Source of the DNA: a virus
Length of the DNA stretch: 64,000 nt
Strand: one strand, 5' to 3'
IMG/VR virus record: IMGVR_UViG_3300042541_001664
Location: 1 to 64,000 of that record
In this document: in pieces, positions 1 through 64,000 of the stretch
How positions within the stretch are numbered: the stretch's first letter is position 1
Layout: every line of letters starts with the position of its first letter
Position numbers and translations under genes: made by a program
Notes under the pieces: model-generated
What the model was told of the DNA's origin: nothing
The model's input: only the letters and a program-made list of their open reading frames with translations
The model's database searches: none

Positions 1-1
1 T

Positions 2-112
2 AATAATAGAATTGTTGAAGCAATTAAGCAACTTATCCAGAATAAAGGATATAAGGCAAATCTTAATGCTGGGCATGGTGTTACTATACAATTAACATTG
101 GCCAATACATAG
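2..112 (+). CDS. Hypothetical protein, 3' end only
   Basis: An open frame runs from the left edge to a TAG at 110-112 and encodes the last 36 residues of a protein, ending QLTLANT. It begins outside the window. A strong hairpin terminator follows directly. I do not recognise the fragment. It could be a short C-terminal domain of a virion protein like the gene that converges on it, but that is a guess. Confidence 0.5.
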   Translation, partial: NNRIVEAIKQLIQNKGYKANLNAGHGVTIQLTLANT

Positions 113-117
113 AAATA

Positions 118-148
118 AAAAACCCCCTATGTTTATTAGGGGGTTATT
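118..148. terminator. Bidirectional terminator
   Basis: The arms AACCCCCTA (121-129) and TAGGGGGTT (137-145) pair perfectly, with A and T runs on either side. It separates the partial rightward gene from the leftward gene that ends at 177. Confidence 0.85.
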
Positions 149-176
149 ATATGTCAAATAAAATTTTTGGGAAAAA

Positions 177-1016
177 TTAGGTAAAATACACTATTGCCCA
201 TTGTAGGGCTGTATTAGATGTATCTTTTTTGGCTACAACCATTGTGGGGTTTTTGGGTAATAGGCTGTTTGTTATTCTATTATCTAGTTGTTCTTCATTA
301 TCATATATAATGGACATTGATTTTATCATTGTATTACCGGGATTAAAGGATACACTAAAATCACTACTATTAAAGGTTATTGTATTTGGATCTATGGAGA
401 TGTTCTTTGTTTCGGTTTGTAACTTGGTTCTTAGTTCATTCATACTATTGGCTTTTATTGTTGTTGGGGTTGTTGCGTTAGAAGTATTAGTAGGGGGTTG
501 TTCAATAGCATAAAATATTTGTTTATACTTATGATTATCCCCAACAATTGAAATATGAAATGGACCAAATGTTTTTATAATATTACTTTTGTAATGTGCT
601 TTTAATCTGCCTTCTATACCCTTAATATTTATATCATATCTATCTAGGTATGTTTGCCCTGATTTATTTACAACTCCTGGTATTCCTATCGCCCCTCTTG
701 TTGTAAAGTATTTATGGGGAACTTCATTTGGTTTAACCATTTCAACATCAACATCTCCTTTGGTTTCAATGGTATTTCCATTTATGGTTGTTGATATTCT
801 TACATCAACAACTCTATAATCTCCACTCTTTAATTTTAATCCAACATTATATTCCAAATCATCATCTGATGCTTTTAAACTAAAACCATGTACCGTATCC
901 CAGTTTGGATTGGGGTATGGTTGTGTAATGGTATGGCTTACAGTTTCAATCTGGGCTTGCTCATTTATGATTCCCATTACTTCTTTTATTCTATAAATGT
1001 TTTCTTGCAAATTCAT
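177..1016 (-). CDS. Putative capsid-targeted internal virion protein
   Basis: A 279-residue protein of unknown function. The first 20 residues form an amphipathic helix (MNLQENIYRIKEVMG) ending IINE then Q, so a T4-type prohead protease could cut after Glu19. The rest is polar and beta-rich with no domain I recognise. A Thr/Asn-rich linker near residues 172-190 separates two parts, and the C-terminal part resembles the partial gene at 2-112 only loosely. A TATTTATA box lies 13 bases before the ATG. The role as an internal head protein is inferred from the N-terminus and promoter type. Confidence 0.6.
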   Translation of the reverse strand: MNLQENIYRIKEVMGIINEQAQIETVSHTITQPYPNPNWDTVHGFSLKASDDDLEYNVGLKLKSGDYRVVDVRISTTINGNTIETKGDVDVEMVKPNEVPHKYFTTRGAIGIPGVVNKSGQTYLDRYDINIKGIEGRLKAHYKSNIIKTFGPFHISIVGDNHKYKQIFYAIEQPPTNTSNATTPTTIKANSMNELRTKLQTETKNISIDPNTITFNSSDFSVSFNPGNTMIKSMSIIYDNEEQLDNRITNSLLPKNPTMVVAKKDTSNTALQWAIVYFT

Positions 1017-1029
1017 ATTTTAATTTTTA

Positions 1030-1037
1030 TATAAATA
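1030..1037 (-). promoter_or_regulatory. Putative late promoter box TATTTATA
   Basis: TATTTATA on the minus strand, followed by TAAAA and the ATG of the gene at 177-1016 after 13 bases. Confidence 0.6.
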
Positions 1038-1046
1038 TATGTGGAT

Positions 1047-1073
1047 ATAAAAAACCCCCAGAACACTAATTTG
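1047..1073. repeat. 27-bp direct repeat, copy 1 (orphan terminator arm)
   Basis: These 27 bases are identical to 2499-2525. They hold the left arm AACCCCCA of the terminator found at 2501-2546, but here the right arm is missing. It lies just upstream of the homing endonuclease gene. Confidence 0.75.
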
Positions 1074-1114
1074 CAAATATAGATAATTTTGCTTATAGTT
1101 AAAATAAAAAGAAT

Positions 1115-1885
1115 ATGGCAGTAGTATATGAACATTTAAGGAACGACACCAATGAGGTGTTTTACGTTGGAATAGGTATAGACAAGGGAAGGGCTTTTGA
1201 TAAACATGGAAGAAATCCACATTGGAAACGTATTGTTAATAAAGTTGGCTATACTGTAAATATTATTCATAAAGATATAGATCATAAAGAAGCAAAAAAG
1301 ATTGAAATATTACTAATAGAAAAATATGGAAGAAAGAATTTAGGTCTAGGTAATTTGGTTAATATGACAGATGGGGGTGAGGGTTTGCTTAATCCATCAA
1401 TTGAAACAAGACAGAAAATAAGTGAAGTACATAAAGGTAAAATACTTTCAGAAGAATCAAAAAAGAAAATGAGTGAAGCAAAGAAAGGTAAAATATTTTC
1501 AGAAGAAACCAGACAGAAAATTAGTGAAGCAAATAAAGGTAATACTAATATGTTAGGTAAAATATTTTCAGAAGAAACCAGACAGAAAATGAGTGAAGCA
1601 AGTAAAGGTAAGATAAAATCAGAAGAAACAAGACAGAAAATGAGTGAAGCAAAGAAAGGTAATACTAATATGTTAGGTAAAATATTTTCAGAAGAAACCA
1701 GACAGAAAATGAGCTTAGTTCAAAGAAACAAAAAAGATGTTAAAGGGTATTTTTTTAATAAAGCAAATAAAAAATATAGAGCAGAAATAACGGTAAGGGG
1801 AAAACGTATTCACCTTGGGTATTTTAATACCCCAGAGGAAGCATTGCAGGCTTATCAAAAAGCAAGATTATTATATTTTGTATAA
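1115..1885 (+). CDS. GIY-YIG homing endonuclease with NUMOD3 repeats and AP2-like domain
   Basis: A 256-residue mobile endonuclease. Residues 1-95 form a GIY-YIG-type nuclease (VVYEHLRND, then VFYVGIGI and an Arg-rich helix; later IEILLIEKYG). Residues about 95-205 hold five or six NUMOD3 DNA-binding repeats of the type SEETRQKMSEAKKGK, encoded by near-identical DNA. Residues about 210-256 look like an AP2 domain (YRAEITVRGKRIHLGYFNT). Such enzymes cut DNA at intronless or empty sites and spread by repair. It has no TATTTATA box, unlike its neighbours, and a 27-bp duplication flanks the segment, consistent with recent insertion. Confidence 0.88.
   Translation: MAVVYEHLRNDTNEVFYVGIGIDKGRAFDKHGRNPHWKRIVNKVGYTVNIIHKDIDHKEAKKIEILLIEKYGRKNLGLGNLVNMTDGGEGLLNPSIETRQKISEVHKGKILSEESKKKMSEAKKGKIFSEETRQKISEANKGNTNMLGKIFSEETRQKMSEASKGKIKSEETRQKMSEAKKGNTNMLGKIFSEETRQKMSLVQRNKKDVKGYFFNKANKKYRAEITVRGKRIHLGYFNTPEEALQAYQKARLLYFV
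1535..1715 (+). repeat. Internal direct repeats encoding NUMOD3 motifs
   Basis: Two long near-identical blocks, starting AAAGGTAATACTAATATG at about 1535 and 1655, are 120 bases apart and encode KGNTNMLGKIFSEETRQKM twice. Shorter copies of the same motif flank them. This is internal expansion of the DNA-binding repeat in the homing endonuclease. Confidence 0.8.
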
Positions 1886-1914
1886 TAACCCCCCATTTAT
1901 ATACCACATTAACA

Positions 1915-1922
1915 TATTTATA
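1915..1922 (+). promoter_or_regulatory. Putative late promoter box TATTTATA
   Basis: TATTTATA followed by TATAAAAT, 14 bases before the ATG at 1937. Confidence 0.65.
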
Positions 1923-1936
1923 TATAAAATGATATT

Positions 1937-2497
1937 ATGACTTTAAAAGAAAACATCAATAGGATTAGGGTTCTTATGGAAGGTGATAAATCTGATGTAT
2001 ATTATCATGGGACATCAAACCAAGATTTTAATGAAGATGATTTAAGACCAAATGAGAGGGGATTAATCTTTTTTACAAAGCATAAGGAAATTGCATATAG
2101 ATATGCTATGGATTTTAATCATTTAGAATATTCTGAACCAGACTATAATAATGTTAGAATATTATCTTATAGGCTTAATGTGAAGAATACCTTTGACCCA
2201 GAACAATATGATGAGGATCCAGAGTATATTGAACTTGTGGCAACCAAGGGTGATTTTTCTTATGTCCAACTTGAAAGGGGTCAGATTAGAGATTATAATG
2301 AAGCCGCATCAGAAGCCCTTTATGATTGTGATTGGTCTGTTCTGGAATCAAAACCATTTATTGACGAATTAAAAGCAAGGGGGTTTGATTCCATATATAT
2401 TGATAATTCCCCCCATTATAAGATGAATTATAGGGATGAAATATTCACAGGTAAGGATATTGCAATATTCTATCCAGAGTTGGCAACACCTGCTTAA
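1937..2497 (+). CDS. ADP-ribosyltransferase-like protein with capsid-targeting N-terminus
   Basis: A 186-residue protein. Residues 1-15 (MTLKENINRIRVLME) match the amphipathic leader seen in many neighbours, with a possible prohead cleavage after Glu15. The mature part opens YYHGTS, then has FFTKHKEIAYRYA and, near the end, GFDSIYIDN and DIAIFYPE. This order (His in YHGT, Tyr in the A-x-x-Y helix, late acidic residue) is typical of the ADP-ribosyltransferase fold. T4 Alt is a packaged, injected ADP-ribosyltransferase that modifies host RNA polymerase, so a similar job is plausible. The enzyme call is moderate; an inactive or RNA-modifying relative is possible. Confidence 0.55.
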   Translation: MTLKENINRIRVLMEGDKSDVYYHGTSNQDFNEDDLRPNERGLIFFTKHKEIAYRYAMDFNHLEYSEPDYNNVRILSYRLNVKNTFDPEQYDEDPEYIELVATKGDFSYVQLERGQIRDYNEAASEALYDCDWSVLESKPFIDELKARGFDSIYIDNSPHYKMNYRDEIFTGKDIAIFYPELATPA

Positions 2498-2498
2498 A

Positions 2499-2525
2499 AT
2501 AAAAAACCCCCAGAACACTAATTTG
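2499..2525. repeat. 27-bp direct repeat, copy 2
   Basis: Identical to 1047-1073. Here it forms the left arm of an intact terminator. Confidence 0.75.
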
Positions 2526-2546
2526 TATTTTGGGGGTTAATTTTTT
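2501..2546. terminator. Bidirectional terminator
   Basis: AACCCCCA (2505-2512) pairs with TGGGGGTT (2531-2538), with T-rich sequence on both outer sides. It separates convergent genes. Confidence 0.8.
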
Positions 2547-2555
2547 ATTTGAAAC

Positions 2556-3239
2556 TTATATGGCCACTTCAGCATTTAGTTTCTTATGCAATCTAATTAA
2601 CAATTGTGTTATATCTCTTGGGGTTATGCCATTATTTTCATCTGATAATTGAATAGATTGATTATCAGAACCAATAAAAAATTTAGCTTTTAATGTGTCA
2701 ATAAATGATTCTTCGGTTTCAACTATATCCCCATCCTCATTTCTCACATAATATTGATGAATTTTTAATGTTGAAATAGCATTATAATTTATATCCCTCT
2801 CCCTTGTTGTCATACCTTCAGATGATGAATTAATAGATAGGGATGGTTCTTTGTCCGCCTTAAATTTAATTGTATATTCCAATAGTATTGCAATATTGGA
2901 ATCAAATTCCACATGCTTCTTTAAGGAAGATTCAACGCTATGTATTGTTATTGGTAAATTTCTATGATAACCAGTTTCATATCTTTTCATTAATGTCAAC
3001 CCATCAAAATATTGCTCCATCTTTTTTGCAATATTATCTGCCATTATAGTTAAATGATTTGGCATTTCCAAAAAAGAATCCTTCTGGCTTCTCCTCCTGG
3101 CTGCAAAGGATCCAGTTTCATCTTTATACTTGTTTGCAGCAAGGGCTGATCTATTCTTTATGCTTGGGCTTAATTCAGCAATTACCTTAGTAACCAAATT
3201 TGATACATCTTCTTCTGTTAGTCTTACTATTTTTTTCAT
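2556..3239 (-). CDS. Putative capsid-targeted internal virion protein
   Basis: A 227-residue protein that opens MKKIVRLTEEDVSNLVTK and then VIAE followed by Leu, a member of the LTExDL leader group shared with the genes at 29395 and 36114. A prohead protease could cut after Glu22. The remainder is mixed alpha/beta with no domain I recognise; it contains a basic stretch near residue 45. A TATTTATA box precedes the ATG by 15 bases. Confidence 0.6.
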   Translation of the reverse strand: MKKIVRLTEEDVSNLVTKVIAELSPSIKNRSALAANKYKDETGSFAARRRSQKDSFLEMPNHLTIMADNIAKKMEQYFDGLTLMKRYETGYHRNLPITIHSVESSLKKHVEFDSNIAILLEYTIKFKADKEPSLSINSSSEGMTTRERDINYNAISTLKIHQYYVRNEDGDIVETEESFIDTLKAKFFIGSDNQSIQLSDENNGITPRDITQLLIRLHKKLNAEVAI

Positions 3240-3254
3240 ATTTTAAATTTTATA

Positions 3255-3262
3255 TATAAATA
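3255..3262 (-). promoter_or_regulatory. Putative late promoter box TATTTATA
   Basis: TATTTATA on the minus strand followed by TATAAAA, 15 bases before the ATG of the gene at 2556-3239. Confidence 0.65.
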
Positions 3263-3342
3263 TACTAAAATTAATTTTCCTAATCCAATTTGGATAGGGG
3301 GTATTACAAAGGAGGGGGGATAAAAAAAAATTTCTTTTAATA

Positions 3343-3693
3343 TTATCTAAATATTACCCCTTCTATAAACCCAGGTTTAACCATATCTCTTAACTCATCA
3401 TCAGAAAATTTAGCCAAAGATGATTCTTCCAGATACAAATCACCATAAATTTTCAATCCTTTTGGTAATGGTGGTATTGCTTCTATACTTGTCCATCTCA
3501 TATCTAAATCACCATGAATTTTCAAACCATCTGGTAATGATTCTATTGGTCCACCTAATTCCAAATCACCATCAATATATAAATCATCTTCTGTTAAAGG
3601 TTGTTTTGTATAAAATTTCCATATAAATGGAATTGTTTTGTCCTCTGTCTTTTTAAGAAATTCAAATATGTTCTTTAATGTTTTGTTTTTCAT
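3343..3693 (-). CDS. LPxGL-repeat (LRR-like) family protein, copy 1
   Basis: A 116-residue, last member of an eight-gene leftward array. The family layout is an N-terminal helical cap (KNIFEFLKKTED, then FIWKF, then LTEDDL), a run of about 20-residue units with consensus IxSLPxGLKVGGDLxLxxT, and a C-terminal cap (FSDDELRDMVKPGFIEG). This copy has only two units, the second widened by an extra PPLP. The unit resembles the 20-residue bacterial-type leucine-rich repeat seen in YopM/IpaH proteins. No enzyme motif is visible; a protein-binding role is inferred. Confidence 0.75.
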   Translation of the reverse strand: MKNKTLKNIFEFLKKTEDKTIPFIWKFYTKQPLTEDDLYIDGDLELGGPIESLPDGLKIHGDLDMRWTSIEAIPPLPKGLKIYGDLYLEESSLAKFSDDELRDMVKPGFIEGVIFR

Positions 3694-3746
3694 TATCTAC
3701 TTATTTTTCCTTTTATAAATCCAGGATAAACCATTTCTTTTAATAT
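3693..3746 (-). pseudogene. Orphan C-terminal tail of an LPxGL-repeat gene
   Basis: Between two array members the minus strand reads LKEMVYPGFIKGKISR and a stop that overlaps the next start as TAATG. This is the conserved family C-terminus with no gene in front of it. The upstream stop of the neighbouring gene falls just before it. It looks like the scar of a deletion between repeats. Confidence 0.7.
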
Positions 3747-4210
3747 TATCTAATTATTTTTCCTTTTATAAAACCTGGTAAAATAATTTTTCTTAATTGT
3801 TCATCTGTATATTCTTCTAATCTTGTATCTGCTATACATAAATCTCCATAAACTTCCAACCCTTTAGGTAATGATTCCATTGCCGATTCATCTAAATCCA
3901 ATATACCACCAACTTTCAATCCTTTTGGTAATGATTCCATATTTATTCCTCTTAAATCCAAATGGTTACCAACTTCTAACCCTTCTGGTAGTGAGGTTAT
4001 ACTTGAATATTCTAAATATAAATCCCCCCCAACTTTCAATCCTTCTGGCAATTCTTCTATCTCTGATCCAGTTAAATCCAAATCACCTTTAATATGTAAA
4101 TCATCTTCTGTTAATGGTTCATCATTTATTAATTTCCATACAAATGGTGTTTTACGTCCTTCATTCCCTTCAAGAAAAGTGAATATGTTTTTTATTGTTT
4201 CTTTTTTCAT
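3746..4210 (-). CDS. LPxGL-repeat (LRR-like) family protein, copy 2
   Basis: 154 residues with four LPxGL units between the family's N-cap (FVWKLINDEPLTEDDL) and C-cap (YTDEQLRKIILPGFIKG). Its start codon overlaps the stop of the upstream copy as TAATG, so the two are probably translationally coupled. Function unknown; see copy 1 for the repeat description. Confidence 0.75.
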   Translation of the reverse strand: MKKETIKNIFTFLEGNEGRKTPFVWKLINDEPLTEDDLHIKGDLDLTGSEIEELPEGLKVGGDLYLEYSSITSLPEGLEVGNHLDLRGINMESLPKGLKVGGILDLDESAMESLPKGLEVYGDLCIADTRLEEYTDEQLRKIILPGFIKGKIIR

Positions 4211-4800
4211 TATCTACTTATTTTTCCTTTTATAAATCCAGGTTTAACCATTTCTTTTAATTCCTCATCTGAAAATTTTTCTAAAGGAGTATTACGTATA
4301 TATAAAGTAGTCCAAACTTTTAATCCTTTTGGTAATGATGTTAGAAGAGTATTACTCAAATCCAATAAACCCCCAACATATAATCCTTCTGGTAAGGAAT
4401 TTAAATTTTTACAATAACCTAAATATAAACTACCCCTAACGTTTAAATCTTCTGGCAGATATTTTAAATTTTTACAATTTTGTAATTGTAAATCTGAATT
4501 AAATTTCAATCCTTTTGGTAATGTTTTTATATTTGTGTCTTTTAAAATAAAATGACTCCTAACTTTTAAGTCTTTTGGTAGTGATTCTATATCTGTCTGT
4601 GATAAATTTAAATACCCATCAACTTTTAACCCTTCTGGTAATGAGGTTATCTTTCTGTTAGATAAATCCAAATCATCATTAATGATTAAATCATCTTCTG
4701 TTAATGGTTCATTATTTAACCATTTCCATAAAGATGGCATTTTATGTGCTTCTTTTTCTTCAAGAAAATTGAATATGTTCTTTAGTGTTTCTTTTTCCAT
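4210..4800 (-). CDS. LPxGL-repeat (LRR-like) family protein, copy 3
   Basis: 196 residues, one of the longest members, with six units. Two units carry an Asn-Cys-Lys-Asn or Tyr-Cys-Lys-Asn insertion (NCKNLKYLPEDL, YCKNLNSLPEGL), making them 21 residues long. N-cap LWKWLNNEPLTEDDL and C-cap FSDEELKEMVKPGFIKG are intact. Stop and start overlap with both neighbours as TAATG. Confidence 0.75.
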   Translation of the reverse strand: MEKETLKNIFNFLEEKEAHKMPSLWKWLNNEPLTEDDLIINDDLDLSNRKITSLPEGLKVDGYLNLSQTDIESLPKDLKVRSHFILKDTNIKTLPKGLKFNSDLQLQNCKNLKYLPEDLNVRGSLYLGYCKNLNSLPEGLYVGGLLDLSNTLLTSLPKGLKVWTTLYIRNTPLEKFSDEELKEMVKPGFIKGKISR

Positions 4801-5384
4801 TATCTAAATATTTTTCCTTTTATAAAACCATCTGGTTTAATCATGTTAAGTAATGCCTCATCTGAAAGTTTTGCTAATGGTGAATCAGCAATATATAAAC
4901 TATCCCAAACTTTTAATCCTTTTGGTAATAATCTTATTGGACAATTATTTAAGTTCAAATTACAACTAACTTCTAAATTTTCTGGTAGTGATTTTATTTT
5001 AGAACCATCTAAAGTAAAATTACAACCAACATCTAAATCTTCTGGCAATTCTTCTATAACTGTATCTACTAAATTTAAAGACCAACCAATTTTTAATCCT
5101 TTTGGTAATGATTTTATTTTTGAATTTTGTAATTCTAAGCCACCACCAATATGCAAATCATCTGGTAAGGATGTTATTTTTGAACGATATAAGTTCAAAT
5201 CACCCCCAACTTTTAATCCCTTTGGTAAGGTTCTTATTTCTGTATCATCTAAATCCAAAGTACCTTTAATGTTTAACTCCTCCTCTGTAAATGGTTCATC
5301 ATTTAGTAATTTCCATTTGAAAGATGTTTTATTTTCTTCATTTTCAAGAAAACGCATTATGTTTTTTAATGTTTCTTTTTCCAT
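4800..5384 (-). CDS. LPxGL-repeat (LRR-like) family protein, copy 4
   Basis: 194 residues with six units, including less usual LPDDL, LPEDL and LPENL forms. The N-cap (FKWKLLNDEPFTEEEL) and C-cap (LSDEALLNMIKPDGFIKG) are present; the C-cap has an extra Asp. Coupled to neighbours by TAATG overlaps. Confidence 0.75.
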   Translation of the reverse strand: MEKETLKNIMRFLENEENKTSFKWKLLNDEPFTEEELNIKGTLDLDDTEIRTLPKGLKVGGDLNLYRSKITSLPDDLHIGGGLELQNSKIKSLPKGLKIGWSLNLVDTVIEELPEDLDVGCNFTLDGSKIKSLPENLEVSCNLNLNNCPIRLLPKGLKVWDSLYIADSPLAKLSDEALLNMIKPDGFIKGKIFR

Positions 5385-5725
5385 TATCTTTCTATTTTTC
5401 CTTCTATAAATCCAGGTTTAATCATTTCAAATATTTCATTATCAGAAAATTTTGCTAATTTTGTGTTATATATATGCAAATTACCACCAACTTGTAAGCC
5501 TTCTGGTAATGATGTTATTTTTGTATATTGTATATACAAATCGTCACCAACTCTTAAACCTTTTGGTAGTGATTCTATATCTGTCTCTGATAAATTTAAA
5601 TACCCATCAACTTTTAACTCTTCATCTTTTAATGGTTCATCATTTACTAATTTCCATAAAACTGATCTTTTACCTTCATTATCCTCAAGGAAATCAAATA
5701 TATTTTTTAATGTTTCTTTTTTCAT
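5384..5725 (-). CDS. LPxGL-repeat (LRR-like) family protein, copy 5
   Basis: 113 residues with only two units, intact N-cap (VLWKLVNDEPLKDEEL) and C-cap (FSDNEIFEMIKPGFIEG). The small size relative to copies 3 and 4 fits loss of 60-bp units by recombination. It overlaps the upstream copy by 4 bases (ATGA). Confidence 0.75.
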   Translation of the reverse strand: MKKETLKNIFDFLEDNEGKRSVLWKLVNDEPLKDEELKVDGYLNLSETDIESLPKGLRVGDDLYIQYTKITSLPEGLQVGGNLHIYNTKLAKFSDNEIFEMIKPGFIEGKIER

Positions 5726-6138
5726 TCTTCTCTATATATTTTCCCTTTTATAAACCCAGGTTTTATCATTTCTCTTAATTGTTTATCTGTGTATACTTCT
5801 AATGCTGTATCTGTTATATATAAATCTCCATGAACTTTCAATCCTTTTGGTAATAAAGTTATATTTCGTGTTTCCATTAAATATAAATCAATACCAACTT
5901 CCAACCCTTCTGGTAATGATGTTAACTTTGAGCAATATTCTACAAATAGATTACCCCTAACTTTCAATCCTTCTGGTAATGAGGTTGGGTTTATATAATA
6001 AAAATTCAAATCACCTCTAACATCCAAATCTTCTTCTGTAAAAGGTTCTTTATTTAGTAACATCCATAAAAATGGCCTATTTATATTATCTTCTTTTTTA
6101 AGAAAATTGAATATGTTCTTTAATGTTTCTTTTTTCAT
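5722..6138 (-). CDS. LPxGL-repeat (LRR-like) family protein, copy 6
   Basis: 138 residues with three units. The first 45 residues are almost identical to those of copy 7 (KKEDNINRPFLWMLLN), and the C-caps also match (YTDKQLREMIKPGFIKG), while the repeats in between differ. This points to recent duplication followed by divergence or shuffling of the repeat core. Confidence 0.75.
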   Translation of the reverse strand: MKKETLKNIFNFLKKEDNINRPFLWMLLNKEPFTEEDLDVRGDLNFYYINPTSLPEGLKVRGNLFVEYCSKLTSLPEGLEVGIDLYLMETRNITLLPKGLKVHGDLYITDTALEVYTDKQLREMIKPGFIKGKIYREE

Positions 6139-6548
6139 TCTTCTCTATATATTTTCCCTTTTATAAACCCAGGCTTTATCATTTCTCTTAATTGTTTATC
6201 TGTGTATGCTTCTAATTCTGTATCTGCTATATATAAATCTCCATAAACTTTCAAGCCTTTTGGTAATGATGTTAAACTTGTGCAATTATCTAAAAAGAAA
6301 TTACCATTAACTTCCAACCCTTCTGGTAATGACTTTATTTCAGTACTATATAAATCTAAAAAACCCCCAACTTTTAAACCTTCTGGTAAGGATGTTATTT
6401 CTGAATCATATAGGTTCAAATTCCCCTTAATTACTAATTCATCTTCTGTAAATGGTTCATTATTTAGTAACATCCATAAAAATGGCCTATTTATATTATC
6501 TTCTTTTTTAAGAAAATTGAATATGTTCTTTAATGTTTCTTTTTTCAT
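6135..6548 (-). CDS. LPxGL-repeat (LRR-like) family protein, copy 7
   Basis: 137 residues with three units; near-twin of copy 6 in both caps. It overlaps its neighbours by 4 bases on each side, as expected for a translationally coupled array. Confidence 0.75.
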   Translation of the reverse strand: MKKETLKNIFNFLKKEDNINRPFLWMLLNNEPFTEDELVIKGNLNLYDSEITSLPEGLKVGGFLDLYSTEIKSLPEGLEVNGNFFLDNCTSLTSLPKGLKVYGDLYIADTELEAYTDKQLREMIKPGFIKGKIYREE

Positions 6549-6985
6549 CCTCTGTATATATATCTTTTTATTAATCCATCTGGTTTAATCATATTTCTTA
6601 ATTCGTTATCTGTGTATTTTTTTAATGGTGAATTATAAATGAATAAAATACCATCAACTTTCAATCCTTCTGGTAGTGATGTTATTTTTGTGGATGATAA
6701 TTTCAATTCATAACCAACTTTCAATCCTTTTGGTAATGATGTTATTTCGCTATTTCTTAAATCAAGCAAACCCCTAACTTCCAATCCTTCTGGTAAGGAT
6801 TTTATAGTTGAACCTTTTAAATCCAAATCACCATCAAACACTAACTCTTCTTTTGTAAATGGTATTCCACTTTCTACTTTTTCTATAAAGTTAATTTTCT
6901 TTATATAGTTAGAAAATTTATAAGATTTTTTATTTTCTTCTTTTTCAAGAAAATTGAATATGTTCTTTAATGTTTCTTTTTCCAT
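6545..6985 (-). CDS. LPxGL-repeat (LRR-like) family protein, copy 8
   Basis: 146 residues with three units and a variant N-cap: an inserted basic/aromatic segment (KFSNYIKKINFIEKVESG) stands where other members have F-x-WKLLN. It is the first gene of the leftward array and therefore closest to the promoter. C-cap YTDNELRNMIKPDGLIKR is intact. Confidence 0.75.
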   Translation of the reverse strand: MEKETLKNIFNFLEKEENKKSYKFSNYIKKINFIEKVESGIPFTKEELVFDGDLDLKGSTIKSLPEGLEVRGLLDLRNSEITSLPKGLKVGYELKLSSTKITSLPEGLKVDGILFIYNSPLKKYTDNELRNMIKPDGLIKRYIYRG

Positions 6986-7011
6986 TATTTTTTTTTAATT
7001 GAACCATATAA

Positions 7012-7048
7012 TAATAACCCCCAAGTCATCAAAACAAGGGGGTTATTA
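7012..7048. terminator. Bidirectional-type terminator overlapping a late box
   Basis: TAATAACCCCC (7012-7022) pairs with GGGGGTTATTA (7038-7048). It ends the leftward gene at 7074-7841. The TATTTATA box at 7047-7054 touches its upstream arm, so the array promoter and the terminator are fused. Confidence 0.8.
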
Positions 7049-7054
7049 TAAATA
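7047..7054 (-). promoter_or_regulatory. Putative late promoter box TATTTATA of the LPxGL array
   Basis: TATTTATAATAA on the minus strand, 61 bases before the start at 6985. This is farther than the usual 11-17 bases because the terminator hairpin lies between. Confidence 0.45.
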
Positions 7055-7073
7055 TTAGTATGTTTAAAATATA

Positions 7074-7841
7074 CTATTTCAACTGAAAGAAGTTATCATC
7101 ATCAGAACCAAGTAATGGCATAACTAAAAAGGTATAACCATTTAATCTCATAGTATGTGCATTTGACCACGTTCTGGCCTTGAAATTGATTGCACACTTT
7201 GGATCAATACTTCTGGCAAAATCAATAACCTCCAATAATTTGACTGGATTAAGAAATGATAACCCCACTTTAATCTTCATATTCTTATGTCCCAGCAATT
7301 TGCAAACTTCAACATACTTTCTAATTAAATCAATATCCCTTTGGGTAAAATCAACATCAAAAATATTCTCATCACTTAACTCTGGAATAACATTCCAATA
7401 TTGTGGAAACTTATTTCCAAACTCCTCCTCATTTTGGGCAACCAGATTTTTTAATTTATCAACATACATGTAAGTATCTTGAGTGAATTCTGAATCTGGT
7501 GCAGGAATTACAACCATTTTATGTGCATCTGTTAAGCAAATCTCCTTTCTATCAAAACAGAAGTATGCTGTCATCATAGCGGGTCTTAAATCATCTTTTC
7601 CTGCCAAAGATTTTAAACCAGCTCGTATCATTGTCTCAAAGTTTTTAAACTTTGTTGCTTTCTTTGGTTTAATATCCAAATCTTTCAACTTTTCATTTAG
7701 AAAGTTGTGCAAATTTACTTCATCATAATGTTCTTTTTTAAGATACAATTTGATTGCATCTTTGTCCTTGTTTTCCAATGCTCTTTGAAATAAATCTAAT
7801 TCATTTTCAATTGGCTTCTGGATGCTTTCTGATATTAACAT
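7074..7841 (-). CDS. Sliding-clamp-like (DnaN-like) protein
   Basis: 255 residues from the internal ATG at 7841; the longer frame would start upstream of its own promoter. A central block reads DDLRPAMMTAYFCFDRKE then CLTDAHKMVVIP, like the first domain of bacterial beta clamps, where RP, a beta strand and a TDGHRL-type motif follow in order. The C-terminus YTFLVMPLL resembles the clamp ending VMPM. The length is about two clamp domains rather than three. A role as phage processivity factor is plausible. The host-type promoter fits early expression. The homology is weak by eye. Confidence 0.45.
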   Translation of the reverse strand: MLISESIQKPIENELDLFQRALENKDKDAIKLYLKKEHYDEVNLHNFLNEKLKDLDIKPKKATKFKNFETMIRAGLKSLAGKDDLRPAMMTAYFCFDRKEICLTDAHKMVVIPAPDSEFTQDTYMYVDKLKNLVAQNEEEFGNKFPQYWNVIPELSDENIFDVDFTQRDIDLIRKYVEVCKLLGHKNMKIKVGLSFLNPVKLLEVIDFARSIDPKCAINFKARTWSNAHTMRLNGYTFLVMPLLGSDDDNFFQLK

Positions 7842-7873
7842 AATAGTATTGGTTTTGTGATTAATTGATATGC

Positions 7874-7881
7874 AAATATAC
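7874..7881 (-). promoter_or_regulatory. Host-type promoter -7 box TATATTTG
   Basis: TATATTTGC on the minus strand 32 bases upstream of the ATG at 7841, matching the Bacteroidota TAnnTTTG element. Confidence 0.65.
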
Positions 7882-7938
7882 GTATAATCCCCCAAATAAA
7901 AAAACCTATTACCAACTTTATTTTTATATTATATGAAT

Positions 7939-7967
7939 AAAAAAAGGCCACACTGTGTGCGACCTTT
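7939..7967 (-). terminator. Rho-independent terminator
   Basis: On the minus strand AAAGG...CACAC pairs with GTGTG...CCTTT (some G-T pairs) and is followed by seven T. It ends the gene at 7990-8454. Confidence 0.75.
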
Positions 7968-7989
7968 CTATACTAAATTTAGATGTTAC

Positions 7990-8454
7990 CTATTGCTTTG
8001 TCCAAGTAAACTTACCACCAGATTGAACTGGTTGGCTGGGATTAATTTGTGTTACCTTACTTGGGGTAGCCTGAACACTTTGTGTCGGAAATTCAAATCC
8101 CATAATCATACTAGGTAACTCAACAACATAAGCATCACAGTAACCCAATTTTCTTAAATTGGCAGCAGACACACTTGCTTTATCTCTGCTATTGAAAATC
8201 TGGGAGTAGAAATAATGGTATTGACTACCTAAATCAATTCTGATTATATACTCTCTGGCTTCAATCTTTCGGTCATATAGACCTACTTTCACCATATACA
8301 ACTTTGCTTCTACCACCGAAGTATCTTCAATACTACAAGGCGCAGGGGCTAGTTTCCTATATGGAAGTTCAAAGCATAGGGTGTCAATTAACATTGATTG
8401 AGATACACCAATTAAGGGTAATGAAATTAGAACTAATAAAATGAATCTTTTCAT
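7990..8454 (-). CDS. Secreted SPOR-like domain protein
   Basis: 154 residues with a clear signal peptide (MKRFILLVLISLPLIGVSQS). Residues about 52-115 read YMVKVGLYDRKIEAREYI then LRKLGYCDAYVVEL, the beta-alpha-beta rhythm of SPOR domains, which bind denuded peptidoglycan. The tail is Ser/Pro/Gln-rich and probably flexible. An exported phage protein with a cell-wall-binding fold might act at lysis or in altering the envelope; this is inference. Confidence 0.5.
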   Translation of the reverse strand: MKRFILLVLISLPLIGVSQSMLIDTLCFELPYRKLAPAPCSIEDTSVVEAKLYMVKVGLYDRKIEAREYIIRIDLGSQYHYFYSQIFNSRDKASVSAANLRKLGYCDAYVVELPSMIMGFEFPTQSVQATPSKVTQINPSQPVQSGGKFTWTKQ

Positions 8455-8509
8455 GTGTTTTGGTTTTTTTTATGGTTTAAAGATAAATGTTATTTATATA
8501 TAATGCAAG

Positions 8510-8776
8510 TTATTTTAAGTTTTTATTTTCTGCTCCATTGACCACCTTGCTTTTATTACTTTCTAGCAAGGTGGTCGTTGATAATATAAATTGAATCGCC
8601 TCATCTTCACTGATACTAACCAGTTTGCCTTTATCGTTAGGCAAATAATATTTGTGTAAGTCACCACGTACTAATGTGCATACTATTTTTAAACTACCGT
8701 GGTAAGTCGTGAAATCTTTAGACATTAATGCTGAATAGTACAGATTGTGAAGAATGTTGGCTACGTTGTTTTCCAT
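8510..8776 (-). CDS. Hypothetical protein
   Basis: 88 residues, opening MENNVANILHNLYYSALMS, with no motif I recognise. Its start overlaps the end of the small membrane ORF upstream. It probably belongs to a leftward group with 8761-8892 and 8885-9298 transcribed from the host-type promoter at 9319. Confidence 0.55.
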   Translation of the reverse strand: MENNVANILHNLYYSALMSKDFTTYHGSLKIVCTLVRGDLHKYYLPNDKGKLVSISEDEAIQFILSTTTLLESNKSKVVNGAENKNLK

Positions 8777-8892
8777 AATAAATCAAATATATAATAAGTT
8801 AATATTGCCAAAAATATGCCTTGGTAAACTAAAAAGGTTAAGACTGAAACAGTTAACAAATATAACACTATTTTTATTAATTTCCTAACCAT
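8761..8892 (-). CDS. Small single-pass membrane protein
   Basis: A 43-residue ORF opening MVRKLIKIVLYLLTV and ending FDLLWKTT. Almost the whole protein is hydrophobic. The ATG overlaps the TAG of the metallopeptidase-like gene upstream and its stop lies inside the start of the gene downstream, so it fills the gap exactly. That overlap pattern is the main evidence that it is real. Confidence 0.55.
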   Translation of the reverse strand: MVRKLIKIVLYLLTVSVLTFLVYQGIFLAILTYYIFDLLWKTT

Positions 8893-9298
8893 TTAGTATT
8901 TTTTTTATGTCGGTGAAACAATTTCTATAAAGATTTATTTCATTGTACCTGGCTTCAACTTCTAATGGATTATCATAATATCCATGTTTTTTAGCCAATT
9001 TCTGGTACTTTGTCTTAATTGGCTGCAAGTAGTGAGTGTACTCGTGAATAATTGTCTTAATCAAACATCTAATGTAAACATTTCTTTCCAAATTTATGGA
9101 GATTATGTTATCTACCACACAATATTCGCCATATGTAGTTTTTGCCATATCATCAGCAATCCCCCCAAGTAAAGTTATCCTGGGTCTGGAATACCTCCAG
9201 TTTATTCCAATGTGCTTTTCACACCAGTCTATAACTGCAAACGCAATTGCTGTGCTTTCTGAAAAAGTTAAATCTTCTGTTTTTGTTAAAAGTTTCAT
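8885..9298 (-). CDS. Zinc metallopeptidase-like protein (HEYTH)
   Basis: 137 residues. The motif HEYTHYLQ (HExxH) with a downstream PLEVEARYNE segment gives the two His and a candidate third Glu ligand of a zincin. The C-terminal part is short, so this is a minimal domain comparable to SprT-like or phage zincin proteins. Substrate unknown. A TATCTTTG promoter lies about 20 bases upstream of the ATG. Confidence 0.6.
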   Translation of the reverse strand: MKLLTKTEDLTFSESTAIAFAVIDWCEKHIGINWRYSRPRITLLGGIADDMAKTTYGEYCVVDNIISINLERNVYIRCLIKTIIHEYTHYLQPIKTKYQKLAKKHGYYDNPLEVEARYNEINLYRNCFTDIKKILNG

Positions 9299-9318
9299 GT
9301 GGTGGTTTGTTTAGATTA

Positions 9319-9326
9319 CAAAGATA
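9319..9326 (-). promoter_or_regulatory. Host-type promoter -7 box TATCTTTG
   Basis: TATCTTTG on the minus strand, 20 bases before the ATG at 9298. Confidence 0.6.
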
Positions 9327-9351
9327 CAAATCACATTCAACAATTCCAAAC

Positions 9352-9612
9352 TTATTCTAAAACTTTTAAAACTTTAATGTAAAAATAAATTATCACAAAT
9401 GATACTAATAATGAAAATAATAAGATTGTATAACTTACTTTAAGTTCACCTATAAAGGATTCTATTATTGATGCCATTGTTACAAATAACATAAAGCAAC
9501 CAAGCACAATTGCCATAAATGTGCCTAGCGATTTTAATGCTTTATTTTCATTTGTATTAAATAGCAAATACACCATAAAGGATATATAGCATAATAAAAA
9601 TACTACCATCAT
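9352..9612 (-). CDS. Small multi-pass membrane protein
   Basis: 86 residues with three predicted membrane segments (about 2-17, 28-52, 60-80). No family recognised. It starts two bases after the stop of the gene at 9615-9815, so the two form an operon. Confidence 0.5.
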   Translation of the reverse strand: MMVVFLLCYISFMVYLLFNTNENKALKSLGTFMAIVLGCFMLFVTMASIIESFIGELKVSYTILLFSLLVSFVIIYFYIKVLKVLE

Positions 9613-9614
9613 AG

Positions 9615-9815
9615 TTAGAATTTGTATTTGTTAAAAACATCTTTTAATTCAAGTGGTTCAACAAGTGTTTTAGGATCAACTATTTTAAATACATTTTTTC
9701 CCTCACTAACACCCAACCCATAACTTCCAAATCTGCAATATGTTATACCATCAAGCATGAAAAACTTACCATCTGGAAGTTCATTAAATTCAATAGAATT
9801 TTCTGTGTTTGTCAT
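9615..9815 (-). CDS. Hypothetical small protein
   Basis: 66 residues (opens MTNTENSIEFNELPDGKFF), acidic, no recognised domain. It heads a two-gene leftward operon with the membrane protein at 9352-9612. Confidence 0.5.
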   Translation of the reverse strand: MTNTENSIEFNELPDGKFFMLDGITYCRFGSYGLGVSEGKNVFKIVDPKTLVEPLELKDVFNKYKF

Positions 9816-9873
9816 AGTTATTTTGTTTTGTTAAGAAAAGATAATAAACTTTGTCACATAATCCAAAATAAAA

Positions 9874-10779
9874 TCATTTTAAGTAAGAAAAAATATGTGC
9901 AATAACATCAACAGTCCAGGCATTGCCAATCATCTTTTTTGCTTGTGATACTGATACCAAATTTGTATACCCCTCTGGTAGTGTTTGAAGCCTCTCATAT
10001 TCCAATAATGAATAATATCTAAATGGTAGTTTATCTTTAAATGCGTTTGGATGTCTACCAATTGGCAAAGGGGTTAAAACATTATCCTTATCAACTGTTG
10101 TTAAGCAATTGCTTTTATTTGTGTTTGTTGCTCTAACTTCCAGACATTGTGTGATAGGAATATCTTTATTATAATCACTCCTCTTACCAGCCTCATTAAG
10201 CCTTCTACCAATGATGGTGGCCTTATTTAACCTTCTACCCCTAATTGCGGCTGGATTGGCATTAGAATCAATTTCTAGCACATCATTGAGGGTTATTCCC
10301 CTATCCTCAGGAATACCAACGCCAGGAATATTTGTCCAATATAATCTAACCCTATTCTGAGCTGATACTAATGAACTATTAATTTTGATTGGGGCAACTC
10401 CTAGATATTCTGTAATAATATCCTCATATTCTTTTTTCATCACAACATTTTCCAATAAGAAATATTTTGGTTTGCACTCATTAATCAATCTAACAAATTC
10501 AAAAAACAATTTACTTCTTGGATCGTCAAAATTAAGTTGCTTACCTGCAAATGAAAATCCTTGGCAAGGGCTACCGCCAATTAACAAATCAATCTTTGAT
10601 GCAATAAATTCAATTTTTGTCACATCACCTAATTGAACTGTGTTGGGGTAATGATGCTGTGTAACTTTTATGGCATTCTTATCTATTTCTGATGCAAAAT
10701 AATTGTTGTATGGAATATTAGCCTTATTCAAGGCAATTTGCCCACAACTTATTCCATCAAACAAACTCAATACATTCAT
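9874..10779 (-). CDS. C5-cytosine DNA methyltransferase 1
   Basis: 301 residues with the family motifs in order: I, LSLFDGISCGQIAL; IV, GGSPCQGFSFAGKQLNF with the catalytic Cys; VI, LLENV; VIII, QNRVRLYWTNI; and the C-terminal motif X, IGNAWTVDVIAHIF. The target-recognition segment between VIII and IX is short (residues about 165-235) and includes two RGRRLN/IGRRLN stretches. It methylates C5 of cytosine in a short DNA site, presumably to block host restriction. Last gene of the leftward array. Confidence 0.9.
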   Translation of the reverse strand: MNVLSLFDGISCGQIALNKANIPYNNYFASEIDKNAIKVTQHHYPNTVQLGDVTKIEFIASKIDLLIGGSPCQGFSFAGKQLNFDDPRSKLFFEFVRLINECKPKYFLLENVVMKKEYEDIITEYLGVAPIKINSSLVSAQNRVRLYWTNIPGVGIPEDRGITLNDVLEIDSNANPAAIRGRRLNKATIIGRRLNEAGKRSDYNKDIPITQCLEVRATNTNKSNCLTTVDKDNVLTPLPIGRHPNAFKDKLPFRYYSLLEYERLQTLPEGYTNLVSVSQAKKMIGNAWTVDVIAHIFSYLK

Positions 10780-10842
10780 ATTTCAATATTTTTTAATATA
10801 TGAGCAATAACATCAACTGCCCACGCATTACCTATTATGTAT
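10776..10842 (-). pseudogene. Orphan 3' end of a C5 methyltransferase gene
   Basis: Right after the ICEA-like stop, another frame reads IGNAWAVDVIAHILKNIEI and a TGA that overlaps the next methyltransferase start (ATGA). This is motif X and the C-terminus of the family with no body. The HNH gene appears to have replaced the rest of a methyltransferase. Confidence 0.75.
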
Positions 10843-11425
10843 TTAAATTTAATGCTTGTTTAAATTTAATACAATCATTCCAATAACAACCATTACAAGT
10901 CCCTTCATATTTATCAACACCTTCAATATATGAAATAGGAAAACCTAAAGTTTTAGCATCAAATCTTATACCTGTATTAATACATCGAGTACAATCTGTT
11001 CTTTTGTTTAAATTTGCTTGACCACACAAAGGCTGAAAATCTTCTACTTTTTGAGTCTCTGTATTTAAAACATTTTCATCATCATACCTACCATTTTTAT
11101 GGTCAATAACAATTCGATTGTTAGTTGTATCATTAAACCCTGTATGCACACAAGGTTTATTCGATAATTGATTTCTAATTTCTTTTTTTATAGGTCTATT
11201 GGATTTTTGAATTTCAACAAATCCATTAAACCTCCAATGTGTTATATTATTAATTATTTTTTTTTCTAATTTTAGATGGTTCAAACCCCTATTCCTCATC
11301 CAATGATTACCATTTCTTGGATATAAATTAGCAAAATCATCAACAAGTTCATTTTTTGAAACCCATCTTGATATTCCGTATTTATCTGGTTTGAATAATA
11401 AGAGAACCAAATTTGTATTACTCAT
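10835..11425 (-). CDS. ICEA/NlaIII-like HNH restriction endonuclease
   Basis: 196 residues. The core reads RIVIDHKNGRYDD, then VEDFQPLCGQANLNKR and a Cys-rich part (CTRCINTG, later CNGCYWNDC). That order matches my memory of NlaIII and Helicobacter IceA1, HNH restriction enzymes that cut CATG; the DH and N of the HNH fold and paired CxxC motifs are visible. It sits inside a methyltransferase array and abuts a methyltransferase fragment. It could act as a restriction enzyme or as a selfish, homing-like element. Sequence specificity cannot be read from this. Confidence 0.65.
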   Translation of the reverse strand: MSNTNLVLLLFKPDKYGISRWVSKNELVDDFANLYPRNGNHWMRNRGLNHLKLEKKIINNITHWRFNGFVEIQKSNRPIKKEIRNQLSNKPCVHTGFNDTTNNRIVIDHKNGRYDDENVLNTETQKVEDFQPLCGQANLNKRTDCTRCINTGIRFDAKTLGFPISYIEGVDKYEGTCNGCYWNDCIKFKQALNLNT

Positions 11426-11485
11426 AATTTTGTTTTTTAATTAAGGTAAAATTAATGTTTTTTTTTAATTAAAGTAAATTTATTA

Positions 11486-12316
11486 CTAAATATTTTTGAA
11501 AATGTGGAAAATAACATCAACTGTCCAGCCATCACCAATACAATCATACGCCTCATCATAAGATAGTATTTTTGTATATCCAACAGGTAGGGTTTGTAAT
11601 TTTTCTATTTCAGTTTGCGATAAATATCTATACACCCCATCTCTGTATAGGTAATTTTCATTCCATTTCTTATGACCTAATGCTGTGAGGCATCCACTCT
11701 TAGGATATGGATTCACTTTAGTATATCCATTTTTTATTGATTTTTTACCGCTTTCAGAATTAAGCCATTTTACTCTACACTCATCAGCCAACACCCCGGA
11801 ATAATCAAAAATATCATTTGTAGTTATTCCCTTATCTAGGGGTTGTTTAATGTCTGGGATATTTGTCCAGTAATATCTTGGTCTATTTTGTGCTGAAACT
11901 AATTTACTATTAATTGATATTGGTTTTATTCCTAAAGTTTCAGTAATAGTATTGGTGGCCTCCTTGTTACCATGAGTATTTTCAAGTAGGTAATATTTTG
12001 GTTTAACTTCATCAAGTAATCTAATATATTCCCAGAACAATCTACTTTCTGAATGTTCAAGTCCTTCTTGATTTTTATTTAGCCTTGAGATACCCTTACA
12101 AGGGCTACCACCAATAAATAAATCAATCTTTGGTAAATCACTACCTTTTAAATTTAAAATATCCCCCAATTGAATTGTGTTGGGGTAATTATCTAAAGTG
12201 CATTTTATTGCGTGAGGTTTAATTTCAGATGCATAATAATTGTCATATGATATATTTGCTCTATTTAAAGCAATTTGCCCACAACTGATTCCATCAAACA
12301 AACTTAATACATTCAT
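11486..12316 (-). CDS. C5-cytosine DNA methyltransferase 2
   Basis: 276 residues, shortest of the five. Motif I LSLFDGISCGQIAL, motif IV GGSPCKGISRLNKNQ with catalytic Cys but Lys instead of Gln after it, motif VI YLLENTHG instead of ENV, motif VIII QNRPRYYWTNI, C-terminus IGDGWTVDVIFHIF. The changes spare the catalytic Cys and the ENV Glu, so activity is likely but specificity or rate may differ. Starts with a 4-base overlap to the upstream copy. Confidence 0.85.
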   Translation of the reverse strand: MNVLSLFDGISCGQIALNRANISYDNYYASEIKPHAIKCTLDNYPNTIQLGDILNLKGSDLPKIDLFIGGSPCKGISRLNKNQEGLEHSESRLFWEYIRLLDEVKPKYYLLENTHGNKEATNTITETLGIKPISINSKLVSAQNRPRYYWTNIPDIKQPLDKGITTNDIFDYSGVLADECRVKWLNSESGKKSIKNGYTKVNPYPKSGCLTALGHKKWNENYLYRDGVYRYLSQTEIEKLQTLPVGYTKILSYDEAYDCIGDGWTVDVIFHIFKNI

Positions 12317-13383
12317 ATTTCAATATTTTTAAATATGTGAGCAATAACATCAACAGTCCAACCATTCCCCAGCATTTTATACCTTTGAGTATTTGAAACA
12401 CTTTTTGTATATCCAATAGGTACAGTTTGAAGTTTCTCGAAATGGTTCGGATTTAAATAAAACATTTCTTTACCATCAGTAATCGTTTTTCGCTGTCCTA
12501 CACCTGTTAGTGTTGTAAGTGTTGGATGCTTTCCATCAATATGATAAATTCGTTTTGCCATATCAAATGAATTGTTTTTAATTTCAAATTCTGTAACCGC
12601 CTTATCATATTTACAATCTTCAATACTCAAACATTTTTTTAGTTTATCCCAATATTCAACATCAGGTATTGAAAAACTGCCATCCATTCTGAACCAATGT
12701 TCTACCATAGTTTTTGGGGCATCACAAAAATTTGCTATTTCGTTTATCGTTTTTGTTTTATGGTTTCGCAAAAATAAAGCAAGTTCTTTTTTATCAATGT
12801 AATTTTTTCTTACACTAACTTTAAAATCAGATTTGCTCATCAGTATTTTATTTTTACGTTCATTAACAATCGGTAGTCCTAAAACATCTGCAATAACTTC
12901 ATTTGAGTTTGGTAATTCATTTTGAAAAGGAATATTTGTCCAATACAATCGTTTTCTCTGCTGTGCTGAAAATAATGAACTGCAAATCTCAATAGGTTTT
13001 ACACCCAACTCATTTGATATTATATCTTGCCACTCTTGTTTCATTTTAACATTCTCCAAAAGAAAATATTTTGGTTTTGTTTCCTTTAATACTCTAACAT
13101 ATTCCCAAAATAATTTACTCTTCCCATCAAATCCATTTCTTAAACCTGCGTTGCTGAAACTTTGACAAGGGCTACCCCCAATTAGCAAATCAATCTTTGG
13201 TAGATCATCTCCATTTATTTGGGTTACATCCCCCAATTGTATTGTTTCTGGATAATTGTGTTGCGTAACATTTATAGCATTCTTATCAATTTCAGCAGCA
13301 TAATACTTATCATAAGGAATATTTGCTCGATTTAAAGCAATCTGTCCGCAACTCATACCATCAAACAAACTTAATACATTCAT
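12313..13383 (-). CDS. C5-cytosine DNA methyltransferase 3 with HTH-like insertion
   Basis: 356 residues. Motifs I (LSLFDGMSCGQIAL), IV (GGSPCQSFSNAG), VI (LLENVKMK), VIII (QQRKRLYWTNI) and X (LGNGWTVDVIAHIF) are intact. Between VIII and IX there is an insertion of about 90 residues including FLRNHKTKTINEIANF and a following recognition-helix-like segment (TMVEHWFRMDG), which looks like a helix-turn-helix. This probably forms the DNA-recognition part. Confidence 0.88.
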   Translation of the reverse strand: MNVLSLFDGMSCGQIALNRANIPYDKYYAAEIDKNAINVTQHNYPETIQLGDVTQINGDDLPKIDLLIGGSPCQSFSNAGLRNGFDGKSKLFWEYVRVLKETKPKYFLLENVKMKQEWQDIISNELGVKPIEICSSLFSAQQRKRLYWTNIPFQNELPNSNEVIADVLGLPIVNERKNKILMSKSDFKVSVRKNYIDKKELALFLRNHKTKTINEIANFCDAPKTMVEHWFRMDGSFSIPDVEYWDKLKKCLSIEDCKYDKAVTEFEIKNNSFDMAKRIYHIDGKHPTLTTLTGVGQRKTITDGKEMFYLNPNHFEKLQTVPIGYTKSVSNTQRYKMLGNGWTVDVIAHIFKNIEI

Positions 13384-14570
13384 AATTCAATATTTTTTAG
13401 TATATGAGCAATAACATCAACAGTCCAACCATTCCCCAACATCTTATATCTTTGGGTATTTGATACCCCTTCTGTATAATTGTCAGGAACAGTTTGCAAT
13501 CTTTCACACTCAATGGGAGTTAATTTCCTAATCTTGTATTTATCGTTTATATCATCTGTTATTAGTGCATTACCAATCCCAGTACTTCCACCACTATTTG
13601 CTGACAAACAAGGTGATTTTCCATCAGTTGAATATATTCTTTCCCCTTGTGAAAAGTTTCTTTGCAAGTTTTTCCCATTATCAAGCCATTTCTTATTTCC
13701 ACCCAATGCACCAACACATTTTAATTCAGATTCTGAATGATGACTATCAATTGTAATAACATATGGCATAAAGGAGGGGGTAATTGCAGTAAATTTACCT
13801 TCATCTGAATAAATTCTATCCTGTAATGATGGTTGTAAATCTGGAATTCCATTTCTACCCCCCTTTGAGTTAATACATATTGGAATATCTTTAATATATT
13901 GCTGATCCCTACCACCCATTTTATAATATCCAGCATGTATTGTTCCTGACTTTTCTGGTAAACTAGTTTCTTTAATGACTTTATTATTGTGTCTATTTAA
14001 TTTTTCAATAGCAATCTTTGATATGTAATATTTATCATCCACAATAGGTTCTAAAATATCTTTTAAATATATTTTTCTATTTTCTGGTTGTTCTATACCT
14101 CCAATATTGGTCCAATACAACCTAAGTCTGTTCTGCGCTGACACCAATGAACTATTAATTCTTATTGGTTCAACACCCATATGCTCTGAAATTATATCAG
14201 AAAACTCTTTCTTCATTTTTACATTCTCAAGCAAAAATTTTACATCTGGGTTCTTTATTCTAACTTCATTTAATATTCTAACAAACTCAAAAAACAATTT
14301 GCTTCTTGGGTCATCAAAATTAAGTTGCTTACCAGCAAAAGAGAACCCCTGACATGGACTCCCCCCAATTAACAAATCAATCTTTGGTAAAGTACTCGCA
14401 TCTAATTTTGTTACATCCCCCAGTTGTTTTGTGTTTGGGTGATTTTTCTGTGTAACTTGCATAGCGTATTTATCAATTTCACAAGCAAAATAATTATCAT
14501 AATTCAGCCCCAATTTATTCAAGGCAATTTGACCACAAGACATCCCATCAAATAAACTTAATATATTCAT
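13380..14570 (-). CDS. C5-cytosine DNA methyltransferase 4
   Basis: 396 residues, longest of the array. Motif I LSLFDGMSCGQIAL, IV GGSPCQGFSFAGKQLNF, VI LLENVKMK, VIII QNRLRLYWTNI, then a long target-recognition region (residues about 175-340) with repeated IYSDEG/IYSTDG segments near the catalytic lobe, and C-terminus LGNGWTVDVIAHIL. The N-terminal half is nearly the same as copy 1, whereas the recognition region is unrelated, suggesting domain swapping. Confidence 0.9.
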   Translation of the reverse strand: MNILSLFDGMSCGQIALNKLGLNYDNYFACEIDKYAMQVTQKNHPNTKQLGDVTKLDASTLPKIDLLIGGSPCQGFSFAGKQLNFDDPRSKLFFEFVRILNEVRIKNPDVKFLLENVKMKKEFSDIISEHMGVEPIRINSSLVSAQNRLRLYWTNIGGIEQPENRKIYLKDILEPIVDDKYYISKIAIEKLNRHNNKVIKETSLPEKSGTIHAGYYKMGGRDQQYIKDIPICINSKGGRNGIPDLQPSLQDRIYSDEGKFTAITPSFMPYVITIDSHHSESELKCVGALGGNKKWLDNGKNLQRNFSQGERIYSTDGKSPCLSANSGGSTGIGNALITDDINDKYKIRKLTPIECERLQTVPDNYTEGVSNTQRYKMLGNGWTVDVIAHILKNIEL

Positions 14571-15382
14571 AATTTAATATTTTTTAATATATGGGCAATA
14601 ACATCAACTGTCCACCCGTTCCCCAACATTTTATACCTTTGAGTGTTTGAAACACTTTTTGTATATCCAATAGGCATAGTTTGTATTCTTTCACATTCTT
14701 CTGGCGTAAGCATTCTATGGGCAGTTCTATCATCATCTAAAAAACTTTCCCTAATACTAATTGCTGGTCTACCACTTCCTCTTATACCTTTGTAATAGGT
14801 TGCAGTTAATGTGTTAAATATATTTTTTTGTTTAAAAACTCTATCTACCCCACAAGATGTTGGAAACCCTTCTCCCTCTATAAAATCAGAAATATTGTAA
14901 TGCTTTTGTTCAGGCTGCACCACATTTGGTATATTAGTCCAATATAGTCTTCTTCGTGCTTGGGGTACAAATTTAGCACTTGAAATTTCAATTGGTTTAA
15001 CATTTAACGCTTCAGTAATTATATCTTCCCACTCTTTTTTCATAATTACATTTTCCAATAAAAAATAAGTTGGATTAACCTCTTTTAATACTCTAACATA
15101 ATCCCAGAATAATCCACTTTTCCCATCAAAACCTGTATTATCACCAACTCTACTAAAACTTTGACAAGGACTACCGCCAATCACCAAATCAATCTTTGGT
15201 AATGTACTAACATCTAGTTTTGTTATATCCCCTAACTGAATTGTTTTTGGATAATTATGTTGGGCTACATCCATAGCATATTTATCAATCTCAGATGCAA
15301 AATAATTATCATATTGCACCCCTACTCTATTTAGAGCAATCTGTCCACAAGACATCCCATCAAATAAACTTAATACATTCAT
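14567..15382 (-). CDS. C5-cytosine DNA methyltransferase 5
   Basis: 271 residues. Motif I LSLFDGMSCGQIAL, IV GGSPCQSFSRVG, VI LLENVIMK, VIII PQARRRLYWTNI, X LGNGWTVDVIAHIL. Recognition region short. It is the first of the five overlapping genes and follows the more distant methyltransferase by eight bases. Confidence 0.9.
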   Translation of the reverse strand: MNVLSLFDGMSCGQIALNRVGVQYDNYFASEIDKYAMDVAQHNYPKTIQLGDITKLDVSTLPKIDLVIGGSPCQSFSRVGDNTGFDGKSGLFWDYVRVLKEVNPTYFLLENVIMKKEWEDIITEALNVKPIEISSAKFVPQARRRLYWTNIPNVVQPEQKHYNISDFIEGEGFPTSCGVDRVFKQKNIFNTLTATYYKGIRGSGRPAISIRESFLDDDRTAHRMLTPEECERIQTMPIGYTKSVSNTQRYKMLGNGWTVDVIAHILKNIKL

Positions 15383-15390
15383 AAAAATTA

Positions 15391-16014
15391 TTAATTAATT
15401 GTTGATAATAAAACTTCTCTACACAATTCTTCTGGGATTTTGCTTCTCTCATACGATCCTTTTCTACCTTGTGTTCCAGTCTTAGAACCCCTTGGTGCAG
15501 GTGCGTGATGACATTCTTTGTTACCATTATGACATACTGGTCTTGGAATCCATGTATCAGAGTTTGTCCATATATCAGTTGGTTTGGCTCTTTCATCACC
15601 ATATGTGCAATACCAAACAGTATGTCTTTTAAACTCTTGCATCCATGGCATTTTACGCAACATACCCCTTGGATTCTCAATAAAGAAAACCATATTAGGA
15701 TTTATCTCCAACCATTCTTTTATTAAAGAAATAAAATGCTGATTTGTAATATCACATTTTTTTGCATATTCACTTTTTGGTTCTGTATTATTTCTATGTG
15801 TAGAAATAGCAGCTATAGTATATGTAGTACAGTCTGGTGAAGCCCAAATAACATCAGGGGTAAAAGGTATATCTTCTTTTGTTAATTTTGCAACATCAAT
15901 ACATAAATCAATATCTTCATATTTCTCCCAGTCAACAGAAAATACATTCATCCCCAACTCATCCCCAACTTTGCCAATAGATCTGCTACCAGCAAATAAC
16001 TCCAATACATTCAT
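15391..16014 (-). CDS. Distant DNA cytosine methyltransferase-like protein
   Basis: 207 residues. Motif I variant LELFAGSRSIGKVGDELG, then VFSVDWE and a candidate catalytic segment WASPDCTTYTIAA in place of SPCQ, then FFIENPRGMLRKMPWM in place of ENV. The C-terminal part has several Cys and His (VCHNGNKECHHAP). Such short phage enzymes are usually annotated as DNA C5 methyltransferases. It is the first gene of the leftward methyltransferase operon. Confidence 0.7.
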   Translation of the reverse strand: MNVLELFAGSRSIGKVGDELGMNVFSVDWEKYEDIDLCIDVAKLTKEDIPFTPDVIWASPDCTTYTIAAISTHRNNTEPKSEYAKKCDITNQHFISLIKEWLEINPNMVFFIENPRGMLRKMPWMQEFKRHTVWYCTYGDERAKPTDIWTNSDTWIPRPVCHNGNKECHHAPAPRGSKTGTQGRKGSYERSKIPEELCREVLLSTIN

Positions 16015-16076
16015 ATAAGTTTGTTTTATCTAAATATAAGTGAATATACTAAATAGTCCAAACTAATAATTTAATT

Positions 16077-16379
16077 TTAAGCGATTTTATTTGCATCAAT
16101 AACGTATCCAGCCATATCAGCCTTAACCCCATTTATAACTCCCTTTGAATTTCTTATAAATGATGCCGACCCTTTAAACGGGAAATAAGTTATGGTAAAT
16201 ACATCCTTCTTATCAGAGGGTGTGAAACTAATTGTTTTACCATCATAGGTAAATTTTATCTTATTACCATCAGTATATAACTTACCAGTCCTTCCATCAT
16301 TGGCTTTATATTCACCAAGATATTCATCCAAAATTATTTCAGATTTTTTTTGATTGAAAAATTTAAAAACATTAAACAT
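16077..16379 (-). CDS. Hypothetical beta-rich protein
   Basis: 100 residues, opening MFNVFKFFNQKKSE, then alternating hydrophobic strands (GKLYTDGNKIKFTYDG). No recognised family. It directly follows the HExxH protein gene at 16381 and is probably co-transcribed with it. Confidence 0.5.
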   Translation of the reverse strand: MFNVFKFFNQKKSEIILDEYLGEYKANDGRTGKLYTDGNKIKFTYDGKTISFTPSDKKDVFTITYFPFKGSASFIRNSKGVINGVKADMAGYVIDANKIA

Positions 16380-16380
16380 A

Positions 16381-16980
16381 TTATTGCATTTTACTTTTTA
16401 CCATATTATAAAAGTATTTGCTAATATCATTTGGGGATGTTATGTTTTTGCTTTTAAGATCATCCCTAAATCTAATTATCATACTTTTTATTGATTGAAC
16501 TGATATATTTCTATATGGTGAATTTGCCCTATAATTCTTATCAATTAAATCTTTTTTCTGTAATTCTCTTATCTTTCTCATTGCAAATTCATCAGCAACC
16601 TCTTCTGTCTGTTTCATAAACTTGGCGGCCTCATCAATGCTAACATCACCAGAATAAACGCCATACATAATTTTATCACCATATTTCTTAAACTGGAATT
16701 GATGTGCAACCTCGTGGAAAATAACAAAAACCAAAAAACTTAAATTATCCCCAATCATATTTGAGTTTATCAAAACGCCATTATGTAATGCCAATCCTAG
16801 TGCTGGATAATTAAATTTTGCAAACTCAATTTTCTTACATCCAGATTCTTCAATAAAATCTAACATTTCCACGTATAAAGAATCAGATATATCATACTCT
16901 GCTTGTATCTTATTTAAAAAGATAGTTATACCATCAGTTTCCTCATTAATTAGTGTTTTAAAAATTTCTATTAGTTTCAT
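16381..16980 (-). CDS. Capsid-targeted zinc metallopeptidase-like protein
   Basis: 199 residues. The leader MKLIEIFKTLINE, followed by Glu, fits the prohead cleavage pattern (cut after Glu13). The body has FHEVAHQFQFKKYG, a HExxH zincin site, and a later EEVADEFAMRKI segment that could give the third ligand. A packaged protease could be delivered into the host at infection or act on the cell wall or on virion proteins. Zinc-site call is good; the delivery idea is inference. Confidence 0.6.
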   Translation of the reverse strand: MKLIEIFKTLINEETDGITIFLNKIQAEYDISDSLYVEMLDFIEESGCKKIEFAKFNYPALGLALHNGVLINSNMIGDNLSFLVFVIFHEVAHQFQFKKYGDKIMYGVYSGDVSIDEAAKFMKQTEEVADEFAMRKIRELQKKDLIDKNYRANSPYRNISVQSIKSMIIRFRDDLKSKNITSPNDISKYFYNMVKSKMQ

Positions 16981-16984
16981 ATCA

Positions 16985-18652
16985 TTAATCTGTTCTAAAT
17001 ATTATCCAGGTATCATCACAAGCATATACCTCTTCCCACTCACCAGTATAAGACGATAAAGTTGCATACTGATCTATTTTAAACATCTCCAAGGCAAATG
17101 CATCCATATTAAAATAATTTTCCTTATCAAAATCATAATCGTTCATAAATGATATGGGATTATTTTCATATACCTCATATCTTGAATCTATTGCAGCCTG
17201 AATTAACTCTTCAGAAATTTCATCTGGGCGGGCATTTATATATTCAATTTCATTTTCCAAATAATCTATTCTATCTTCATCTGTTGCTGTTTCAAGTTCC
17301 TTTTTTATTTCTTGAATTTCTTTTTCTTGGGCAGAACTTAAAACTCTATCATCAATATAATCTTTAGGTGAATCATATATCATTTCTGAAAAAAAATCAT
17401 ATATTTCATCATTATCCATTTTAATTACCTTATCAAAATTAATACCCATTCTCTTTAATTTTGTATAATAGGGTTCTTTTAAAATATAATCAAACTGATT
17501 ATTATAACTATCTGCAATTGATTCTAATGCATTTATACGTGCAGTTTCCTCATCATAAATTGTATATGTAACATTAGTTTCTTCCAAATCATCATAAAAA
17601 GTAAACTCAGTATGACTAAAATTAATATTATATTCATCAATTAATGATTTCTTAATATCATTATATTCATTTATTTTTTCACCAAATTCACTATCAGATA
17701 ATTCACTAGAATTTACTATTGAATTTATTAGTTTGGCAAAATATAAACTTTCTTGCCTTGATGCTATATCTACCCCACTCTTACCTGAAAGGAATTTAAA
17801 TGCTGCTAATCTTCTGCAATCCTCCCTAGACGCACCTTTTATACTTTCACCCTGAATGCGGGCTTCATTTTGCTCAATTTCCTCATCACTAATAATTAAA
17901 TCAATTCTTTTTCTAATTGTATCAGCATATTTTTTAAAATCTAAATCAGTTAATCTAAAATCTTCACCTGATTGATATTCAGATCCAAACGATTTTATAA
18001 AATAATCACCATCTTGATTTTTTAATTCAAGCAATTTAACAATATACTTATGGTAAATTGATTCAACTTTTTTGTTGAACCTTCCCTTCAATTGATAAAC
18101 AACCCCAGACTTAATGGCTGCTGTGGCAACTGATTTATTTGTAACTTTACCAGAAGTTTTTAATTCATTAACTCTTAAAGAATATATAACCCCCTTGCCT
18201 GACCTACCACAATGTCCCATTCTTTCAGCCTCTTCTGTGCAGGGATTTTGGTTTAATCTAACCCAATAGTATCCTATACCATCATTATCTCTAAAATCTA
18301 ATATAACTTTGTTTTTTTCATCATATTCAAAATCATATTCTTTAGCCTTTAAACTTTTATGCCAAGTTTCTTGCATTTCAACTAATGTATCAAAATCAAC
18401 ATTTCTTATTGTTTGGATATTACCATTTAATCCAACTCTAATCCAATCAATAATTCCTGTTATTTTTTCTATTTTTGATTTAATCCTTTTATCCTTTATT
18501 TTCTTTGCAATCCACATAGATAATTTGCCAGCCGTAGCATAAAGCAGTTCAGCATCAGATTGGGTTAACTTTGTTATTTTAACCAGATTATCAATTGTAG
18601 CTTTATTTTCAGTTAGAATACCAAATTGACTCTCTGTTATAATTATTTTCAT
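16985..18652 (-). CDS. Large putative capsid-targeted protein with CT-G-C motif
   Basis: 555 residues. The leader MKIIITESQFGILTE then Asn matches the cleavage pattern. A central motif reads YYWVRLNQNPCTEEAERMGHCG and shortly after VIYSLR. This Cys-Thr-x(n)-Gly-x-Cys arrangement followed by a beta strand recalls the WCT-type motifs in the genes at 29395 and 32194. The C-terminal third is very acidic. Function unknown. Start chosen because a TATTTATA box lies 18 bases upstream. Confidence 0.6.
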   Translation of the reverse strand: MKIIITESQFGILTENKATIDNLVKITKLTQSDAELLYATAGKLSMWIAKKIKDKRIKSKIEKITGIIDWIRVGLNGNIQTIRNVDFDTLVEMQETWHKSLKAKEYDFEYDEKNKVILDFRDNDGIGYYWVRLNQNPCTEEAERMGHCGRSGKGVIYSLRVNELKTSGKVTNKSVATAAIKSGVVYQLKGRFNKKVESIYHKYIVKLLELKNQDGDYFIKSFGSEYQSGEDFRLTDLDFKKYADTIRKRIDLIISDEEIEQNEARIQGESIKGASREDCRRLAAFKFLSGKSGVDIASRQESLYFAKLINSIVNSSELSDSEFGEKINEYNDIKKSLIDEYNINFSHTEFTFYDDLEETNVTYTIYDEETARINALESIADSYNNQFDYILKEPYYTKLKRMGINFDKVIKMDNDEIYDFFSEMIYDSPKDYIDDRVLSSAQEKEIQEIKKELETATDEDRIDYLENEIEYINARPDEISEELIQAAIDSRYEVYENNPISFMNDYDFDKENYFNMDAFALEMFKIDQYATLSSYTGEWEEVYACDDTWIIFRTD

Positions 18653-18670
18653 AATTTATGTATTTATTAC

Positions 18671-18678
18671 TATAAATA
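18671..18678 (-). promoter_or_regulatory. Putative late promoter box TATTTATA
   Basis: TATATTTATAGTAATAAA on the minus strand, 18 bases before the ATG at 18652, in a divergent intergenic gap. Confidence 0.6.
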
Positions 18679-18705
18679 TAATATATTTTAAAAACAAAAG
18701 AAAAT

Positions 18706-19119
18706 ATGAAATTAATTGTTAGTAAACAACAATTAGATATCTTGTTAAAATCAATAAATGATTTAGATAGTTTAAAAAAACTAAAAAACTGGTTTAAAAA
18801 AACTAATACATTTATACAAGATAATTGGGAGAAATTACAAGACTCCACAAAGTTAGAAAAAGAAGAAACAATAATTGCATTTTCTATCTTAAAAAAACAT
18901 ATTTTAAACCAAGGTGTGACATCCAAAGAATTGGCCTTTTTAAAGAACCAATCCTTGGATCTTGTAAAGATATTTTTCCTAATATGCACTAGGTTTGTCC
19001 CCCTACCTTTACCAATACTACCGACATTAATCTGGATTTCCAAGAAAACAAAATTTAACTTTTTTCCAAACTCTCATTTAAAAAATGGCGATGAAACAAA
19101 AAACCCCAACCTTAATTAG
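18706..19119 (+). CDS. Hypothetical protein with proline-rich hydrophobic C-terminus
   Basis: 137 residues. The N-terminus MKLIVSKQQLDILLKS resembles the leaders of neighbouring virion proteins but has no clear hydrophobic-x-Glu cut site. The C-terminal part has a hydrophobic run (FFLICTRFVPLPLPILPTL) and may insert in or touch a membrane. The last codons lie inside the terminator hairpin. Confidence 0.5.
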   Translation: MKLIVSKQQLDILLKSINDLDSLKKLKNWFKKTNTFIQDNWEKLQDSTKLEKEETIIAFSILKKHILNQGVTSKELAFLKNQSLDLVKIFFLICTRFVPLPLPILPTLIWISKKTKFNFFPNSHLKNGDETKNPNLN

Positions 19120-19127
19120 GTTAGGGT
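19103..19127 (-). terminator. Terminator of leftward tRNA/hypothetical unit
   Basis: ACCCCAACCT pairs with AGGTTAGGGT (one bulge each side). Read leftward it is followed by six T, so it serves the gene at 19150-19419; on the other strand it overlaps the end of the gene at 18706. Confidence 0.65.
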
Positions 19128-19149
19128 CAATATAAAAGATTATAAGATG

Positions 19150-19419
19150 CTACAAATTTTCTATTTCTTTTAAATATTCAGTTACTTCATCTTTACTTAA
19201 ACTTGAAAGAACATCATTTGTGATTGGTGTGTCTGTTGTTATTGTACCATTTTGCAAAACTGCTAATTCGTAATAGGCATCATCCATATCCTCATCTTCA
19301 TCAACTTCTGTTATAACAGAAGCACCATAACCATTATCAAATTCAATTTGTGCCCTCATTTTTGGTCTTCCTCTAAAAGAAGGTACTTCTTCAAAATTTA
19401 AATCATTAAAAGTAATCAT
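19150..19419 (-). CDS. Hypothetical acidic protein
   Basis: 89 residues from the ATG at 19419 (MITFNDLNFEEVPSF). The longer open frame would run into the tRNA-Pro gene, so the internal ATG is preferred. It contains an acidic stretch (TEVDEDEDMDDAYY). No family recognised. Confidence 0.55.
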   Translation of the reverse strand: MITFNDLNFEEVPSFRGRPKMRAQIEFDNGYGASVITEVDEDEDMDDAYYELAVLQNGTITTDTPITNDVLSSLSKDEVTEYLKEIENL

Positions 19420-19448
19420 AATAAAATTTTTTAAATTGTTAATTATTG

Positions 19449-19522
19449 TTAGGATGATAGGATTTGAACCTACAACATCTTGCTCCCAAAGCAAGTACTC
19501 TACCGGGTTGAGCTACATCCTA
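19449..19522 (-). tRNA. tRNA-Pro (UGG)
   Basis: Cloverleaf visible: acceptor TAGGATG with CATCCTA, D stem GCTC/GAGT, anticodon stem CTTGC/GCAAG with loop TTTGGGA, anticodon TGG, T arm TGTAGGTTCAAATCCTATC. No encoded CCA. Confidence 0.9.
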
Positions 19523-19529
19523 ATTTAGT

Positions 19530-19600
19530 TGCGGAGAGTAGATTCGAACTACTGTCTCTGGGTTATGAGCCCAGTATACTAACCAATTATACGACCCCGC
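19530..19600 (-). tRNA. tRNA with CAU anticodon (Met-type)
   Basis: Acceptor GCGGGGT with TCTCCGC, anticodon stem CTGGG/CCCAG with loop CTCATAA, anticodon CAT, T loop GTTCGAATC. It may be elongator tRNA-Met, or a lysidine-modified tRNA-Ile2; sequence alone does not decide. Confidence 0.9.
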
Positions 19601-19609
19601 CATTTTTTT

Positions 19610-19768
19610 CTATGAGTAATAAAAATTAATATACTCTGGATTTTCTAAATCCATTCTCCTTAATTTTTTATAATTATATCTTTTAAAGAATTTCTTAACA
19701 CTTGTTGACATTTTTGCCTTTTTTAAAGAACATTGTTCACAAGTACATGCTTTTAATGGATCCTTCAT
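19610..19768 (-). CDS. Hypothetical small protein
   Basis: 52 residues from the ATG at 19768 (MKDPLKACTCEQCSLKK). The longer frame would start on top of the TATCTTTG promoter. A CTCEQC motif could bind metal. The rest is basic and aromatic. Confidence 0.5.
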   Translation of the reverse strand: MKDPLKACTCEQCSLKKAKMSTSVKKFFKRYNYKKLRRMDLENPEYINFYYS

Positions 19769-19792
19769 TTTGTTATTGTTTTTATTACTACA

Positions 19793-19800
19793 CAAAGATA
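19793..19800 (-). promoter_or_regulatory. Host-type promoter -7 box TATCTTTG
   Basis: TATCTTTG on the minus strand, 24 bases before the ATG at 19768; it probably also drives the two tRNAs downstream. Confidence 0.6.
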
Positions 19801-19832
19801 GAGTTTATTTTTTATAAAGTCAAATCTTCACA

Positions 19833-20108
19833 TTAAATATCTGATAAAATATTTTTTAACGCTTCAATTGTGGATTTATTACCAGCTTTTACATTCCACT
19901 GGGTTGTATTTTCATAATCAGTATAACTATAATCATTATAAATCTTAGCAATCCCATCATCAAATTGTATTTTCCACATAATATTTGTACCCTCAGTAAA
20001 AGTGGGCATCCCAAAGGTGTTTTCAATTATATGATAAGGTATATTAACCAAACTTTTTTCTTTTAGTCCAGTTATATTTATATCCTTTCCGACTGTAAAA
20101 TTACTCAT
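19833..20108 (-). CDS. Hypothetical protein
   Basis: 91 residues, opening MSNFTVGKDINITGLKEK, with alternating beta strands and no recognised motif. Last gene of a short leftward group after 20121-20495. Confidence 0.5.
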   Translation of the reverse strand: MSNFTVGKDINITGLKEKSLVNIPYHIIENTFGMPTFTEGTNIMWKIQFDDGIAKIYNDYSYTDYENTTQWNVKAGNKSTIEALKNILSDI

Positions 20109-20120
20109 AATTAATTTTGT

Positions 20121-20495
20121 TTAGTTATATCCAAAGAGTTCGTCTAATTCATTTTTAGTTAACGAAATAAAACTTTTTTTATTTTTAAATTTAACAAAAA
20201 TTAAAATTTCATCTTCTTTAATATTAGATATTTTAACGTAGTACTTACCAAAATTATTTTTGTAAGACTTATTAGTTAATAAAACATTTTTAAAATCAGA
20301 ATAAATACGATGTAATTCTTCATTATTTGCATTAAATTCTATTACACCCAAATCCCTTGGGTTTTTAGTTTTTTCATTATCAAAAACTAAAAAATACTCA
20401 TATTTATCTCTAACCAATAAGTCGCATTTAAATTGTGAAAACAATATAATAGGACTAATAGTTAAAACTACAATTAATAGTATTTTACTTCTCAT
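20121..20495 (-). CDS. Hypothetical exported protein
   Basis: 124 residues from the ATG at 20495. That start gives a proper signal peptide (MRSKILLIVVLTISPIILFS) and overlaps the end of the upstream gene by a few bases; the longer frame would run about 60 bases further into it. The exported part has no recognised domain. Confidence 0.5.
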   Translation of the reverse strand: MRSKILLIVVLTISPIILFSQFKCDLLVRDKYEYFLVFDNEKTKNPRDLGVIEFNANNEELHRIYSDFKNVLLTNKSYKNNFGKYYVKISNIKEDEILIFVKFKNKKSFISLTKNELDELFGYN

Positions 20496-21102
20496 TATTG
20501 ATGATATCATAGTAGTAAGAATTTGTGTTTTCAGAAACCCATCTATCAGAAACGGATTCAACAGATGGTATATGTGTATCTACTTTTATATCTTTTAAAG
20601 GCATTGGAAATTCACTAGTTACCCAATTTGAATCTTTCCAGATAATCCTATTGTTAGGCATTGCCAACAAATAACCCTCGTCAGAAAACAAAATATGGGC
20701 ACATTTATAGTCAGATGGTTCTTCTGATGAAGCATTATTAAACCAATCAACAGTAAACATATAATTCCCCCAAGTTTTGGTTTTGTCTCTTAAAATGATT
20801 TCACATTTTAAGCCTTCCAGATATTCAAATTTCATTACCTCGCAATTTTCAGAAAAACAATCCCATAATTGCTTAAAATGAAAAGGAACATCATTTTTTG
20901 GCTCAAACATAAAAACCTCTGATAATGGCACTCTACTTCTTAACATCCCATAATCAGTCATAACGTGGAATGTTATTATTTTGTTTTGAACAGATTGCAA
21001 TCCGAAAACAAATACCGAGTCAAATGTATTAAAATCAGTTTCCTCTTTTGTAAACCAACTTCTTCTAACAAACGCTTTAAATTCTGGAATATTATGATTC
21101 AT
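20485..21102 (-). CDS. Conserved phage hypothetical protein
   Basis: 205 residues, opening MNHNIPEFKAFVRRSWF, then VFVFGLQSVQNKIITFHVMT and CAHILFSDEGYLLAMPNNRI. The arrangement recalls a family of unknown function that I associate with marine myoviruses, but I cannot confirm it here. Confidence 0.5.
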   Translation of the reverse strand: MNHNIPEFKAFVRRSWFTKEETDFNTFDSVFVFGLQSVQNKIITFHVMTDYGMLRSRVPLSEVFMFEPKNDVPFHFKQLWDCFSENCEVMKFEYLEGLKCEIILRDKTKTWGNYMFTVDWFNNASSEEPSDYKCAHILFSDEGYLLAMPNNRIIWKDSNWVTSEFPMPLKDIKVDTHIPSVESVSDRWVSENTNSYYYDIINNEK

Positions 21103-21114
21103 ATATTTCTATTA

Positions 21115-21666
21115 TTAATCAAATCCTTCGTCATATTCATCATTTATTATTTCACCTTTTATAAATCCAGGCTTAATCATTTCTATTATTTCATCATCAG
21201 ATTTGGAGGCTAAAACTGTTGAGTTTATATGTAAATAACCCCCAACCTCTAATCCTTTTGGTAGAGAATGTAAACTAGATCCATCTAAATGTAAATCGCC
21301 ACCAACTTTTAATCCTTTTGGTAATGAAAAAATATATTGACAACTTGCTAAAATTAAATCACCCCCAACTTCTAACCCTTCTGGTAATGACCTTATATCT
21401 GACTCCTCTAATACTAAGTGACTATTAACTATTAAACCTTTTGGGAGTGTTTCTATTTCTGAATATGATAAATCCAATTCACCATCAACTCTTAATCCTT
21501 CTGGTAATGATTTTATTTCTGATTGTGTTAAATACAAATCACCTTTAATATGTAAATCATCTTCTGTTAATGGTATATTATTTTCCCATTTCCACAAAAA
21601 CGGTGTTTTTATTTTTTCATTCTTTTCAAGAAAAGAAAATATATTCTTTAATGTTTCTTTTTCCAT
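21115..21666 (-). CDS. LPxGL-repeat (LRR-like) family protein, copy 9
   Basis: 183 residues, an isolated member far from both arrays, with five LPxGL units. The N-cap (FLWKWENNIPLTEDDL) and C-cap (KSDDEIIEMIKPGFIKG) are present and it ends in an acidic tail (DEYDEGFD), as the copy at 50097 does. It lies 18 bases after the stop of the gene at 21685. Confidence 0.75.
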   Translation of the reverse strand: MEKETLKNIFSFLEKNEKIKTPFLWKWENNIPLTEDDLHIKGDLYLTQSEIKSLPEGLRVDGELDLSYSEIETLPKGLIVNSHLVLEESDIRSLPEGLEVGGDLILASCQYIFSLPKGLKVGGDLHLDGSSLHSLPKGLEVGGYLHINSTVLASKSDDEIIEMIKPGFIKGEIINDEYDEGFD

Positions 21667-21684
21667 TATTTATTCAAAATAATT

Positions 21685-22272
21685 TTACCACGCTCTACAA
21701 CTCCAATATCTTGCTTTGGTTTTTGGTCCAGGATTATCACAATTGTGTCTTGCTCTAAAATTTTTTCTTCTTTCTGGGTTTGATTTTTTAATTCTCATCA
21801 CTTTACCTTTTGCAGATGTTCCACCAAATCCAAAATTAACTTTTATTACATTACCTTTTTCATTTTTAACAAAAACTTTAAATTTTTTCACATCCCCCTG
21901 CATAGGTTTATTTAAAGTGACTGTTCTTCCTTTGTATTTTGCTTCATTTAGATTTTCAGACTCATCTTCAATTGGAGCATCCAGATAAACCATTTTACCC
22001 TCATACAAGCCAATTCTGCCAATATCAGATAAAACTATTTGTTCATCTTCTTCATTTAATTGGATTAAATTATGCATCCATAAATCTCTAACTTCATTTA
22101 TCAAATCAAAATATTTTTCAGAATAAACCTTAAAAACATTATTTGATAGAGTAAAACCATTTTCAATATGGTATTGTAATTCTTCAGATATTTTTGTATC
22201 TTCTAATAGAACTAATGTTTTATTTAGTTCTTTAATTAAATTTTCTTTAATTATTTTAGTTAAATTAGACAT
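21685..22272 (-). CDS. Putative propeptide-processed basic head protein
   Basis: 195 residues in two parts. Residues 1-110 are acidic and end ENLNE; residues 111-195 are strongly basic (AKYKGRTVTLNKPM..., MRIKKSNPERRKNFRARHNC, ending KARYWSCRAW). The LNE/A junction at 110/111 fits a prohead protease site. The basic part resembles a small domain I know from T4-like marine phages (DUF5872-like). A cleaved basic peptide could bind packaged DNA. A TATTTATA box precedes the start. Confidence 0.55.
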   Translation of the reverse strand: MSNLTKIIKENLIKELNKTLVLLEDTKISEELQYHIENGFTLSNNVFKVYSEKYFDLINEVRDLWMHNLIQLNEEDEQIVLSDIGRIGLYEGKMVYLDAPIEDESENLNEAKYKGRTVTLNKPMQGDVKKFKVFVKNEKGNVIKVNFGFGGTSAKGKVMRIKKSNPERRKNFRARHNCDNPGPKTKARYWSCRAW

Positions 22273-22289
22273 AATTATTATATTTTTAT

Positions 22290-22297
22290 TATAAATA
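22290..22297 (-). promoter_or_regulatory. Putative late promoter box TATTTATA
   Basis: TATTTATAATAAAAA on the minus strand, 17 bases before the ATG at 22272. Confidence 0.6.
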
Positions 22298-22360
22298 TAT
22301 CCATATTATAATAATTATAGTTATAACTAATATAGTTATTAATAATATTAATCATAAAAA

Positions 22361-22987
22361 ATGGAACTGTCAACTGTCAAAGAAAAATTATTAGGAGTAA
22401 TCCCAAATCAAGTTATTAATGAATTAGATATTATATTTGATAAATATGAAATTAACACAATTTTACGAATTTCCCACTTTTTGGCACAATGTGCCCATGA
22501 ATCTGGAAATTTTTCTGTAAAACAAGAAAATTTAAACTACTCAGCCAAAAGATTGCAAGAAGTATTTGGGAAATATTTTACAACACACGCAAAAGCATTG
22601 TTATATGAAAGAAAACCAGTGAAAATTGCAAGTCTGGTATATGGCAATAGAATGGGAAATGGTGATGAACAAAGCATTGAAGGATACAAATATCGAGGTA
22701 GGGGTTACATACAATTAACAGGAAAGAATAATTATTTATTGTTTGACAAATCATTAAATGAAACTGGTTTGGAGGTTGATATCATTGGTAATCCTGATTT
22801 GGTTGCTACAACATATCCATTGATTTCTGCTGCTTGGTTTTTTAACAAAAATAATTTGAATGAGATTGCTGATCTCGGAGGGACAAAAGAGATAATTACA
22901 AGAGTTACAAAGAAAGTAAATGGCGGAACGCACGGACTAGAATCAAGAATTTCTTATTTCAATAAATTTTTTAAAAAAATAAATTAA
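22361..22987 (+). CDS. GH19 chitinase-like endolysin
   Basis: 208 residues. Motifs of glycoside hydrolase family 19 are clear: FLAQCAHESGNF with the catalytic Glu, and YRGRGYIQLTGKNNY. Phage members cut the peptidoglycan glycan chain. There is no signal peptide, so it is a cytoplasmic endolysin needing a holin; candidates are at 45902 and 47867. The metalloprotease follows after only two bases. Confidence 0.9.
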   Translation: MELSTVKEKLLGVIPNQVINELDIIFDKYEINTILRISHFLAQCAHESGNFSVKQENLNYSAKRLQEVFGKYFTTHAKALLYERKPVKIASLVYGNRMGNGDEQSIEGYKYRGRGYIQLTGKNNYLLFDKSLNETGLEVDIIGNPDLVATTYPLISAAWFFNKNNLNEIADLGGTKEIITRVTKKVNGGTHGLESRISYFNKFFKKIN

Positions 22988-22989
22988 AA

Positions 22990-24795
22990 ATGAAAAAATT
23001 AAATTTAATATTGATATTTTCAATATTATCATTTGTATTATTCTCTCAAAAGAATAAACCAATATCTATTTTCTTTGAAACAAATTCAAAGGAGTTAAGG
23101 TCAACATCGCACAACTATGCGACCCCCCTCATATTAAACAAAAATAATATTAGGGAAATTATAAATAATAATTTGGATTCCCTAACAATAGAATTACCAA
23201 CACCAGAAGGTATTAAAATCCTTCAATTAACCAGAATGGAAATATATGTGGATAACCCAAAGATATATTCTGAATGTAACACCATATACGAGCCACAATC
23301 ACTTATTTATTCTGGGAAGGTTCAAGGTAATGATAGTGCATTTGCGTCTGTTGTAATCAACGACAATAGTTTCCAGACCTATATTATGGGTGATGGTGAG
23401 GGTTGGATTTTTGGCCCAGTAGAGAAGGGATTTCACGGTGTTTGGCATGAATTGGATGTGAAGCAGACAAAAGAGTTCAAATGTGTTTTACCAAATGAGG
23501 AGGAGTTTTTTAAAGAAACTCCAATGTTTGAATATAACCAAGAAAAATCAAATAAAATCAAAATTATAACAATGTATTTTGAGGCTGATTATGATATGAT
23601 TGAAAAACTTGGTTCAGGAAAAGAAGTTATTAAATTTATTGAAAACATATTTGCACAAACTCATTTAATTTATTTAAAGGAGGGAGTTAATATTAAAATT
23701 GCAAGGTTTAAATTATGGGATAGACCAAGTGGTTATAATTATGAAGGAATTAATATGTTATATTCTTTTGCCAATCAGTTTAAATCAGAGGATCAATTAC
23801 CTGAAACATTTGGGCAGTTGGTATCGTTAAGAGATGGATTGGGTGTTGCCTTTCTTAGTTCACTTTGTGATATTGCAAAATGGAGAACAAGTTATGCTGG
23901 TCTGGATATGGAAACAGGTATATTCCCAAATTATTCTTGGAATACAACAGTAATGACCCATGAGATTGGGCATTTACTTGGTTCACCCCACACACACGCT
24001 TGTTGGTGGAACGGAAATGGAACAGCATTGGATGGTTGTTGGTTTGTTGAACAAACAGGCCCAGTAAAATGTCCAGAGTTGGGTGTTACGCCCCAAACAA
24101 AGGGGACAATAATGTCATATTGTCATTTGAATCAAAATGTAGGTATAAATTATAAGTGGGGATTTGGTGAACAACCAGGGAATAAGATAAGGAGAAACAT
24201 AGCAGAAGCTATTTGTTTACCACTTGTAAGTATTCCTAATGATTGTAGCAAAGAAGATTCAACATATTCAAAAATAAAAATAGAAATAGATAGAAATGGT
24301 TTTTTTGAAGATTTTTATTACAACATAAAACAAGATGGGGTTACAATTGTTGATTATAATAAAAACATAAAAAGATTATCAAATGATACAATAATATGTT
24401 TGAAAAAAGATTCTTGTTTTACGCTAACTCTGATACATAATGCAAAAGCACCTTTCAAAAATAAAATTAATTTTAGAATATTGAATGGCTTTGATACTTT
24501 ATTTCAAGTAAATAATGTGTATATTATAAATGATACGATAAAAATATGCCCAAAAATTGAAGCTGAAAAGTATATTAGTAGAATTATTAATAATAACTAT
24601 TGGGTTAACAATTATGATCCTGAATTATTACCATCTGATAGATGGGTTTTATATAATTTTTTGGGTCAAAAAGTATTAGAGGGGGTTGGAAAGTTCAATT
24701 TAAATACCGAGGAAAGAAATATTGAAACTGGGCTATATGTTTTAACAAAAAACAATGTATTTCACAATAAATATTTTATAAAAAAAATAAATTAA
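22990..24795 (+). CDS. Secreted M12-like metalloprotease with T9SS sorting domain
   Basis: 601 residues. Signal peptide MKKLNLILIFSILSFVLFSQ; propeptide-like region to about residue 180; catalytic domain with MTHEIGHLLGSPHTH (HExxHxxGxxH, the metzincin site) and a later IMSYCHLN that supplies the Met-turn. The C-terminal 70 residues (WVLYNFLGQKVLEG, GLYVLTKNN, YFIKK) match the type IX secretion sorting domain of Bacteroidota. So the protein is probably exported by the host T9SS. This is a host-like gene in a lytic-type block. Confidence 0.8.
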   Translation: MKKLNLILIFSILSFVLFSQKNKPISIFFETNSKELRSTSHNYATPLILNKNNIREIINNNLDSLTIELPTPEGIKILQLTRMEIYVDNPKIYSECNTIYEPQSLIYSGKVQGNDSAFASVVINDNSFQTYIMGDGEGWIFGPVEKGFHGVWHELDVKQTKEFKCVLPNEEEFFKETPMFEYNQEKSNKIKIITMYFEADYDMIEKLGSGKEVIKFIENIFAQTHLIYLKEGVNIKIARFKLWDRPSGYNYEGINMLYSFANQFKSEDQLPETFGQLVSLRDGLGVAFLSSLCDIAKWRTSYAGLDMETGIFPNYSWNTTVMTHEIGHLLGSPHTHACWWNGNGTALDGCWFVEQTGPVKCPELGVTPQTKGTIMSYCHLNQNVGINYKWGFGEQPGNKIRRNIAEAICLPLVSIPNDCSKEDSTYSKIKIEIDRNGFFEDFYYNIKQDGVTIVDYNKNIKRLSNDTIICLKKDSCFTLTLIHNAKAPFKNKINFRILNGFDTLFQVNNVYIINDTIKICPKIEAEKYISRIINNNYWVNNYDPELLPSDRWVLYNFLGQKVLEGVGKFNLNTEERNIETGLYVLTKNNVFHNKYFIKKIN

Positions 24796-24885
24796 ATTGA
24801 CTTTTTATAGAAAATAAGATATTTATGTATTATTTTAAATAACACTCCTCCATCTTTGGAGTTTATATATCCAATTTTCCTAAAA

Positions 24886-24921
24886 AGACCTAGCAATAAA
24901 TTTGTTGGGTCTATTTTTTTT
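24886..24921 (+). terminator. Rho-independent terminator
   Basis: AGACC (24886-24890) with further pairing in the loop and GGTCT (24908-24912), followed by a T run. It ends the endolysin-protease unit. Confidence 0.65.
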
Positions 24922-24923
24922 CG

Positions 24924-24931
24924 TATATTTG
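24924..24931 (+). promoter_or_regulatory. Host-type promoter (-33 TTTG, -7 TATATTTG)
   Basis: TATATTTG at 24924-24931 with TTTG at 24901-24904, 19 bases apart, as in Bacteroidota sigma-ABfr promoters. Confidence 0.75.
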
Positions 24932-24957
24932 CAAACTAAACAAATAAAATAACACAA

Positions 24958-25329
24958 ATGAATAAATTAATTAATTTTATTAAATGCCTCTGGAAATTCG
25001 GACCAACATTTTGGAATTACCCATATTGGGACTATACTTTTATGTTAAAAAGTATGAAAAATTCAACAGAATTAATGCTGGATTCGTATATTAAAAACAA
25101 AATAGATAATGAGGATACAAAAAATCTAAAAAGAATTATTTACTTGTTAGATAATGCAATAAATGATGTGTATTATTTAAGTAATTCGAGTGATTTTGCT
25201 AATTCTGACGCATATGCTCGTAATATTAAGGAAATGATTAAAAAAGAGGAAAGAGATTGGGAGGAATTATTTGAAAGATTAAAAGGAAATTCAAAAGGAA
25301 TAGAAGGAATAAAATCTTGGTGGGTATAA
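24958..25329 (+). CDS. Hypothetical protein
   Basis: 123 residues with an aromatic N-terminus (CLWKFGPTFWNYPYWDY) and a charged helical C-terminus. No family recognised. It shares a promoter with the metallophosphoesterase that starts 11 bases downstream. Confidence 0.5.
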   Translation: MNKLINFIKCLWKFGPTFWNYPYWDYTFMLKSMKNSTELMLDSYIKNKIDNEDTKNLKRIIYLLDNAINDVYYLSNSSDFANSDAYARNIKEMIKKEERDWEELFERLKGNSKGIEGIKSWWV

Positions 25330-25340
25330 AAACAAAAACA

Positions 25341-26006
25341 ATGAAAATAACATTTATTTCAGACACTCATAATAAGCACAAAGAATTAACAGATAACAAT
25401 TTGTTAATTGGTGGTGATGTCATTATTCATAGTGGTGATATTTCAGGTCGGGGTTATGAGAATGAGGTAACTAGTTTTTTGGATTGGTTTCAAGATTTGG
25501 ACTACACTCATAAGATATTTATTGCTGGTAATCATGATTTCTGGTTTGAGAAAGCCTTTGATATTGATAAAAAATATAAAGACAAAGGTGTTGTTTATTT
25601 ATTTGACCATTTTGTTAATATAGATGGTTTGAATATCTACGGATCACCTTGGCAACCAGCATTCTTTAACTGGGCATTTAATTTACACACAAGTAAGGAC
25701 TTAAAATATTATTGGGATAAAATACCTGATAATCTGGATGTCCTTATCACACATGGTCCACCAAAGTACACATTAGATGTGTTACCTACTGGAGTCAATG
25801 TTGGATGTGAGGAATTAGCAAAGCGCATTGGGATTGTTAAACCAAAAATACATTGCTTTGGCCATATCCATTCTGGTTATGGAGAAAAATATGTTGATGG
25901 TGTCCAATATTTCAATGCCGCTGTCTTGGGGGAGAATTATAAGTTAACAAATAATCCAATTAATATAGAATATAATATAGAATCAAAGGAAATTGTCTTT
26001 ATTTAA
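25341..26006 (+). CDS. Metallophosphoesterase
   Basis: 221 residues from the ATG at 25341 (the in-frame upstream start lies inside the previous gene). Calcineurin-like motifs are in order: FISDTHNKH, HSGDISGRG, AGNHDFW, ITHGPP and FGHIHSGYG. These residues bind two metals. It hydrolyses phosphoesters; the substrate (nucleotide, RNA or protein) is not predictable. Confidence 0.88.
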   Translation: MKITFISDTHNKHKELTDNNLLIGGDVIIHSGDISGRGYENEVTSFLDWFQDLDYTHKIFIAGNHDFWFEKAFDIDKKYKDKGVVYLFDHFVNIDGLNIYGSPWQPAFFNWAFNLHTSKDLKYYWDKIPDNLDVLITHGPPKYTLDVLPTGVNVGCEELAKRIGIVKPKIHCFGHIHSGYGEKYVDGVQYFNAAVLGENYKLTNNPINIEYNIESKEIVFI

Positions 26007-26025
26007 AATGTAAACATTTATTATA

Positions 26026-26057
26026 AAAAAGTTTGGGGTAAAAAACCCCAAACTTTT
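26026..26057. terminator. Bidirectional terminator
   Basis: AAAAAGTTTGGGG pairs with CCCCAAACTTTT around a short A-rich loop. Confidence 0.8.
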
Positions 26058-26077
26058 CTTATTTAGGATATTTAGCA

Positions 26078-26085
26078 TATTTATA
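26078..26085 (+). promoter_or_regulatory. Putative late promoter box TATTTATA
   Basis: CATATTTATAATAAAAG, 16 bases before the ATG at 26102. Confidence 0.65.
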
Positions 26086-26101
26086 ATAAAAGAAAATAGA
26101 T

Positions 26102-26398
26102 ATGGATGAAAATACAATAGCAACAGTATTTGTTACAGCAATAACTGTCTTGGGGTCAGCAAGTGCCTGGAGATTCTATGAAAAAAGGGCTGAAAGACGT
26201 AGAGAAGAAGATAATTTTATCAGAGAAGATTGTAGGGATAGAATTGCTAAACTAGAAGTCTTATTATTAAAAAGTTCAGAAGAAAAAGACCAGATGAGGG
26301 AAACCATTTTGAAATTGGTTGAGCAAGTTTCAGCATTAACAGTAAAAGTTCAATTTTTGGAGGAAGAAAATAAGATGTTAAAGTTAAACAACCATTAA
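26102..26398 (+). CDS. Membrane-anchored coiled-coil protein (spanin- or holin-like)
   Basis: 98 residues: a short N-terminal membrane segment (about 5-22, TVFVTAITVLGSASAW), a basic patch (EKRAERRREED) and a long coiled coil to the end. Size and layout fit an inner-membrane spanin or other lysis accessory protein, but it is not diagnostic. Confidence 0.5.
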   Translation: MDENTIATVFVTAITVLGSASAWRFYEKRAERRREEDNFIREDCRDRIAKLEVLLLKSSEEKDQMRETILKLVEQVSALTVKVQFLEEENKMLKLNNH

Positions 26399-26405
26399 CA
26401 AAACT

Positions 26406-26885
26406 ATGGAAAAACAAACACTAAAAAATATACTTAATTTTCTTGAAGATAATGAAGAAAAAAAACATAAATACAAAAATACATTTATTTGGAAAGATGT
26501 GTTTAATGAGTCATTAACAAAAGAAGATTTAGTTTTTAAAGGTGATTTGTATTTAGAGAATTTAGATATATCAGGATTACCAGAAGGATTACAAGTTGAT
26601 GGAGATTTGAATTTATACTCTTCCCCCATACAAGAATTACCAAAGGGCTTGAAAATTGGGGGAGATTTGGATTTATATGGTTCAGATATAGATAAATTAC
26701 CAGAAGGGTTAAAAGTTGGGCGTGATTTGAACATACAATATTCATTTATTTCATCATTACCAAAAGGTTTAAAAGTATATGGTGATTTGAATATTGATTC
26801 TTCAAAATTATCAAGATTTTCTGATGAAGAATTATCTAAAATGATTATACCTGGATTTATATTAGGAAAAATACATAGACAGTAA
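26406..26885 (+). CDS. LPxGL-repeat (LRR-like) family protein, copy 10
   Basis: 159 residues with four units, isolated from the arrays and on the plus strand. N-cap FIWKDVFNESLTKEDL, C-cap FSDEELSKMIIPGFILG. Starts eight bases after the coiled-coil membrane protein and shares its promoter. Confidence 0.75.
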   Translation: MEKQTLKNILNFLEDNEEKKHKYKNTFIWKDVFNESLTKEDLVFKGDLYLENLDISGLPEGLQVDGDLNLYSSPIQELPKGLKIGGDLDLYGSDIDKLPEGLKVGRDLNIQYSFISSLPKGLKVYGDLNIDSSKLSRFSDEELSKMIIPGFILGKIHRQ

Positions 26886-26904
26886 AAATTTAAATATTTT
26901 TCAT

Positions 26905-26912
26905 TATCTTTA
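26905..26912 (+). promoter_or_regulatory. Weak host-type promoter -7 box TATCTTTA
   Basis: TATCTTTA ten bases before the ATG at 26923; the last base deviates from TAnnTTTG. Confidence 0.35.
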
Positions 26913-26922
26913 CAAAAAAAAG

Positions 26923-27120
26923 ATGAAAAAAGAAACCCCAACCAACACGCCAAAGAAATACACCAGAGTGTTTACTGATGAAAATTCAACAACCACTTGG
27001 TTTTATGATGAAGCCATAACAACGAAAGGACCTGTTGAGGTAGTAATAAAGTACAATAGAGTTTACGAAGCCAATTTAAATAAGGAAATAAGTAAAACGG
27101 TTAAAAAGGCAAGGACTTAG
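26923..27120 (+). CDS. Hypothetical small protein
   Basis: 65 residues, opening MKKETPTNTPKKYTRVF and ending in a basic tail. No family recognised. Its stop overlaps the convergent gene's end by four bases. Confidence 0.5.
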   Translation: MKKETPTNTPKKYTRVFTDENSTTTWFYDEAITTKGPVEVVIKYNRVYEANLNKEISKTVKKART

Positions 27121-27614
27121 TTCTTGCCTTTTATAACACCCAAGCAATGCTTAATGTATTCTCTCCCCCTTGGTGAAACGCTTTCATCATTATAGACTTT
27201 TTCTAAATCTTTAACTAGTTCTTCACCGTGCTTATTTTCTTTATATAATTCAATTATTTTATCCATAGCAGAAACACATTGATTACTTGTTTCATCAAAG
27301 TAATTGTATGGTTTATATTGATTTATCATCTTAGATACTTTAAAGCATAAGTCTTCACCCCTATCGTTTAGGTTTGGTCTTGTTCTCATTGTTTTCAAAG
27401 TTTCAATCATATCTGTTAGTGAATTAATCCCAGATTTTCTAATTTTAATTCCTTCGATATAATCTTCTTGTTCGTCTTCACCAACAATTTCTTCCAGACT
27501 CTTAACATTATTTTTGTGGCAGAATTTTCTATCTTCTTCTTTTGATTTCTCATTAAGATATAGATTTTTTATTCTAATCTTGTCTTCATTACTTATGCTA
27601 AATTTTATACTCAT
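27117..27614 (-). CDS. Putative capsid-targeted protein
   Basis: 165 residues from the ATG at 27614 (MSIKFSISNEDKIRIK); the longer frame crosses the TATTTATA box. The leader ends YLNE then Lys, a weaker cleavage candidate after Glu22. The rest is charged and helical with spaced Cys residues. Function unknown. Confidence 0.5.
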   Translation of the reverse strand: MSIKFSISNEDKIRIKNLYLNEKSKEEDRKFCHKNNVKSLEEIVGEDEQEDYIEGIKIRKSGINSLTDMIETLKTMRTRPNLNDRGEDLCFKVSKMINQYKPYNYFDETSNQCVSAMDKIIELYKENKHGEELVKDLEKVYNDESVSPRGREYIKHCLGVIKGKN

Positions 27615-27635
27615 GTTGTTATTTTTTATTATTAC

Positions 27636-27643
27636 TATAAATA
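27636..27643 (-). promoter_or_regulatory. Putative late promoter box TATTTATA
   Basis: TATTTATAGTAATAA on the minus strand about 21 bases before the ATG at 27614. Confidence 0.55.
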
Positions 27644-27699
27644 TATATTTATTCAAAAAAAATAAATAAAAAACTATTTATCTAAAAAAATATACTAAT

Positions 27700-28749
27700 A
27701 TGAATTTAAATTTCAGTTCAACAGATGTGGCATTAGCTAAAAAAATCAATTTTGATTTGATTGCTAAACACTTCAAAGCATTAGAAGAGGGTAATGACAT
27801 TATTCTGGATTTGCCCCCAACCCAAATACAGGCTTTATCAAAAGCGACTGCATTAAATAATCAACCAAGTTGGGGTTGGAATTTCCTACAAAGCCAGATT
27901 CTCGATGAAAAATTGAAATCTGGTAGTAATTTTAAAAGAAAAATTCTTTATTGTGTTGTTGATACTATGGCTTATCCGACACATACTGCATTAACGTCAG
28001 ATAATCAATTTGTTGATAAGAAGTTTTGTAAAGACTTTACAACTGATAGTACCCAAGATGATGGACACGGACACGGACACCATGTTGCAGGTATTATATT
28101 AGGTAAACATCCGCAATATAAACTTGGTGTTGGCTATGTTAATGGTGTTAATCACGGGGATTTAATTATGGCACAAAAAGGATTAGGTTCTAATGGCGGT
28201 GGATCAACACAAAGTTTAATTAATGCTATAAATCACGGATTAAATGTTTGGAAAGATAATTTTAAAGATTATTTATTGGTGTTTAATTTCTCTTGGGGTG
28301 CAACCACTGAAAATAATGCAATAACTAAAGCTATAAATGAAGCAATAAATAATGGAGCATTTGTTAATGCTGCTGCTGGTAATAATGGAACTGGTTTATT
28401 ATCATTTCCGGGGGGCTTGCAGAATGTCATTTCTTGGGGTGCACACGATAGTAGGGGTAACAAGGCATCTTTCTCGCAATATGGCAACACGCTGGTCGGT
28501 ATTGCCCCTGGTGTACAAATTTGGTCATGTTTTAAAGATAATAATTCTTATGTTAGTTGGGATGGTACATCAATGGCAACACCGCACGGAACAGCAGCAG
28601 TTGGATTATTATTAAAATACAATCCAGATATTAAGAATCAGAATGATTTAAAAGAATACTTGGTAAACAATCTAACTGATGGTGGTAAACCTGGTAGAGA
28701 TGATTGGTATGGTTATGGGTATCCAAAATTCGATAAATTATTTAAGTAA
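27700..28749 (+). CDS. Subtilisin-like serine protease (S8)
   Basis: 349 residues. The catalytic triad is visible: Asp in YCVVDTMAYP, His in DGHGHGHHVAG, Ser in WDGTSMATPHG; the oxyanion Asn lies in AAAGNNGTG. No signal peptide; the N-terminal 75 residues could be a short pro-domain. Phage subtilases are rare. It might process virion proteins, degrade host proteins, or be released at lysis together with the M12-like protease. Confidence 0.88.
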   Translation: MNLNFSSTDVALAKKINFDLIAKHFKALEEGNDIILDLPPTQIQALSKATALNNQPSWGWNFLQSQILDEKLKSGSNFKRKILYCVVDTMAYPTHTALTSDNQFVDKKFCKDFTTDSTQDDGHGHGHHVAGIILGKHPQYKLGVGYVNGVNHGDLIMAQKGLGSNGGGSTQSLINAINHGLNVWKDNFKDYLLVFNFSWGATTENNAITKAINEAINNGAFVNAAAGNNGTGLLSFPGGLQNVISWGAHDSRGNKASFSQYGNTLVGIAPGVQIWSCFKDNNSYVSWDGTSMATPHGTAAVGLLLKYNPDIKNQNDLKEYLVNNLTDGGKPGRDDWYGYGYPKFDKLFK

Positions 28750-28765
28750 TAAGTTTTGGTTGGGG

Positions 28766-29299
28766 TTATTTGGATTTTATAAACTCTTTAAAAGTTATCC
28801 AGCCCCAATCAAAATATTTTTCATTCACATATTGTGGTTGGTACATAAAAGGACAATCCTTTCCAGAAATATCAAAATGTCTGTAAACATCATCAGCGGT
28901 TAATTTATGCTTTTCAAATAAATGATGTAATAAATTTTTTACATTATTTATGGTTTTTCCCCAATCATTGTCTATATTTACACACATTTCAATGCCAATG
29001 AAATAATCATTTGGACTTCCACCTTGGGGAACTAATGCTTTTCTAACTGGTAGATTGCTTTTTCTTTCTCTATCACCAACATGATAAGCAACTTCATTAT
29101 CTGGTATTAAGTAAATTGTTTCTTTATCATCAACAACATAATGAGTACAACCTATTTTCCAATTATTTTTAAAATAATTCAAATGAGAGGCAGCCCCAGC
29201 ACCACTTCTAGTATTAGCAGTCCAATGAACTATAATACCCTTTAATTTCTTTAATGGTTTTTTTGGGCGTTCTGGGATAAAATTTTCAGTAATTTTCAT
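28766..29299 (-). CDS. N-acetylmuramoyl-L-alanine amidase (Amidase_2)
   Basis: 177 residues from the ATG at 29299; the upstream frame runs through the TATTTATA box. Motifs: GIIVHWTA (first zinc His), CTHYVVDD, AYHVGD, and RHFDISGKDCP supplying the last ligands. It cleaves the bond between muramic acid and the stem peptide. No signal peptide. Its late-type promoter suggests either a second lysin or a virion-associated lysin. Confidence 0.85.
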   Translation of the reverse strand: MKITENFIPERPKKPLKKLKGIIVHWTANTRSGAGAASHLNYFKNNWKIGCTHYVVDDKETIYLIPDNEVAYHVGDRERKSNLPVRKALVPQGGSPNDYFIGIEMCVNIDNDWGKTINNVKNLLHHLFEKHKLTADDVYRHFDISGKDCPFMYQPQYVNEKYFDWGWITFKEFIKSK

Positions 29300-29314
29300 T
29301 TTATATATATTTAT

Positions 29315-29322
29315 TATAAATA
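29315..29322 (-). promoter_or_regulatory. Putative late promoter box TATTTATA
   Basis: ATATTTATAATAAATA on the minus strand, 15 bases before the ATG at 29299. Confidence 0.6.
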
Positions 29323-29370
29323 TTATGAAATAAAAAATTTTGATTAATAAATTTTTTTCACTAATATTGA

Positions 29371-29378
29371 TATTTATA
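29371..29378 (+). promoter_or_regulatory. Putative late promoter box TATTTATA
   Basis: GATATTTATAATTAAAAAAC, 16 bases before the ATG at 29395. Confidence 0.65.
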
Positions 29379-29394
29379 ATTAAAAAACAAAATA

Positions 29395-30141
29395 ATGGCA
29401 AAAACAATAAGATTAACGGAGAATGATTTACAATTAATCATTAGAAGAATTATTTCTGAACAAAATCAAGCAACTATTGCTCAATATAAACAAATATTTG
29501 TTGATTCAGGTAAGATTAGCGAAGAAGTTTATGACGAGATTGTGTCAGCTGCTGGCGGTAAAGGTGCTTATATTAAATGGTTATCTGCAAGAGTTGCTGA
29601 AAAGAAAGTTCTTGAAGAAGATATCTACAAATATGAGGACTATTTCAAATCATTTGATGATGCAAAAAAATCAAATGCAGGTAAAGCGTTTTTCTCTATA
29701 TTAGATATCAATCAGATTAAATCTAGTCGTGATATTAGAGAATTTGAAAAAGCAGCAATTGCTTTCAAAGAGAAAGGTATTGAATTTGGTATGGATGATG
29801 AGCTTGGTAGTAGTGAGAATTTAGTTTCAAAAAATGATTTATTGAAATTAGATGCTGCTGGAATTAAGTTACTAGGCCTTGTTGATGGGTATCAAATATT
29901 TAAAATATCTGACATTTCAAAAGAAACGCATAAGGTATATTGTGATATTTTATTTAAAGCTCAAAAAGGTGCTGAAATTAAATTCTGTACTTTTGGACAT
30001 GGGCATTATAGCAGATATTTAAAAGACTACCCCGGGTCAGCATATTATTTCATATTTAATTTGGGTGATCCTATGGCACCTTATCAATTCCATTATGAGT
30101 CAAATCAATTTATGGATAGAAGAGACCAACAAATATTTTAA
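29395..30141 (+). CDS. Putative capsid-targeted protein with CT-Y-YQF module
   Basis: 248 residues. Leader LTENDLQLIIRRIISE then Gln is one of the clearest cleavage candidates (after Glu22) and nearly matches the gene at 36114. The C-terminal 60 residues contain KFCTFGHGHYSRYLKD, YYFIFNLGD and YQFHYESNQFMDRRD. The same order of motifs (Cys-Thr, Tyr, a beta strand, YQF, Asp pair) is found in the gene at 32194. Function unknown. Confidence 0.6.
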   Translation: MAKTIRLTENDLQLIIRRIISEQNQATIAQYKQIFVDSGKISEEVYDEIVSAAGGKGAYIKWLSARVAEKKVLEEDIYKYEDYFKSFDDAKKSNAGKAFFSILDINQIKSSRDIREFEKAAIAFKEKGIEFGMDDELGSSENLVSKNDLLKLDAAGIKLLGLVDGYQIFKISDISKETHKVYCDILFKAQKGAEIKFCTFGHGHYSRYLKDYPGSAYYFIFNLGDPMAPYQFHYESNQFMDRRDQQIF

Positions 30142-30179
30142 GGTATTTAAAAATAACTTAATTAAAAAAAAGGAAATCA

Positions 30180-30452
30180 TTAATCAATGGTTTCCTTTTT
30201 TAATTTATACCCCTCCATACTAATCCATTTCCCAATGATACTCCCAACAATATATACGGGGACTACAGCATAGTTATGGTTAAATAGGTTATCCAATGAA
30301 TAATATGCTGTACACAATGATGTCAAGTTAATCCAAACAGAATTAATCAATAGTCGGTTTAACTTATTTTCATAGGTGTATTTTATTTCCAATGTTTTAA
30401 AAATATTAAAAACAATTTGAAATATAAAAATTAAAATATATTCAAAAATCAT
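30180..30452 (-). CDS. Small membrane protein
   Basis: 90 residues with an N-terminal membrane helix, a charged loop (TYENKLNR) and two further hydrophobic stretches. Its ATG overlaps the stop of the gene upstream by one base, so they are coupled. No family recognised. Confidence 0.5.
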   Translation of the reverse strand: MIFEYILIFIFQIVFNIFKTLEIKYTYENKLNRLLINSVWINLTSLCTAYYSLDNLFNHNYAVVPVYIVGSIIGKWISMEGYKLKKETID

Positions 30453-31228
30453 TACTTTGTTATACGAAGTCCAGCGCCAATCGAAAAGTCTGGGTTTATT
30501 GGGTCTATATCAAACTTAATAACAATTTTCTTAAAGTCAAATAACCCCCCAAATTTAATTCCAACAAAACTCTTACCAAATTTTGGAAATGAATATGATT
30601 TGCTGCCATTTAAAACTGCCAAGTCATCAATAAACTGATAATTAACAACTCTACTACCAAAACCAACTGAAATAAACGGTGAAATAAAGCCTATACGTTG
30701 GCCATATCCAGCATAAATCCTATAACCCTTCTCTATATCCTTTAATCGCTCATCATTCCACTGGATGGCATTCTGTATGTTAATATTGGAATAAAATTCA
30801 CTATTATCTAGGTTTGGTCTAAACATAACATCCGCAATAAAGAATTTATCTTCACCAATTGTGGTAAATAACCCATAAAGTCTTGTTGATTTGGATAAAC
30901 CAATAGTTCCATTGAATGGTTTAAGTGGAGCATATGGTAATCCTGTATATGTTGGGGAATATTGGTGATATCTCCTAGTATCTCTACCAATATATCTGGT
31001 AATTTGGTTTGGATTATAATATGGGTTGACATTATAAAATCCGTTATCCATAAATCTTGGATTTTCTTGAATTATAACAACATTTGGTGTTTTAGGTGCA
31101 AATTTTTCATTCCTAATGCTTTGTTTTTCCCTCAATTCTTCACTTTTTGACATTTCTGTCTTTTGTTTGGAATTATCTTGCCCAATAACCATTATTGGAA
31201 ATAATAATAAGAGTATTAAATTTTTCAT
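30452..31228 (-). CDS. Exported outer-membrane beta-barrel-like protein
   Basis: 258 residues. Signal peptide MKNLILLLLFPIMVIG then Q. The mature part has alternating beta strands rich in Tyr and Gly, and ends GAGLRITK, like small outer-membrane barrels of Bacteroidota. A phage-encoded surface protein could change receptor access (superinfection exclusion) or help release. A late-type box precedes it. Confidence 0.55.
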   Translation of the reverse strand: MKNLILLLLFPIMVIGQDNSKQKTEMSKSEELREKQSIRNEKFAPKTPNVVIIQENPRFMDNGFYNVNPYYNPNQITRYIGRDTRRYHQYSPTYTGLPYAPLKPFNGTIGLSKSTRLYGLFTTIGEDKFFIADVMFRPNLDNSEFYSNINIQNAIQWNDERLKDIEKGYRIYAGYGQRIGFISPFISVGFGSRVVNYQFIDDLAVLNGSKSYSFPKFGKSFVGIKFGGLFDFKKIVIKFDIDPINPDFSIGAGLRITK

Positions 31229-31240
31229 ATGTAGTTTTAT

Positions 31241-31248
31241 TATAAATA
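31241..31248 (-). promoter_or_regulatory. Putative late promoter box TATTTATA
   Basis: CATATTTATAATAAAAC on the minus strand, 12 bases before the ATG at 31228. Confidence 0.65.
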
Positions 31249-31303
31249 TGAGTAATTAAAGCAATAAAATAAATTAATTTTAACAATATTAATATTTGTA
31301 ATA

Positions 31304-31311
31304 TATTTATT
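31304..31311 (+). promoter_or_regulatory. Putative late promoter box variant TATTTATT
   Basis: ATATTTATTTTATAAAA, 11 bases before the ATG at 31323; last base of the core differs. Confidence 0.45.
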
Positions 31312-31322
31312 TTATAAAAAAG

Positions 31323-32030
31323 ATGAAAATAAGTGATTATTTAACAATTGTTATCCCATGTAAAAATGAAAAGAATGTAATAATAGACTGTTTAACTTAT
31401 TTGGATAAACAAACTGATATTTTAGGAACAAATGTTTATATTTGTGACTCATCTAATGATAGAATTACAAAAAGTTTGATAAAATTAAATGAATTTAATA
31501 ATTTGAATATCGAAATGCTGTCTGGGGGGTTACCTGCGAAGGCTAGAAACATAGGTTTTAAACGTTCAAATACAATTTATACATTATTTCTGGATGCTGA
31601 TGTTTTTTTGAAAGATAAAAATTTATTATTAAATTGTGTGAATGATTCATTAGATAATTACTTAGATTTGCTTACCGTTAAATTTAAAACATTAAATGGT
31701 AAATATGATTTTGTTTATATTATGCTTGATTTTTTAAGGAAAATGGTTTCAAGGATATCCCCATTTTGTCTAGGCGGATTTATGTTTTTTAGAACATTAA
31801 AATTACGTGAATTGGGTGGATTTAATAATGAATGTGTTTTTGCTGAAGATTATGAGTTAAGCAAAAGAGTTGAACCAAAGAAATTTAAAGTTAGTAAGCA
31901 ATACGCTTATACATTAAATAGAAGATTTGAATCCAAAGGTATTTATTATATGGGTAAAATGCTTTTTAAGTCTTTTATAAATAGGAATAATCCAGAATTC
32001 TTTAAACAATCGCATAAATATTGGGATTAA
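31323..32030 (+). CDS. Family 2 glycosyltransferase
   Basis: 235 residues. GT-A fold motifs: LTIVIPCKNEKNVIIDC at the start, KARNIGF, FLDADVFLKD (DxD metal site), GGFMFFRTLKLRELGGF and FAEDYELSKRV (ED catalytic acid/base). It transfers a sugar to an unknown acceptor, perhaps a surface glycan or a modified DNA or protein. A C-terminal basic helix may bind membrane. Confidence 0.85.
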   Translation: MKISDYLTIVIPCKNEKNVIIDCLTYLDKQTDILGTNVYICDSSNDRITKSLIKLNEFNNLNIEMLSGGLPAKARNIGFKRSNTIYTLFLDADVFLKDKNLLLNCVNDSLDNYLDLLTVKFKTLNGKYDFVYIMLDFLRKMVSRISPFCLGGFMFFRTLKLRELGGFNNECVFAEDYELSKRVEPKKFKVSKQYAYTLNRRFESKGIYYMGKMLFKSFINRNNPEFFKQSHKYWD

Positions 32031-32031
32031 T

Positions 32032-32187
32032 ATGAAATTAATTAATGTTGCAAAAAGTTTAATCTTGGAGGCATCTGCAAAGGATGTTTTGGTTAATAAG
32101 TTAAAATTAAGTGATGAAGCTGCTGATTTCTTTGTTGAAAATTTTTATGAACTATGTTCAGAATATAATATACCAATTGAAAAATAA
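32032..32187 (+). CDS. Small capsid-targeted peptide
   Basis: A 51-residue ORF opening MKLINVAKSLILEASAK and ending YNIPIEK. The leader has LILE followed by Ala, a good cleavage match after Glu13, and resembles the leader of the next gene (MKLLNSLKSIISEAK). It lies between two genes with gaps of 1 and 6 bases. Confidence 0.6.
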   Translation: MKLINVAKSLILEASAKDVLVNKLKLSDEAADFFVENFYELCSEYNIPIEK

Positions 32188-32193
32188 AAAAAT

Positions 32194-34116
32194 ATGAAAC
32201 TATTAAACTCTTTAAAATCCATAATTTCTGAAGCAAAGTCTTTGGAAGAAATTTATAACCAGTATTATAGTGATATACCTTTGCAAATATTTACTAGAAT
32301 TATAAAGGCAGATCCCAAAACGGTTGTTAAAAATGATAAAATAGTAAAAGTTGGTAAATATGCCAAAATATTACTAAACATTTATAAAATTGGTAATATG
32401 CCAAATCTTGAAAATTTGGTTGAAGCCACCAGATACTTAAAAATAGTTTATGATAAAAATTTGAGTATTGATATTAAGAATATCAAGCAAATATCAGATT
32501 TATATGATATTGTAAAAAAGTATATTGTATCTATTGAAACACCCATAAGGGAAATTTTAAAAGAATTGCCAAAAGATTCATATAAACTTCTGCATAATGG
32601 AGAAAATTGGGTTGTTTTTAGACCTTTAACAGAGAAGGCAGCAGCCTGGCTTGGTGTTGGTTCATCTTGGTGTACAACTTGGGGTAAATATAGTTTAGAC
32701 CCAGCATACAAGAGTAGAGCCAACTTATTTACAACATACAATTATGCACCAATATATATTATGATTGATAAGAGTGATGAAAAACACAAATACCAATTTC
32801 AATTTAAAAAGGATGAATTTAGAGATGTTAGAGATGGAATGATAAATGTGAAAAAGTTTTTTAATGACCATCAAGAATTGAGGGAATTTTATTTTCCTTT
32901 ATTATTAAATAAAGAAGGTGTTTTTACTGAAGAAGAACAATTTGAAAGATTAAATACCCTTCCAGATATGTTTTCAGGTAAAATACAATCCATTAGAATT
33001 GAAAGATTGATTGAATCTGGTATAACTAATAAAATTGCTTTGGCATTTGCCAATAATGATACTTATAGCCAATTAACAGAAGATGATGAAGAGGAAGGAA
33101 TAATACCACTTATTAGTGATAGAAATTTTTATGATATATCATATGATGGGTCAAACATTGATTTTGAAATTATAGGATCTTTCAAAAAAATTGGAAATTA
33201 TTCTTCAATTGAGAATTTAAAAAATCATATTGATTACCTAGAAGGATTAAAAAGAAATACTAATTTATCTGAGGAGATATATGAAGAAAGATATGATTTT
33301 GGTGATGTTGTAAAAGACTATGTGGATGATTATTTTGAAAAAAATAGTTCGGATATAAAGTATAGGAATTACAATTTCCCAACATTAGATAGATTTAAAC
33401 AATATTTTTTAAATATTATAAGTAATAGAAAGTCAAGTTATTTTGATAAAATATTTGATAAATGGTCAGATAAAACATATGATGCAACCATATCAAGTTA
33501 TAATGGTGCTATAGAAAATGATTTAGATTCTATAAAAAAATATGCATTTATAAGCGAATCAGGATATTATTCACGTACACAAGTTTTGAGTGTGAATTCT
33601 TATGAGTTTATCCAATATGTTAATAGACAAAGAATCGACCAAATAACTGATATCTGCCAACTTTTTGAAGATTATATTGATTATGCTGATATTGTAACTG
33701 ATGAATGGTATGTTGAGTTTGATAGAGTATATCCCTCATCTGAAGATATGTATCCAGTTATTGCAGATGTATTAGAAAATGTCATTATAGAAGAATTTGG
33801 ATCTGTGGATGACCCAAATCCAGAAAGTCTAAAAATTAGAATGAAATTAGTGGAAATAATTGAAAAATATTTTAAGGAAAATAAGGGATATGATTGGAAA
33901 TATAGGGAATATCCCAATATTTTTGATGGAACACTTGTAAAGATATATTTAAACCCACAAATTGATTTTGATGATTCAACTGTTAAAATAATCTTGATTG
34001 ATAAGAAAACAAAAAATGAATATACTGGAAATATGCCTATTGATGAATTATATAATACTATGTTTAATTACAAACTAGATTTATTTTTGGATAATACTGA
34101 TGCCAAGGAAGTCTAA
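32194..34116 (+). CDS. Large capsid-targeted protein with WCT-YQF module
   Basis: 640 residues. Leader MKLLNSLKSIISE then Ala (cut after Glu13). A central module reads WVVFRPLTEKAAAWLGVG, SSWCTTWGKYS, YAPIYIMID and KYQFQFKKDEFRDVRDG; the same motif order appears in the gene at 29395 and more weakly at 16985. The remainder is acidic and helical. Unknown function; a packaged enzyme is possible since Cys, Tyr, Gln and Asp recur. Confidence 0.6.
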   Translation: MKLLNSLKSIISEAKSLEEIYNQYYSDIPLQIFTRIIKADPKTVVKNDKIVKVGKYAKILLNIYKIGNMPNLENLVEATRYLKIVYDKNLSIDIKNIKQISDLYDIVKKYIVSIETPIREILKELPKDSYKLLHNGENWVVFRPLTEKAAAWLGVGSSWCTTWGKYSLDPAYKSRANLFTTYNYAPIYIMIDKSDEKHKYQFQFKKDEFRDVRDGMINVKKFFNDHQELREFYFPLLLNKEGVFTEEEQFERLNTLPDMFSGKIQSIRIERLIESGITNKIALAFANNDTYSQLTEDDEEEGIIPLISDRNFYDISYDGSNIDFEIIGSFKKIGNYSSIENLKNHIDYLEGLKRNTNLSEEIYEERYDFGDVVKDYVDDYFEKNSSDIKYRNYNFPTLDRFKQYFLNIISNRKSSYFDKIFDKWSDKTYDATISSYNGAIENDLDSIKKYAFISESGYYSRTQVLSVNSYEFIQYVNRQRIDQITDICQLFEDYIDYADIVTDEWYVEFDRVYPSSEDMYPVIADVLENVIIEEFGSVDDPNPESLKIRMKLVEIIEKYFKENKGYDWKYREYPNIFDGTLVKIYLNPQIDFDDSTVKIILIDKKTKNEYTGNMPIDELYNTMFNYKLDLFLDNTDAKEV

Positions 34117-34121
34117 ATGAA

Positions 34122-34155
34122 AAACCCCCAGACAAATTATGCTTGGGGGTTTTTT
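34122..34155. terminator. Bidirectional terminator
   Basis: AACCCCCA (34123-34130) pairs with TGGGGGTT (34144-34151), then a T run. Confidence 0.85.
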
Positions 34156-34156
34156 A

Positions 34157-35020
34157 TTAAAGTAATCTACTTATTTTTTCTGCTAATTCGCTAATAAGAT
34201 ATTTTGAACTATTTTGAAAATATCTAAAATGGTCAAAACGCAAGTAATTTTCATTAAATTCATCTTTTGGTAAAACCATATCTTTTTTAAAGTCAAATCT
34301 TGTAATACCTTCTGGGTTTTTATATCCCTTTGTAAAATCTTTATTGAGGGTGCTTATGGTCTCTAATTCATCATCCTTTGGATTATATGCGTGAAATGGT
34401 CTACCTTTAACTTTAGTCATAAATTGGGCTTCATCTCCAAAGTTATAATGTGAAAATGTATCTGTGTCATCTAATCCAGGATATGATGTATTATTTGTTC
34501 CATATAAATATTTACTTCCACTATCCTTTTCAAAAATCATTACAGCATCTTGGCAAAATAGTTTTCCTAATTTTATAATGTTATCAATAAACTTGGGGTC
34601 TTCATTAAGATTTACAACAAACAAAGAATCTTCTTTTTTTTCTTTAGGTTCTGCTCTTACAATAACTTCTCCTGATTCTGCATCCAATTCTTTTTGTTTA
34701 TCACTAATATAATTTTCAATATAATTACCTTTAACATTTGTTATGGCATACTTGTTATTTAACAAAAAGGCTTTAAGTGCCTTATTTCTTCCTTTGTTGT
34801 CAGATATATTTATTTTTGTTAAATCTTCTGTATCATATAAACAATTAACTAATTCATCCCTAAATGCTGTTATGATTGCACAATCATACTTTTTAGTAAG
34901 ACTTAATACCCTACTCATAGATGATTCAGTTAGGATTTCTGGAACTTTTGGTTTGTTATTTAAATGTGAATAGTCAGTTTCATTCAATAACTTATTAAAT
35001 TTGTCTATTAAATCTCTCAT
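34157..35020 (-). CDS. Putative capsid-targeted internal protein
   Basis: 287 residues. Leader MRDLIDKFNKLLNE then Thr suggests cleavage after Glu14. A second part begins KKYDCAIITAFRDEL, and later KYLYGTNNTSYPGLDD and GRPFHAYNPKDD. No family recognised. A TATTTATT variant box lies 11 bases before the ATG. Confidence 0.55.
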   Translation of the reverse strand: MRDLIDKFNKLLNETDYSHLNNKPKVPEILTESSMSRVLSLTKKYDCAIITAFRDELVNCLYDTEDLTKINISDNKGRNKALKAFLLNNKYAITNVKGNYIENYISDKQKELDAESGEVIVRAEPKEKKEDSLFVVNLNEDPKFIDNIIKLGKLFCQDAVMIFEKDSGSKYLYGTNNTSYPGLDDTDTFSHYNFGDEAQFMTKVKGRPFHAYNPKDDELETISTLNKDFTKGYKNPEGITRFDFKKDMVLPKDEFNENYLRFDHFRYFQNSSKYLISELAEKISRLL

Positions 35021-35031
35021 TTGTTTTTCTA

Positions 35032-35039
35032 AATAAATA
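35032..35039 (-). promoter_or_regulatory. Putative late promoter box variant TATTTATT
   Basis: AATATTTATTTAGAAAAAC on the minus strand, 11 bases before the ATG at 35020. Confidence 0.45.
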
Positions 35040-35061
35040 TTACCAATGCTAAAATATATGA

Positions 35062-35088
35062 AAAAGCCTGCTAATAAGCAAACTTTTC
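35062..35088 (-). terminator. Rho-independent terminator
   Basis: AAAAGTTTGCT pairs with AGCAGGCTTTT (two G-T pairs) on the minus strand, with a T run; it ends the gene at 35102-35314. Confidence 0.7.
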
Positions 35089-35101
35089 CACATAAAAATG
35101 G

Positions 35102-35314
35102 TTATTTTTCAATAAACATATTTGTTTGGTTTACTGGAAACCTAGCGACTGGATAAGTCTTTTCGTCTTCATCTTTTTGTTTAACTTCATAATATCCATC
35201 ATAAATTTTAACTGTTGGTACAGAATTAAATTTACAAATGAGGGTACCTTCAGATTTTTGACCTTCAAAAACTCTAACAGTTTTTTCTGTTGTGTTAAAT
35301 AGTAATGTTTGCAT
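35102..35314 (-). CDS. Hypothetical small protein
   Basis: 70 residues, opening MQTLLFNTTEKTVRVFEG, beta-rich, no recognised domain. It is a single-gene unit between the terminator at 35062 and the metallophosphoesterase upstream. Confidence 0.5.
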   Translation of the reverse strand: MQTLLFNTTEKTVRVFEGQKSEGTLICKFNSVPTVKIYDGYYEVKQKDEDEKTYPVARFPVNQTNMFIEK

Positions 35315-35387
35315 TGTTTTGTTTTTAAATTTTATAAGACATATTGTCTATTGGTTAAGTATATCATAATTTACAATTAAATCAATA

Positions 35388-36041
35388 TCATCCTACAACA
35401 TTTACCAATTCTTCTGTGTGGTGGTCAAATCCCATATCTGACGCAATTGGTTGTTTATTTAGAATAGAAAGAACCTCTTTAAAATTATATGGCCTAAACT
35501 CTGGGTGTCCATCCATCCCCACGTCCATTCTTTTGCCTTTTCCGAGCCTTTTATTGGTTGGAAGGTGGCAGTGTCCGTGTAAGTGTATAACCCCCTTGTT
35601 TAAGCCATTCCAGGATGCTATGGGGTAGTGGCAAAGGACAAATTTATTATTATCAAACTCAAGTTCAACATAGGAGTTAACGCTCATAAATAATCTCTGG
35701 ATGTTATCTTTGTTTTTCTCAATGTGGTCATCGTGATTTCCAAGAACAAGGTGGATATTCTTGCAAACTAGTCGATTGTGAAATTCTGCTATGCTATCAA
35801 ACCCACCAAATGACCAGTCGCCCAAGCATATTAATATGTCATCTTGATTTACAATTGCATTTATGTTGTTAACAATAGCGGCATTCATTTTCTCAATTGA
35901 TTCAAAATCCCTTGTGTTCTCTGTTGGGACTTGACCATCTTTGGTTCTCCAATTGGTTGTTCCCCTACATATGTTATTGTGGTTATAGTGGGGATCACTA
36001 AAAATCCAAATTTGCCTTTCTTTTTTAATTTTTAACTTCAT
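35388..36041 (-). CDS. Metallophosphoesterase
   Basis: 217 residues from the ATG at 36041; the longer frame would overlap the promoter. Motifs: IFSDPHYNHNN, CLGDWSFGG, VLGNHDDH, LCHYPIASW and LHGHCHLP, giving the full set of metal ligands of the calcineurin-like family. It resembles bacterial and phage phosphoesterases acting on nucleotides or cyclic nucleotides, but is only distantly like the one at 25341. Confidence 0.88.
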   Translation of the reverse strand: MKLKIKKERQIWIFSDPHYNHNNICRGTTNWRTKDGQVPTENTRDFESIEKMNAAIVNNINAIVNQDDILICLGDWSFGGFDSIAEFHNRLVCKNIHLVLGNHDDHIEKNKDNIQRLFMSVNSYVELEFDNNKFVLCHYPIASWNGLNKGVIHLHGHCHLPTNKRLGKGKRMDVGMDGHPEFRPYNFKEVLSILNKQPIASDMGFDHHTEELVNVVG

Positions 36042-36063
36042 TTTGTTTTGTTTTGGTGTGATG

Positions 36064-36071
36064 CAAAGATA
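36064..36071 (-). promoter_or_regulatory. Host-type promoter -7 box TATCTTTG
   Basis: TATCTTTGC on the minus strand, 22 bases before the ATG at 36041. Confidence 0.65.
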
Positions 36072-36094
36072 CAAAAAAAATGGAAATAATGATA

Positions 36095-36102
36095 TATTTA
36101 TA
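36095..36102 (+). promoter_or_regulatory. Putative late promoter box TATTTATA
   Basis: GATATATTTATATAAAA, 11 bases before the ATG at 36114. Confidence 0.65.
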
Positions 36103-36113
36103 TAAAAAAAATT

Positions 36114-36569
36114 ATGAAAACAATAAGATTAACAGAATCTGATTTAAATAAAATAATAAGAAGAATTATATATGAACAAGATGACCAGACATTCGACCAA
36201 ATGTTAGATACTATAGAAAAATCAATAACAATAAAACCAAATAGTATTAATAGATTTTCTAAATCAATAAATTGGGGGTATAATAATACAAATGTAACAT
36301 ACCCCTGGCGTTACAGTATTTCTTTTACTTTTGAAGGTGCAAATAATTTTATTACAATAGAATTAGCTGTTTCACCATCGACAACAACTATATCTAAAGA
36401 ACTTAGAGCCATTTTAAATACTTACCCAGATATTTCAAAAGAAATATTAGGTGGGGGAGACCGATTTATGTTAACTTATAATTTTAATATGGACAAATTA
36501 AATACCGTTATTGAATTCAGTAAAAAAATATTACAAGTTTGTAGTAAATTTACAACTGGTAGAATTTAA
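36114..36569 (+). CDS. Putative capsid-targeted protein
   Basis: 151 residues. Leader LTESDLNKIIRRIIYE then Gln (cut after Glu21) nearly copies that at 29395, although the two mature parts are unrelated. The mature part is beta-rich (YPWRYSISFTFEG) with no recognised family. Shared leader on unrelated bodies is the main reason to think of it as a targeting signal. Confidence 0.6.
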   Translation: MKTIRLTESDLNKIIRRIIYEQDDQTFDQMLDTIEKSITIKPNSINRFSKSINWGYNNTNVTYPWRYSISFTFEGANNFITIELAVSPSTTTISKELRAILNTYPDISKEILGGGDRFMLTYNFNMDKLNTVIEFSKKILQVCSKFTTGRI

Positions 36570-37030
36570 TTAAACCAATAAGGAATTTCTCTATTTTTCC
36601 AAGTGGCAAAACCTTTTTTTTCGCCAATATAGTAGTTTCTATATGATTGAACAAAATCATCAACTTTATATTGGTCTGGCATAGCCAAAGCTGGTGGGGT
36701 AAACCCAATATCTGGAATATTTGGCAAATTATTCAAACACCATTGAATCACATCAGTTGATTTGTGGTGTTTGTTGTATCTATATGTATATTCTTTTGAT
36801 AATTCAAGCCCAAGTTCACACAAATATAAATAATTTGTTAAAGATGTTCTGCACCAGATAGAACATGGATGATTTTTATGTGCCAACTTATATGGTGGTT
36901 CACCATCTCCACATAAATGGTTCGCTGAACATAGCAATTGTGCGGTTTCTAATATCATCTTAACAACATGTTTATCACAATGATATTGAGCGTTTATTTG
37001 GGGATTTTCATCCAATAAGAATATGTTCAT
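36566..37030 (-). CDS. Conserved phage protein, Pyr_excise-like
   Basis: 154 residues, opening MNIFLLDENPQINAQYHCDKHVVK, then KLAHKNHPCSIWCRTS, EYTYRYNKHHKS and YRNYYIGEKKGFATWKNR. I know this as a conserved phage and bacterial family often labelled pyrimidine-dimer DNA glycosylase by distant similarity to T4 endonuclease V. The label is weakly supported; conserved Cys, His and Asp at the start are not typical of EndoV. Confidence 0.6.
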   Translation of the reverse strand: MNIFLLDENPQINAQYHCDKHVVKMILETAQLLCSANHLCGDGEPPYKLAHKNHPCSIWCRTSLTNYLYLCELGLELSKEYTYRYNKHHKSTDVIQWCLNNLPNIPDIGFTPPALAMPDQYKVDDFVQSYRNYYIGEKKGFATWKNREIPYWFN

Positions 37031-37041
37031 GTTTTTTTTTG

Positions 37042-37049
37042 CAAATATA
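37042..37049 (-). promoter_or_regulatory. Host-type promoter -7 box TATATTTG
   Basis: TATATTTGC on the minus strand, 11 bases before the ATG at 37030. Confidence 0.6.
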
Positions 37050-37072
37050 CAAAAATTTTGAATAGTTGGTAA

Positions 37073-37080
37073 TATTTATA
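37073..37080 (+). promoter_or_regulatory. Putative late promoter box TATTTATA
   Basis: AATATTTATAATAAAATT, 14 bases before the ATG at 37095. It probably drives the run of virion-type genes up to 41227. Confidence 0.65.
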
Positions 37081-37094
37081 ATAAAATTAAAACT

Positions 37095-37604
37095 ATGAAT
37101 TCTTATTTTTTTAAAATAACAGATGAAGAGAAAACAAATATTCTAAGCAAACACAGAGAATTATATGATGGCTATGTTTCTATGCAAAAAAAACAAAGCC
37201 CACAACAAATAAGTGTGTATAATGACATTAGCGATAACAAAGGTTTTACCTTAAAAAATAGCGATATTATAAGGGAAAGCAAAGATAATATGTGCGAGCA
37301 ATGTGGCAGCAAAATGAACGAAAAGGAATGTCCTGAATGTGGTGCTATGAACGAAAATTGGGATACAGAGGATTTAAATTTAGATAATTCTATGGATTTT
37401 ATTGAAAGTGAAGAGTATCTATATGAACTAAATATTGAGGAGAATAAAAAATACTCCCCAATAATGGAATCTTTTATTAGAATTGCTAGTGAAATGAATT
37501 TAATTTATGAAACCCCAAAAGTTAATAAAACAATCAAATCTAATCGTTTAAATGAAGAATTAGATAATATTAAAAGTTTTATGACTAAAATTAATGCTTA
37601 TTAA
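37095..37604 (+). CDS. Virion-type protein with small zinc ribbon
   Basis: 169 residues. The N-terminus (FKITDEEKTNILSKHRELYD) looks like the other leaders but without a clean cut site. A four-Cys ribbon (CEQCGSKM then CPECG, residues about 73-88) should bind zinc. First gene of a rightward set ending at 41227. Confidence 0.55.
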   Translation: MNSYFFKITDEEKTNILSKHRELYDGYVSMQKKQSPQQISVYNDISDNKGFTLKNSDIIRESKDNMCEQCGSKMNEKECPECGAMNENWDTEDLNLDNSMDFIESEEYLYELNIEENKKYSPIMESFIRIASEMNLIYETPKVNKTIKSNRLNEELDNIKSFMTKINAY

Positions 37605-37615
37605 AAACCATTATA

Positions 37616-37915
37616 ATGGAGATTAAAGAACTTATTACATTTTTTGTTGATAAAGAGGTAAATATTTTAGATGTGACTTTTAGATTAATAGACGATTTGG
37701 ATGATACAATTAGACAATGCCAAATTGATTATGATTTAGCCGAAGAATATGGTTATTCATTAACAAATTCTTATTTATATTTTCCAGATAATGAAAATGA
37801 TTTAGATATGGAAGAATTTGATGAGAATGAGGTGGATAAAAATGAACTTATAAATTTTTTAACAGAATACTTCACTATAAACCCAGATCAATTACCAAAA
37901 ACGCAAAACTATTAA
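37616..37915 (+). CDS. Hypothetical acidic protein
   Basis: 99 residues, strongly acidic in the C-terminal half (MEEFDENEVDKNE). No family recognised. In the same rightward gene set, with gaps of 11 and 2 bases. Confidence 0.5.
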   Translation: MEIKELITFFVDKEVNILDVTFRLIDDLDDTIRQCQIDYDLAEEYGYSLTNSYLYFPDNENDLDMEEFDENEVDKNELINFLTEYFTINPDQLPKTQNY

Positions 37916-37917
37916 AT

Positions 37918-38166
37918 ATGAAATCTAAAAAACAATTTGGCGAACAAGAAGACGCAGCAGCCGCTTCTACTAATAGTACGCCAGCAACTGGTGGTGGAAC
38001 ACCAGCAAGTAAATGGGACTCAGGTGTTGTCAGAGGAAAAGCAAACCCCGTTGATAGCAAATCAAAATGGGATTCAGGCGCAGCCAGAGGTAAAGCAAAC
38101 CCTATTGATAGCAAATCAAAATGGGAATCAGGTTTAACTAGGGGAAAAGCAAATCCTTTAAATTAA
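37918..38166 (+). CDS. Small repeat protein (SKWDSGxxRGKANP)
   Basis: 82 residues: a low-complexity Ala/Thr/Gly head and three 18-residue repeats, each SKWDSG, two variable residues, then RGKANP. The repeats are basic and each has one Trp. It could bind nucleic acid or another virion protein. No enzyme motif. Confidence 0.55.
   Translation: MKSKKQFGEQEDAAAASTNSTPATGGGTPASKWDSGVVRGKANPVDSKSKWDSGAARGKANPIDSKSKWESGLTRGKANPLN
38008..38163 (+). repeat. 54-bp tandem repeat, about 2.9 units
   Basis: Units begin at 38008, 38062 and 38116 and encode the three SKWDSG repeats. Confidence 0.8.
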
Positions 38167-38171
38167 AAATT

Positions 38172-39482
38172 ATGGAAAATATAGATAAAAAAATAGATGT
38201 TTTGTTAAGGCAAAAATTATTGATGGGGTATAATCCATCTGATAATTTAAATGAAAATATTTCTATAGTAAAAGATTCAATCAATAAGAAAGAAAAATTA
38301 GATGAAGTTATTCTACCAGCAGGAGCAGCAGCATTAGCAGCTGGTGGTGGTGGTGCGACTGCGGCTGCATTAGGGGGGGCATCTCTTCTATTACCTGGTT
38401 TAGCCATAGCAGGTGGTATTGTTTTGGCAGGTTGGGGAATTTGGAATTTTGTTGATGGTTCTGGTAGGAATGTTGTTAGAAACAAAATTGAAGATTTTTT
38501 TAATTTTTGCAAAAGAAATCGCAATCCTTTAAATGTTGATCGCACTAAAACCAATAATATAGCAAAAGAACTTTGGACTGCATTTGAAAGAAAAGGATTT
38601 TTGGGTACAGGAATTGGTACTGATGAAGAAGGAGTTTATAATGCACTTAAAAAACTTTCAAGTATAGGAGAGTTTTGCTCTGTAATTGATGAATATTATA
38701 GAGATTATGCTCAAGGCGGTTCATCTTTATGGCGAGAAATAAAAGATGAAATGTGGAGAACTGCTGAACTAGGAAAAGTAGAAGCAATTTTAGCTAAACT
38801 TTATAGTCAAGCACAACAAGATTTGGGTCAAAGGACGTCATGTCTTGTTAAATTAATTAAGAGAAGATTTAATACTACTACTTTACCAACGGGAGGTACT
38901 CTACTTATAGCCGCAACAAGTAATAAAGATATTGATGCGCATGGTGGTATAGTATTAAAAGGTTTATTTCCAGATGCTACCGGGATTAACTGGGAAACAA
39001 AAGATGGACAAATAAAAGGTGTAACTACATGTGCCCAAAACGGATGTGTTATATTTCAAGGTTCAAATGGGTGTAAATACCTTATTGACCAATGTAACCC
39101 TAGTGGTAAAGGATGTATAGGTGCTGCTGCAACTGGAGGTGGTGGCGCTGGAGGTGGTGCTGCTGTTGTTGGAGGTAGATTTTGCCCTAATGGGTATAAC
39201 CCACCAACTGATGGCCTTTACAAAAAATGTACATCTGGTGACCTAGTTAAAAAAGTACAAGAATGTTTGGGTGTGAATGTTGATGGTAAATTTGGACCTA
39301 GAACATTAAGAGCGCTTAGAATTAAAAAAGGTGTTGAGAGTTTTAAGGAAGAAAATATACCATCAATATGTGCTGCATCACTAGATAACCCAGTACAAGC
39401 AAATCAACAAACACAACCCCAAGCAAATGATTATGGATATCAAGCTTTAGAAGTTGTGCCATTAAATAAGCCAAACTTTTAA
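38172..39482 (+). CDS. Virion protein with membrane helix and peptidoglycan-binding domain
   Basis: 436 residues. After a charged leader with possible cuts at LNE (28) and LDE (45) comes a long Gly/Ala-rich hydrophobic region (residues about 48-92, PAGAAALAAGGG to AGWGIWNFVDG). Next is GTGIGTDEEGVYNALKKL, which recalls an annexin repeat, then a Cys-containing part. Residues about 355-385 (GDLVKKVQECLGVNVDGKFGP) match peptidoglycan-binding-1 domains. Membrane plus wall-binding modules fit an ejected protein that helps DNA cross the envelope; that is inference. Confidence 0.6.
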   Translation: MENIDKKIDVLLRQKLLMGYNPSDNLNENISIVKDSINKKEKLDEVILPAGAAALAAGGGGATAAALGGASLLLPGLAIAGGIVLAGWGIWNFVDGSGRNVVRNKIEDFFNFCKRNRNPLNVDRTKTNNIAKELWTAFERKGFLGTGIGTDEEGVYNALKKLSSIGEFCSVIDEYYRDYAQGGSSLWREIKDEMWRTAELGKVEAILAKLYSQAQQDLGQRTSCLVKLIKRRFNTTTLPTGGTLLIAATSNKDIDAHGGIVLKGLFPDATGINWETKDGQIKGVTTCAQNGCVIFQGSNGCKYLIDQCNPSGKGCIGAAATGGGGAGGGAAVVGGRFCPNGYNPPTDGLYKKCTSGDLVKKVQECLGVNVDGKFGPRTLRALRIKKGVESFKEENIPSICAASLDNPVQANQQTQPQANDYGYQALEVVPLNKPNF

Positions 39483-39505
39483 CAATAAATTTTAAATAAA
39501 TTAAA

Positions 39506-40597
39506 ATGAAAAGAACACATTTAAATAATATATCTGAAAAAGAAAAAAATGATATAAGACATTTGTATAATATATTAATATCAGAACAACCAGCAAGTGC
39601 ACCACAAACAGCATCGTCTAATGATTTTATTGATTTTAATGATTATGTTAATTTAGCAAGAGATATTGTTAACTTAAAACTTTGTTCTTTTGATACTGAT
39701 TTTGAAAACATATATCCAGCAAGAACTAAGGAAAATAAAATTGTAATTGTTGCCACAGCCAAAGTTGATAGGGTTAAAGGTGCTAATATTTTCTATTATA
39801 AAAAAGGGGAAACTATTGAATTTAATGTTGGAAGCCCTGTAGAGGGGGGAATTTATTTTACTAATAAAACTAGTAATTTAAAATTTTATTTTAATTGTCC
39901 AGAATTGGGTAAAGAAGTTACAAGAGTTAGTACGAAAGTTGAAGATTTATTAGGTCAAAAAGGATTTTTTAAATCAAATAGTGTACAATTGCAAAATTAT
40001 ACAAATCAGTTAAATGACCCAAGGTATTTTGAAGAAAAATCTATACAAGAATTAGCAATTGAGTATAAAAATTCAATGGGATTTAATCCATTATATTATA
40101 TGGGGCCAAAGTTTTTCTACAAAAAATTACAAAATACAACTGAAAGTAATAATTTAACATCAGAACAGCAACAAGTTCAAAAGACTTTTGCGGAAAAATA
40201 TGGTGCAGTTGTTGAACATGTAGTTTCTGATGCAGAGAAAGTTAATTATACTAAAATAAATTTAAAAGACTACAATAATACATTTAAAGATGATTATTTT
40301 ATGTTAGTACCTAACCAAAGAATACAAGATGTTCAAAGAGATTTTAAACAAGGAAATACTTTATTATCAGTAGATAAAGAATCTGTATTTGGCTGTACTA
40401 GGTTATTGAAAACGTACAAAGAATTATTCTATAAATACAAAAATAATGAATACACCACAGATTCGGCACTTTCAAATATCAAGCCGAAATTAGAATATTG
40501 CTACCGTAAATTTAGAACAACAAAACTTGGTGGAGAATTATTCCCATTTACAAATAGTAATGATAAAAATTTAGGCCCATTCTTATTAAAAATTTAA
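39506..40597 (+). CDS. Putative capsid-targeted internal protein
   Basis: 363 residues. Leader EKEKNDIRHLYNILISE then Gln (cut after Glu27), followed by a Pro/Ala/Ser linker. The rest is mixed alpha/beta with a C-terminal YCYRKFRTTKLGGE. No family recognised. Same rightward set as 38172 and 40601. Confidence 0.55.
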   Translation: MKRTHLNNISEKEKNDIRHLYNILISEQPASAPQTASSNDFIDFNDYVNLARDIVNLKLCSFDTDFENIYPARTKENKIVIVATAKVDRVKGANIFYYKKGETIEFNVGSPVEGGIYFTNKTSNLKFYFNCPELGKEVTRVSTKVEDLLGQKGFFKSNSVQLQNYTNQLNDPRYFEEKSIQELAIEYKNSMGFNPLYYMGPKFFYKKLQNTTESNNLTSEQQQVQKTFAEKYGAVVEHVVSDAEKVNYTKINLKDYNNTFKDDYFMLVPNQRIQDVQRDFKQGNTLLSVDKESVFGCTRLLKTYKELFYKYKNNEYTTDSALSNIKPKLEYCYRKFRTTKLGGELFPFTNSNDKNLGPFLLKI

Positions 40598-40600
40598 AAA

Positions 40601-41227
40601 ATGCAACTGAAACAAATTATTAAAGAAACTTTAATTATAAACGACTTAAAAAGAACTATTGAAAAGGAATCTAATTATGTTCCATTTCAAAAATTACCTT
40701 ATAATCAGAAGTTAAGAATTTCATTTATGTATATTAGTGAAATTAATAAAATGGCGAGTAATAACATTTTGTCAGAACAAATTGATTTAAATACTATTGC
40801 GAATTTTGTTACCAATAATAAAGCAGCATCAACAGTTGGATCAGGACTTGGACAAACCGCAATTGAATGGATGGTTAAAAAAATAGCAGGTAGATTAGGT
40901 ATTACAGAAGGTTGGCTTTTGGATACAATTGTAAATTATTTTCTGGACAATCCAATGGATGTTGTTAAATCATTTAAAGATTGTAATTTAATGACAAAGA
41001 AAATAATCGAGGCATTGACAGAAACATTAATGAAGAAAGTTATAGATGAAAAAATTATGAAATCTTTAGGTGTGGGTAGTTTAATTAGTGGCTCTATTAG
41101 AAATTCACTAATGGAATTAATGCAGAATGCTGAATGGGAGAGGTTACTAATGGCTAAATTTACGCCAATAGTTTGTAAATATAAAGATGATATGCTTGGT
41201 AGTGCTTGGAGTAAATTTTTTAAATAA
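40601..41227 (+). CDS. Putative virion protein with long leader
   Basis: 208 residues. A helical N-terminal 59 residues ends NNILSE then Gln, so the propeptide would be longer than usual. The mature part is amphipathic and helical (GLGQTAIEWMVKKIAG; SLISGSIRNSLMELM), and may associate with membrane. Ends the rightward set before the terminator at 41301. Confidence 0.5.
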   Translation: MQLKQIIKETLIINDLKRTIEKESNYVPFQKLPYNQKLRISFMYISEINKMASNNILSEQIDLNTIANFVTNNKAASTVGSGLGQTAIEWMVKKIAGRLGITEGWLLDTIVNYFLDNPMDVVKSFKDCNLMTKKIIEALTETLMKKVIDEKIMKSLGVGSLISGSIRNSLMELMQNAEWERLLMAKFTPIVCKYKDDMLGSAWSKFFK

Positions 41228-41300
41228 TATGGATTCTACGGATAGCATCCGTTAATCATAAATTGGATTTTAAAAAAAAGAGGAGGTATTCAAAATTTAG

Positions 41301-41337
41301 GAGAAGGTTGGGATTTACCCAACCTTTTCTTTTTTTT
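41301..41337. terminator. Bidirectional terminator
   Basis: AGAAGGTTGGG pairs with CCCAACCTTTTCT, followed by eight T. It separates the virion block from clpP. Confidence 0.85.
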
Positions 41338-41992
41338 ACACCTTTTTTGTTTTGACAATATCGTCAATTATGCCGTAAGCTAATGATTCATTAGCATCTA
41401 GCCATAAATCTCTACTAGCGTCATTTTTCACCTCTTCTGCTGTTTTGTTACAATAATTTCCCAATAATTCAAAAAGAATATCGTTTGTTTTTAACCATTC
41501 TTTCATAGTTATTTCGGCATCTTGAATATTACCATAAGCACCCCCAGAACTTTGGTGGAGCATAGTTTTAGAGAATCGTAACATAGACCTCTTACCTTTT
41601 GTTCCTGCGCCAAGTATAATTGACCCCATTGATGCAGCCATTCCTGTGTTCACTGTACGCACATCACAAGCAATATAGTCCATAACATCAACAATTGACA
41701 AACCAGCCTTCACAGACCCCCCAGGGCTATCTACGTGCAATGTAACGTCTGATTTTTCGACAGAATCAAGGAACATTAATTGCGCTTGAATTATGGTTGC
41801 CATTCTATCTTCTACTGGTCCAGCAATCCATATTAATCTATCCCTCATTAATCTTGAGAATATATCAATTTGAGTTGCCCTCATTTCTCTTTCTTCAAGA
41901 ATATAGGGGGTCATAGAGTTCTCAAAATAATCCAAATTAGATGATGGTTTACCTAAATGGTTAACATAATAGGATTTAAATTCGTTTCTCAT
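41336..41992 (-). CDS. clpP: ClpP protease subunit
   Basis: 218 residues. The Ser-His-Asp set is visible: GMAASMGS, MLHQSSGG and DASRDLWLDA. DSPGGSV and the following helix match the oxyanion region. ClpP forms a 14-subunit chamber that degrades proteins unfolded by Clp ATPases. The phage has its own partner candidate at 53444. It may serve degradation of tagged or host proteins, or prohead-type processing as ClpP-like proteases do in some phages. Confidence 0.88.
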   Translation of the reverse strand: MRNEFKSYYVNHLGKPSSNLDYFENSMTPYILEEREMRATQIDIFSRLMRDRLIWIAGPVEDRMATIIQAQLMFLDSVEKSDVTLHVDSPGGSVKAGLSIVDVMDYIACDVRTVNTGMAASMGSIILGAGTKGKRSMLRFSKTMLHQSSGGAYGNIQDAEITMKEWLKTNDILFELLGNYCNKTAEEVKNDASRDLWLDANESLAYGIIDDIVKTKKV

Positions 41993-42027
41993 ATTTGTAT
42001 TTTTTTTTAATTATAGGTATTTTCTTT

Positions 42028-42516
42028 TTAAGAAACAAATGATGACTTATAATCTTCCCATATTTTTGCAATAGATGATTCACTGATAAAAAGTGTTGGT
42101 GTTTTTGGTTGGAATCTCAGGGGCATTCTGGCTTCATCTGGCGTTTTATCCCCCTTCTTTAAATTACAAGGCAGACAGCAAGTTATAAGGTTATTCCAAG
42201 TATTTTTACCCCCTCTTGACTTTGGGATTATATGGTCAATGGTTAATTCTTTTTTTGATCCGCAATATGCGCATTCATTATTATCTCTTTTATATAATCT
42301 TTGCCTATTCACTCTTAAATTCTTCGTTTTATGTGAAATATAATTAAAAAGTCTAATGATTAATGGCTTTGTATAATTTACTGTTTCACTTCTAATTATA
42401 TTAACATCATTTTTTATAATTTCTGCCCTACCTTTGATAACCAGAACTATGGCTCGTTTAAGGGTGGTAATATTCAAGGGGGTATAATCTGAATTAAGCA
42501 CTAATATTGTTTCCAT
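42028..42516 (-). CDS. HNH endonuclease
   Basis: 162 residues. HNH domain with two CxxC pairs: CAYCGSKKELTIDHIIPKSRGG then WNNLITCCLPCNLKKGDKT. The N-terminal part (VLNSDYTPLNITTLKRAIVLV) is that of a common stand-alone bacterial and phage HNH family. It could be a homing nuclease or a packaging-associated nicking enzyme; position next to clpP does not decide. Confidence 0.85.
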   Translation of the reverse strand: METILVLNSDYTPLNITTLKRAIVLVIKGRAEIIKNDVNIIRSETVNYTKPLIIRLFNYISHKTKNLRVNRQRLYKRDNNECAYCGSKKELTIDHIIPKSRGGKNTWNNLITCCLPCNLKKGDKTPDEARMPLRFQPKTPTLFISESSIAKIWEDYKSSFVS

Positions 42517-42550
42517 TTAAGTTTTATAGAAATATAATAAAATAAAAAAA

Positions 42551-42575
42551 GGGTTGCAAGTATTTTTTGCAACCC
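42551..42575 (-). terminator. Rho-independent terminator
   Basis: GGGTTGCAA pairs with TTGCAACCC; read leftward it is followed by seven T. It lies downstream of the 26-residue ORF. Confidence 0.75.
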
Positions 42576-42584
42576 AATTCCATA

Positions 42585-42665
42585 TTAGTTTATGACTCGG
42601 GGTCTGTTTTCCAATTTCAAAATCCAATTTTTCCTAAAAAGACACAATAAGTTTGATATTTTCAT
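42585..42665 (-). CDS. Possible 26-residue peptide
   Basis: A short ORF (opens MKISNLLCLFRKN, ends NRPRVIN) with an ATATTTATTAG box about 20 bases upstream and a strong terminator just downstream. The segment for LFRKNWI shares about 20 bases with the sequence at 24871-24891. It may be a peptide or a small RNA; support is the promoter-ORF-terminator layout only. Confidence 0.3.
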   Translation of the reverse strand: MKISNLLCLFRKNWILKLENRPRVIN

Positions 42666-42763
42666 ATTAATTTAGTTGTACTAATAAATATAATTAAGTA
42701 ATATAATTGGGTTAATATTTGGAAGTTAAAAAAATAAATTTTTACATTTTTATCTTTTATGTA

Positions 42764-42771
42764 TATTTATT
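42764..42771 (+). promoter_or_regulatory. Putative late promoter box variant TATTTATT
   Basis: GTATATTTATTATTAAAATT, 13 bases before the ATG at 42785. Confidence 0.5.
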
Positions 42772-42784
42772 ATTAAAATTTAAT

Positions 42785-43816
42785 ATGAAAAAATTAATGC
42801 AAATTGATGAAAACAAATTGATTGGGATTATAAAGAGTATGTTAGCGGAACAATCTGTTGATCCTATTCGTGCAACTATAAATAACACTCGTCCTAATAT
42901 TAATACTTTTGATATCCCAACTCAAAAAGTACAAGGAATTGATCGTATGGGGGACGATGATATTGATTACTTGGCACAACAACAAGCAGCACAACAACAA
43001 GCAGCACAAAAGCAAGCAGCACAACCACAGCGAAAAACTAAGGCGTGTGCTGGTTATACGGAAAAAGCAACAGGTCCTTATAAATTATGTGATAGCGGTA
43101 AAGCCATTATAGCATTACAAACAAAATTAGGATTTAAAGGTAACGCTATAGATGGTAAACTTGGTGTATTAACTATGAGGGCGGCTCAAAAGCAAGGCCT
43201 TGTACAAAACAATACAATTCTTGATACTAAAATAAATGATTTTAAAAGTAATGTGGTAACTACAAATACCAAGCAGAGTAATAGTAGTTCTGGGTATATA
43301 ACAATAAATAAAAAGTATTTGGGTTTACCAGGTGCAATATTTCAAGCATATAAAAAGGCAGAGTGGATTAATTTAACAAATCCAGATGGTAGAACTACAG
43401 TTACAACTAATTGTTCTAATTTAAAGACTAATATGTATTATAAATATATTCCTACAGAACAAAAAGGTTGGGTAACCCCAACAACTACAAAGAATTTAAG
43501 TGGATTACTTAATTATTATTTTTGTCAAACAAAAACAAATGCAATAAATGTCACTAACGAAGTTATAACTGAACTATCTAAAGAACGTTCAAAATATTTT
43601 TTTGGTTCAACTTTCACTGCTATTAAAAAAAGGGATGGTGGTATTCATATAAAAAATGAAAAAGGTGGAGTAAACCTTGCTACAACTTGTGGTGAACTAA
43701 ATACTAATATATTTAGAAGGAATTATAGAATGCCAAATTCTCAAGTTGGCACTACTATTGAATTACCTAAATTAAGCGAAAAAATTAAACCATTATTTTG
43801 TAGTACAAATAAATAA
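42785..43816 (+). CDS. Capsid-targeted protein with peptidoglycan-binding-like domain
   Basis: 343 residues from the ATG at 42785; the longer frame uses TTG and crosses the promoter box. Leader ENKLIGIIKSMLAE then Gln (cut after Glu22). A QQAAQQQAAQ-type spacer follows, then ALQTKLGFKGNAIDGKLGVLT, a peptidoglycan-binding-1-like motif. The C-terminal half holds two related modules of about 75 residues, each with a CxxLxTN pattern. Wall binding after ejection is inferred. Confidence 0.6.
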   Translation: MKKLMQIDENKLIGIIKSMLAEQSVDPIRATINNTRPNINTFDIPTQKVQGIDRMGDDDIDYLAQQQAAQQQAAQKQAAQPQRKTKACAGYTEKATGPYKLCDSGKAIIALQTKLGFKGNAIDGKLGVLTMRAAQKQGLVQNNTILDTKINDFKSNVVTTNTKQSNSSSGYITINKKYLGLPGAIFQAYKKAEWINLTNPDGRTTVTTNCSNLKTNMYYKYIPTEQKGWVTPTTTKNLSGLLNYYFCQTKTNAINVTNEVITELSKERSKYFFGSTFTAIKKRDGGIHIKNEKGGVNLATTCGELNTNIFRRNYRMPNSQVGTTIELPKLSEKIKPLFCSTNK

Positions 43817-43864
43817 TTTAATTTGACATTACACAATAATACATTATTTTTATTTTAAAACAAT

Positions 43865-44185
43865 ATGGAACTTACAAAAGAACAACTAGTTGAAAAAATA
43901 AATGCTGGTGAAAAAATGTTGGTAGATTTTTACTCTACAACATGTGGACCATGCAGAATGCTAAAGCCAATGTATGAAAAGTTGGCAAGTGAATTAAAAG
44001 AGCAAAATTCTGATGTTTCATTATATACATTTAATGTTCAGAATGATGTAAATTATGCAGTAAATGAAGCTGGAGTTAGGGGTGTACCAACAATTAAAAG
44101 TTATGCTTCATCTATTGTCAAAGAAACAATTGTAGGCTTACCAAGTTTAACTGAATTAAATGCGTTGGTTTTAGATTTAAAATGA
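43865..44185 (+). CDS. Thioredoxin
   Basis: 106 residues. The active-site segment is VDFYSTTCGPCRMLKPMYEKL with CGPC; GVPTIKSY supplies the cis-proline. Thr-Thr replaces the usual Trp before the first Cys. It reduces disulfides, and might supply a phage reductase or DNA polymerase or help fold virion proteins. Confidence 0.88.
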   Translation: MELTKEQLVEKINAGEKMLVDFYSTTCGPCRMLKPMYEKLASELKEQNSDVSLYTFNVQNDVNYAVNEAGVRGVPTIKSYASSIVKETIVGLPSLTELNALVLDLK

Positions 44186-44194
44186 TTTCATTTA

Positions 44195-44202
44195 TATTTA
44201 TA
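44195..44202 (+). promoter_or_regulatory. Putative late promoter box TATTTATA
   Basis: TTATATTTATAAATAAAAT, 15 bases before the ATG at 44218. Confidence 0.6.
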
Positions 44203-44217
44203 AATAAAATATAAAAT

Positions 44218-45078
44218 ATGTTATATATAAATGAAAATGAAAAAAAACATATAAAATCATTGTATTATACTAAAGATGTAAATGAACAAGTTGAACTTTT
44301 AAATCCTATGAAAGCACCTACCTTAATAAAAGGTAGTCTGTTTGATACATATAATAAAGTTATAACTAGGTATTCTGGCGAAGAGAAAATTCACAATATA
44401 TTAGATGATACTGAACTTGCTGCTGCATTTGCAACAGCAGGTGTTGGCGATGCATATATTGGAACTTTACATTCACTTTATTGGTTTTATGAAGGTTTTA
44501 TGGATCAACTACAAGAATCGAGAATTAAAAAATTTATTCTTGGTATTGTTGAATTAGTTTTAGCTATTCCTGGTTTAAGTGAACTTAAATTTTTGGATAG
44601 GTGGAAAGATTTTATAAAAAAAAGTCCAATCACTCAGACAATAGAAAAATTATCTAAATCTATGTCACCTTTTTGGTCAAAAATAAGAACATATTTTTTA
44701 CAAGCCATAGCTAGTTTAAGAAAACTTGATGATTTTTTAGTTAAACAACAATTTGAGTTTTTGTCTAGGGTCTGTAAAAAAATAATTAAATCAATTAATA
44801 ATATAAAATTATGGTTTGATGATATGATTATATATTTCCAAAAATTAAGTGGGTCATTTTCAAAAAACATAAAATCAACTATTAAAACATATTCTAATCA
44901 AACTAAAGACAATAATGTTGTAGATATTATAGATAAAACTATAGAGTATGGTACACCCATTAAAGGAGTTGCGAAAAATACAAATAATATGCAGATGTCA
45001 ACACAAGATACAACAAATCCCATATACTATAAGCCAAAAGTCAATCCAAATCAACCTAATGTAAAATATACAAACTAA
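44218..45078 (+). CDS. Putative capsid-targeted internal protein
   Basis: 286 residues. Leader NENEKKHIKSLYYTKDVNE then Gln (cut after Glu23). The body is helical, with a hydrophobic stretch (FILGIVELVLAIPGLSEL, about 102-120) that may span or enter a membrane, followed by basic amphipathic helices. No family recognised. Confidence 0.55.
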   Translation: MLYINENEKKHIKSLYYTKDVNEQVELLNPMKAPTLIKGSLFDTYNKVITRYSGEEKIHNILDDTELAAAFATAGVGDAYIGTLHSLYWFYEGFMDQLQESRIKKFILGIVELVLAIPGLSELKFLDRWKDFIKKSPITQTIEKLSKSMSPFWSKIRTYFLQAIASLRKLDDFLVKQQFEFLSRVCKKIIKSINNIKLWFDDMIIYFQKLSGSFSKNIKSTIKTYSNQTKDNNVVDIIDKTIEYGTPIKGVAKNTNNMQMSTQDTTNPIYYKPKVNPNQPNVKYTN

Positions 45079-45102
45079 GTTTGATTGTGTTACTAAATTT
45101 AT

Positions 45103-45110
45103 TATATTTG
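45103..45110 (+). promoter_or_regulatory. Host-type promoter (-33 TTTG, -7 TATATTTG)
   Basis: TATATTTG with TTTG at 45080-45083, 19 bases apart; 26 bases before the thyX ATG. Confidence 0.7.
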
Positions 45111-45136
45111 TTATTAAACTAATCAAAACAAATTAT

Positions 45137-45850
45137 ATGACAGACAACAAAGCAATATTAATAGGTCATTATGGTGGTGACAAGACGCATTGTTTAGCCG
45201 CTTGGAGTTCAACATTCCTTGAATTAAATCTGGAAATGCCAAAGCAAATAGAAGATAGGGTTGATGTAATTATCAATTACATTTTAGCAAATTCAAAAAG
45301 AATCAGAAACATTGAGCAGTTATTGGAATTTTTGGCATCAGAAGGACACACATCGCCTTTTAGATTTAGTACCTTACACTTTGTCACAACAACAGAAATA
45401 GCCACACACATTCAATTTTTGAAGCATTCAGTGGCATTGGGTGCGGAGAACGCAGAATCCGCTAGATACAAAGAATTAAAAGAAGATAAATTCTACTTGC
45501 CAAATGATTGGCTTGAATATGGCGAAAAAGGTGAATTTTGGCATAACGAATTAAAAGCACAAAGTGAGAAATTAAATAAAATGTATCACAATTGCTTAAA
45601 TGATTTAATACAGGCTGGAATGCCAAAAGCAAGAGCAAAAGAATCCGCAAGATTTTTTAAGATGTATAATTCACAATTGAATAGCAATAAGATAATGTCT
45701 TTTGATGGATTTATGCAAATATACAAGAAAAGAAATTTGTTATCGCCCTCCCAAAAAGAAATTGGTGATGTTCTGGAACAAATGTTAAATGAGATAAAAT
45801 CAATACCAGATAATCCGTTTAAGGATTCGTTAAAAGCATTTGGCGTATAA
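45137..45850 (+). CDS. thyX: Flavin-dependent thymidylate synthase ThyX
   Basis: 237 residues. Helical layout with EGHTSPFRFSTLHF, then KHSVALGAENAESARYKEL at the place of the ThyX signature RHRxxSxNxxSxRY. The first Arg is Lys and the second is Ser here, while the final SARY is kept. ThyX makes dTMP from dUMP using FAD and methylene-tetrahydrofolate, supplying thymidine for this AT-rich genome. Call is good on overall pattern; the altered signature is worth checking. Confidence 0.8.
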   Translation: MTDNKAILIGHYGGDKTHCLAAWSSTFLELNLEMPKQIEDRVDVIINYILANSKRIRNIEQLLEFLASEGHTSPFRFSTLHFVTTTEIATHIQFLKHSVALGAENAESARYKELKEDKFYLPNDWLEYGEKGEFWHNELKAQSEKLNKMYHNCLNDLIQAGMPKARAKESARFFKMYNSQLNSNKIMSFDGFMQIYKKRNLLSPSQKEIGDVLEQMLNEIKSIPDNPFKDSLKAFGV

Positions 45851-45851
45851 T

Positions 45852-45886
45852 AAAAAGGGCTTGTAAAATAAATTACAAGCCCTTTT
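45852..45886. terminator. Bidirectional terminator
   Basis: AAAAAGGGCTTGTAA pairs with TTACAAGCCCTTTT; it lies between convergent thyX and the holin-like gene. Confidence 0.85.
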
Positions 45887-45901
45887 CTATTTAGGTTTTT
45901 T

Positions 45902-46126
45902 TTATTTACCTTTTTTTGCGACAACTGGAGTTTCTGCTGGTGTAGCGACTGGGGCTACAACTGTTGGTACTTTGGAAAAGAAAGACCATACTGAACCAAT
46001 TATTGTTGCTAATGCACCTACTACTTCAGTAACGAAAGTTTCATCAACAATTCCTTTTGTAATTAAGAAACCGCCAACAAAAGTAAGTACGTGTCTAACA
46101 ATACCTAAAATTTGTTCTTTATTCAT
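45902..46126 (-). CDS. Holin-like membrane protein
   Basis: 74 residues from the ATG at 46126. Two hydrophobic segments (VLTFVGGFLITKGIV and VVGALATIIGSVWSFF) and a Pro/Ala/Val tail ending AKKGK. The opening MNKEQILGIVRHVLTF is typical of small phage holins of the Pam3-gp28 type. It would release the endolysins to the periplasm. Confidence 0.65.
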   Translation of the reverse strand: MNKEQILGIVRHVLTFVGGFLITKGIVDETFVTEVVGALATIIGSVWSFFSKVPTVVAPVATPAETPVVAKKGK

Positions 46127-46169
46127 TTCAATTTTTTTAAAAAAATGTTTATATATTGCAATAATGCTA

Positions 46170-46177
46170 TATTTATA
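46170..46177 (+). promoter_or_regulatory. Putative late promoter box TATTTATA
   Basis: CTATATTTATAAATATA, 25 bases before ATG 46203 and 40 before ATG 46218. Confidence 0.5.
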
Positions 46178-46202
46178 AATATATATAAAAGTATAAAAAT
46201 TT

Positions 46203-47864
46203 ATGGAGAGAGTGAATATGTTTGATTTTTTTTTATTAAACGAGGGTGAAAGTACTAGGAAATTTAAATTTATTACAGCAAATGAATTTGATTTCTTATA
46301 TAATTGTATTGACGGTAAAGGTAAGTATAACACTTGGATTGGAAATACAAATAGAAATAAATTAATTAATAATATTCTTAAATATTTAAATGTTAAAACA
46401 ACTTTTGTTGATGATCTTGAAGGGTATACACAATGTACTAAAGCTAGAGAAAAAATTAAGGATTTAGGACTTGAAGCTGGCAAGAAAGCATATAATATAA
46501 AAAATTATATAACTAATATTCAGGGGGATTATGAGGTTCAAATGGCTTGTAGCACTATACCTGAATTTATGAATAAAAATATTCAATTAATATTTGATAA
46601 CATTACTCTTAAAATTGGAGAATTAGAAAAAAATAATAATTTTAATGATTTTATTTCTCTACATATAGATATATTTATTGATTTTTTTACAACTAGAAAT
46701 ACAGGAGAAGATAAAAAAGAACCTAGAACTGCACTTTATAAACAATTAATTGATTTATATTCTAATAAATCATTCCAAAAAGTTAGAATTCAAGGAGGGG
46801 AAGATGAAGAGGAAATTGTGAGAAAATTATTTTTAATGGACTTAGAAAAGTCACAACCTAATTATATTTATAATATATATAATAGTACATTAAATAAAGA
46901 TGAAGAAATTGAAAATCCTGCTTATGCATATGAGTGTAAAAATTTTTCCCAACCGATAAATAAATTATTATGCGCTTTAACTAAAAAAAGAGATAGTTCT
47001 TTAGCTTTTGATTTTGAAAAACAATTTGAACATACAACACAATTTATACCATATAAAGGTAATATTTCTTTTAATTTTAGAACACCCGAAAGTATGGGAA
47101 TTGCTGTTAAAAAAGCTCGTGCCAATACTAAAGATGCAAATGAACAATTGGATAATGTGGTTAAAGAAGTGTATTTAAAATTATTTAATATAATTTTTAA
47201 TGACAAAGATGTTTTAGAGTTAATAGCATGTTTAGAACCTTATTCAAATGATATGGAGAATCCAGAGGCTTGTAGGGTACGTATGAACGCATTTGAAACT
47301 ATACAAAAAAAACTTATAGAGACACAAATAGTAGTGCTACTAGATGAAGATAACATTAAAAAAACAAAAGGAGATGTATTAGCAACTAGAGAAATTAGAA
47401 CTTGTGATGATAAACATATTATGATAACAGCCAACTCCAAAATTGAAATCAAATTTTTTGATGAAGATACTATTAAACAAAAAAATAATACTTTACATAT
47501 TACAAGAATATTAGAACCTAATAGTGAATATCTTATAAATAACATAGACACTAATATTGAAAAAAAATCAGCACAATTTAAAAATTTATTTAAATTGATT
47601 TTAAATAGTGTTATTCAAGTAGTAAAAATTCAAGTTGAAAAATCAGCAGAAAAAATTGAGTTCATATCTAAAGAAACTGCTGGTATTATAATTGCTGGAC
47701 CAAAATATGTCCCTAATGAAGATAATTGGAATTTTAGTGTATATGAGGGTTCCGAATATCAAAGAGGTGATGGAGTGGGAATTAAACTACAATTACCAGT
47801 AAACTTTAAGGCTTATGATATGGTTTTTGATTACGAAACTAGAGGTTATTGTCTAAAAGTATAA
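46203..47864 (+). CDS. Large putative capsid-targeted protein
   Basis: 553 residues from ATG 46203, or 548 from ATG 46218, which has a GAGAGAG purine run before it and would give MFDFFLLNE then Gly, like the short leaders at 16381 and 48816. The body has no domain I recognise; it is rich in Asn, Lys and Ile, with an acidic centre and a C-terminal beta-rich segment. Inferred internal head protein. Confidence 0.55.
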   Translation: MERVNMFDFFLLNEGESTRKFKFITANEFDFLYNCIDGKGKYNTWIGNTNRNKLINNILKYLNVKTTFVDDLEGYTQCTKAREKIKDLGLEAGKKAYNIKNYITNIQGDYEVQMACSTIPEFMNKNIQLIFDNITLKIGELEKNNNFNDFISLHIDIFIDFFTTRNTGEDKKEPRTALYKQLIDLYSNKSFQKVRIQGGEDEEEIVRKLFLMDLEKSQPNYIYNIYNSTLNKDEEIENPAYAYECKNFSQPINKLLCALTKKRDSSLAFDFEKQFEHTTQFIPYKGNISFNFRTPESMGIAVKKARANTKDANEQLDNVVKEVYLKLFNIIFNDKDVLELIACLEPYSNDMENPEACRVRMNAFETIQKKLIETQIVVLLDEDNIKKTKGDVLATREIRTCDDKHIMITANSKIEIKFFDEDTIKQKNNTLHITRILEPNSEYLINNIDTNIEKKSAQFKNLFKLILNSVIQVVKIQVEKSAEKIEFISKETAGIIIAGPKYVPNEDNWNFSVYEGSEYQRGDGVGIKLQLPVNFKAYDMVFDYETRGYCLKV

Positions 47865-47866
47865 AA

Positions 47867-48103
47867 CTACTCTTTAGTATTTTTATTAGTAATATACGTT
47901 GCAAATTTTTCACTAGCAATAAAACCAAGTCCAGCTATTGCCAACCAGACTAGTCCTTCAAATATATAATCTGTTATTGTATAATTTGAAAATAAATCAA
48001 CAATTGACGCAAAAATTATTGTTAGCGATGCCGAAATACCAATAGAACGTTTGCTTGATATCTCCCCACTGGAACTTAGTAATGATTTTAAAAATTTTTT
48101 CAT
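47867..48103 (-). CDS. Small holin-like membrane protein
   Basis: 78 residues with two membrane segments (about 20-42 and 50-67), Ser-rich cytosolic start and charged tail. Overlaps the M23 gene by four bases, so is co-expressed with a wall hydrolase. A second holin or antiholin is plausible. Confidence 0.5.
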   Translation of the reverse strand: MKKFLKSLLSSSGEISSKRSIGISASLTIIFASIVDLFSNYTITDYIFEGLVWLAIAGLGFIASEKFATYITNKNTKE

Positions 48104-48816
48104 TTTAATAAAATTTTTATACGATTTATCTCATTATTTAAGTTTTCATTATATTGAATTTTACCATCGCTAGATAATCCAGTACTATTAACAGAAATAC
48201 TTCCATCGCTAGATAGTCCAGTACTATTAACAGAAATACTTCCATCGCTAGATAGTCCAGTATCACGAACAGAAATACTTCCATCGCTAGACAATCCAGT
48301 ATCCTTAACAGAAATACCCCCACTTTTACTTGGAGCAGTATTGGTACCTTGGGTTGCATTTTTTATATCTGCTTGATTAAATTCTACTGATGTTTTATTT
48401 ATATGACTTAATGGGTTAACAGTTGAACCATTTTTCTTCATAGCAAAGTGTAGATGCGCACCCCTTGAACTTCCTTTATTTGGATCATCTGCACCGCCAC
48501 CACTATAACCTAATAGTGTTCCGCTTTTAACTGTTTGATTATTTGATACTGAAAATGACTTTAAATGGCAAAATATAGCCTCAAACCCATCACCGTGATT
48601 AATTTTTACAATTCCACCACATCTAGGCTCATCAGGTCTTACTTTTACAACAATCCCATCGGCTATTGCATATACTGGTGTGCCAGATGGTACTGCAAAA
48701 TCAACACCATCGTGTTTATATGACCCACGATTTTCACCCCATTTTGAACTTACTCTTGTGTTATTAAAACCTTTTATTGGTGGGGAGAATCTTTTTGCTT
48801 CATTTAAAAATTTCAT
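48100..48816 (-). CDS. Capsid-targeted M23 peptidase with tandem repeats
   Basis: 238 residues. Leader MKFLNE then Ala, the shortest of the set. Residues about 20-135 form an M23/LytM domain: KHDGVDFAVPSGTPVYA, GIVVKVRPD, GRGAHLHFAM-type ending (here RGAHLHFAMKKNG). His and Asp zinc ligands are present. Then come four to five 13-residue repeats (GLSSDGSISVxxT) and a final helix NNEINRIKILLK that resembles the leaders at 177 and 1937. It cuts peptidoglycan cross-links. Confidence 0.82.
   Translation of the reverse strand: MKFLNEAKRFSPPIKGFNNTRVSSKWGENRGSYKHDGVDFAVPSGTPVYAIADGIVVKVRPDEPRCGGIVKINHGDGFEAIFCHLKSFSVSNNQTVKSGTLLGYSGGGADDPNKGSSRGAHLHFAMKKNGSTVNPLSHINKTSVEFNQADIKNATQGTNTAPSKSGGISVKDTGLSSDGSISVRDTGLSSDGSISVNSTGLSSDGSISVNSTGLSSDGKIQYNENLNNEINRIKILLK
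48160..48318 (-). repeat. 39-bp tandem repeat
   Basis: About four near-identical 39-base units, each containing CCATCGCTAGA, encode GLSSDGSISVxxT in the M23 gene. Confidence 0.85.
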
Positions 48817-48830
48817 AATAGTATTTAATA

Positions 48831-48838
48831 TATAAATA
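48831..48838 (-). promoter_or_regulatory. Putative late promoter box TATTTATA
   Basis: TATATTTATATATTAAA on the minus strand, 14 bases before the ATG at 48816. Confidence 0.65.
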
Positions 48839-48853
48839 TACTAAATAGTGTTA

Positions 48854-49453
48854 TTAAACAATATTCTTAGGTTTAAATATTTCACAAAATTTAGGAGCAT
48901 ATTGCTTATATTCGTTATATTTTATATAAATGCTTTTGTCTTCATTTAAAAATATATGTTTATTTTCATCTATTATTTTTTTAACGAAAAAAACATAATT
49001 ACTATCCTCGGCATATAATCTACCTAAATAATTGAAATATTCATCTCTTGTTTTTTTCTTTTTCTTGAAAATGAAATCTTGGAATAATTTATAATCTTCA
49101 ACACTATTAGTCCAGCAATTATATACAGAATATCCTTTATTGGAATACAAAGCAACGGTTGGTCTTCTTTCTGGTAATCTCATACCAAATAAATTATTGT
49201 TTTCCAAATAAATTGTGCTTGACATATATCCACTTTCTAGCATAGCTTGGGCAAATACGATATCTGGATATTCAATATCTTGGGATAAGATTTCAAAATA
49301 TACAAGTTTCTTTTTAGAAATTTCATCAGAAAATAAACTTATTAGTTTAATCTTTTCTGAATCAATTTCATTTTTTATGAAATTTGTTGTTAATAATACA
49401 ATAGTATTATCAAGAATTGAAATTAGAATTAAGGAAATTATTATTTTGTTCAT
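48854..49453 (-). CDS. Glucosaminidase (GH73-like)
   Basis: 199 residues. N-terminal hydrophobic segment (about 3-26) acts as signal or anchor. The domain reads FAQAMLESGYMSSTIY with a catalytic Glu, NNLFGM, and YSVYNCWTNSVEDYKLFQDF, the GH73 pattern also seen in Bax and FlgJ. It cuts the glycan strand. Exported lysin or wall remodelling enzyme. Confidence 0.82.
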   Translation of the reverse strand: MNKIIISLILISILDNTIVLLTTNFIKNEIDSEKIKLISLFSDEISKKKLVYFEILSQDIEYPDIVFAQAMLESGYMSSTIYLENNNLFGMRLPERRPTVALYSNKGYSVYNCWTNSVEDYKLFQDFIFKKKKKTRDEYFNYLGRLYAEDSNYVFFVKKIIDENKHIFLNEDKSIYIKYNEYKQYAPKFCEIFKPKNIV

Positions 49454-49464
49454 AATTATTGTTT

Positions 49465-49510
49465 AAAAAAAAATAAACTAAGATTCAGTTGTCTAATTCT
49501 TAGTTTATTT
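49465..49510 (-). terminator. Terminator of tmRNA
   Basis: AATAAACTAAGA (49472-49483) pairs perfectly with TCTTAGTTTATT (49498-49509); read leftward it ends in a T run. Confidence 0.8.
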
Positions 49511-49517
49511 TGTTTAG

Positions 49518-49936
49518 TGGAGACGCAGGGAATTGAACCCTGGTCTTGCTCGTAATTTAGTAAAAAGACTACATGCTTATTCCATAGATTCTGTATGGAC
49601 ACATAAGACAGTTCATATTTTTCCATTTGACCTGACAACTGTGGGGGGTTCACTTCCGCTATTTGCATAGACTTACAGGTAGCACCCCAAACCAAAACCT
49701 TTGACACAATAAGTAGTATCACACTATGAGGCTTCTGTTCCTGGGTTATATGCCCACCGACCCGGGGTTGTTATGACTACTAAGCCGCAACAACAGCATC
49801 TTCACGTACTAGACCTAAAGTTGCTAAAGTTTCTAAAGTGTTGCCAGTTAAAGGCTTGAACCAGTTTTTAATGAGGTTAATTCAGCCCCAACATGCCTTC
49901 TTACCCAATCCACGCCAATCGATCCCTTTCGTCCCC
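49518..49936 (-). ncRNA. ssrA: tmRNA
   Basis: 419 nt. The 5' end GGGGACG pairs with 3' CGTCTCC plus discriminator A; the D-arm-like GGATCGATTGG follows and the T arm CAGGGTTCAATTCCCTG is intact; CCA is not encoded. The tag frame begins GGC after TAACT at 49845 and runs to 49783, then TAG TAG. The tag has 21 residues, beginning GNTLETLA and ending REDAVVAA. tmRNA rescues stalled ribosomes and adds a degradation tag. It has both a TATATTTG and a TATTTATA box upstream. Confidence 0.9.
49783..49845 (-). other. tmRNA tag-peptide reading frame
   Basis: 21 codons from GGC, ending GCG GCT before two TAG stops. Typical tags are about 8-15 residues and end in ALAA; this one is longer and ends in VVAA. 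Confidence 0.75.
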
Positions 49937-49942
49937 TTGTCT

Positions 49943-49950
49943 TATAAATA
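49943..49950 (-). promoter_or_regulatory. Putative late promoter box TATTTATA of tmRNA
   Basis: GATATTTATAAGACAA on the minus strand ends seven bases before the mature tmRNA 5' end, which suggests where transcription starts from this class of box. Confidence 0.55.
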
Positions 49951-49971
49951 TCATCATTTCTGTTGATGACA

Positions 49972-49979
49972 CAAATATA
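49972..49979 (-). promoter_or_regulatory. Host-type promoter -7 box TATATTTG of tmRNA
   Basis: TATATTTGTG on the minus strand, 35 bases upstream of the mature 5' end. Confidence 0.55.
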
Positions 49980-50072
49980 GATCCCTTTTTTTGATTTTCC
50001 AAATGGTTTTTTCATTTTCTTTTAAAAGAATTTGATTTGCTGTTTTGTGGATGGAATAATAATATTTAGTTA

Positions 50073-50080
50073 TATTTATA
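50073..50080 (+). promoter_or_regulatory. Putative late promoter box TATTTATA of second LPxGL array
   Basis: TTATATTTATATATTAAAA, 16 bases before the ATG at 50097. Confidence 0.65.
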
Positions 50081-50096
50081 TATTAAAATATGAATT

Positions 50097-50687
50097 ATGG
50101 AAAAAGAAACATTAAAAAAGATATTCAATTTTCTTGAAAAGAATGATAACAGAAATGTACCATTTATTTGGAAATTATTAAATAATGAACCATTCACAGA
50201 AGAAGAATTAAATATTAAAGGTGATTTAAATTTATCAGAAACACCCATAGAGTCATTACCTAATGGTTTGGTAGTTAGTGGTGATTTAATTTTATCCGAA
50301 TGTGAAAGTTTACGTTCTCTACCAAAAGGATTGAAAGTTGGAGGTAGTTTGGATTTATCATATTCATTACATTTAGACTCATTACCTAATGGTTTAGTAG
50401 TTGGTGGTGATTTAATTTTATCTGGTTGTGAAAGTTTAGATTCCCTACCAGAAGGATTGAAAGTTGGTGGTGAATTGCATTTAGATAATAGTGATGTTTA
50501 TGAATTACCAAAAGGATTAGAGATTGGTGGGGATTTAATTGTTACTAATTCAGCATTAGAGGAATATAGTGATAAAAAGTTAAGAAAAATGATTCAACCT
50601 GGGTTTATAAAAGGTAAGATATTTTATAATAATGAGGATGCTGATAGTGATGATGATGATTATGATGAAGAAGATGATGATGATTGA
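50097..50687 (+). CDS. LPxGL-repeat (LRR-like) family protein, copy 11
   Basis: 196 residues, first of a five-gene rightward array, with five units; two carry Cys-Glu-Ser insertions (ECESLRSLPKGL, GCESLDSLPEGL). N-cap FIWKLLNNEPFTEEEL and C-cap YSDKKLRKMIQPGFIKG. It ends in a long acidic tail (about 18 Asp/Glu-rich residues) that other members lack except copy 9. Confidence 0.75.
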   Translation: MEKETLKKIFNFLEKNDNRNVPFIWKLLNNEPFTEEELNIKGDLNLSETPIESLPNGLVVSGDLILSECESLRSLPKGLKVGGSLDLSYSLHLDSLPNGLVVGGDLILSGCESLDSLPEGLKVGGELHLDNSDVYELPKGLEIGGDLIVTNSALEEYSDKKLRKMIQPGFIKGKIFYNNEDADSDDDDYDEEDDDD

Positions 50688-50704
50688 TTTAAATTAAATA
50701 TATA

Positions 50705-51238
50705 ATGAAAAAAGAAACACTAAAAAAGATATTTAAATTCCTTGAAGAAAATGGTGAGCATAATGCACCACTTATGTGGAAATTACAAAACAATATACCA
50801 ATAACAGAAGATGATTTGATTGTTAATGGTGATTTGAATTTAACAAAAACAGATATTGAATCATTACCAGATGGATTGAAAGTTGAGAATAATTTAAGTT
50901 TATATGGTTGTAAAAATATACAATCATTACCAGAAGGATTAGAAGTTGGGGGGCATTTGGATTTGGGATATTCAAATATAACATCATTACCAAAAGGGTT
51001 GAAAGTTGGTGGGAGTTTATCTTTATTTGATTGTGCAAATATAACTTCACTACCAGAAGGCTTGAAGGTTGGGCGTAATTTAGATTTAGGTTTTACAAAA
51101 ATAATCTCATTACCAAGAGGGTTAAAAGTTGAGGGCTTTATAGATTTGAATGGTACAAAATTAACAGAATACACAGATGATGAATTAAGAAAAATGATTA
51201 AACCTGGATATATAAAAGGAAGAATAATTAAAGTTTAG
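50705..51238 (+). CDS. LPxGL-repeat (LRR-like) family protein, copy 12
   Basis: 177 residues with five units, two with Cys-containing insertions (GCKNIQSLPEGL, DCANITSLPEGL). The 17-base gap before it (TTTAAATTAAATATATA) is repeated before copy 15, so intergenic DNA was duplicated with the genes. Confidence 0.75.
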   Translation: MKKETLKKIFKFLEENGEHNAPLMWKLQNNIPITEDDLIVNGDLNLTKTDIESLPDGLKVENNLSLYGCKNIQSLPEGLEVGGHLDLGYSNITSLPKGLKVGGSLSLFDCANITSLPEGLKVGRNLDLGFTKIISLPRGLKVEGFIDLNGTKLTEYTDDELRKMIKPGYIKGRIIKV

Positions 51239-51241
51239 TTA

Positions 51242-51592
51242 ATGGAAAAAGAAACACTAAAAAAAATACTTGATTTTCTTAAACAGAATGAGAATAGAAA
51301 TATTCCAATTGCTTGGAAATTAATAAATAATGAACCATTAACAGAAAAGGAATTAACTATTGATCGTGATTTGGATTTAAAAGGTTCAACTATTAAATCC
51401 TTACCAGAATATTTAAATATTAAAGATGATTTGGATTTATCTCACACAAAAATAACCTCATTACCAAAAGGATTAAAAGTTGGTGAAAATTTATATATTA
51501 AAAACAGCCCATTAACTAAATATTCAGATTATGAAATAATAAAAATGATTGCGCCTGGATATATTCAAGGTAAAATAGATAGAAGTTGGTAA
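51242..51592 (+). CDS. LPxGL-repeat (LRR-like) family protein, copy 13
   Basis: 116 residues with two units, intact caps (AWKLINNEPLTEKEL; YSDYEIIKMIAPGYIQG). It starts three bases after the preceding stop. Confidence 0.75.
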   Translation: MEKETLKKILDFLKQNENRNIPIAWKLINNEPLTEKELTIDRDLDLKGSTIKSLPEYLNIKDDLDLSHTKITSLPKGLKVGENLYIKNSPLTKYSDYEIIKMIAPGYIQGKIDRSW

Positions 51593-51595
51593 ATT

Positions 51596-52090
51596 ATGGA
51601 AAAAGAAACACTAAAAAAGATATTCAATTTTCTTGAAGAAAATGAAAGACATCAAACTCCATTTTTGTGGAAATGGGTAAATAATATACCATTAACAGAA
51701 AAAGATTTAAATATTGAAGGTGAATTGGATTTAACAAACACAGATATTAAATCATTACCAGATGGATTGAAAGTTTCTGGGGATTTGAATTTAACTGAAA
51801 CAGATATGGAATCATTACCAGAAAGATTGGAAGTTGCTGGTAATTTATATTTGGATCACAGTTTTATAAAATCATTACCAAAGGACTTGAAGGTTGGTGG
51901 GGATTTGAGTATTGAAGCCACTTACATAAAATCATTACCAAGAGGCTTACAAGTTGGTGGTGATTTATATTTGAATGATAGTTATTTGTATAAGACCACA
52001 TCCCTTAATGAATTAAGGGATATTGTAAAAAAAATGGTTGAACCTGGTTTTATTAAAGGTAATGTAATTTTTGATGACTATGATGATTGA
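51596..52090 (+). CDS. LPxGL-repeat (LRR-like) family protein, copy 14
   Basis: 164 residues with four units. The C-cap has an insertion (TTSLNELRDIVKKMVEPGFIKG) and an acidic end (FDDYDD). Three bases separate it from copy 13. Confidence 0.75.
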   Translation: MEKETLKKIFNFLEENERHQTPFLWKWVNNIPLTEKDLNIEGELDLTNTDIKSLPDGLKVSGDLNLTETDMESLPERLEVAGNLYLDHSFIKSLPKDLKVGGDLSIEATYIKSLPRGLQVGGDLYLNDSYLYKTTSLNELRDIVKKMVEPGFIKGNVIFDDYDD

Positions 52091-52107
52091 TTTAAATTAA
52101 ATATATA

Positions 52108-52587
52108 ATGGAAAAAGAAACACTAAAAAAGATATTTGATTTTCTTGAAGAAAATGATAATAAAAGAAAACCACTTATGTGGAAATTAAAAAACAATATA
52201 CCAATAACAGAAAAAGATGATTTGATTGTTAAAGGTAGTTTGGATTTATCTAGTTCAAACATAACCTCACTACCAAAAGGTTTGGAAGTTAAAGGTGGTT
52301 TAAGTTTATATGAATCAGAAATAATCTCCTTACCAGAAGGCTTGAAGGTTGGGGGTGATTTAGATTTAAGAAATTCATATATAGAAAGTTTACCAGAAGG
52401 ATTGGAAGTTGGGGATGAATTGGATTTAGCATATACATACATAACCTCACTACCAAAAGGCTTGAAAGTTGGGAGTATTTTGATTATAATTGAGAGTGAA
52501 TTATTAAAATATTCAGATAAAGAAATAAGAAAAATGATTGAACCTGGGTATATTAAAGGGAAAATAATTAGAGAATATTATAGATAA
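52108..52587 (+). CDS. LPxGL-repeat (LRR-like) family protein, copy 15
   Basis: 159 residues with four units; N-cap LMWKLKNNIPITEKDDL is close to that of copy 12 (LMWKLQNNIPITEDDL) and the preceding spacer is identical too, showing that the pair arose by duplication. Ends the array. Confidence 0.75.
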   Translation: MEKETLKKIFDFLEENDNKRKPLMWKLKNNIPITEKDDLIVKGSLDLSSSNITSLPKGLEVKGGLSLYESEIISLPEGLKVGGDLDLRNSYIESLPEGLEVGDELDLAYTYITSLPKGLKVGSILIIIESELLKYSDKEIRKMIEPGYIKGKIIREYYR

Positions 52588-52611
52588 TTTACTATATTTA
52601 CATAAAAAAAC

Positions 52612-53409
52612 ATGGACAAAGAACTTTTAAAAGAAATATTATCAATCCCCTCGTATTCAGGCAAAGAAACAAAACTGGTTAATTTTATTACTAGTTATTT
52701 AAATATTAACGATATCAAATTCACAATAGATGAAATGAAAAACATTTATTGTGTAAAAGGTGAAGCGGAGTATTATCCTTGTGTCGTAGCACACACAGAT
52801 ACTGTCCATAACAACACTTTTATAGATGTTAGGACTGAACTTAAACCAAACTCCAAAAGAGTCTTAAAAGAGGCGTATAAGGGTTATGATGTAAAAGGAA
52901 ACCCAACAGGAATTGGTGGTGATGATAAGGCTGGAGTATTTGCTTGTCTTACTTTATTAAAGGAATTACCAGTAATAAAAGCGGCCTTTTTTGTTTCAGA
53001 AGAAATTGGTTGCGTGGGATCATTAAACGCTGATGCAAATTTTTTCCTAGATGTGGGTTATGCAATTCAATTTGATGCCCCCTTTGATTGGATGGTAAGT
53101 GAAATATCTTCTGGGGTTAGATTATTTGACAGAGATACTGATTTCTTCACAAAGATAGATAAGGTATTAACTGAAAACACAAATCCCCAATATCAATCAC
53201 ATCCATATACTGATATATTTGCCTTAAAGAAATTATTTGATTTTAGTTGTGTTAATATATCAATAGGATATTATGATTATCACACAAAGGATGAATATGT
53301 TGTTTTAGAAGATGTGGAGAAAGGAATTAAAATGGGCAGAGAAATGATAGAAAGTTTAGGATACGAGAAATATTACAAAAAATATAAACCATTAAGAATA
53401 TTAGGATAA
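52612..53409 (+). CDS. M20/M42-like metallopeptidase
   Basis: 265 residues. Metal and catalytic motifs: VVAHTDTVH (His and Asp), IGGDDKAGVF (Asp), VSEEIGCVGS (Glu-Glu), and a late DYHTKDEY with the last His. The order matches M20/M42 peptidases such as peptidase T, shorter than usual because the lid domain is reduced. It removes amino acids from short peptides. Next to the ClpC-like gene, it could recycle peptides released by ClpP. Confidence 0.8.
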   Translation: MDKELLKEILSIPSYSGKETKLVNFITSYLNINDIKFTIDEMKNIYCVKGEAEYYPCVVAHTDTVHNNTFIDVRTELKPNSKRVLKEAYKGYDVKGNPTGIGGDDKAGVFACLTLLKELPVIKAAFFVSEEIGCVGSLNADANFFLDVGYAIQFDAPFDWMVSEISSGVRLFDRDTDFFTKIDKVLTENTNPQYQSHPYTDIFALKKLFDFSCVNISIGYYDYHTKDEYVVLEDVEKGIKMGREMIESLGYEKYYKKYKPLRILG

Positions 53410-53413
53410 AAAG

Positions 53414-53442
53414 AAAATGGGGGTCAATGACCCCCATTTTTG
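53414..53442. terminator. Bidirectional terminator
   Basis: AATGGGGGTC pairs with GACCCCCATT around AAT, with A and T runs. It separates the peptidase from the convergent ClpC-like gene. Confidence 0.85.
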
Positions 53443-53443
53443 T

Positions 53444-55444
53444 TTAGTTTATAATAACATTTTCATCTGCGACAGTTAAAGCGTATTTTGTATTTTCTTT
53501 AACTATATTGTTTAATACTTCATCTGATATTAAATCTTCAATTTTATCTTGTATCGCTCTTTTAATTGGTCTAGCACCGTAAGTTTCATCGAATCCAACT
53601 TTTCTAATTAAATCAATTACTTTATCATCATAAGTGAATTCATAATTCGCATCACTCAATCTTTTCATTAATTTATTTAATTCTAATTTTGTTATTTCTT
53701 TAACATTATCATCTGTTAAAGTATTGAACACGATTGTTTCATCAATACGATTTAAGAACTCTGGCGTAAAGAATTTTTTCAATTCTTTTAATAACATTTC
53801 TTTTTTAGCTTCTTCATTTCCGTATTTTGAATTACTAAAACTAATACCAGTTCCAAAATCTTGGAATTTTTTAATCCCCAAGTTTGAGGTTAATACGATG
53901 ATTGTATTTTTAAAATTGACTGTTTTACCTAGGCTATCAGTTAGATGACCATCATCTAATATTTGCAATAGTAAATTAAATACATCTTTGTGAGCCTTTT
54001 CAATCTCGTCAAATAAAATGATTGAATAGGGGTTATTTTTAACTTTTTCAGTTAACTGACCACCTTCTTCGTGTGAAACATATCCTGGGGGTGAACCAAT
54101 TAGTCTTGATATGGTGTGCTTTTCTTGGTATTCACTCATATCAATTCTTATAATTGATTTTTCATCACCAAATAATTGTTTTGCTAATTGTTTGGCTAAC
54201 ATAGATTTACCTACACCAGTTGAGCCTAAAAATATAAAGCTACCGATTGGTTTATTTGGATCCTTAATGTTTAATTTGTTTCTCTTTATTGATTTAACAA
54301 TTGAATTTACTGCCAAATCTTGACCAATTACATTTTCTTTAAGTTTTTTATCCAAATCTATTAATACTTTCTTGTCGTCAACAGATAGATGAGATATTGG
54401 TATATTTGAGATTAATGAAATTGTTTCATACACATCATCTAACTCGACAATTTTCTTGTTTTCTAATGTATCTTTCTCAAATTTTTTATTTTCCGCTTCT
54501 AGTTTATTAAATAACTTTAATTCCTTATCTCTTATCTCGGCAGCCAATTCATATTGTTGGTTAATAACTACTTTCGTTTTCTCCGCTTTTAGTTCATTTA
54601 TTTTTTCCTTCAATTTTTTAATTGATTCTGGAATTTTAATGTCAATCTGTAATTTTGCACCAACTTCATCAATAATATCAAAAGCCTTGTCTGGGAAAGC
54701 ACGATCGGTAATATACCTATCAGCAAGTTTCACACAAGCACTAATAATTTCTTTACCATACGAAACTTTATGATGGGACTCGTATTTGTCAATTGAATTA
54801 TTAACAATTTGAATGGTTTCATCCACATTAGGTTGGGTTAATTTTATCTTTTGGAATCTTCTGGCTAATGCCCCATCTTTCTCAAAAGATTTTTTATATT
54901 CATCAGTAGTTGTTGCACCAATACATTGTATTTCACCAGATGCTAATGCTGGCTTAAATATATTAGCCCCATCCATAGCACCAGAGGAATTTCCAGACCC
55001 AATTAATGTATGTATTTCATCAATAAAAATAATAACATTTGGATTTTCGTTCAATTCTTGAATTATAACTTTTAATCTTTCTTCAAATTGTCCCCTATAT
55101 TTTGTTCCAGCAACAACCGATGTTAAATCTAAATTAACAATTCTTTTATTTAATAAATTTTGAGGACCTTCACCTCTTGAAATCATTAGGGCTACACCCT
55201 CAACCAAGTTGGTTTTACCACAACCTGGGTCACCAACAATAATCGGATTATTTTTCTTTCGCCTTGATAGGATTTGAGCTAATCTCTTAACTTCTTTATC
55301 CCTACCAATAGACATATCTAACTTATTCATCTCTGCTAATTTAGATAAATCCCTACTAAAATTATCTAAGACAGGTGTTTTAGACCCTGAGTTAGATTTC
55401 TTACCTTTCATTGCTTTTTCATCATCAAAGAAATCAACATTCAT
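53444..55444 (-). CDS. ClpC-like AAA+ unfoldase without Clp N-domain
   Basis: 666 residues from ATG 55444; the longer frame uses TTG and contains the promoter box. Two AAA+ modules: Walker A GDPGCGKTN and GSTGVGKS, Walker B IIFIDEIHTL and IILFDEIEKAH, arginine-finger region ALARRF, and a middle UVR-like QQYELAAEIRDKEL typical of ClpC. The usual N-terminal repeat domain is absent. The ClpP-docking loop reads FGTGISFS where Bacteroidota ClpC usually has a GF tripeptide. It unfolds proteins for ClpP, here probably the phage ClpP. Confidence 0.85.
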   Translation of the reverse strand: MNVDFFDDEKAMKGKKSNSGSKTPVLDNFSRDLSKLAEMNKLDMSIGRDKEVKRLAQILSRRKKNNPIIVGDPGCGKTNLVEGVALMISRGEGPQNLLNKRIVNLDLTSVVAGTKYRGQFEERLKVIIQELNENPNVIIFIDEIHTLIGSGNSSGAMDGANIFKPALASGEIQCIGATTTDEYKKSFEKDGALARRFQKIKLTQPNVDETIQIVNNSIDKYESHHKVSYGKEIISACVKLADRYITDRAFPDKAFDIIDEVGAKLQIDIKIPESIKKLKEKINELKAEKTKVVINQQYELAAEIRDKELKLFNKLEAENKKFEKDTLENKKIVELDDVYETISLISNIPISHLSVDDKKVLIDLDKKLKENVIGQDLAVNSIVKSIKRNKLNIKDPNKPIGSFIFLGSTGVGKSMLAKQLAKQLFGDEKSIIRIDMSEYQEKHTISRLIGSPPGYVSHEEGGQLTEKVKNNPYSIILFDEIEKAHKDVFNLLLQILDDGHLTDSLGKTVNFKNTIIVLTSNLGIKKFQDFGTGISFSNSKYGNEEAKKEMLLKELKKFFTPEFLNRIDETIVFNTLTDDNVKEITKLELNKLMKRLSDANYEFTYDDKVIDLIRKVGFDETYGARPIKRAIQDKIEDLISDEVLNNIVKENTKYALTVADENVIIN

Positions 55445-55458
55445 AGCTTTTATTTTTT

Positions 55459-55466
55459 TATAAATA
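55459..55466 (-). promoter_or_regulatory. Putative late promoter box TATTTATA
   Basis: GATATTTATAAAAAAATAAAAG on the minus strand, 14 bases before ATG 55444. Confidence 0.55.
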
Positions 55467-55496
55467 TCATACAATTTTCGGACTAATCAAATATTT

Positions 55497-55562
55497 TTGA
55501 CAAATTGTCATAAATATAATAAAGAATATGACAAATAGTCATACTATATGACAAAATGTCAT
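55497..55562. promoter_or_regulatory. Triple palindrome, putative operator
   Basis: Three 15-base inverted repeats: TTGACAAATTGTCAT (55497-55511), ATGACAAATAGTCAT (55528-55542) and ATGACAAAATGTCAT (55548-55562). Centres are 31 and 20 bases apart, close to three and two helical turns. They lie between the divergent clpC-like and hsp20 genes. Likely a regulator-binding array; the regulator is not known. Confidence 0.7.
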
Positions 55563-55610
55563 ATAAAAATAAATTGGCATTTAATTTGACTTTATGAAAA
55601 AAAAAATAAA

Positions 55611-55618
55611 CATTTATA
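55611..55618 (+). promoter_or_regulatory. Putative late promoter box variant CATTTATA
   Basis: ACATTTATAAAAATTAAAATT, 12 bases before the ATG at 55631. Confidence 0.45.
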
Positions 55619-55630
55619 AAAATTAAAATT

Positions 55631-56044
55631 ATGAAAGACAGAGATTATTTAGCAGAGTTATTATTTGGATTATCAAATCCATTTGCCCCATCAAGTTCGT
55701 TTGGGTTTACATCAGATTCCACTTATGGACCTTATGGGGTTAAACATAATACCTATGATAGCGAATATGATATTGAATTAACTAAGGATGGCGCATACAT
55801 ATCCTTTGAAGTCCCCGGATTTACCAAAGATAACTTAGAAATATCTATAGAAGATAGAGTTATTATAATTAAAGGTGAAAGAATTATCAACAAGAAAGGT
55901 GTTGTTAAAAATATACTTCACAATTATAAAGTTGATAGTAACTTTAATGAATCAAATATTGAAGCTACGGTATCAAATGGTATTTTAACATTATTTTTAC
56001 CAAATTATATCGCTAAATCTAAAAAAACAATAACAATTAACTAA
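55631..56044 (+). CDS. Hsp20 small heat-shock protein
   Basis: 137 residues. Alpha-crystallin domain from about residue 45: YISFEVPGFTKDNLEISIED, VIIIKGER, and the closing NGILTLFLP. Ends ITIN without a long tail. It holds unfolded proteins. Transcribed away from the ClpC-like gene across a palindrome array and directly followed by cyclophilin. Confidence 0.88.
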   Translation: MKDRDYLAELLFGLSNPFAPSSSFGFTSDSTYGPYGVKHNTYDSEYDIELTKDGAYISFEVPGFTKDNLEISIEDRVIIIKGERIINKKGVVKNILHNYKVDSNFNESNIEATVSNGILTLFLPNYIAKSKKTITIN

Positions 56045-56476
56045 ATGACAAAAGTAAAAATTGACACAGCAAAAGGAGTTATGATTGCTGAATTGTATGA
56101 CAACGAAACTCCAATTACAGTTGATAATTTCAAAAAATTAATCAGCGAAGGCTTTTATAATGGATTAAATTTCCATAGGGTTATTCCCAACTTTATGATG
56201 CAAGCAGGTTGTCCAAATGGAGTTGGAACTGGTGGCCCAGGATATACCATTAAATGTGAGGTTAATGCTGATAAGCAACACCACGATAGGGGGGTATTGA
56301 GTATGGCTCATGCTGGTAGGGATACTGGGGGATCACAATTCTTCATATGTTATAATAGGCAAGGTGTTGCTCATTTGGATGGAAATCATACATGCTTTGG
56401 TAAAGTTGTTGATGGGTTGGATGTAATTGATTCAATTAGCCAAGGTGATTTAATAAATAGTATTTCAATAATTTAA
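56045..56476 (+). CDS. Cyclophilin-type peptidyl-prolyl isomerase
   Basis: 143 residues. Active-site motifs NFHRVIPNFMMQAGC, GGSQFFICY and LDGNHTCFGKV. The GVGTGGPGY insertion fits the small bacterial type. No signal peptide. It starts one base after the hsp20 stop, so the two chaperones are co-expressed. Confidence 0.92.
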   Translation: MTKVKIDTAKGVMIAELYDNETPITVDNFKKLISEGFYNGLNFHRVIPNFMMQAGCPNGVGTGGPGYTIKCEVNADKQHHDRGVLSMAHAGRDTGGSQFFICYNRQGVAHLDGNHTCFGKVVDGLDVIDSISQGDLINSISII

Positions 56477-56480
56477 AAAT

Positions 56481-56945
56481 ATGAAAAATTTTATATTATT
56501 TTTGGGTTTAATATCCATTTTTTCTTGTGAAAAAGAAGTTGTGCAAACAAAAGATGTTGTGAATGCAAAACAAATAAATGCTGTTATTTTAACAATTGAT
56601 TCTATAACAAAATATTCTAGCATAAATGAAGATTGGTTTTCAATTGCCTCAAATAAATCTTATAATGTTTCAACTAAATTTTTTAATAATGATTCATTGG
56701 GTAATATCACCAACTTAACAAATATGATAATTGATAGTAATTATAGTGTTGAATATAAATTATATCCATCAACCAAAAGTAATATAACTATTCTGGATAA
56801 GAATAAAACTGGGAATAATTTGGGATTACTTTTCAATATAAAGACAACAACACCTGAATTTGGTTTTATGGATGTTAAAGTTTATAACAATAACTGTGAA
56901 TCTATTTTCAAATATCAATATTCATTTATTGTAGCAACACCTTAA
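56481..56945 (+). CDS. Lipoprotein
   Basis: 154 residues. Signal peptide MKNFILFLGLISIFS then Cys-Glu-Lys-Glu; a lipobox ending IFSC at residue 16. The exported part is beta-rich with no recognised family. Four bases after cyclophilin. Phage lipoproteins often block superinfection or assist lysis. Confidence 0.6.
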   Translation: MKNFILFLGLISIFSCEKEVVQTKDVVNAKQINAVILTIDSITKYSSINEDWFSIASNKSYNVSTKFFNNDSLGNITNLTNMIIDSNYSVEYKLYPSTKSNITILDKNKTGNNLGLLFNIKTTTPEFGFMDVKVYNNNCESIFKYQYSFIVATP

Positions 56946-56971
56946 TATTATTTAAGTGTATTTTTCCATTA

Positions 56972-57005
56972 CACCCCCATTCTTAATTAGTCTGGGGGTT
57001 TTTTT
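56972..57005 (+). terminator. Rho-independent terminator
   Basis: ACCCCCA (56973-56979) pairs with TGGGGGT (56993-56999), then a T run. Nearly the same sequence as at 62058-62092. Confidence 0.85.
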
Positions 57006-57014
57006 ATTTTGTTA

Positions 57015-57022
57015 TATTTATA
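57015..57022 (+). promoter_or_regulatory. Putative late promoter box TATTTATA
   Basis: GTTATATTTATATATAAAAT, 16 bases before the ATG at 57039. Confidence 0.65.
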
Positions 57023-57038
57023 TATAAAATATCAAATC

Positions 57039-57281
57039 ATGGGAATCACAAAAGAAATTATAAGTGGGACTAAAATTATTAACGAAATTAAATCTAGTAA
57101 CATTAAGAAAAGCGAATATGACTTAAATACGAAAAAGTTATTGATTACATTCAATAATGATATTATGTATGAGTATGACGATGTTCCACATAAATTATAT
57201 ACTCAATTTAGATTATCAGAATCTCAGGGTAAATTCTTTAGCACAAATATTGCTAAAAATTTTAAATATGTTAAAAAATGA
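57039..57281 (+). CDS. KTSC-domain protein
   Basis: 80 residues from ATG 57039 (the longer frame starts with TTG on top of the promoter). KTSC domain features: SNIKKSEYDLNTKKLLITF, YEYDDVPHKLYTQF and SQGKFFSTNI. The family is common in phages and bacteria and may bind nucleic acid. Overlaps the next gene by four bases. Confidence 0.7.
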   Translation: MGITKEIISGTKIINEIKSSNIKKSEYDLNTKKLLITFNNDIMYEYDDVPHKLYTQFRLSESQGKFFSTNIAKNFKYVKK

Positions 57282-58021
57282 AAGATAATATAATTCAAAG
57301 TTTTGTAGTTAAAGACACCTTGAACCCCAAGGTTTGGGAATCACCAAATGATATAAAGAAAGCAAAAATTAAATCTGAAATTAAAAAGGGTTTATTAGAT
57401 ATTGCAAAAGAATTTATTGAATTTCTGGATGAGGAAGTCTTTATTGAGGACATAATTCTTACTGGTTCATTATCAAATTATAATTGGTCGGAATATTCAG
57501 ATTTTGATTTACATATTATTATTGATTTGGAACAATTTGATGACGAAGGAGAAGTATATTTAAAATTATTTTCAGCAAAGAAATTAATATTTAATGATAA
57601 ACACAATTTAACCATAAAAGGCTATGATGTTGAGGTTTATCCCCAAGATTCAAAAGAGAAACACACAGCAGAAGGGCAATATTCATTAATGAATAGTGAG
57701 TGGTTGGTTGTCCCCAAGAAAGAGAAACCCCCAATCAACAAGCCAAAATTAAAATTAAAAATTGACCATTGGGTTGAAGTTGTTAAAAAGACATTAATGA
57801 CAGCTGATAAAGCATCATTAAAAGTTGCCAAAGAGAAAATGACCAAATTAAGTGATAAATTAAGAAAATTCAGAAAACGAGGTTTGGAAACTGGGGGCGA
57901 ATTTTCAAATGAAAATTTGGTATATAAATATTTAAGAAGGTCTGGGTTATTGGATAAAATATTTAATTATCAATATAAGAAGAGAACCAAAGAATTATCT
58001 ATTGAGAATGAAATTTATTAA
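57278..58021 (+). CDS. Nucleotidyltransferase-fold protein
   Basis: 247 residues. Pol-beta superfamily signature ILTGSLSNYNWSEYSDFDLHIII (GS, then DxD), with a third Asp or Glu in GYDVEVYPQD. The C-terminal half is basic and helical. It could transfer a nucleotide to RNA, DNA or protein. Coupled to the KTSC gene and followed by head genes; substrate unknown. Confidence 0.7.
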   Translation: MKDNIIQSFVVKDTLNPKVWESPNDIKKAKIKSEIKKGLLDIAKEFIEFLDEEVFIEDIILTGSLSNYNWSEYSDFDLHIIIDLEQFDDEGEVYLKLFSAKKLIFNDKHNLTIKGYDVEVYPQDSKEKHTAEGQYSLMNSEWLVVPKKEKPPINKPKLKLKIDHWVEVVKKTLMTADKASLKVAKEKMTKLSDKLRKFRKRGLETGGEFSNENLVYKYLRRSGLLDKIFNYQYKKRTKELSIENEIY

Positions 58022-58060
58022 ATTTTATTTTTGCTATACTAATAATTAATATATTTGATA

Positions 58061-58068
58061 TATTTATA
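58061..58068 (+). promoter_or_regulatory. Putative late promoter box TATTTATA
   Basis: GATATATTTATATATAAAAA, 17 bases before the ATG at 58086. It probably drives 58086-62037. Confidence 0.65.
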
Positions 58069-58085
58069 TATAAAAATAAAATAAA

Positions 58086-58280
58086 ATGGCTATACTAAGT
58101 GCTAATACTTTTTATGAATATACCAAAGGTATGTTGGGGTTTTTTAACGGGCAACCTTTAACTGGAACAACACAAGTTCCCCATCCAGAAACAACTATTC
58201 GCAATTTAACTGGGGGTACTGATACAGTTATTGAATTATCTGCCGTAAAATTAGGTGGAATTAATGGATTAAATAATTAA
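58086..58280 (+). CDS. Hypothetical small structural-type protein
   Basis: 64 residues (opens MAILSANTFYEYTKGM). Neutral, Gly/Thr-rich. Context suggests a small head or tail component. Confidence 0.5.
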   Translation: MAILSANTFYEYTKGMLGFFNGQPLTGTTQVPHPETTIRNLTGGTDTVIELSAVKLGGINGLNN

Positions 58281-58291
58281 AAAAAAATAAA

Positions 58292-59536
58292 ATGAGTAAA
58301 TTAAAACCAATTGGAAGTGAAAAGCTACAAGGTAGCCAAAAACTAAATAGAATGTTGGAAATTGCAATGTACAAAGAAGTGAATAAAAGTACATTAAATG
58401 AAAACTTCACAAATGAGTATAATATAAGTTTACCAGATGGTTATCAATATTCTATTGTAAAAGAAAAATCAGGTTATATAATAAAAAAAGGTTTAAATGA
58501 ATCAACTTTAGATTACATAGAACCAATGAAGAATAGAACTTATTATAGATCATATTCACAAGCGTTTAAAAAATTAAATTTAATTACAAAAGAATTAAAT
58601 GAATTATACGATAATCCAAATGGAGTGTCGTTATTTGGCGAACAGAAAAAATACACTTTAAAAACACCAACACCCCCACCACCTCCAGCGCCAGTTGATG
58701 AGCCAGCACCAGCACCACCACCAGTTCCACAACCTGAATTACCACCATCACCTCTTGATGGGGGCGGAGCACCACCTATGGATGATAGTGGTATGCCACC
58801 ATCTGATGATATGGGAGACATGCCACCTATGGATGATATGGGTGATATGCCTATGGATGACGAAATGGGTGATGATATGATGGATAAAGGTGATAAAGGT
58901 GAAGAAAAGGTTACATTTAAAACAATCCAGAAATTAACAGGTAGATTAACACAAAAAGTTAGGGCATTAGAAAATGAAGATGGATTAACATCTGAAGAAA
59001 TAAAATATGTTGTAAACATGGTATTATCTTCTTTGAATTTAGATATATTAGAAGAAGATGATAAAGATGATATTATAGCAAAAATTGATGGTTCTGATGA
59101 AGAAGGTGGTGAAGAATCTATGGGAGATGAAGGTATGCCACCTATGGATGATATGGATGGTATGGGCGAACCACCTATGGATGATACTGGTATGCCACCT
59201 GCTGACGATATGGGTGAACCTATGCCAGAAATGACTGAGGATTATGATAACGAAGGTTACCAATATGGAGGTAGATTTAATGAATCAAAAATTGATAGAA
59301 TCATTTCAAATTATTTTGAAAAATCCCCTAATGAACCTAAAACAGATAAAAGATTAATAGAAAACTTTAAAAAAGTTAGGAATTTATCAAAAAGTATGTT
59401 ACAATTAGAAACATCGAAATCTTTTTTGAAAAAAAATAAAAATTATAATGTTATTGGTATAACAAATTTAGATAATATTATTTTAGAAAGTAAAAATAAC
59501 AAAGTAAAGATTGATAAGAGAGGAAATATTATATGA
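58292..59536 (+). CDS. Putative scaffold/prohead core protein
   Basis: 414 residues. Leader ends KSTLNE then Asn (possible cut after Glu36). A proline tract (residues about 128-155) is followed by a long Met/Asp/Gly/Pro-rich acidic part with many PPMDDMG units, a helical segment in between (VTFKTIQKLTGRLTQKVRAL), and a basic C-terminus. Low complexity, acidity and position before terminase suit a scaffold or core protein removed during maturation. Inference. Confidence 0.5.
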   Translation: MSKLKPIGSEKLQGSQKLNRMLEIAMYKEVNKSTLNENFTNEYNISLPDGYQYSIVKEKSGYIIKKGLNESTLDYIEPMKNRTYYRSYSQAFKKLNLITKELNELYDNPNGVSLFGEQKKYTLKTPTPPPPPAPVDEPAPAPPPVPQPELPPSPLDGGGAPPMDDSGMPPSDDMGDMPPMDDMGDMPMDDEMGDDMMDKGDKGEEKVTFKTIQKLTGRLTQKVRALENEDGLTSEEIKYVVNMVLSSLNLDILEEDDKDDIIAKIDGSDEEGGEESMGDEGMPPMDDMDGMGEPPMDDTGMPPADDMGEPMPEMTEDYDNEGYQYGGRFNESKIDRIISNYFEKSPNEPKTDKRLIENFKKVRNLSKSMLQLETSKSFLKKNKNYNVIGITNLDNIILESKNNKVKIDKRGNII

Positions 59537-59925
59537 ACAATTTAATTTTCATAAACGCATTAGGTACAAATTATAGAGGTGATAATATATATGAGTTTAT
59601 ATTTTCATCATCGAAATCTGCTTGGGGGGAGGATTGGGAATCTAAACCAGCAAACGGTAACCCCAGACCACCAGATTTAGAGTATGTTAGTAAAGTAGGA
59701 ACATTAAATGCAAAATCATATATATTTGAACTAGTACAAAACTCGGATTATTTTTCAATGAATGATTCTGTTGAAGGTATAATAGCATTAGGCTGGGAAA
59801 TGGATGAGGATATTAAAAATCGTCTTATTTTTAGATTTGGGGAAACCGAAGAAAATATAAAAAATAAACTTTATTCAAGGGATTTAATCTTAGAATTTGA
59901 AAAAATTAGTGTTTATGAGAATTAA
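59533..59925 (+). CDS. Conserved-type phage structural protein
   Basis: 130 residues (opens MNNLIFINALGTNYRGDN). Contains YEFIFSSSKSAWGEDW and EGIIALGWEMDED. No enzyme motif. Overlaps its neighbours by 4 and about 11 bases. Confidence 0.55.
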   Translation: MNNLIFINALGTNYRGDNIYEFIFSSSKSAWGEDWESKPANGNPRPPDLEYVSKVGTLNAKSYIFELVQNSDYFSMNDSVEGIIALGWEMDEDIKNRLIFRFGETEENIKNKLYSRDLILEFEKISVYEN

Positions 59926-60694
59926 TAAAAAAATACTACAATTAGTACAAGAAGGTTTTCAATTGAAAACTTTACAAAAAATGAGTGAAAGTAATGTGAA
60001 TTATTTATACACTAAACTAATGAATGAGCAAACTTCCACAATTAAAGGGACAATTGCTACTAAAAATGAACCAAAAGCAATTCAGTTAGCAACTAAGGGT
60101 TATAATGTTAGGCTTGAGAAAAAGGAAATGGGTGAGGCAAAGAAAAAACCTCAATCAAAAAATCCTTTTGCAATTTGTACAGCACAATTAAAAAAAGAAT
60201 TTGGAACATCTGAAAGAAGTGAATGGACAAAACCACAACTTAAAAAATATGAAAGATGTGTTATGGATGTTAAGAAAGGAATAAAAGAAGGTGTAAATCC
60301 CGTAGATGTTTTTATTGAAAATGAAATGGATAGAATGATTGAATCCTACACTCAACCGAAAATAACAAAAAGCGAATTATTATTGCATTTAAGAGAACAA
60401 GATGCCCCAACTATTAAACCAGTTGTAAAACCAGCAAAACCAACTACAAAACCAACAAGGAGAGATAATCCATTTATTAACCCAAACCCAAAAGTTAATC
60501 CAGATCCAAAAGCCAATACTGAAACAAAACCAATTGTAAAACCAGCAAAACCAACAACAAAACCAACAAGGAGAGATAATCCATTTATTAACCCAAACCC
60601 AAAAGTTAATCCAGACCCAAAAGCAGTCTCACCTGAAAAAGCAAAAAACGCTATTATAGATAATATTATGCAATTACTAAATTTTGAAAACTAA
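59915..60694 (+). CDS. Capsid-targeted protein with Lys/Pro-rich repeats
   Basis: 259 residues from ATG 59915 (an earlier TTG is in frame). Leader MRINKKILQLVQE then Gly (cut after Glu13). A middle part has ICTAQLKKEFGTSERSEW and a C-terminal pair of 37-residue repeats (KPAKPTTKPTRRDNP, FINPNPKVNPDPKA). Basic and proline-rich, possibly DNA-binding in the head. Confidence 0.55.
   Translation: MRINKKILQLVQEGFQLKTLQKMSESNVNYLYTKLMNEQTSTIKGTIATKNEPKAIQLATKGYNVRLEKKEMGEAKKKPQSKNPFAICTAQLKKEFGTSERSEWTKPQLKKYERCVMDVKKGIKEGVNPVDVFIENEMDRMIESYTQPKITKSELLLHLREQDAPTIKPVVKPAKPTTKPTRRDNPFINPNPKVNPDPKANTETKPIVKPAKPTTKPTRRDNPFINPNPKVNPDPKAVSPEKAKNAIIDNIMQLLNFEN
60419..60625 (+). repeat. Direct repeat, two copies 111 bp apart
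   Basis: Two near-identical blocks of about 95 bases (60419-60514 and 60530-60625) encode the KPAKPTTKPTRRDNP repeat. Confidence 0.85.
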
Positions 60695-62037
60695 TGAAGG
60701 ATATTAACAAATTAATAAAAAGAAAACTAAAGGAGCAATTAGATTATAGTGGTTCTGAAAGAATGGATCCAAAACTTGAAAAGAAGTTGGCTGACCCCGA
60801 AAGTATGTTTGCTAAGAACCCAGCATTAAAGAGGGGTTCTTTAGATGTTCAAAAATTATATAGCAGTTCATTTAATGAATTGGTTGAAAAGGTCAGGAAT
60901 ATGACTGGCAAAGATGACTTGACTCCTAATGAATTGGCTAGTGTAATATCAAGCACTATGATGAGAAACGTTCAAGCAATACAGCAGATTGAGAGTTCGA
61001 GTAGTGATGAATTAGTAGAAATAGCAATTGAAGAAACATTAAATGAGATGGAAGTTTCCGATGAAACATTTACTATTAACGCAACATTAGGTATGCCAGG
61101 TAGTGATGTGGTGGGAAAAATGAAAAAAGCTAAAGAGAAAATAGAAGATGAATTAACTTTTGAGGAACAAGAGGTATTAGATGATGAAGTTTTTAAAAGA
61201 GATATTATCAATGCTTTAATCGGTGGGGTAGCAAAAAAAGTACAGTACATTTATGAAAAACCAGAAGTTAAAGCAAGATTGGATGAAATTAATCCAAGAT
61301 TATTTCAATTATATAAATCAACATTACCATTAATTGACCTTCATTTTTATTATTTAAATGAAGATTATATGGATATGGCTAGTGGTGGCGGTGGCGTTGC
61401 TGGTGCTGTTGAAGTTGAGGATGAAGAAGATGAAGAAACAAATGAATTAAAAACTGTTATTAATGCGGCTGGATTTATATTTCCAGTTCTATGTCATGAA
61501 ATAGGTAAGGGTATTCAAGAAGCATTAGCAAGACAAGGTTATCCATCTGACACTAATATGGCTAATATGACATTAGGTCAAGCAGACACATTAAAAGCCG
61601 AAACAGAGGGTTTAAGAATTGGACCAGCTATATTAAAGAAGATAAGAGATATTTTACCAATGGAGGTATTGGATAAATCAGATGTTGGATTAATCAATTT
61701 CTTTTTTGTTGAATTATATAAGATACCTGCAAAAGATTTTCTTAGTTTAATGAAATATGTAATATCAGATAACCCCCAAGATAAGCAATATGCTGAGAGG
61801 GAGTTTGAAGAGTTAGTTCAATTAGCAAGACAAGGCAAACAAAGATATATTGATTATTTAATGAGCCAATATGATGAAGATGAGGAAGAGTTTGATGATG
61901 GTGGATTAGGAGACCAAGATGGTGAAGATGATTCATATTCTGGTGGAAAACAAGGTGGATTTGACCCAAATGATTATGTAAATGTTAATTTAAAAGATTT
62001 ATTAAAAGATTTACGAGATGCAAATATGTTGAATTAA
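60694..62037 (+). CDS. Putative large virion protein
   Basis: 447 residues. Leader MKDINKLIKRKLKE then Gln (cut after Glu14). Acidic with a Gly/Ala/Glu-rich loop near residue 230 and an acidic C-terminal tail. Helical; no family recognised. Start overlaps the previous stop (TAATG). Position before terminase suggests a head component. Confidence 0.55.
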   Translation: MKDINKLIKRKLKEQLDYSGSERMDPKLEKKLADPESMFAKNPALKRGSLDVQKLYSSSFNELVEKVRNMTGKDDLTPNELASVISSTMMRNVQAIQQIESSSSDELVEIAIEETLNEMEVSDETFTINATLGMPGSDVVGKMKKAKEKIEDELTFEEQEVLDDEVFKRDIINALIGGVAKKVQYIYEKPEVKARLDEINPRLFQLYKSTLPLIDLHFYYLNEDYMDMASGGGGVAGAVEVEDEEDEETNELKTVINAAGFIFPVLCHEIGKGIQEALARQGYPSDTNMANMTLGQADTLKAETEGLRIGPAILKKIRDILPMEVLDKSDVGLINFFFVELYKIPAKDFLSLMKYVISDNPQDKQYAEREFEELVQLARQGKQRYIDYLMSQYDEDEEEFDDGGLGDQDGEDDSYSGGKQGGFDPNDYVNVNLKDLLKDLRDANMLN

Positions 62038-62057
62038 ATTTTATTTTTCATAGAATT

Positions 62058-62092
62058 AACCCCCATTCTTAATTAGTTTGGGGGTTTTTTAT
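62058..62092 (+). terminator. Rho-independent terminator
   Basis: AACCCCCA (62058-62065) pairs with TGGGGGTT (62079-62086) and T-rich sequence. Confidence 0.85.
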
Positions 62093-62100
62093 TTTATGTG

Positions 62101-62108
62101 TATTTATA
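62101..62108 (+). promoter_or_regulatory. Putative late promoter box TATTTATA
   Basis: GTATTTATATATAAAAG, 13 bases before the terminase ATG at 62122. Confidence 0.65.
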
Positions 62109-62121
62109 TATAAAAGTAAAT

Positions 62122-63885
62122 ATGACAAGAGACCAAGTTTTAATAGAATCTAGTAAGTGTATAAAGAGTACGCCATATTGTTTAAAGACATATTTGCAAA
62201 CATATGACAATACTTCAAAAAAATATGTACCATTAGATTTATTCCCCGACCAAATTAAGTTAGTTGAAGATTTTGATAATCATAATGAAAATATTGCATT
62301 AAAGTATCGACAAGCGGGTGTTTCTACTGTTACGGCAGCATGGGCATCAAAAAGACTAGCATTTGCAAATAAAAATAAGCCAGAGAAAATACTAATTATT
62401 GCCAATAAATTAGATACTGCTGTTGAGATGGCAAATAAAGTTCGTCATTTTATTGAACAATGGCCAAAATGGATTGGTATTGGATTTTCAGTTGAAAAAA
62501 ACTCTGCCAGACATTTTAAATTAAATAATGATTGTGAGGTTAAGGCGGTGGCAACATCAAAGGATGCATTAAGGGGTTATACCCCAACCATTTTGATATT
62601 TGATGAGGCCGCATACATTGAGGCTGACCCAGACTTTTGGGCAGCGAGTATGGCATCTCTTTCAACAGGGGGTAAGGTAATAGTTATATCAACTCCAAAT
62701 GGTTATGATGCAATATATTATGAGATATATGACCAAGCATTAAGAAATATCAATGACTTCAAGATTACTGAAATGGTTTGGTATAGGGATCCTAGATACA
62801 CAAAGGATTTGTATATGGTTAAAACGAAGGATATGATTCATTATTTATTAAATAAAGAAGAATATACATCAGACAATATTATAAACTTATCAACAGATAA
62901 TCCGTATGAACGTGACCACGATAAAGTTACCTCATATATTGAAGAGGGGTATAAGCCATGTTCTTCTTGGTATGAAGGTATGGTTAAAAAATTAAAGTAT
63001 GATAAGAGAAAGGTATCACAAGAGATAGAGAGTAATTTCTTGGGTTCTGGTGATAACGTATTTGATTCAAATTTGTTAATGGACATTAACAAAAATATGT
63101 TAATGAATCCCATATCAAAATTAATGGGAAATAGCTTATGGTTGTTTAAAGAACCAGAAAATGGACATAGATATGTTGCTGGGGTCGATGTTTCAAGGGG
63201 TGATTCTGAGGATTTTTCTACAATACAAATTATTGATTTTGATACGCAAGAGCAAGTTTTAGAATATGTAGGTAAGATACCCCCAGACATATTAGCCGAA
63301 GTCGCATTTAAATGGTGTACAATGTATAGAGCATTTGTTGTTGTGGATTTAACTGGGGGTATGGGCGTTGCCACAGCAAGGAAATTACAAGAATTAAATT
63401 ATCCTAGTTTGTATTATGATAATGTTGATTCAAGCAATAGGTGGAAATATGACCCCAAGATGAATGAAAGAATACCGGGTATAAATTTCAATAGCAAAAG
63501 AGTTCAGATAATTGCATCTTTTGAAGAATGTTTAAGGCATAACTTTAAAATTTATTCAAATAGACTATACAATGAGATGAATACCTTTATATATATAAAT
63601 GGAAGACCAGATCACCAGAAGGGGCATCATGATGATTGTATTATGGCAATAGCTATGGCAACTTATGTGGCTGAAAAATCTTTCCAATCGCTTGAAAAAG
63701 TTGTAAACCACACAAAAGCTATGATTAACTCTTGGTCAACTCACAGTAATACATATAACGACCAATCTCTGTATTTCAACCCATTAGTACCAGCAGGTAA
63801 TAGATATAATGCGAATATAAATAATAATCCAACACTAAATGACTACCAAAAATACGATTGGTTATTTGGTGCACCAAAAAGATAA
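62122..63885 (+). CDS. terL: Terminase large subunit (gp17-like)
   Basis: 587 residues from ATG 62122; a GTG eight codons upstream lies on the promoter box. ATPase: Walker A-type KYRQAGVSTV, Walker B ILIFDEAAY, coupling motif VISTPNG. Nuclease: GVDVSRGDSEDFS, FVVVDLTGG and HHDDCIMAIAMA with the RuvC-like acidic residues. It packages DNA into proheads and cuts concatemers. The T4-like type agrees with the capsid-targeting signals. Confidence 0.95.
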   Translation: MTRDQVLIESSKCIKSTPYCLKTYLQTYDNTSKKYVPLDLFPDQIKLVEDFDNHNENIALKYRQAGVSTVTAAWASKRLAFANKNKPEKILIIANKLDTAVEMANKVRHFIEQWPKWIGIGFSVEKNSARHFKLNNDCEVKAVATSKDALRGYTPTILIFDEAAYIEADPDFWAASMASLSTGGKVIVISTPNGYDAIYYEIYDQALRNINDFKITEMVWYRDPRYTKDLYMVKTKDMIHYLLNKEEYTSDNIINLSTDNPYERDHDKVTSYIEEGYKPCSSWYEGMVKKLKYDKRKVSQEIESNFLGSGDNVFDSNLLMDINKNMLMNPISKLMGNSLWLFKEPENGHRYVAGVDVSRGDSEDFSTIQIIDFDTQEQVLEYVGKIPPDILAEVAFKWCTMYRAFVVVDLTGGMGVATARKLQELNYPSLYYDNVDSSNRWKYDPKMNERIPGINFNSKRVQIIASFEECLRHNFKIYSNRLYNEMNTFIYINGRPDHQKGHHDDCIMAIAMATYVAEKSFQSLEKVVNHTKAMINSWSTHSNTYNDQSLYFNPLVPAGNRYNANINNNPTLNDYQKYDWLFGAPKR

Positions 63886-63894
63886 TAAAATTTT

Positions 63895-64000
63895 ATGGAA
63901 AATAATAATATTAATAGTAATGAAAATAAAACTGTTTGGCAAAGGTTGTCACACACATTTGGACCAAACTCATTATTAAATCAAGATGTTCCAACGTATA
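63895..64000 (+). CDS. Probable portal protein, 5' end only
   Basis: Starts nine bases after terL and runs off the edge: MENNNINSNENKTVWQRLSH then TFGPNSLLNQDVPTY. In T4-like phages the portal is commonly encoded close to terL, and WQRLSHTFGPNS resembles portal N-termini I have seen. Only 35 residues are visible. Confidence 0.5.
   Translation, partial: MENNNINSNENKTVWQRLSHTFGPNSLLNQDVPTY

What the first reader, a model, noticed from the sequence alone, without database searches (positions are those of the whole stretch)
55497..55562. Helically phased triple palindrome between clpC-like and hsp20
Three TGACA-TGTCA type palindromes have centres at 55504, 55535 and 55555, spaced 31 and 20 bases. 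They do not match CIRCE (TTAGCACTC) or HAIR. They lie upstream of the late-type boxes of both divergent genes. This looks like an operator for a phage or host stress regulator controlling the chaperone set.
Basis: seen in the sequence. Interest (0 to 1): 0.68.

Follow-up and report, generated by a model that had tools for sequence, protein, structure and literature searches.

The report
Phage copies host heat-shock control site
Viruses of Bacteroidota bacteria carry, in front of their own chaperone genes, what looks like the same DNA switch that these bacteria use to turn on their heat-shock genes, so the host's stress alarm probably also turns on the virus's chaperones, and the shared switch gives a way to find the unknown heat-shock activator of a whole bacterial phylum.

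Summary
The three palindromes are real (TGACA-N3-TGTCA at 55498, 55529 and 55549; the spacer is 3, not 5) and not chance: 0 of 400 shuffled windows had three in 70 bp. They are conserved. In 53 non-redundant phage clpC loci, 43 exact copies lie upstream of clpC and none in 545 kb elsewhere.

They are not a phage-private operator. A matrix built from phage sites finds the same site in Bacteroidia host promoters of hsp20 (43% at >=9 bits vs 3% in shuffles), groES (56% vs 2%), dnaK (58% vs 2%) and clpB (30% vs 2%). In phage and host the sites lie in 10.5-bp steps upstream of a GG-N10-G sigma54-type -24/-12 element; the window has it at 55575-55589, facing hsp20. Chaperone genes of F. psychrophilum are known to use sigma54 promoters; I found no published upstream site, assigned activator, or phage use.

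Best reading: a host-type heat-shock upstream activating sequence plus sigma54 promoter drives phage hsp20-cyclophilin, perhaps also clpC. It is read by a host activator, most likely a Fis-type enhancer-binding protein present in 114 of 119 Bacteroidia genomes, often 2-4 kb from groES. Binding and the activator's identity are inferred, not shown.

The parts
55498..55510 (.). operator 1 (clpC-proximal), TGACAAATTGTCA; centre 72.5 bp from the -24 GG
55529..55541 (.). operator 2, TGACAAATAGTCA; centre 41.5 bp from the -24 GG
55549..55561 (.). operator 3 (hsp20-proximal), TGACAAAATGTCA; centre 21.5 bp from the -24 GG
55575..55589 (+). sigma54-type -24/-12 element TGGCATTTAATTTGA (GG 55576-55577, N10, GA 55588-55589) facing hsp20
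   Evidence: same element in 39/44 operator-bearing phage loci and 46/50 host hsp20 promoters
55631..56044 (+). phage hsp20 (137 aa), first gene of the probable operon
   Evidence: (PF00011, E 1.3e-11)
56045..56476 (+). cyclophilin-type prolyl isomerase (143 aa), directly after hsp20
   Evidence: PF00160, E 1.9e-41
53444..55444 (-). divergent ClpC/ClpA-like AAA+ gene (666 aa from the conserved ATG), two AAA modules and a UVR motif
   Evidence: phrog_4871
55460..55491 (-). possible sigma-A promoter of clpC (TTTG at 55488-55491, degenerate -7 near 55461-55468); in relatives TTTG-N20-[CT]ANNTTTG
   Evidence: weak in the window itself, clearer in about 20 relatives

Best explanation
The palindromes form a host-type heat-shock upstream activating sequence. 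Two or three TGACA-N3-TGTCA sites lie on one face of the helix, in phase with a sigma54-type -24/-12 promoter that drives phage hsp20 and cyclophilin and probably also influences the divergent clpC. A host activator that already serves hsp20, groESL, dnaK and clpB in Bacteroidota would bind the sites and remodel sigma54 RNA polymerase, so phage chaperones are switched on by the host's own proteotoxic-stress response. Shown by sequence: the sites, their conservation, their match to host chaperone promoters, the phasing, and the -24/-12 element. Inferred: that a protein binds them, that it activates, that it is the Fis-type enhancer-binding protein often encoded near groES, and that it responds to heat or misfolding during infection.
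For: 43 exact sites in 17.1 kb upstream of 53 non-redundant phage clpC genes against 0 in 545 kb of the same loci. A scan of viral contigs for paired sites, not based on any gene, recovers clpC, hsp20, UVR-protein and dnaK promoters. A phage-derived matrix finds the site in host hsp20 (43% vs 3%), groES (56% vs 2%), clpB (30% vs 2%) and dnaK (58% vs 1.7%) upstreams. In 28 host hsp20 loci all 15 sites >=9 bits lie in the promoter and none in the rest of 3.3 kb. In Kordia 3 of 4 exact genomic sites are hsp20 (two) and dnaK (one) promoters. GG[CTA]AN8G[ACT] follows the sites in 39/44 phage and 46/50 host hsp20 promoters, shuffles 5% and 10%. Operator-to-minus-24 distances fall on 10.5-bp steps in phage, host hsp20, clpB and dnaK. 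sigma54 control of groESL, dnaK, grpE-dnaJ, htpG, lon and clpB is reported in F. psychrophilum (PMC9723704) and predicted across Bacteroidota (PMC12316311). Candidate activator: in 114/119 genomes, on the same contig and strand 2-4 kb before groES in 9 of 25, recognition helix nearly invariant, its own promoter carrying a 25-bit site in G124 and a 15-bit site in G007. No enhancer-binding protein found in 30 phage records; the only hits are ClpC itself.
Against: No binding, expression or infection data. The nearest site is only about 21 bp from the -24 element (about -45), closer than usual enhancers. Most hosts' copies of the candidate activator gene lack the site upstream. About one in ten operator-bearing phage loci lack the -12 G on the hsp20 side, and one clade seems to have a sigma54-like element on the clpC side instead. 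The window phage's host is not identified; Bacteroidota is inferred. The phage records are mostly partial, so a phage-encoded activator cannot be excluded.
Confidence: 0.72

Rival explanations
1. The same sites are the operator of a host heat-sensitive repressor (HrcA/HspR-like in logic) that holds chaperone promoters off and lets go under stress.
For: Dyad sites next to promoters of heat-shock genes are the usual layout of repressor operators; the nearest site abuts the promoter.
Against: Sites do not overlap the -24/-12 element and keep helical phase with it out to about 94 bp, which is a mark of contact with polymerase rather than of blocking; sigma54 promoters need an activator anyway (PMC12316311).
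Confidence: 0.13
2. An activator other than the groES-linked enhancer-binding protein (another enhancer-binding protein or a separate helix-turn-helix protein) binds the sites. This is a variant of the best explanation and overlaps with it.
For: Most genomes have two or more enhancer-binding proteins, and F. psychrophilum has three with targets unassigned (PMC9723704); autoregulatory sites are rare.
Against: The groES-linked protein is near-universal, often syntenic with groES, and has a near-invariant recognition helix; its promoter carries one of the strongest sites found.
Confidence: 0.3
3. The operator is read by a phage-encoded regulator and the host likeness is a leftover of acquiring hsp20 with its promoter from a host.
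For: Phages of this kind have acquired chaperones from Flavobacteriales (PMC12619734).
Against: Flanking sequence has diverged widely while site, phase and -24/-12 are kept across phages with 62-80% identical ClpC; the same sites stand in front of different genes (hsp20, UVR protein, dnaK); no phage enhancer-binding protein found; the site is absent elsewhere in the same loci.
Confidence: 0.07
4. RNA hairpins or chance AT-rich palindromes without regulatory role.
For: 8-bp stems with 3-base loops can be drawn, and the region is AT-rich.
Against: Chance excluded in the window and by conservation; relatives break the symmetric stem (GTCTTA, TGCCA) while keeping the core; sites lie upstream of the promoter element, not in the expected transcript of hsp20.
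Confidence: 0.02

Closest known systems
sigma54 (SM4) chaperone regulon of Flavobacterium psychrophilum (PMC9723704) and its predicted spread in Bacteroidota (PMC12316311)
   Same: Same target genes (groESL, dnaK, clpB) and same -24/-12 class of promoter.
   Different: The passages I read of those papers give no upstream activating site and assign no activator; neither concerns phages. Here a site, its phasing and a candidate activator are proposed, and phage promoters share them.
Cyanophage Pho boxes read by the host PhoBR system (PMC10976474)
   Same: Phage genes placed under a host stress regulator by carrying the host's binding site.
   Different: Different stress (phosphate), regulator family and promoter class; that case has gel-shift and expression data, this one does not.
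CIRCE/HrcA and HAIR/HspR heat-shock operators
   Same: Inverted repeats in front of chaperone genes.
   Different: The core sequence and spacer differ (9-bp arms with N9 for CIRCE, CTTGAGT-N7-ACTCAAG for HAIR; from general knowledge); those bind repressors, and here helical phase to a sigma54 element points to activation.
Moraphages (PMC12619734)
   Same: Large aquatic phages of Bacteroidota with ClpA, DnaK, DnaJ and Hsp20 genes.
   Different: That study lists the genes and their origin; a term search found no operator or sigma54 analysis. Membership of the window phage in that lineage was not tested.

Membership tests
sigma54-dependent promoter | -24/-12 element GG-N10-GC | tested here: met
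   GG-N10-GA in the window; GG-N10-G[ACT] in 39/44 phage and 46/50 host loci. The usual final C is mostly A, in hosts as well.
sigma54-dependent promoter | requires an enhancer-binding protein in the cell | tested here: inconclusive
   Ortholog in 114/119 Bacteroidia, none in 30 phage records; the host of this phage is unknown.
sigma54-dependent promoter | transcription start about 12 bp after the -12 element, dependent on rpoN | not testable with these tools
   No transcript data for this phage.
Bacteroidota heat-shock upstream activating sequence (proposed here) | TGACA-N3-TGTCA enriched upstream of host chaperone genes | tested here: met
   hsp20, groES, clpB, dnaK.
Bacteroidota heat-shock upstream activating sequence (proposed here) | 10.5-bp phase with the -24 element | tested here: met
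   Phage, host hsp20, clpB, dnaK; host groES n=8, suggestive. P-values overstate, since sites within a promoter are not independent.
Bacteroidota heat-shock upstream activating sequence (proposed here) | binding by a defined activator | not testable with these tools
   Needs gel shift or ChIP.
CIRCE/HrcA or HAIR/HspR operator | characteristic core sequence | tested here: not met
   Sequence inspection: neither core is present.
T4-type late promoter of the chaperone genes | TATAAATA on the coding strand about 10 bp before the start of transcription | tested here: not met
   The copy at 55459 is on the wrong strand for clpC and far from hsp20; the octamer is frequent in the window.

The most novel reading that the evidence does not exclude
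TGACA-N3-TGTCA is the enhancer of a phylum-wide sigma54 heat-shock regulon in Bacteroidota, bound by a groES-linked enhancer-binding protein that works from unusually close, phase-locked sites, and many phages of this phylum use it to place ClpC, Hsp20, UVR-motif adaptors or DnaK under the host's stress alarm.
Probability: 0.5. Interest if true: 0.88.

Novelty: new variant of a known kind. Interest (0 to 1): 0.8.

Why it matters
How Bacteroidota switch on heat-shock genes has been open beyond the fact that sigma54 is involved (as far as the open-access library shows). A defined DNA site with a candidate activator makes that directly testable in laboratory Flavobacterium or Bacteroides strains. 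It also adds another case, besides cyanophage Pho boxes, of phages wiring helper genes into a host stress circuit; here the helpers are chaperones, so phage folding capacity would rise when the host senses misfolded protein, for example during virion production or heat.

Tried and rejected
(1) The late-promoter reading: TATAAATA is common and wrongly oriented. (2) A sigma-A-only reading: relatives have TTTG-N20-[CT]ANNTTTG on the clpC side, but the conserved element on the hsp20 side is sigma54-like; both may coexist. (3) A search of 296 Bacteroidota-phylum genomes for two exact sites gave only Kordia: host sites are more degenerate, so a matrix was used instead. (5) Presence/absence correlation of activator and site: not informative, because the activator is nearly universal. 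(6) Autoregulation of the activator as a general rule: rejected, only 2 strong cases in 25. (7) Literature on the site itself: none found with the terms tried; subscription papers and preprints are not held.

Full report
What was checked. The three palindromes exist at the stated centres, with a 3-base spacer, and three such sites within 70 bp do not arise in 400 shuffles of the window. The window lies in a 73,456-base virus record that holds no exact site outside this cluster. The neighbours are a ClpC/ClpA-like AAA+ gene on the minus strand, and hsp20 followed directly by a cyclophilin on the plus strand. A T4-type terminase lies further right.

Conservation in phages. The hsp20 relatives at 88% identity keep three sites, spaced 31/31 instead of 31/20, that is, one helical turn more. 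A ClpC search gave 80 viral loci. After removing redundancy, 53 remained: 33 have an exact site upstream of clpC, 42 have one within one mismatch, 43 exact copies lie in 17.1 kb, and none in 545 kb of the rest of the same loci. Spacings between neighbouring sites cluster at 20-22, 30-32 and 41-43. A scan of viral contigs for two exact sites, not based on any gene, returned many clpC promoters, hsp20 promoters without clpC, and clpC divergent from a small protein with two UVR motifs or from DnaK.

The host link. A scan of species genomes hit the hsp20 promoter of Kordia zhangzhouensis, a flavobacterium. Three of the four exact sites in that genome are the hsp20 promoter (two) and a site 114 bases before the matched dnaK start. 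I then sampled 119 genomes of the same class, fetched 91 hsp20 upstream regions and scored them with a matrix built from 76 phage sites. Scores of at least 9 bits occur in 43% of regions against 3% of shuffled ones, and of at least 13 bits in 25% against 0.4%. In 28 loci of 3.3 kb, all 15 such sites fall in the hsp20 promoter interval. The same holds for groES (56% vs 2%), clpB (30% vs 2%) and dnaK (58% vs 1.7%). Several dnaK genes without a site lie close downstream of hsp20, whose promoter has it.

The promoter. Downstream of the sites, host chaperone promoters show GG[CTA]AT-N5-TTGA-like sequence, a -24/-12 element of the sigma54 class. The window has TGGCATTTAATTTGA at 55575-55589 toward hsp20. 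39 of 44 operator-bearing phage loci and 46 of 50 host hsp20 loci have GG[CTA]AN8G[ACT], against 5% and 10% of shuffles. The distance from site centre to the -24 GG is about 20.5 in most phages, and otherwise steps of about 10.5 (phage 42, 52, 62, 73, 83; host hsp20 21, 32, 42, 53, 63, 73, 84); dnaK gives the same. The nominal p-values are very small, but they treat sites of one promoter and related genomes as independent, so only the pattern should be relied on. On the clpC side about 20 relatives have a Bacteroidota sigma-A promoter, TTTG-N20-NANNTTTG, directly next to the proximal site; in the window it is degenerate. One clade has GG-N10-GT on the clpC side instead.

The activator. PMC9723704 reports sigma54 starts for groESL, lon, dnaK, grpE-dnaJ, htpG and clpB in F. 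psychrophilum, three proteins with a sigma54 interaction domain, and no assignment of activators. PMC12316311 predicts sigma54 chaperone control across Bacteroidota. Among the few non-hsp20 exact sites in 20 host genomes, one of the strongest stands directly before an enhancer-binding protein gene with AAA+ and Fis-type domains. Its orthologs occur in 114 of 119 genomes, on the same strand 2-4 kb before groES in nine of 25, with GAFTGA-like loops (GAFTGA, GSFTGA, some GSFTSA or GAFTSA) and a near-invariant recognition helix LGISERTLYRK. Most are not preceded by the site, so autoregulation is not general. None of 30 phage records encodes such a protein apart from cross-hits to ClpC. This makes a host activator likely, and this protein the best candidate, but it does not prove either.

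Novelty. sigma54 control of chaperones in this phylum is known; phage chaperone genes are known (PMC12619734); phage use of a host stress regulator is known for PhoB (PMC10976474). I found no description of this site, its phase-locked placement, or its use by phages, within an open-access library.

Limits. No experiment supports binding or activation. The phage host is inferred from promoter style and from host-like elements. The genome sample carries no names except Kordia, and I take its class to be Bacteroidia from general knowledge. Viral records are mostly fragments. The site matrix includes sites with one mismatch, and the shuffles keep only dinucleotide frequencies.

Noticed in passing
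L221, L228, L250, L224, L251, L216, L268 (gene divergent from clpC): In many relatives the gene divergent from clpC is not hsp20 but a 115-156 aa protein with two UVR motifs, recalling McsA-type ClpC partners; the phage ClpC itself has a UVR motif.
   Followed up: partly
L261 4840-5742: A viral contig with clpC divergent from a DnaK gene, two exact sites between them, and GG-N10-GT 20.5 bp from the nearer site toward dnaK.
   Followed up: partly
window 53444-55444 (-): The phage ClpC-like protein shows no obvious VGF/IGF/LGF ClpP-docking tripeptide by eye, so it may act as a disaggregase without a protease.
   Followed up: no
window 50097-52587: A run of five related leucine-rich proteins in tandem (start MEKETLKKIF/MKKETLKKIF), probably a young gene-duplication array that differs between relatives (L002 1-1946).
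   Followed up: no
L069, L071, L079, L087 (clpC upstream): In this phage clade the sigma54-like element with GG-N10-GT faces clpC, about 20 bp from the operator, and the hsp20-side element lacks the -12 G, as if promoter polarity were swapped.
   Followed up: partly
genome loci L096-L175: Paired TGACA-N3-TGTCA is frequent in Firmicutes genomes, many hits with spacing 36 and several next to genes of about 200 aa, probably a different regulator family.
   Followed up: no
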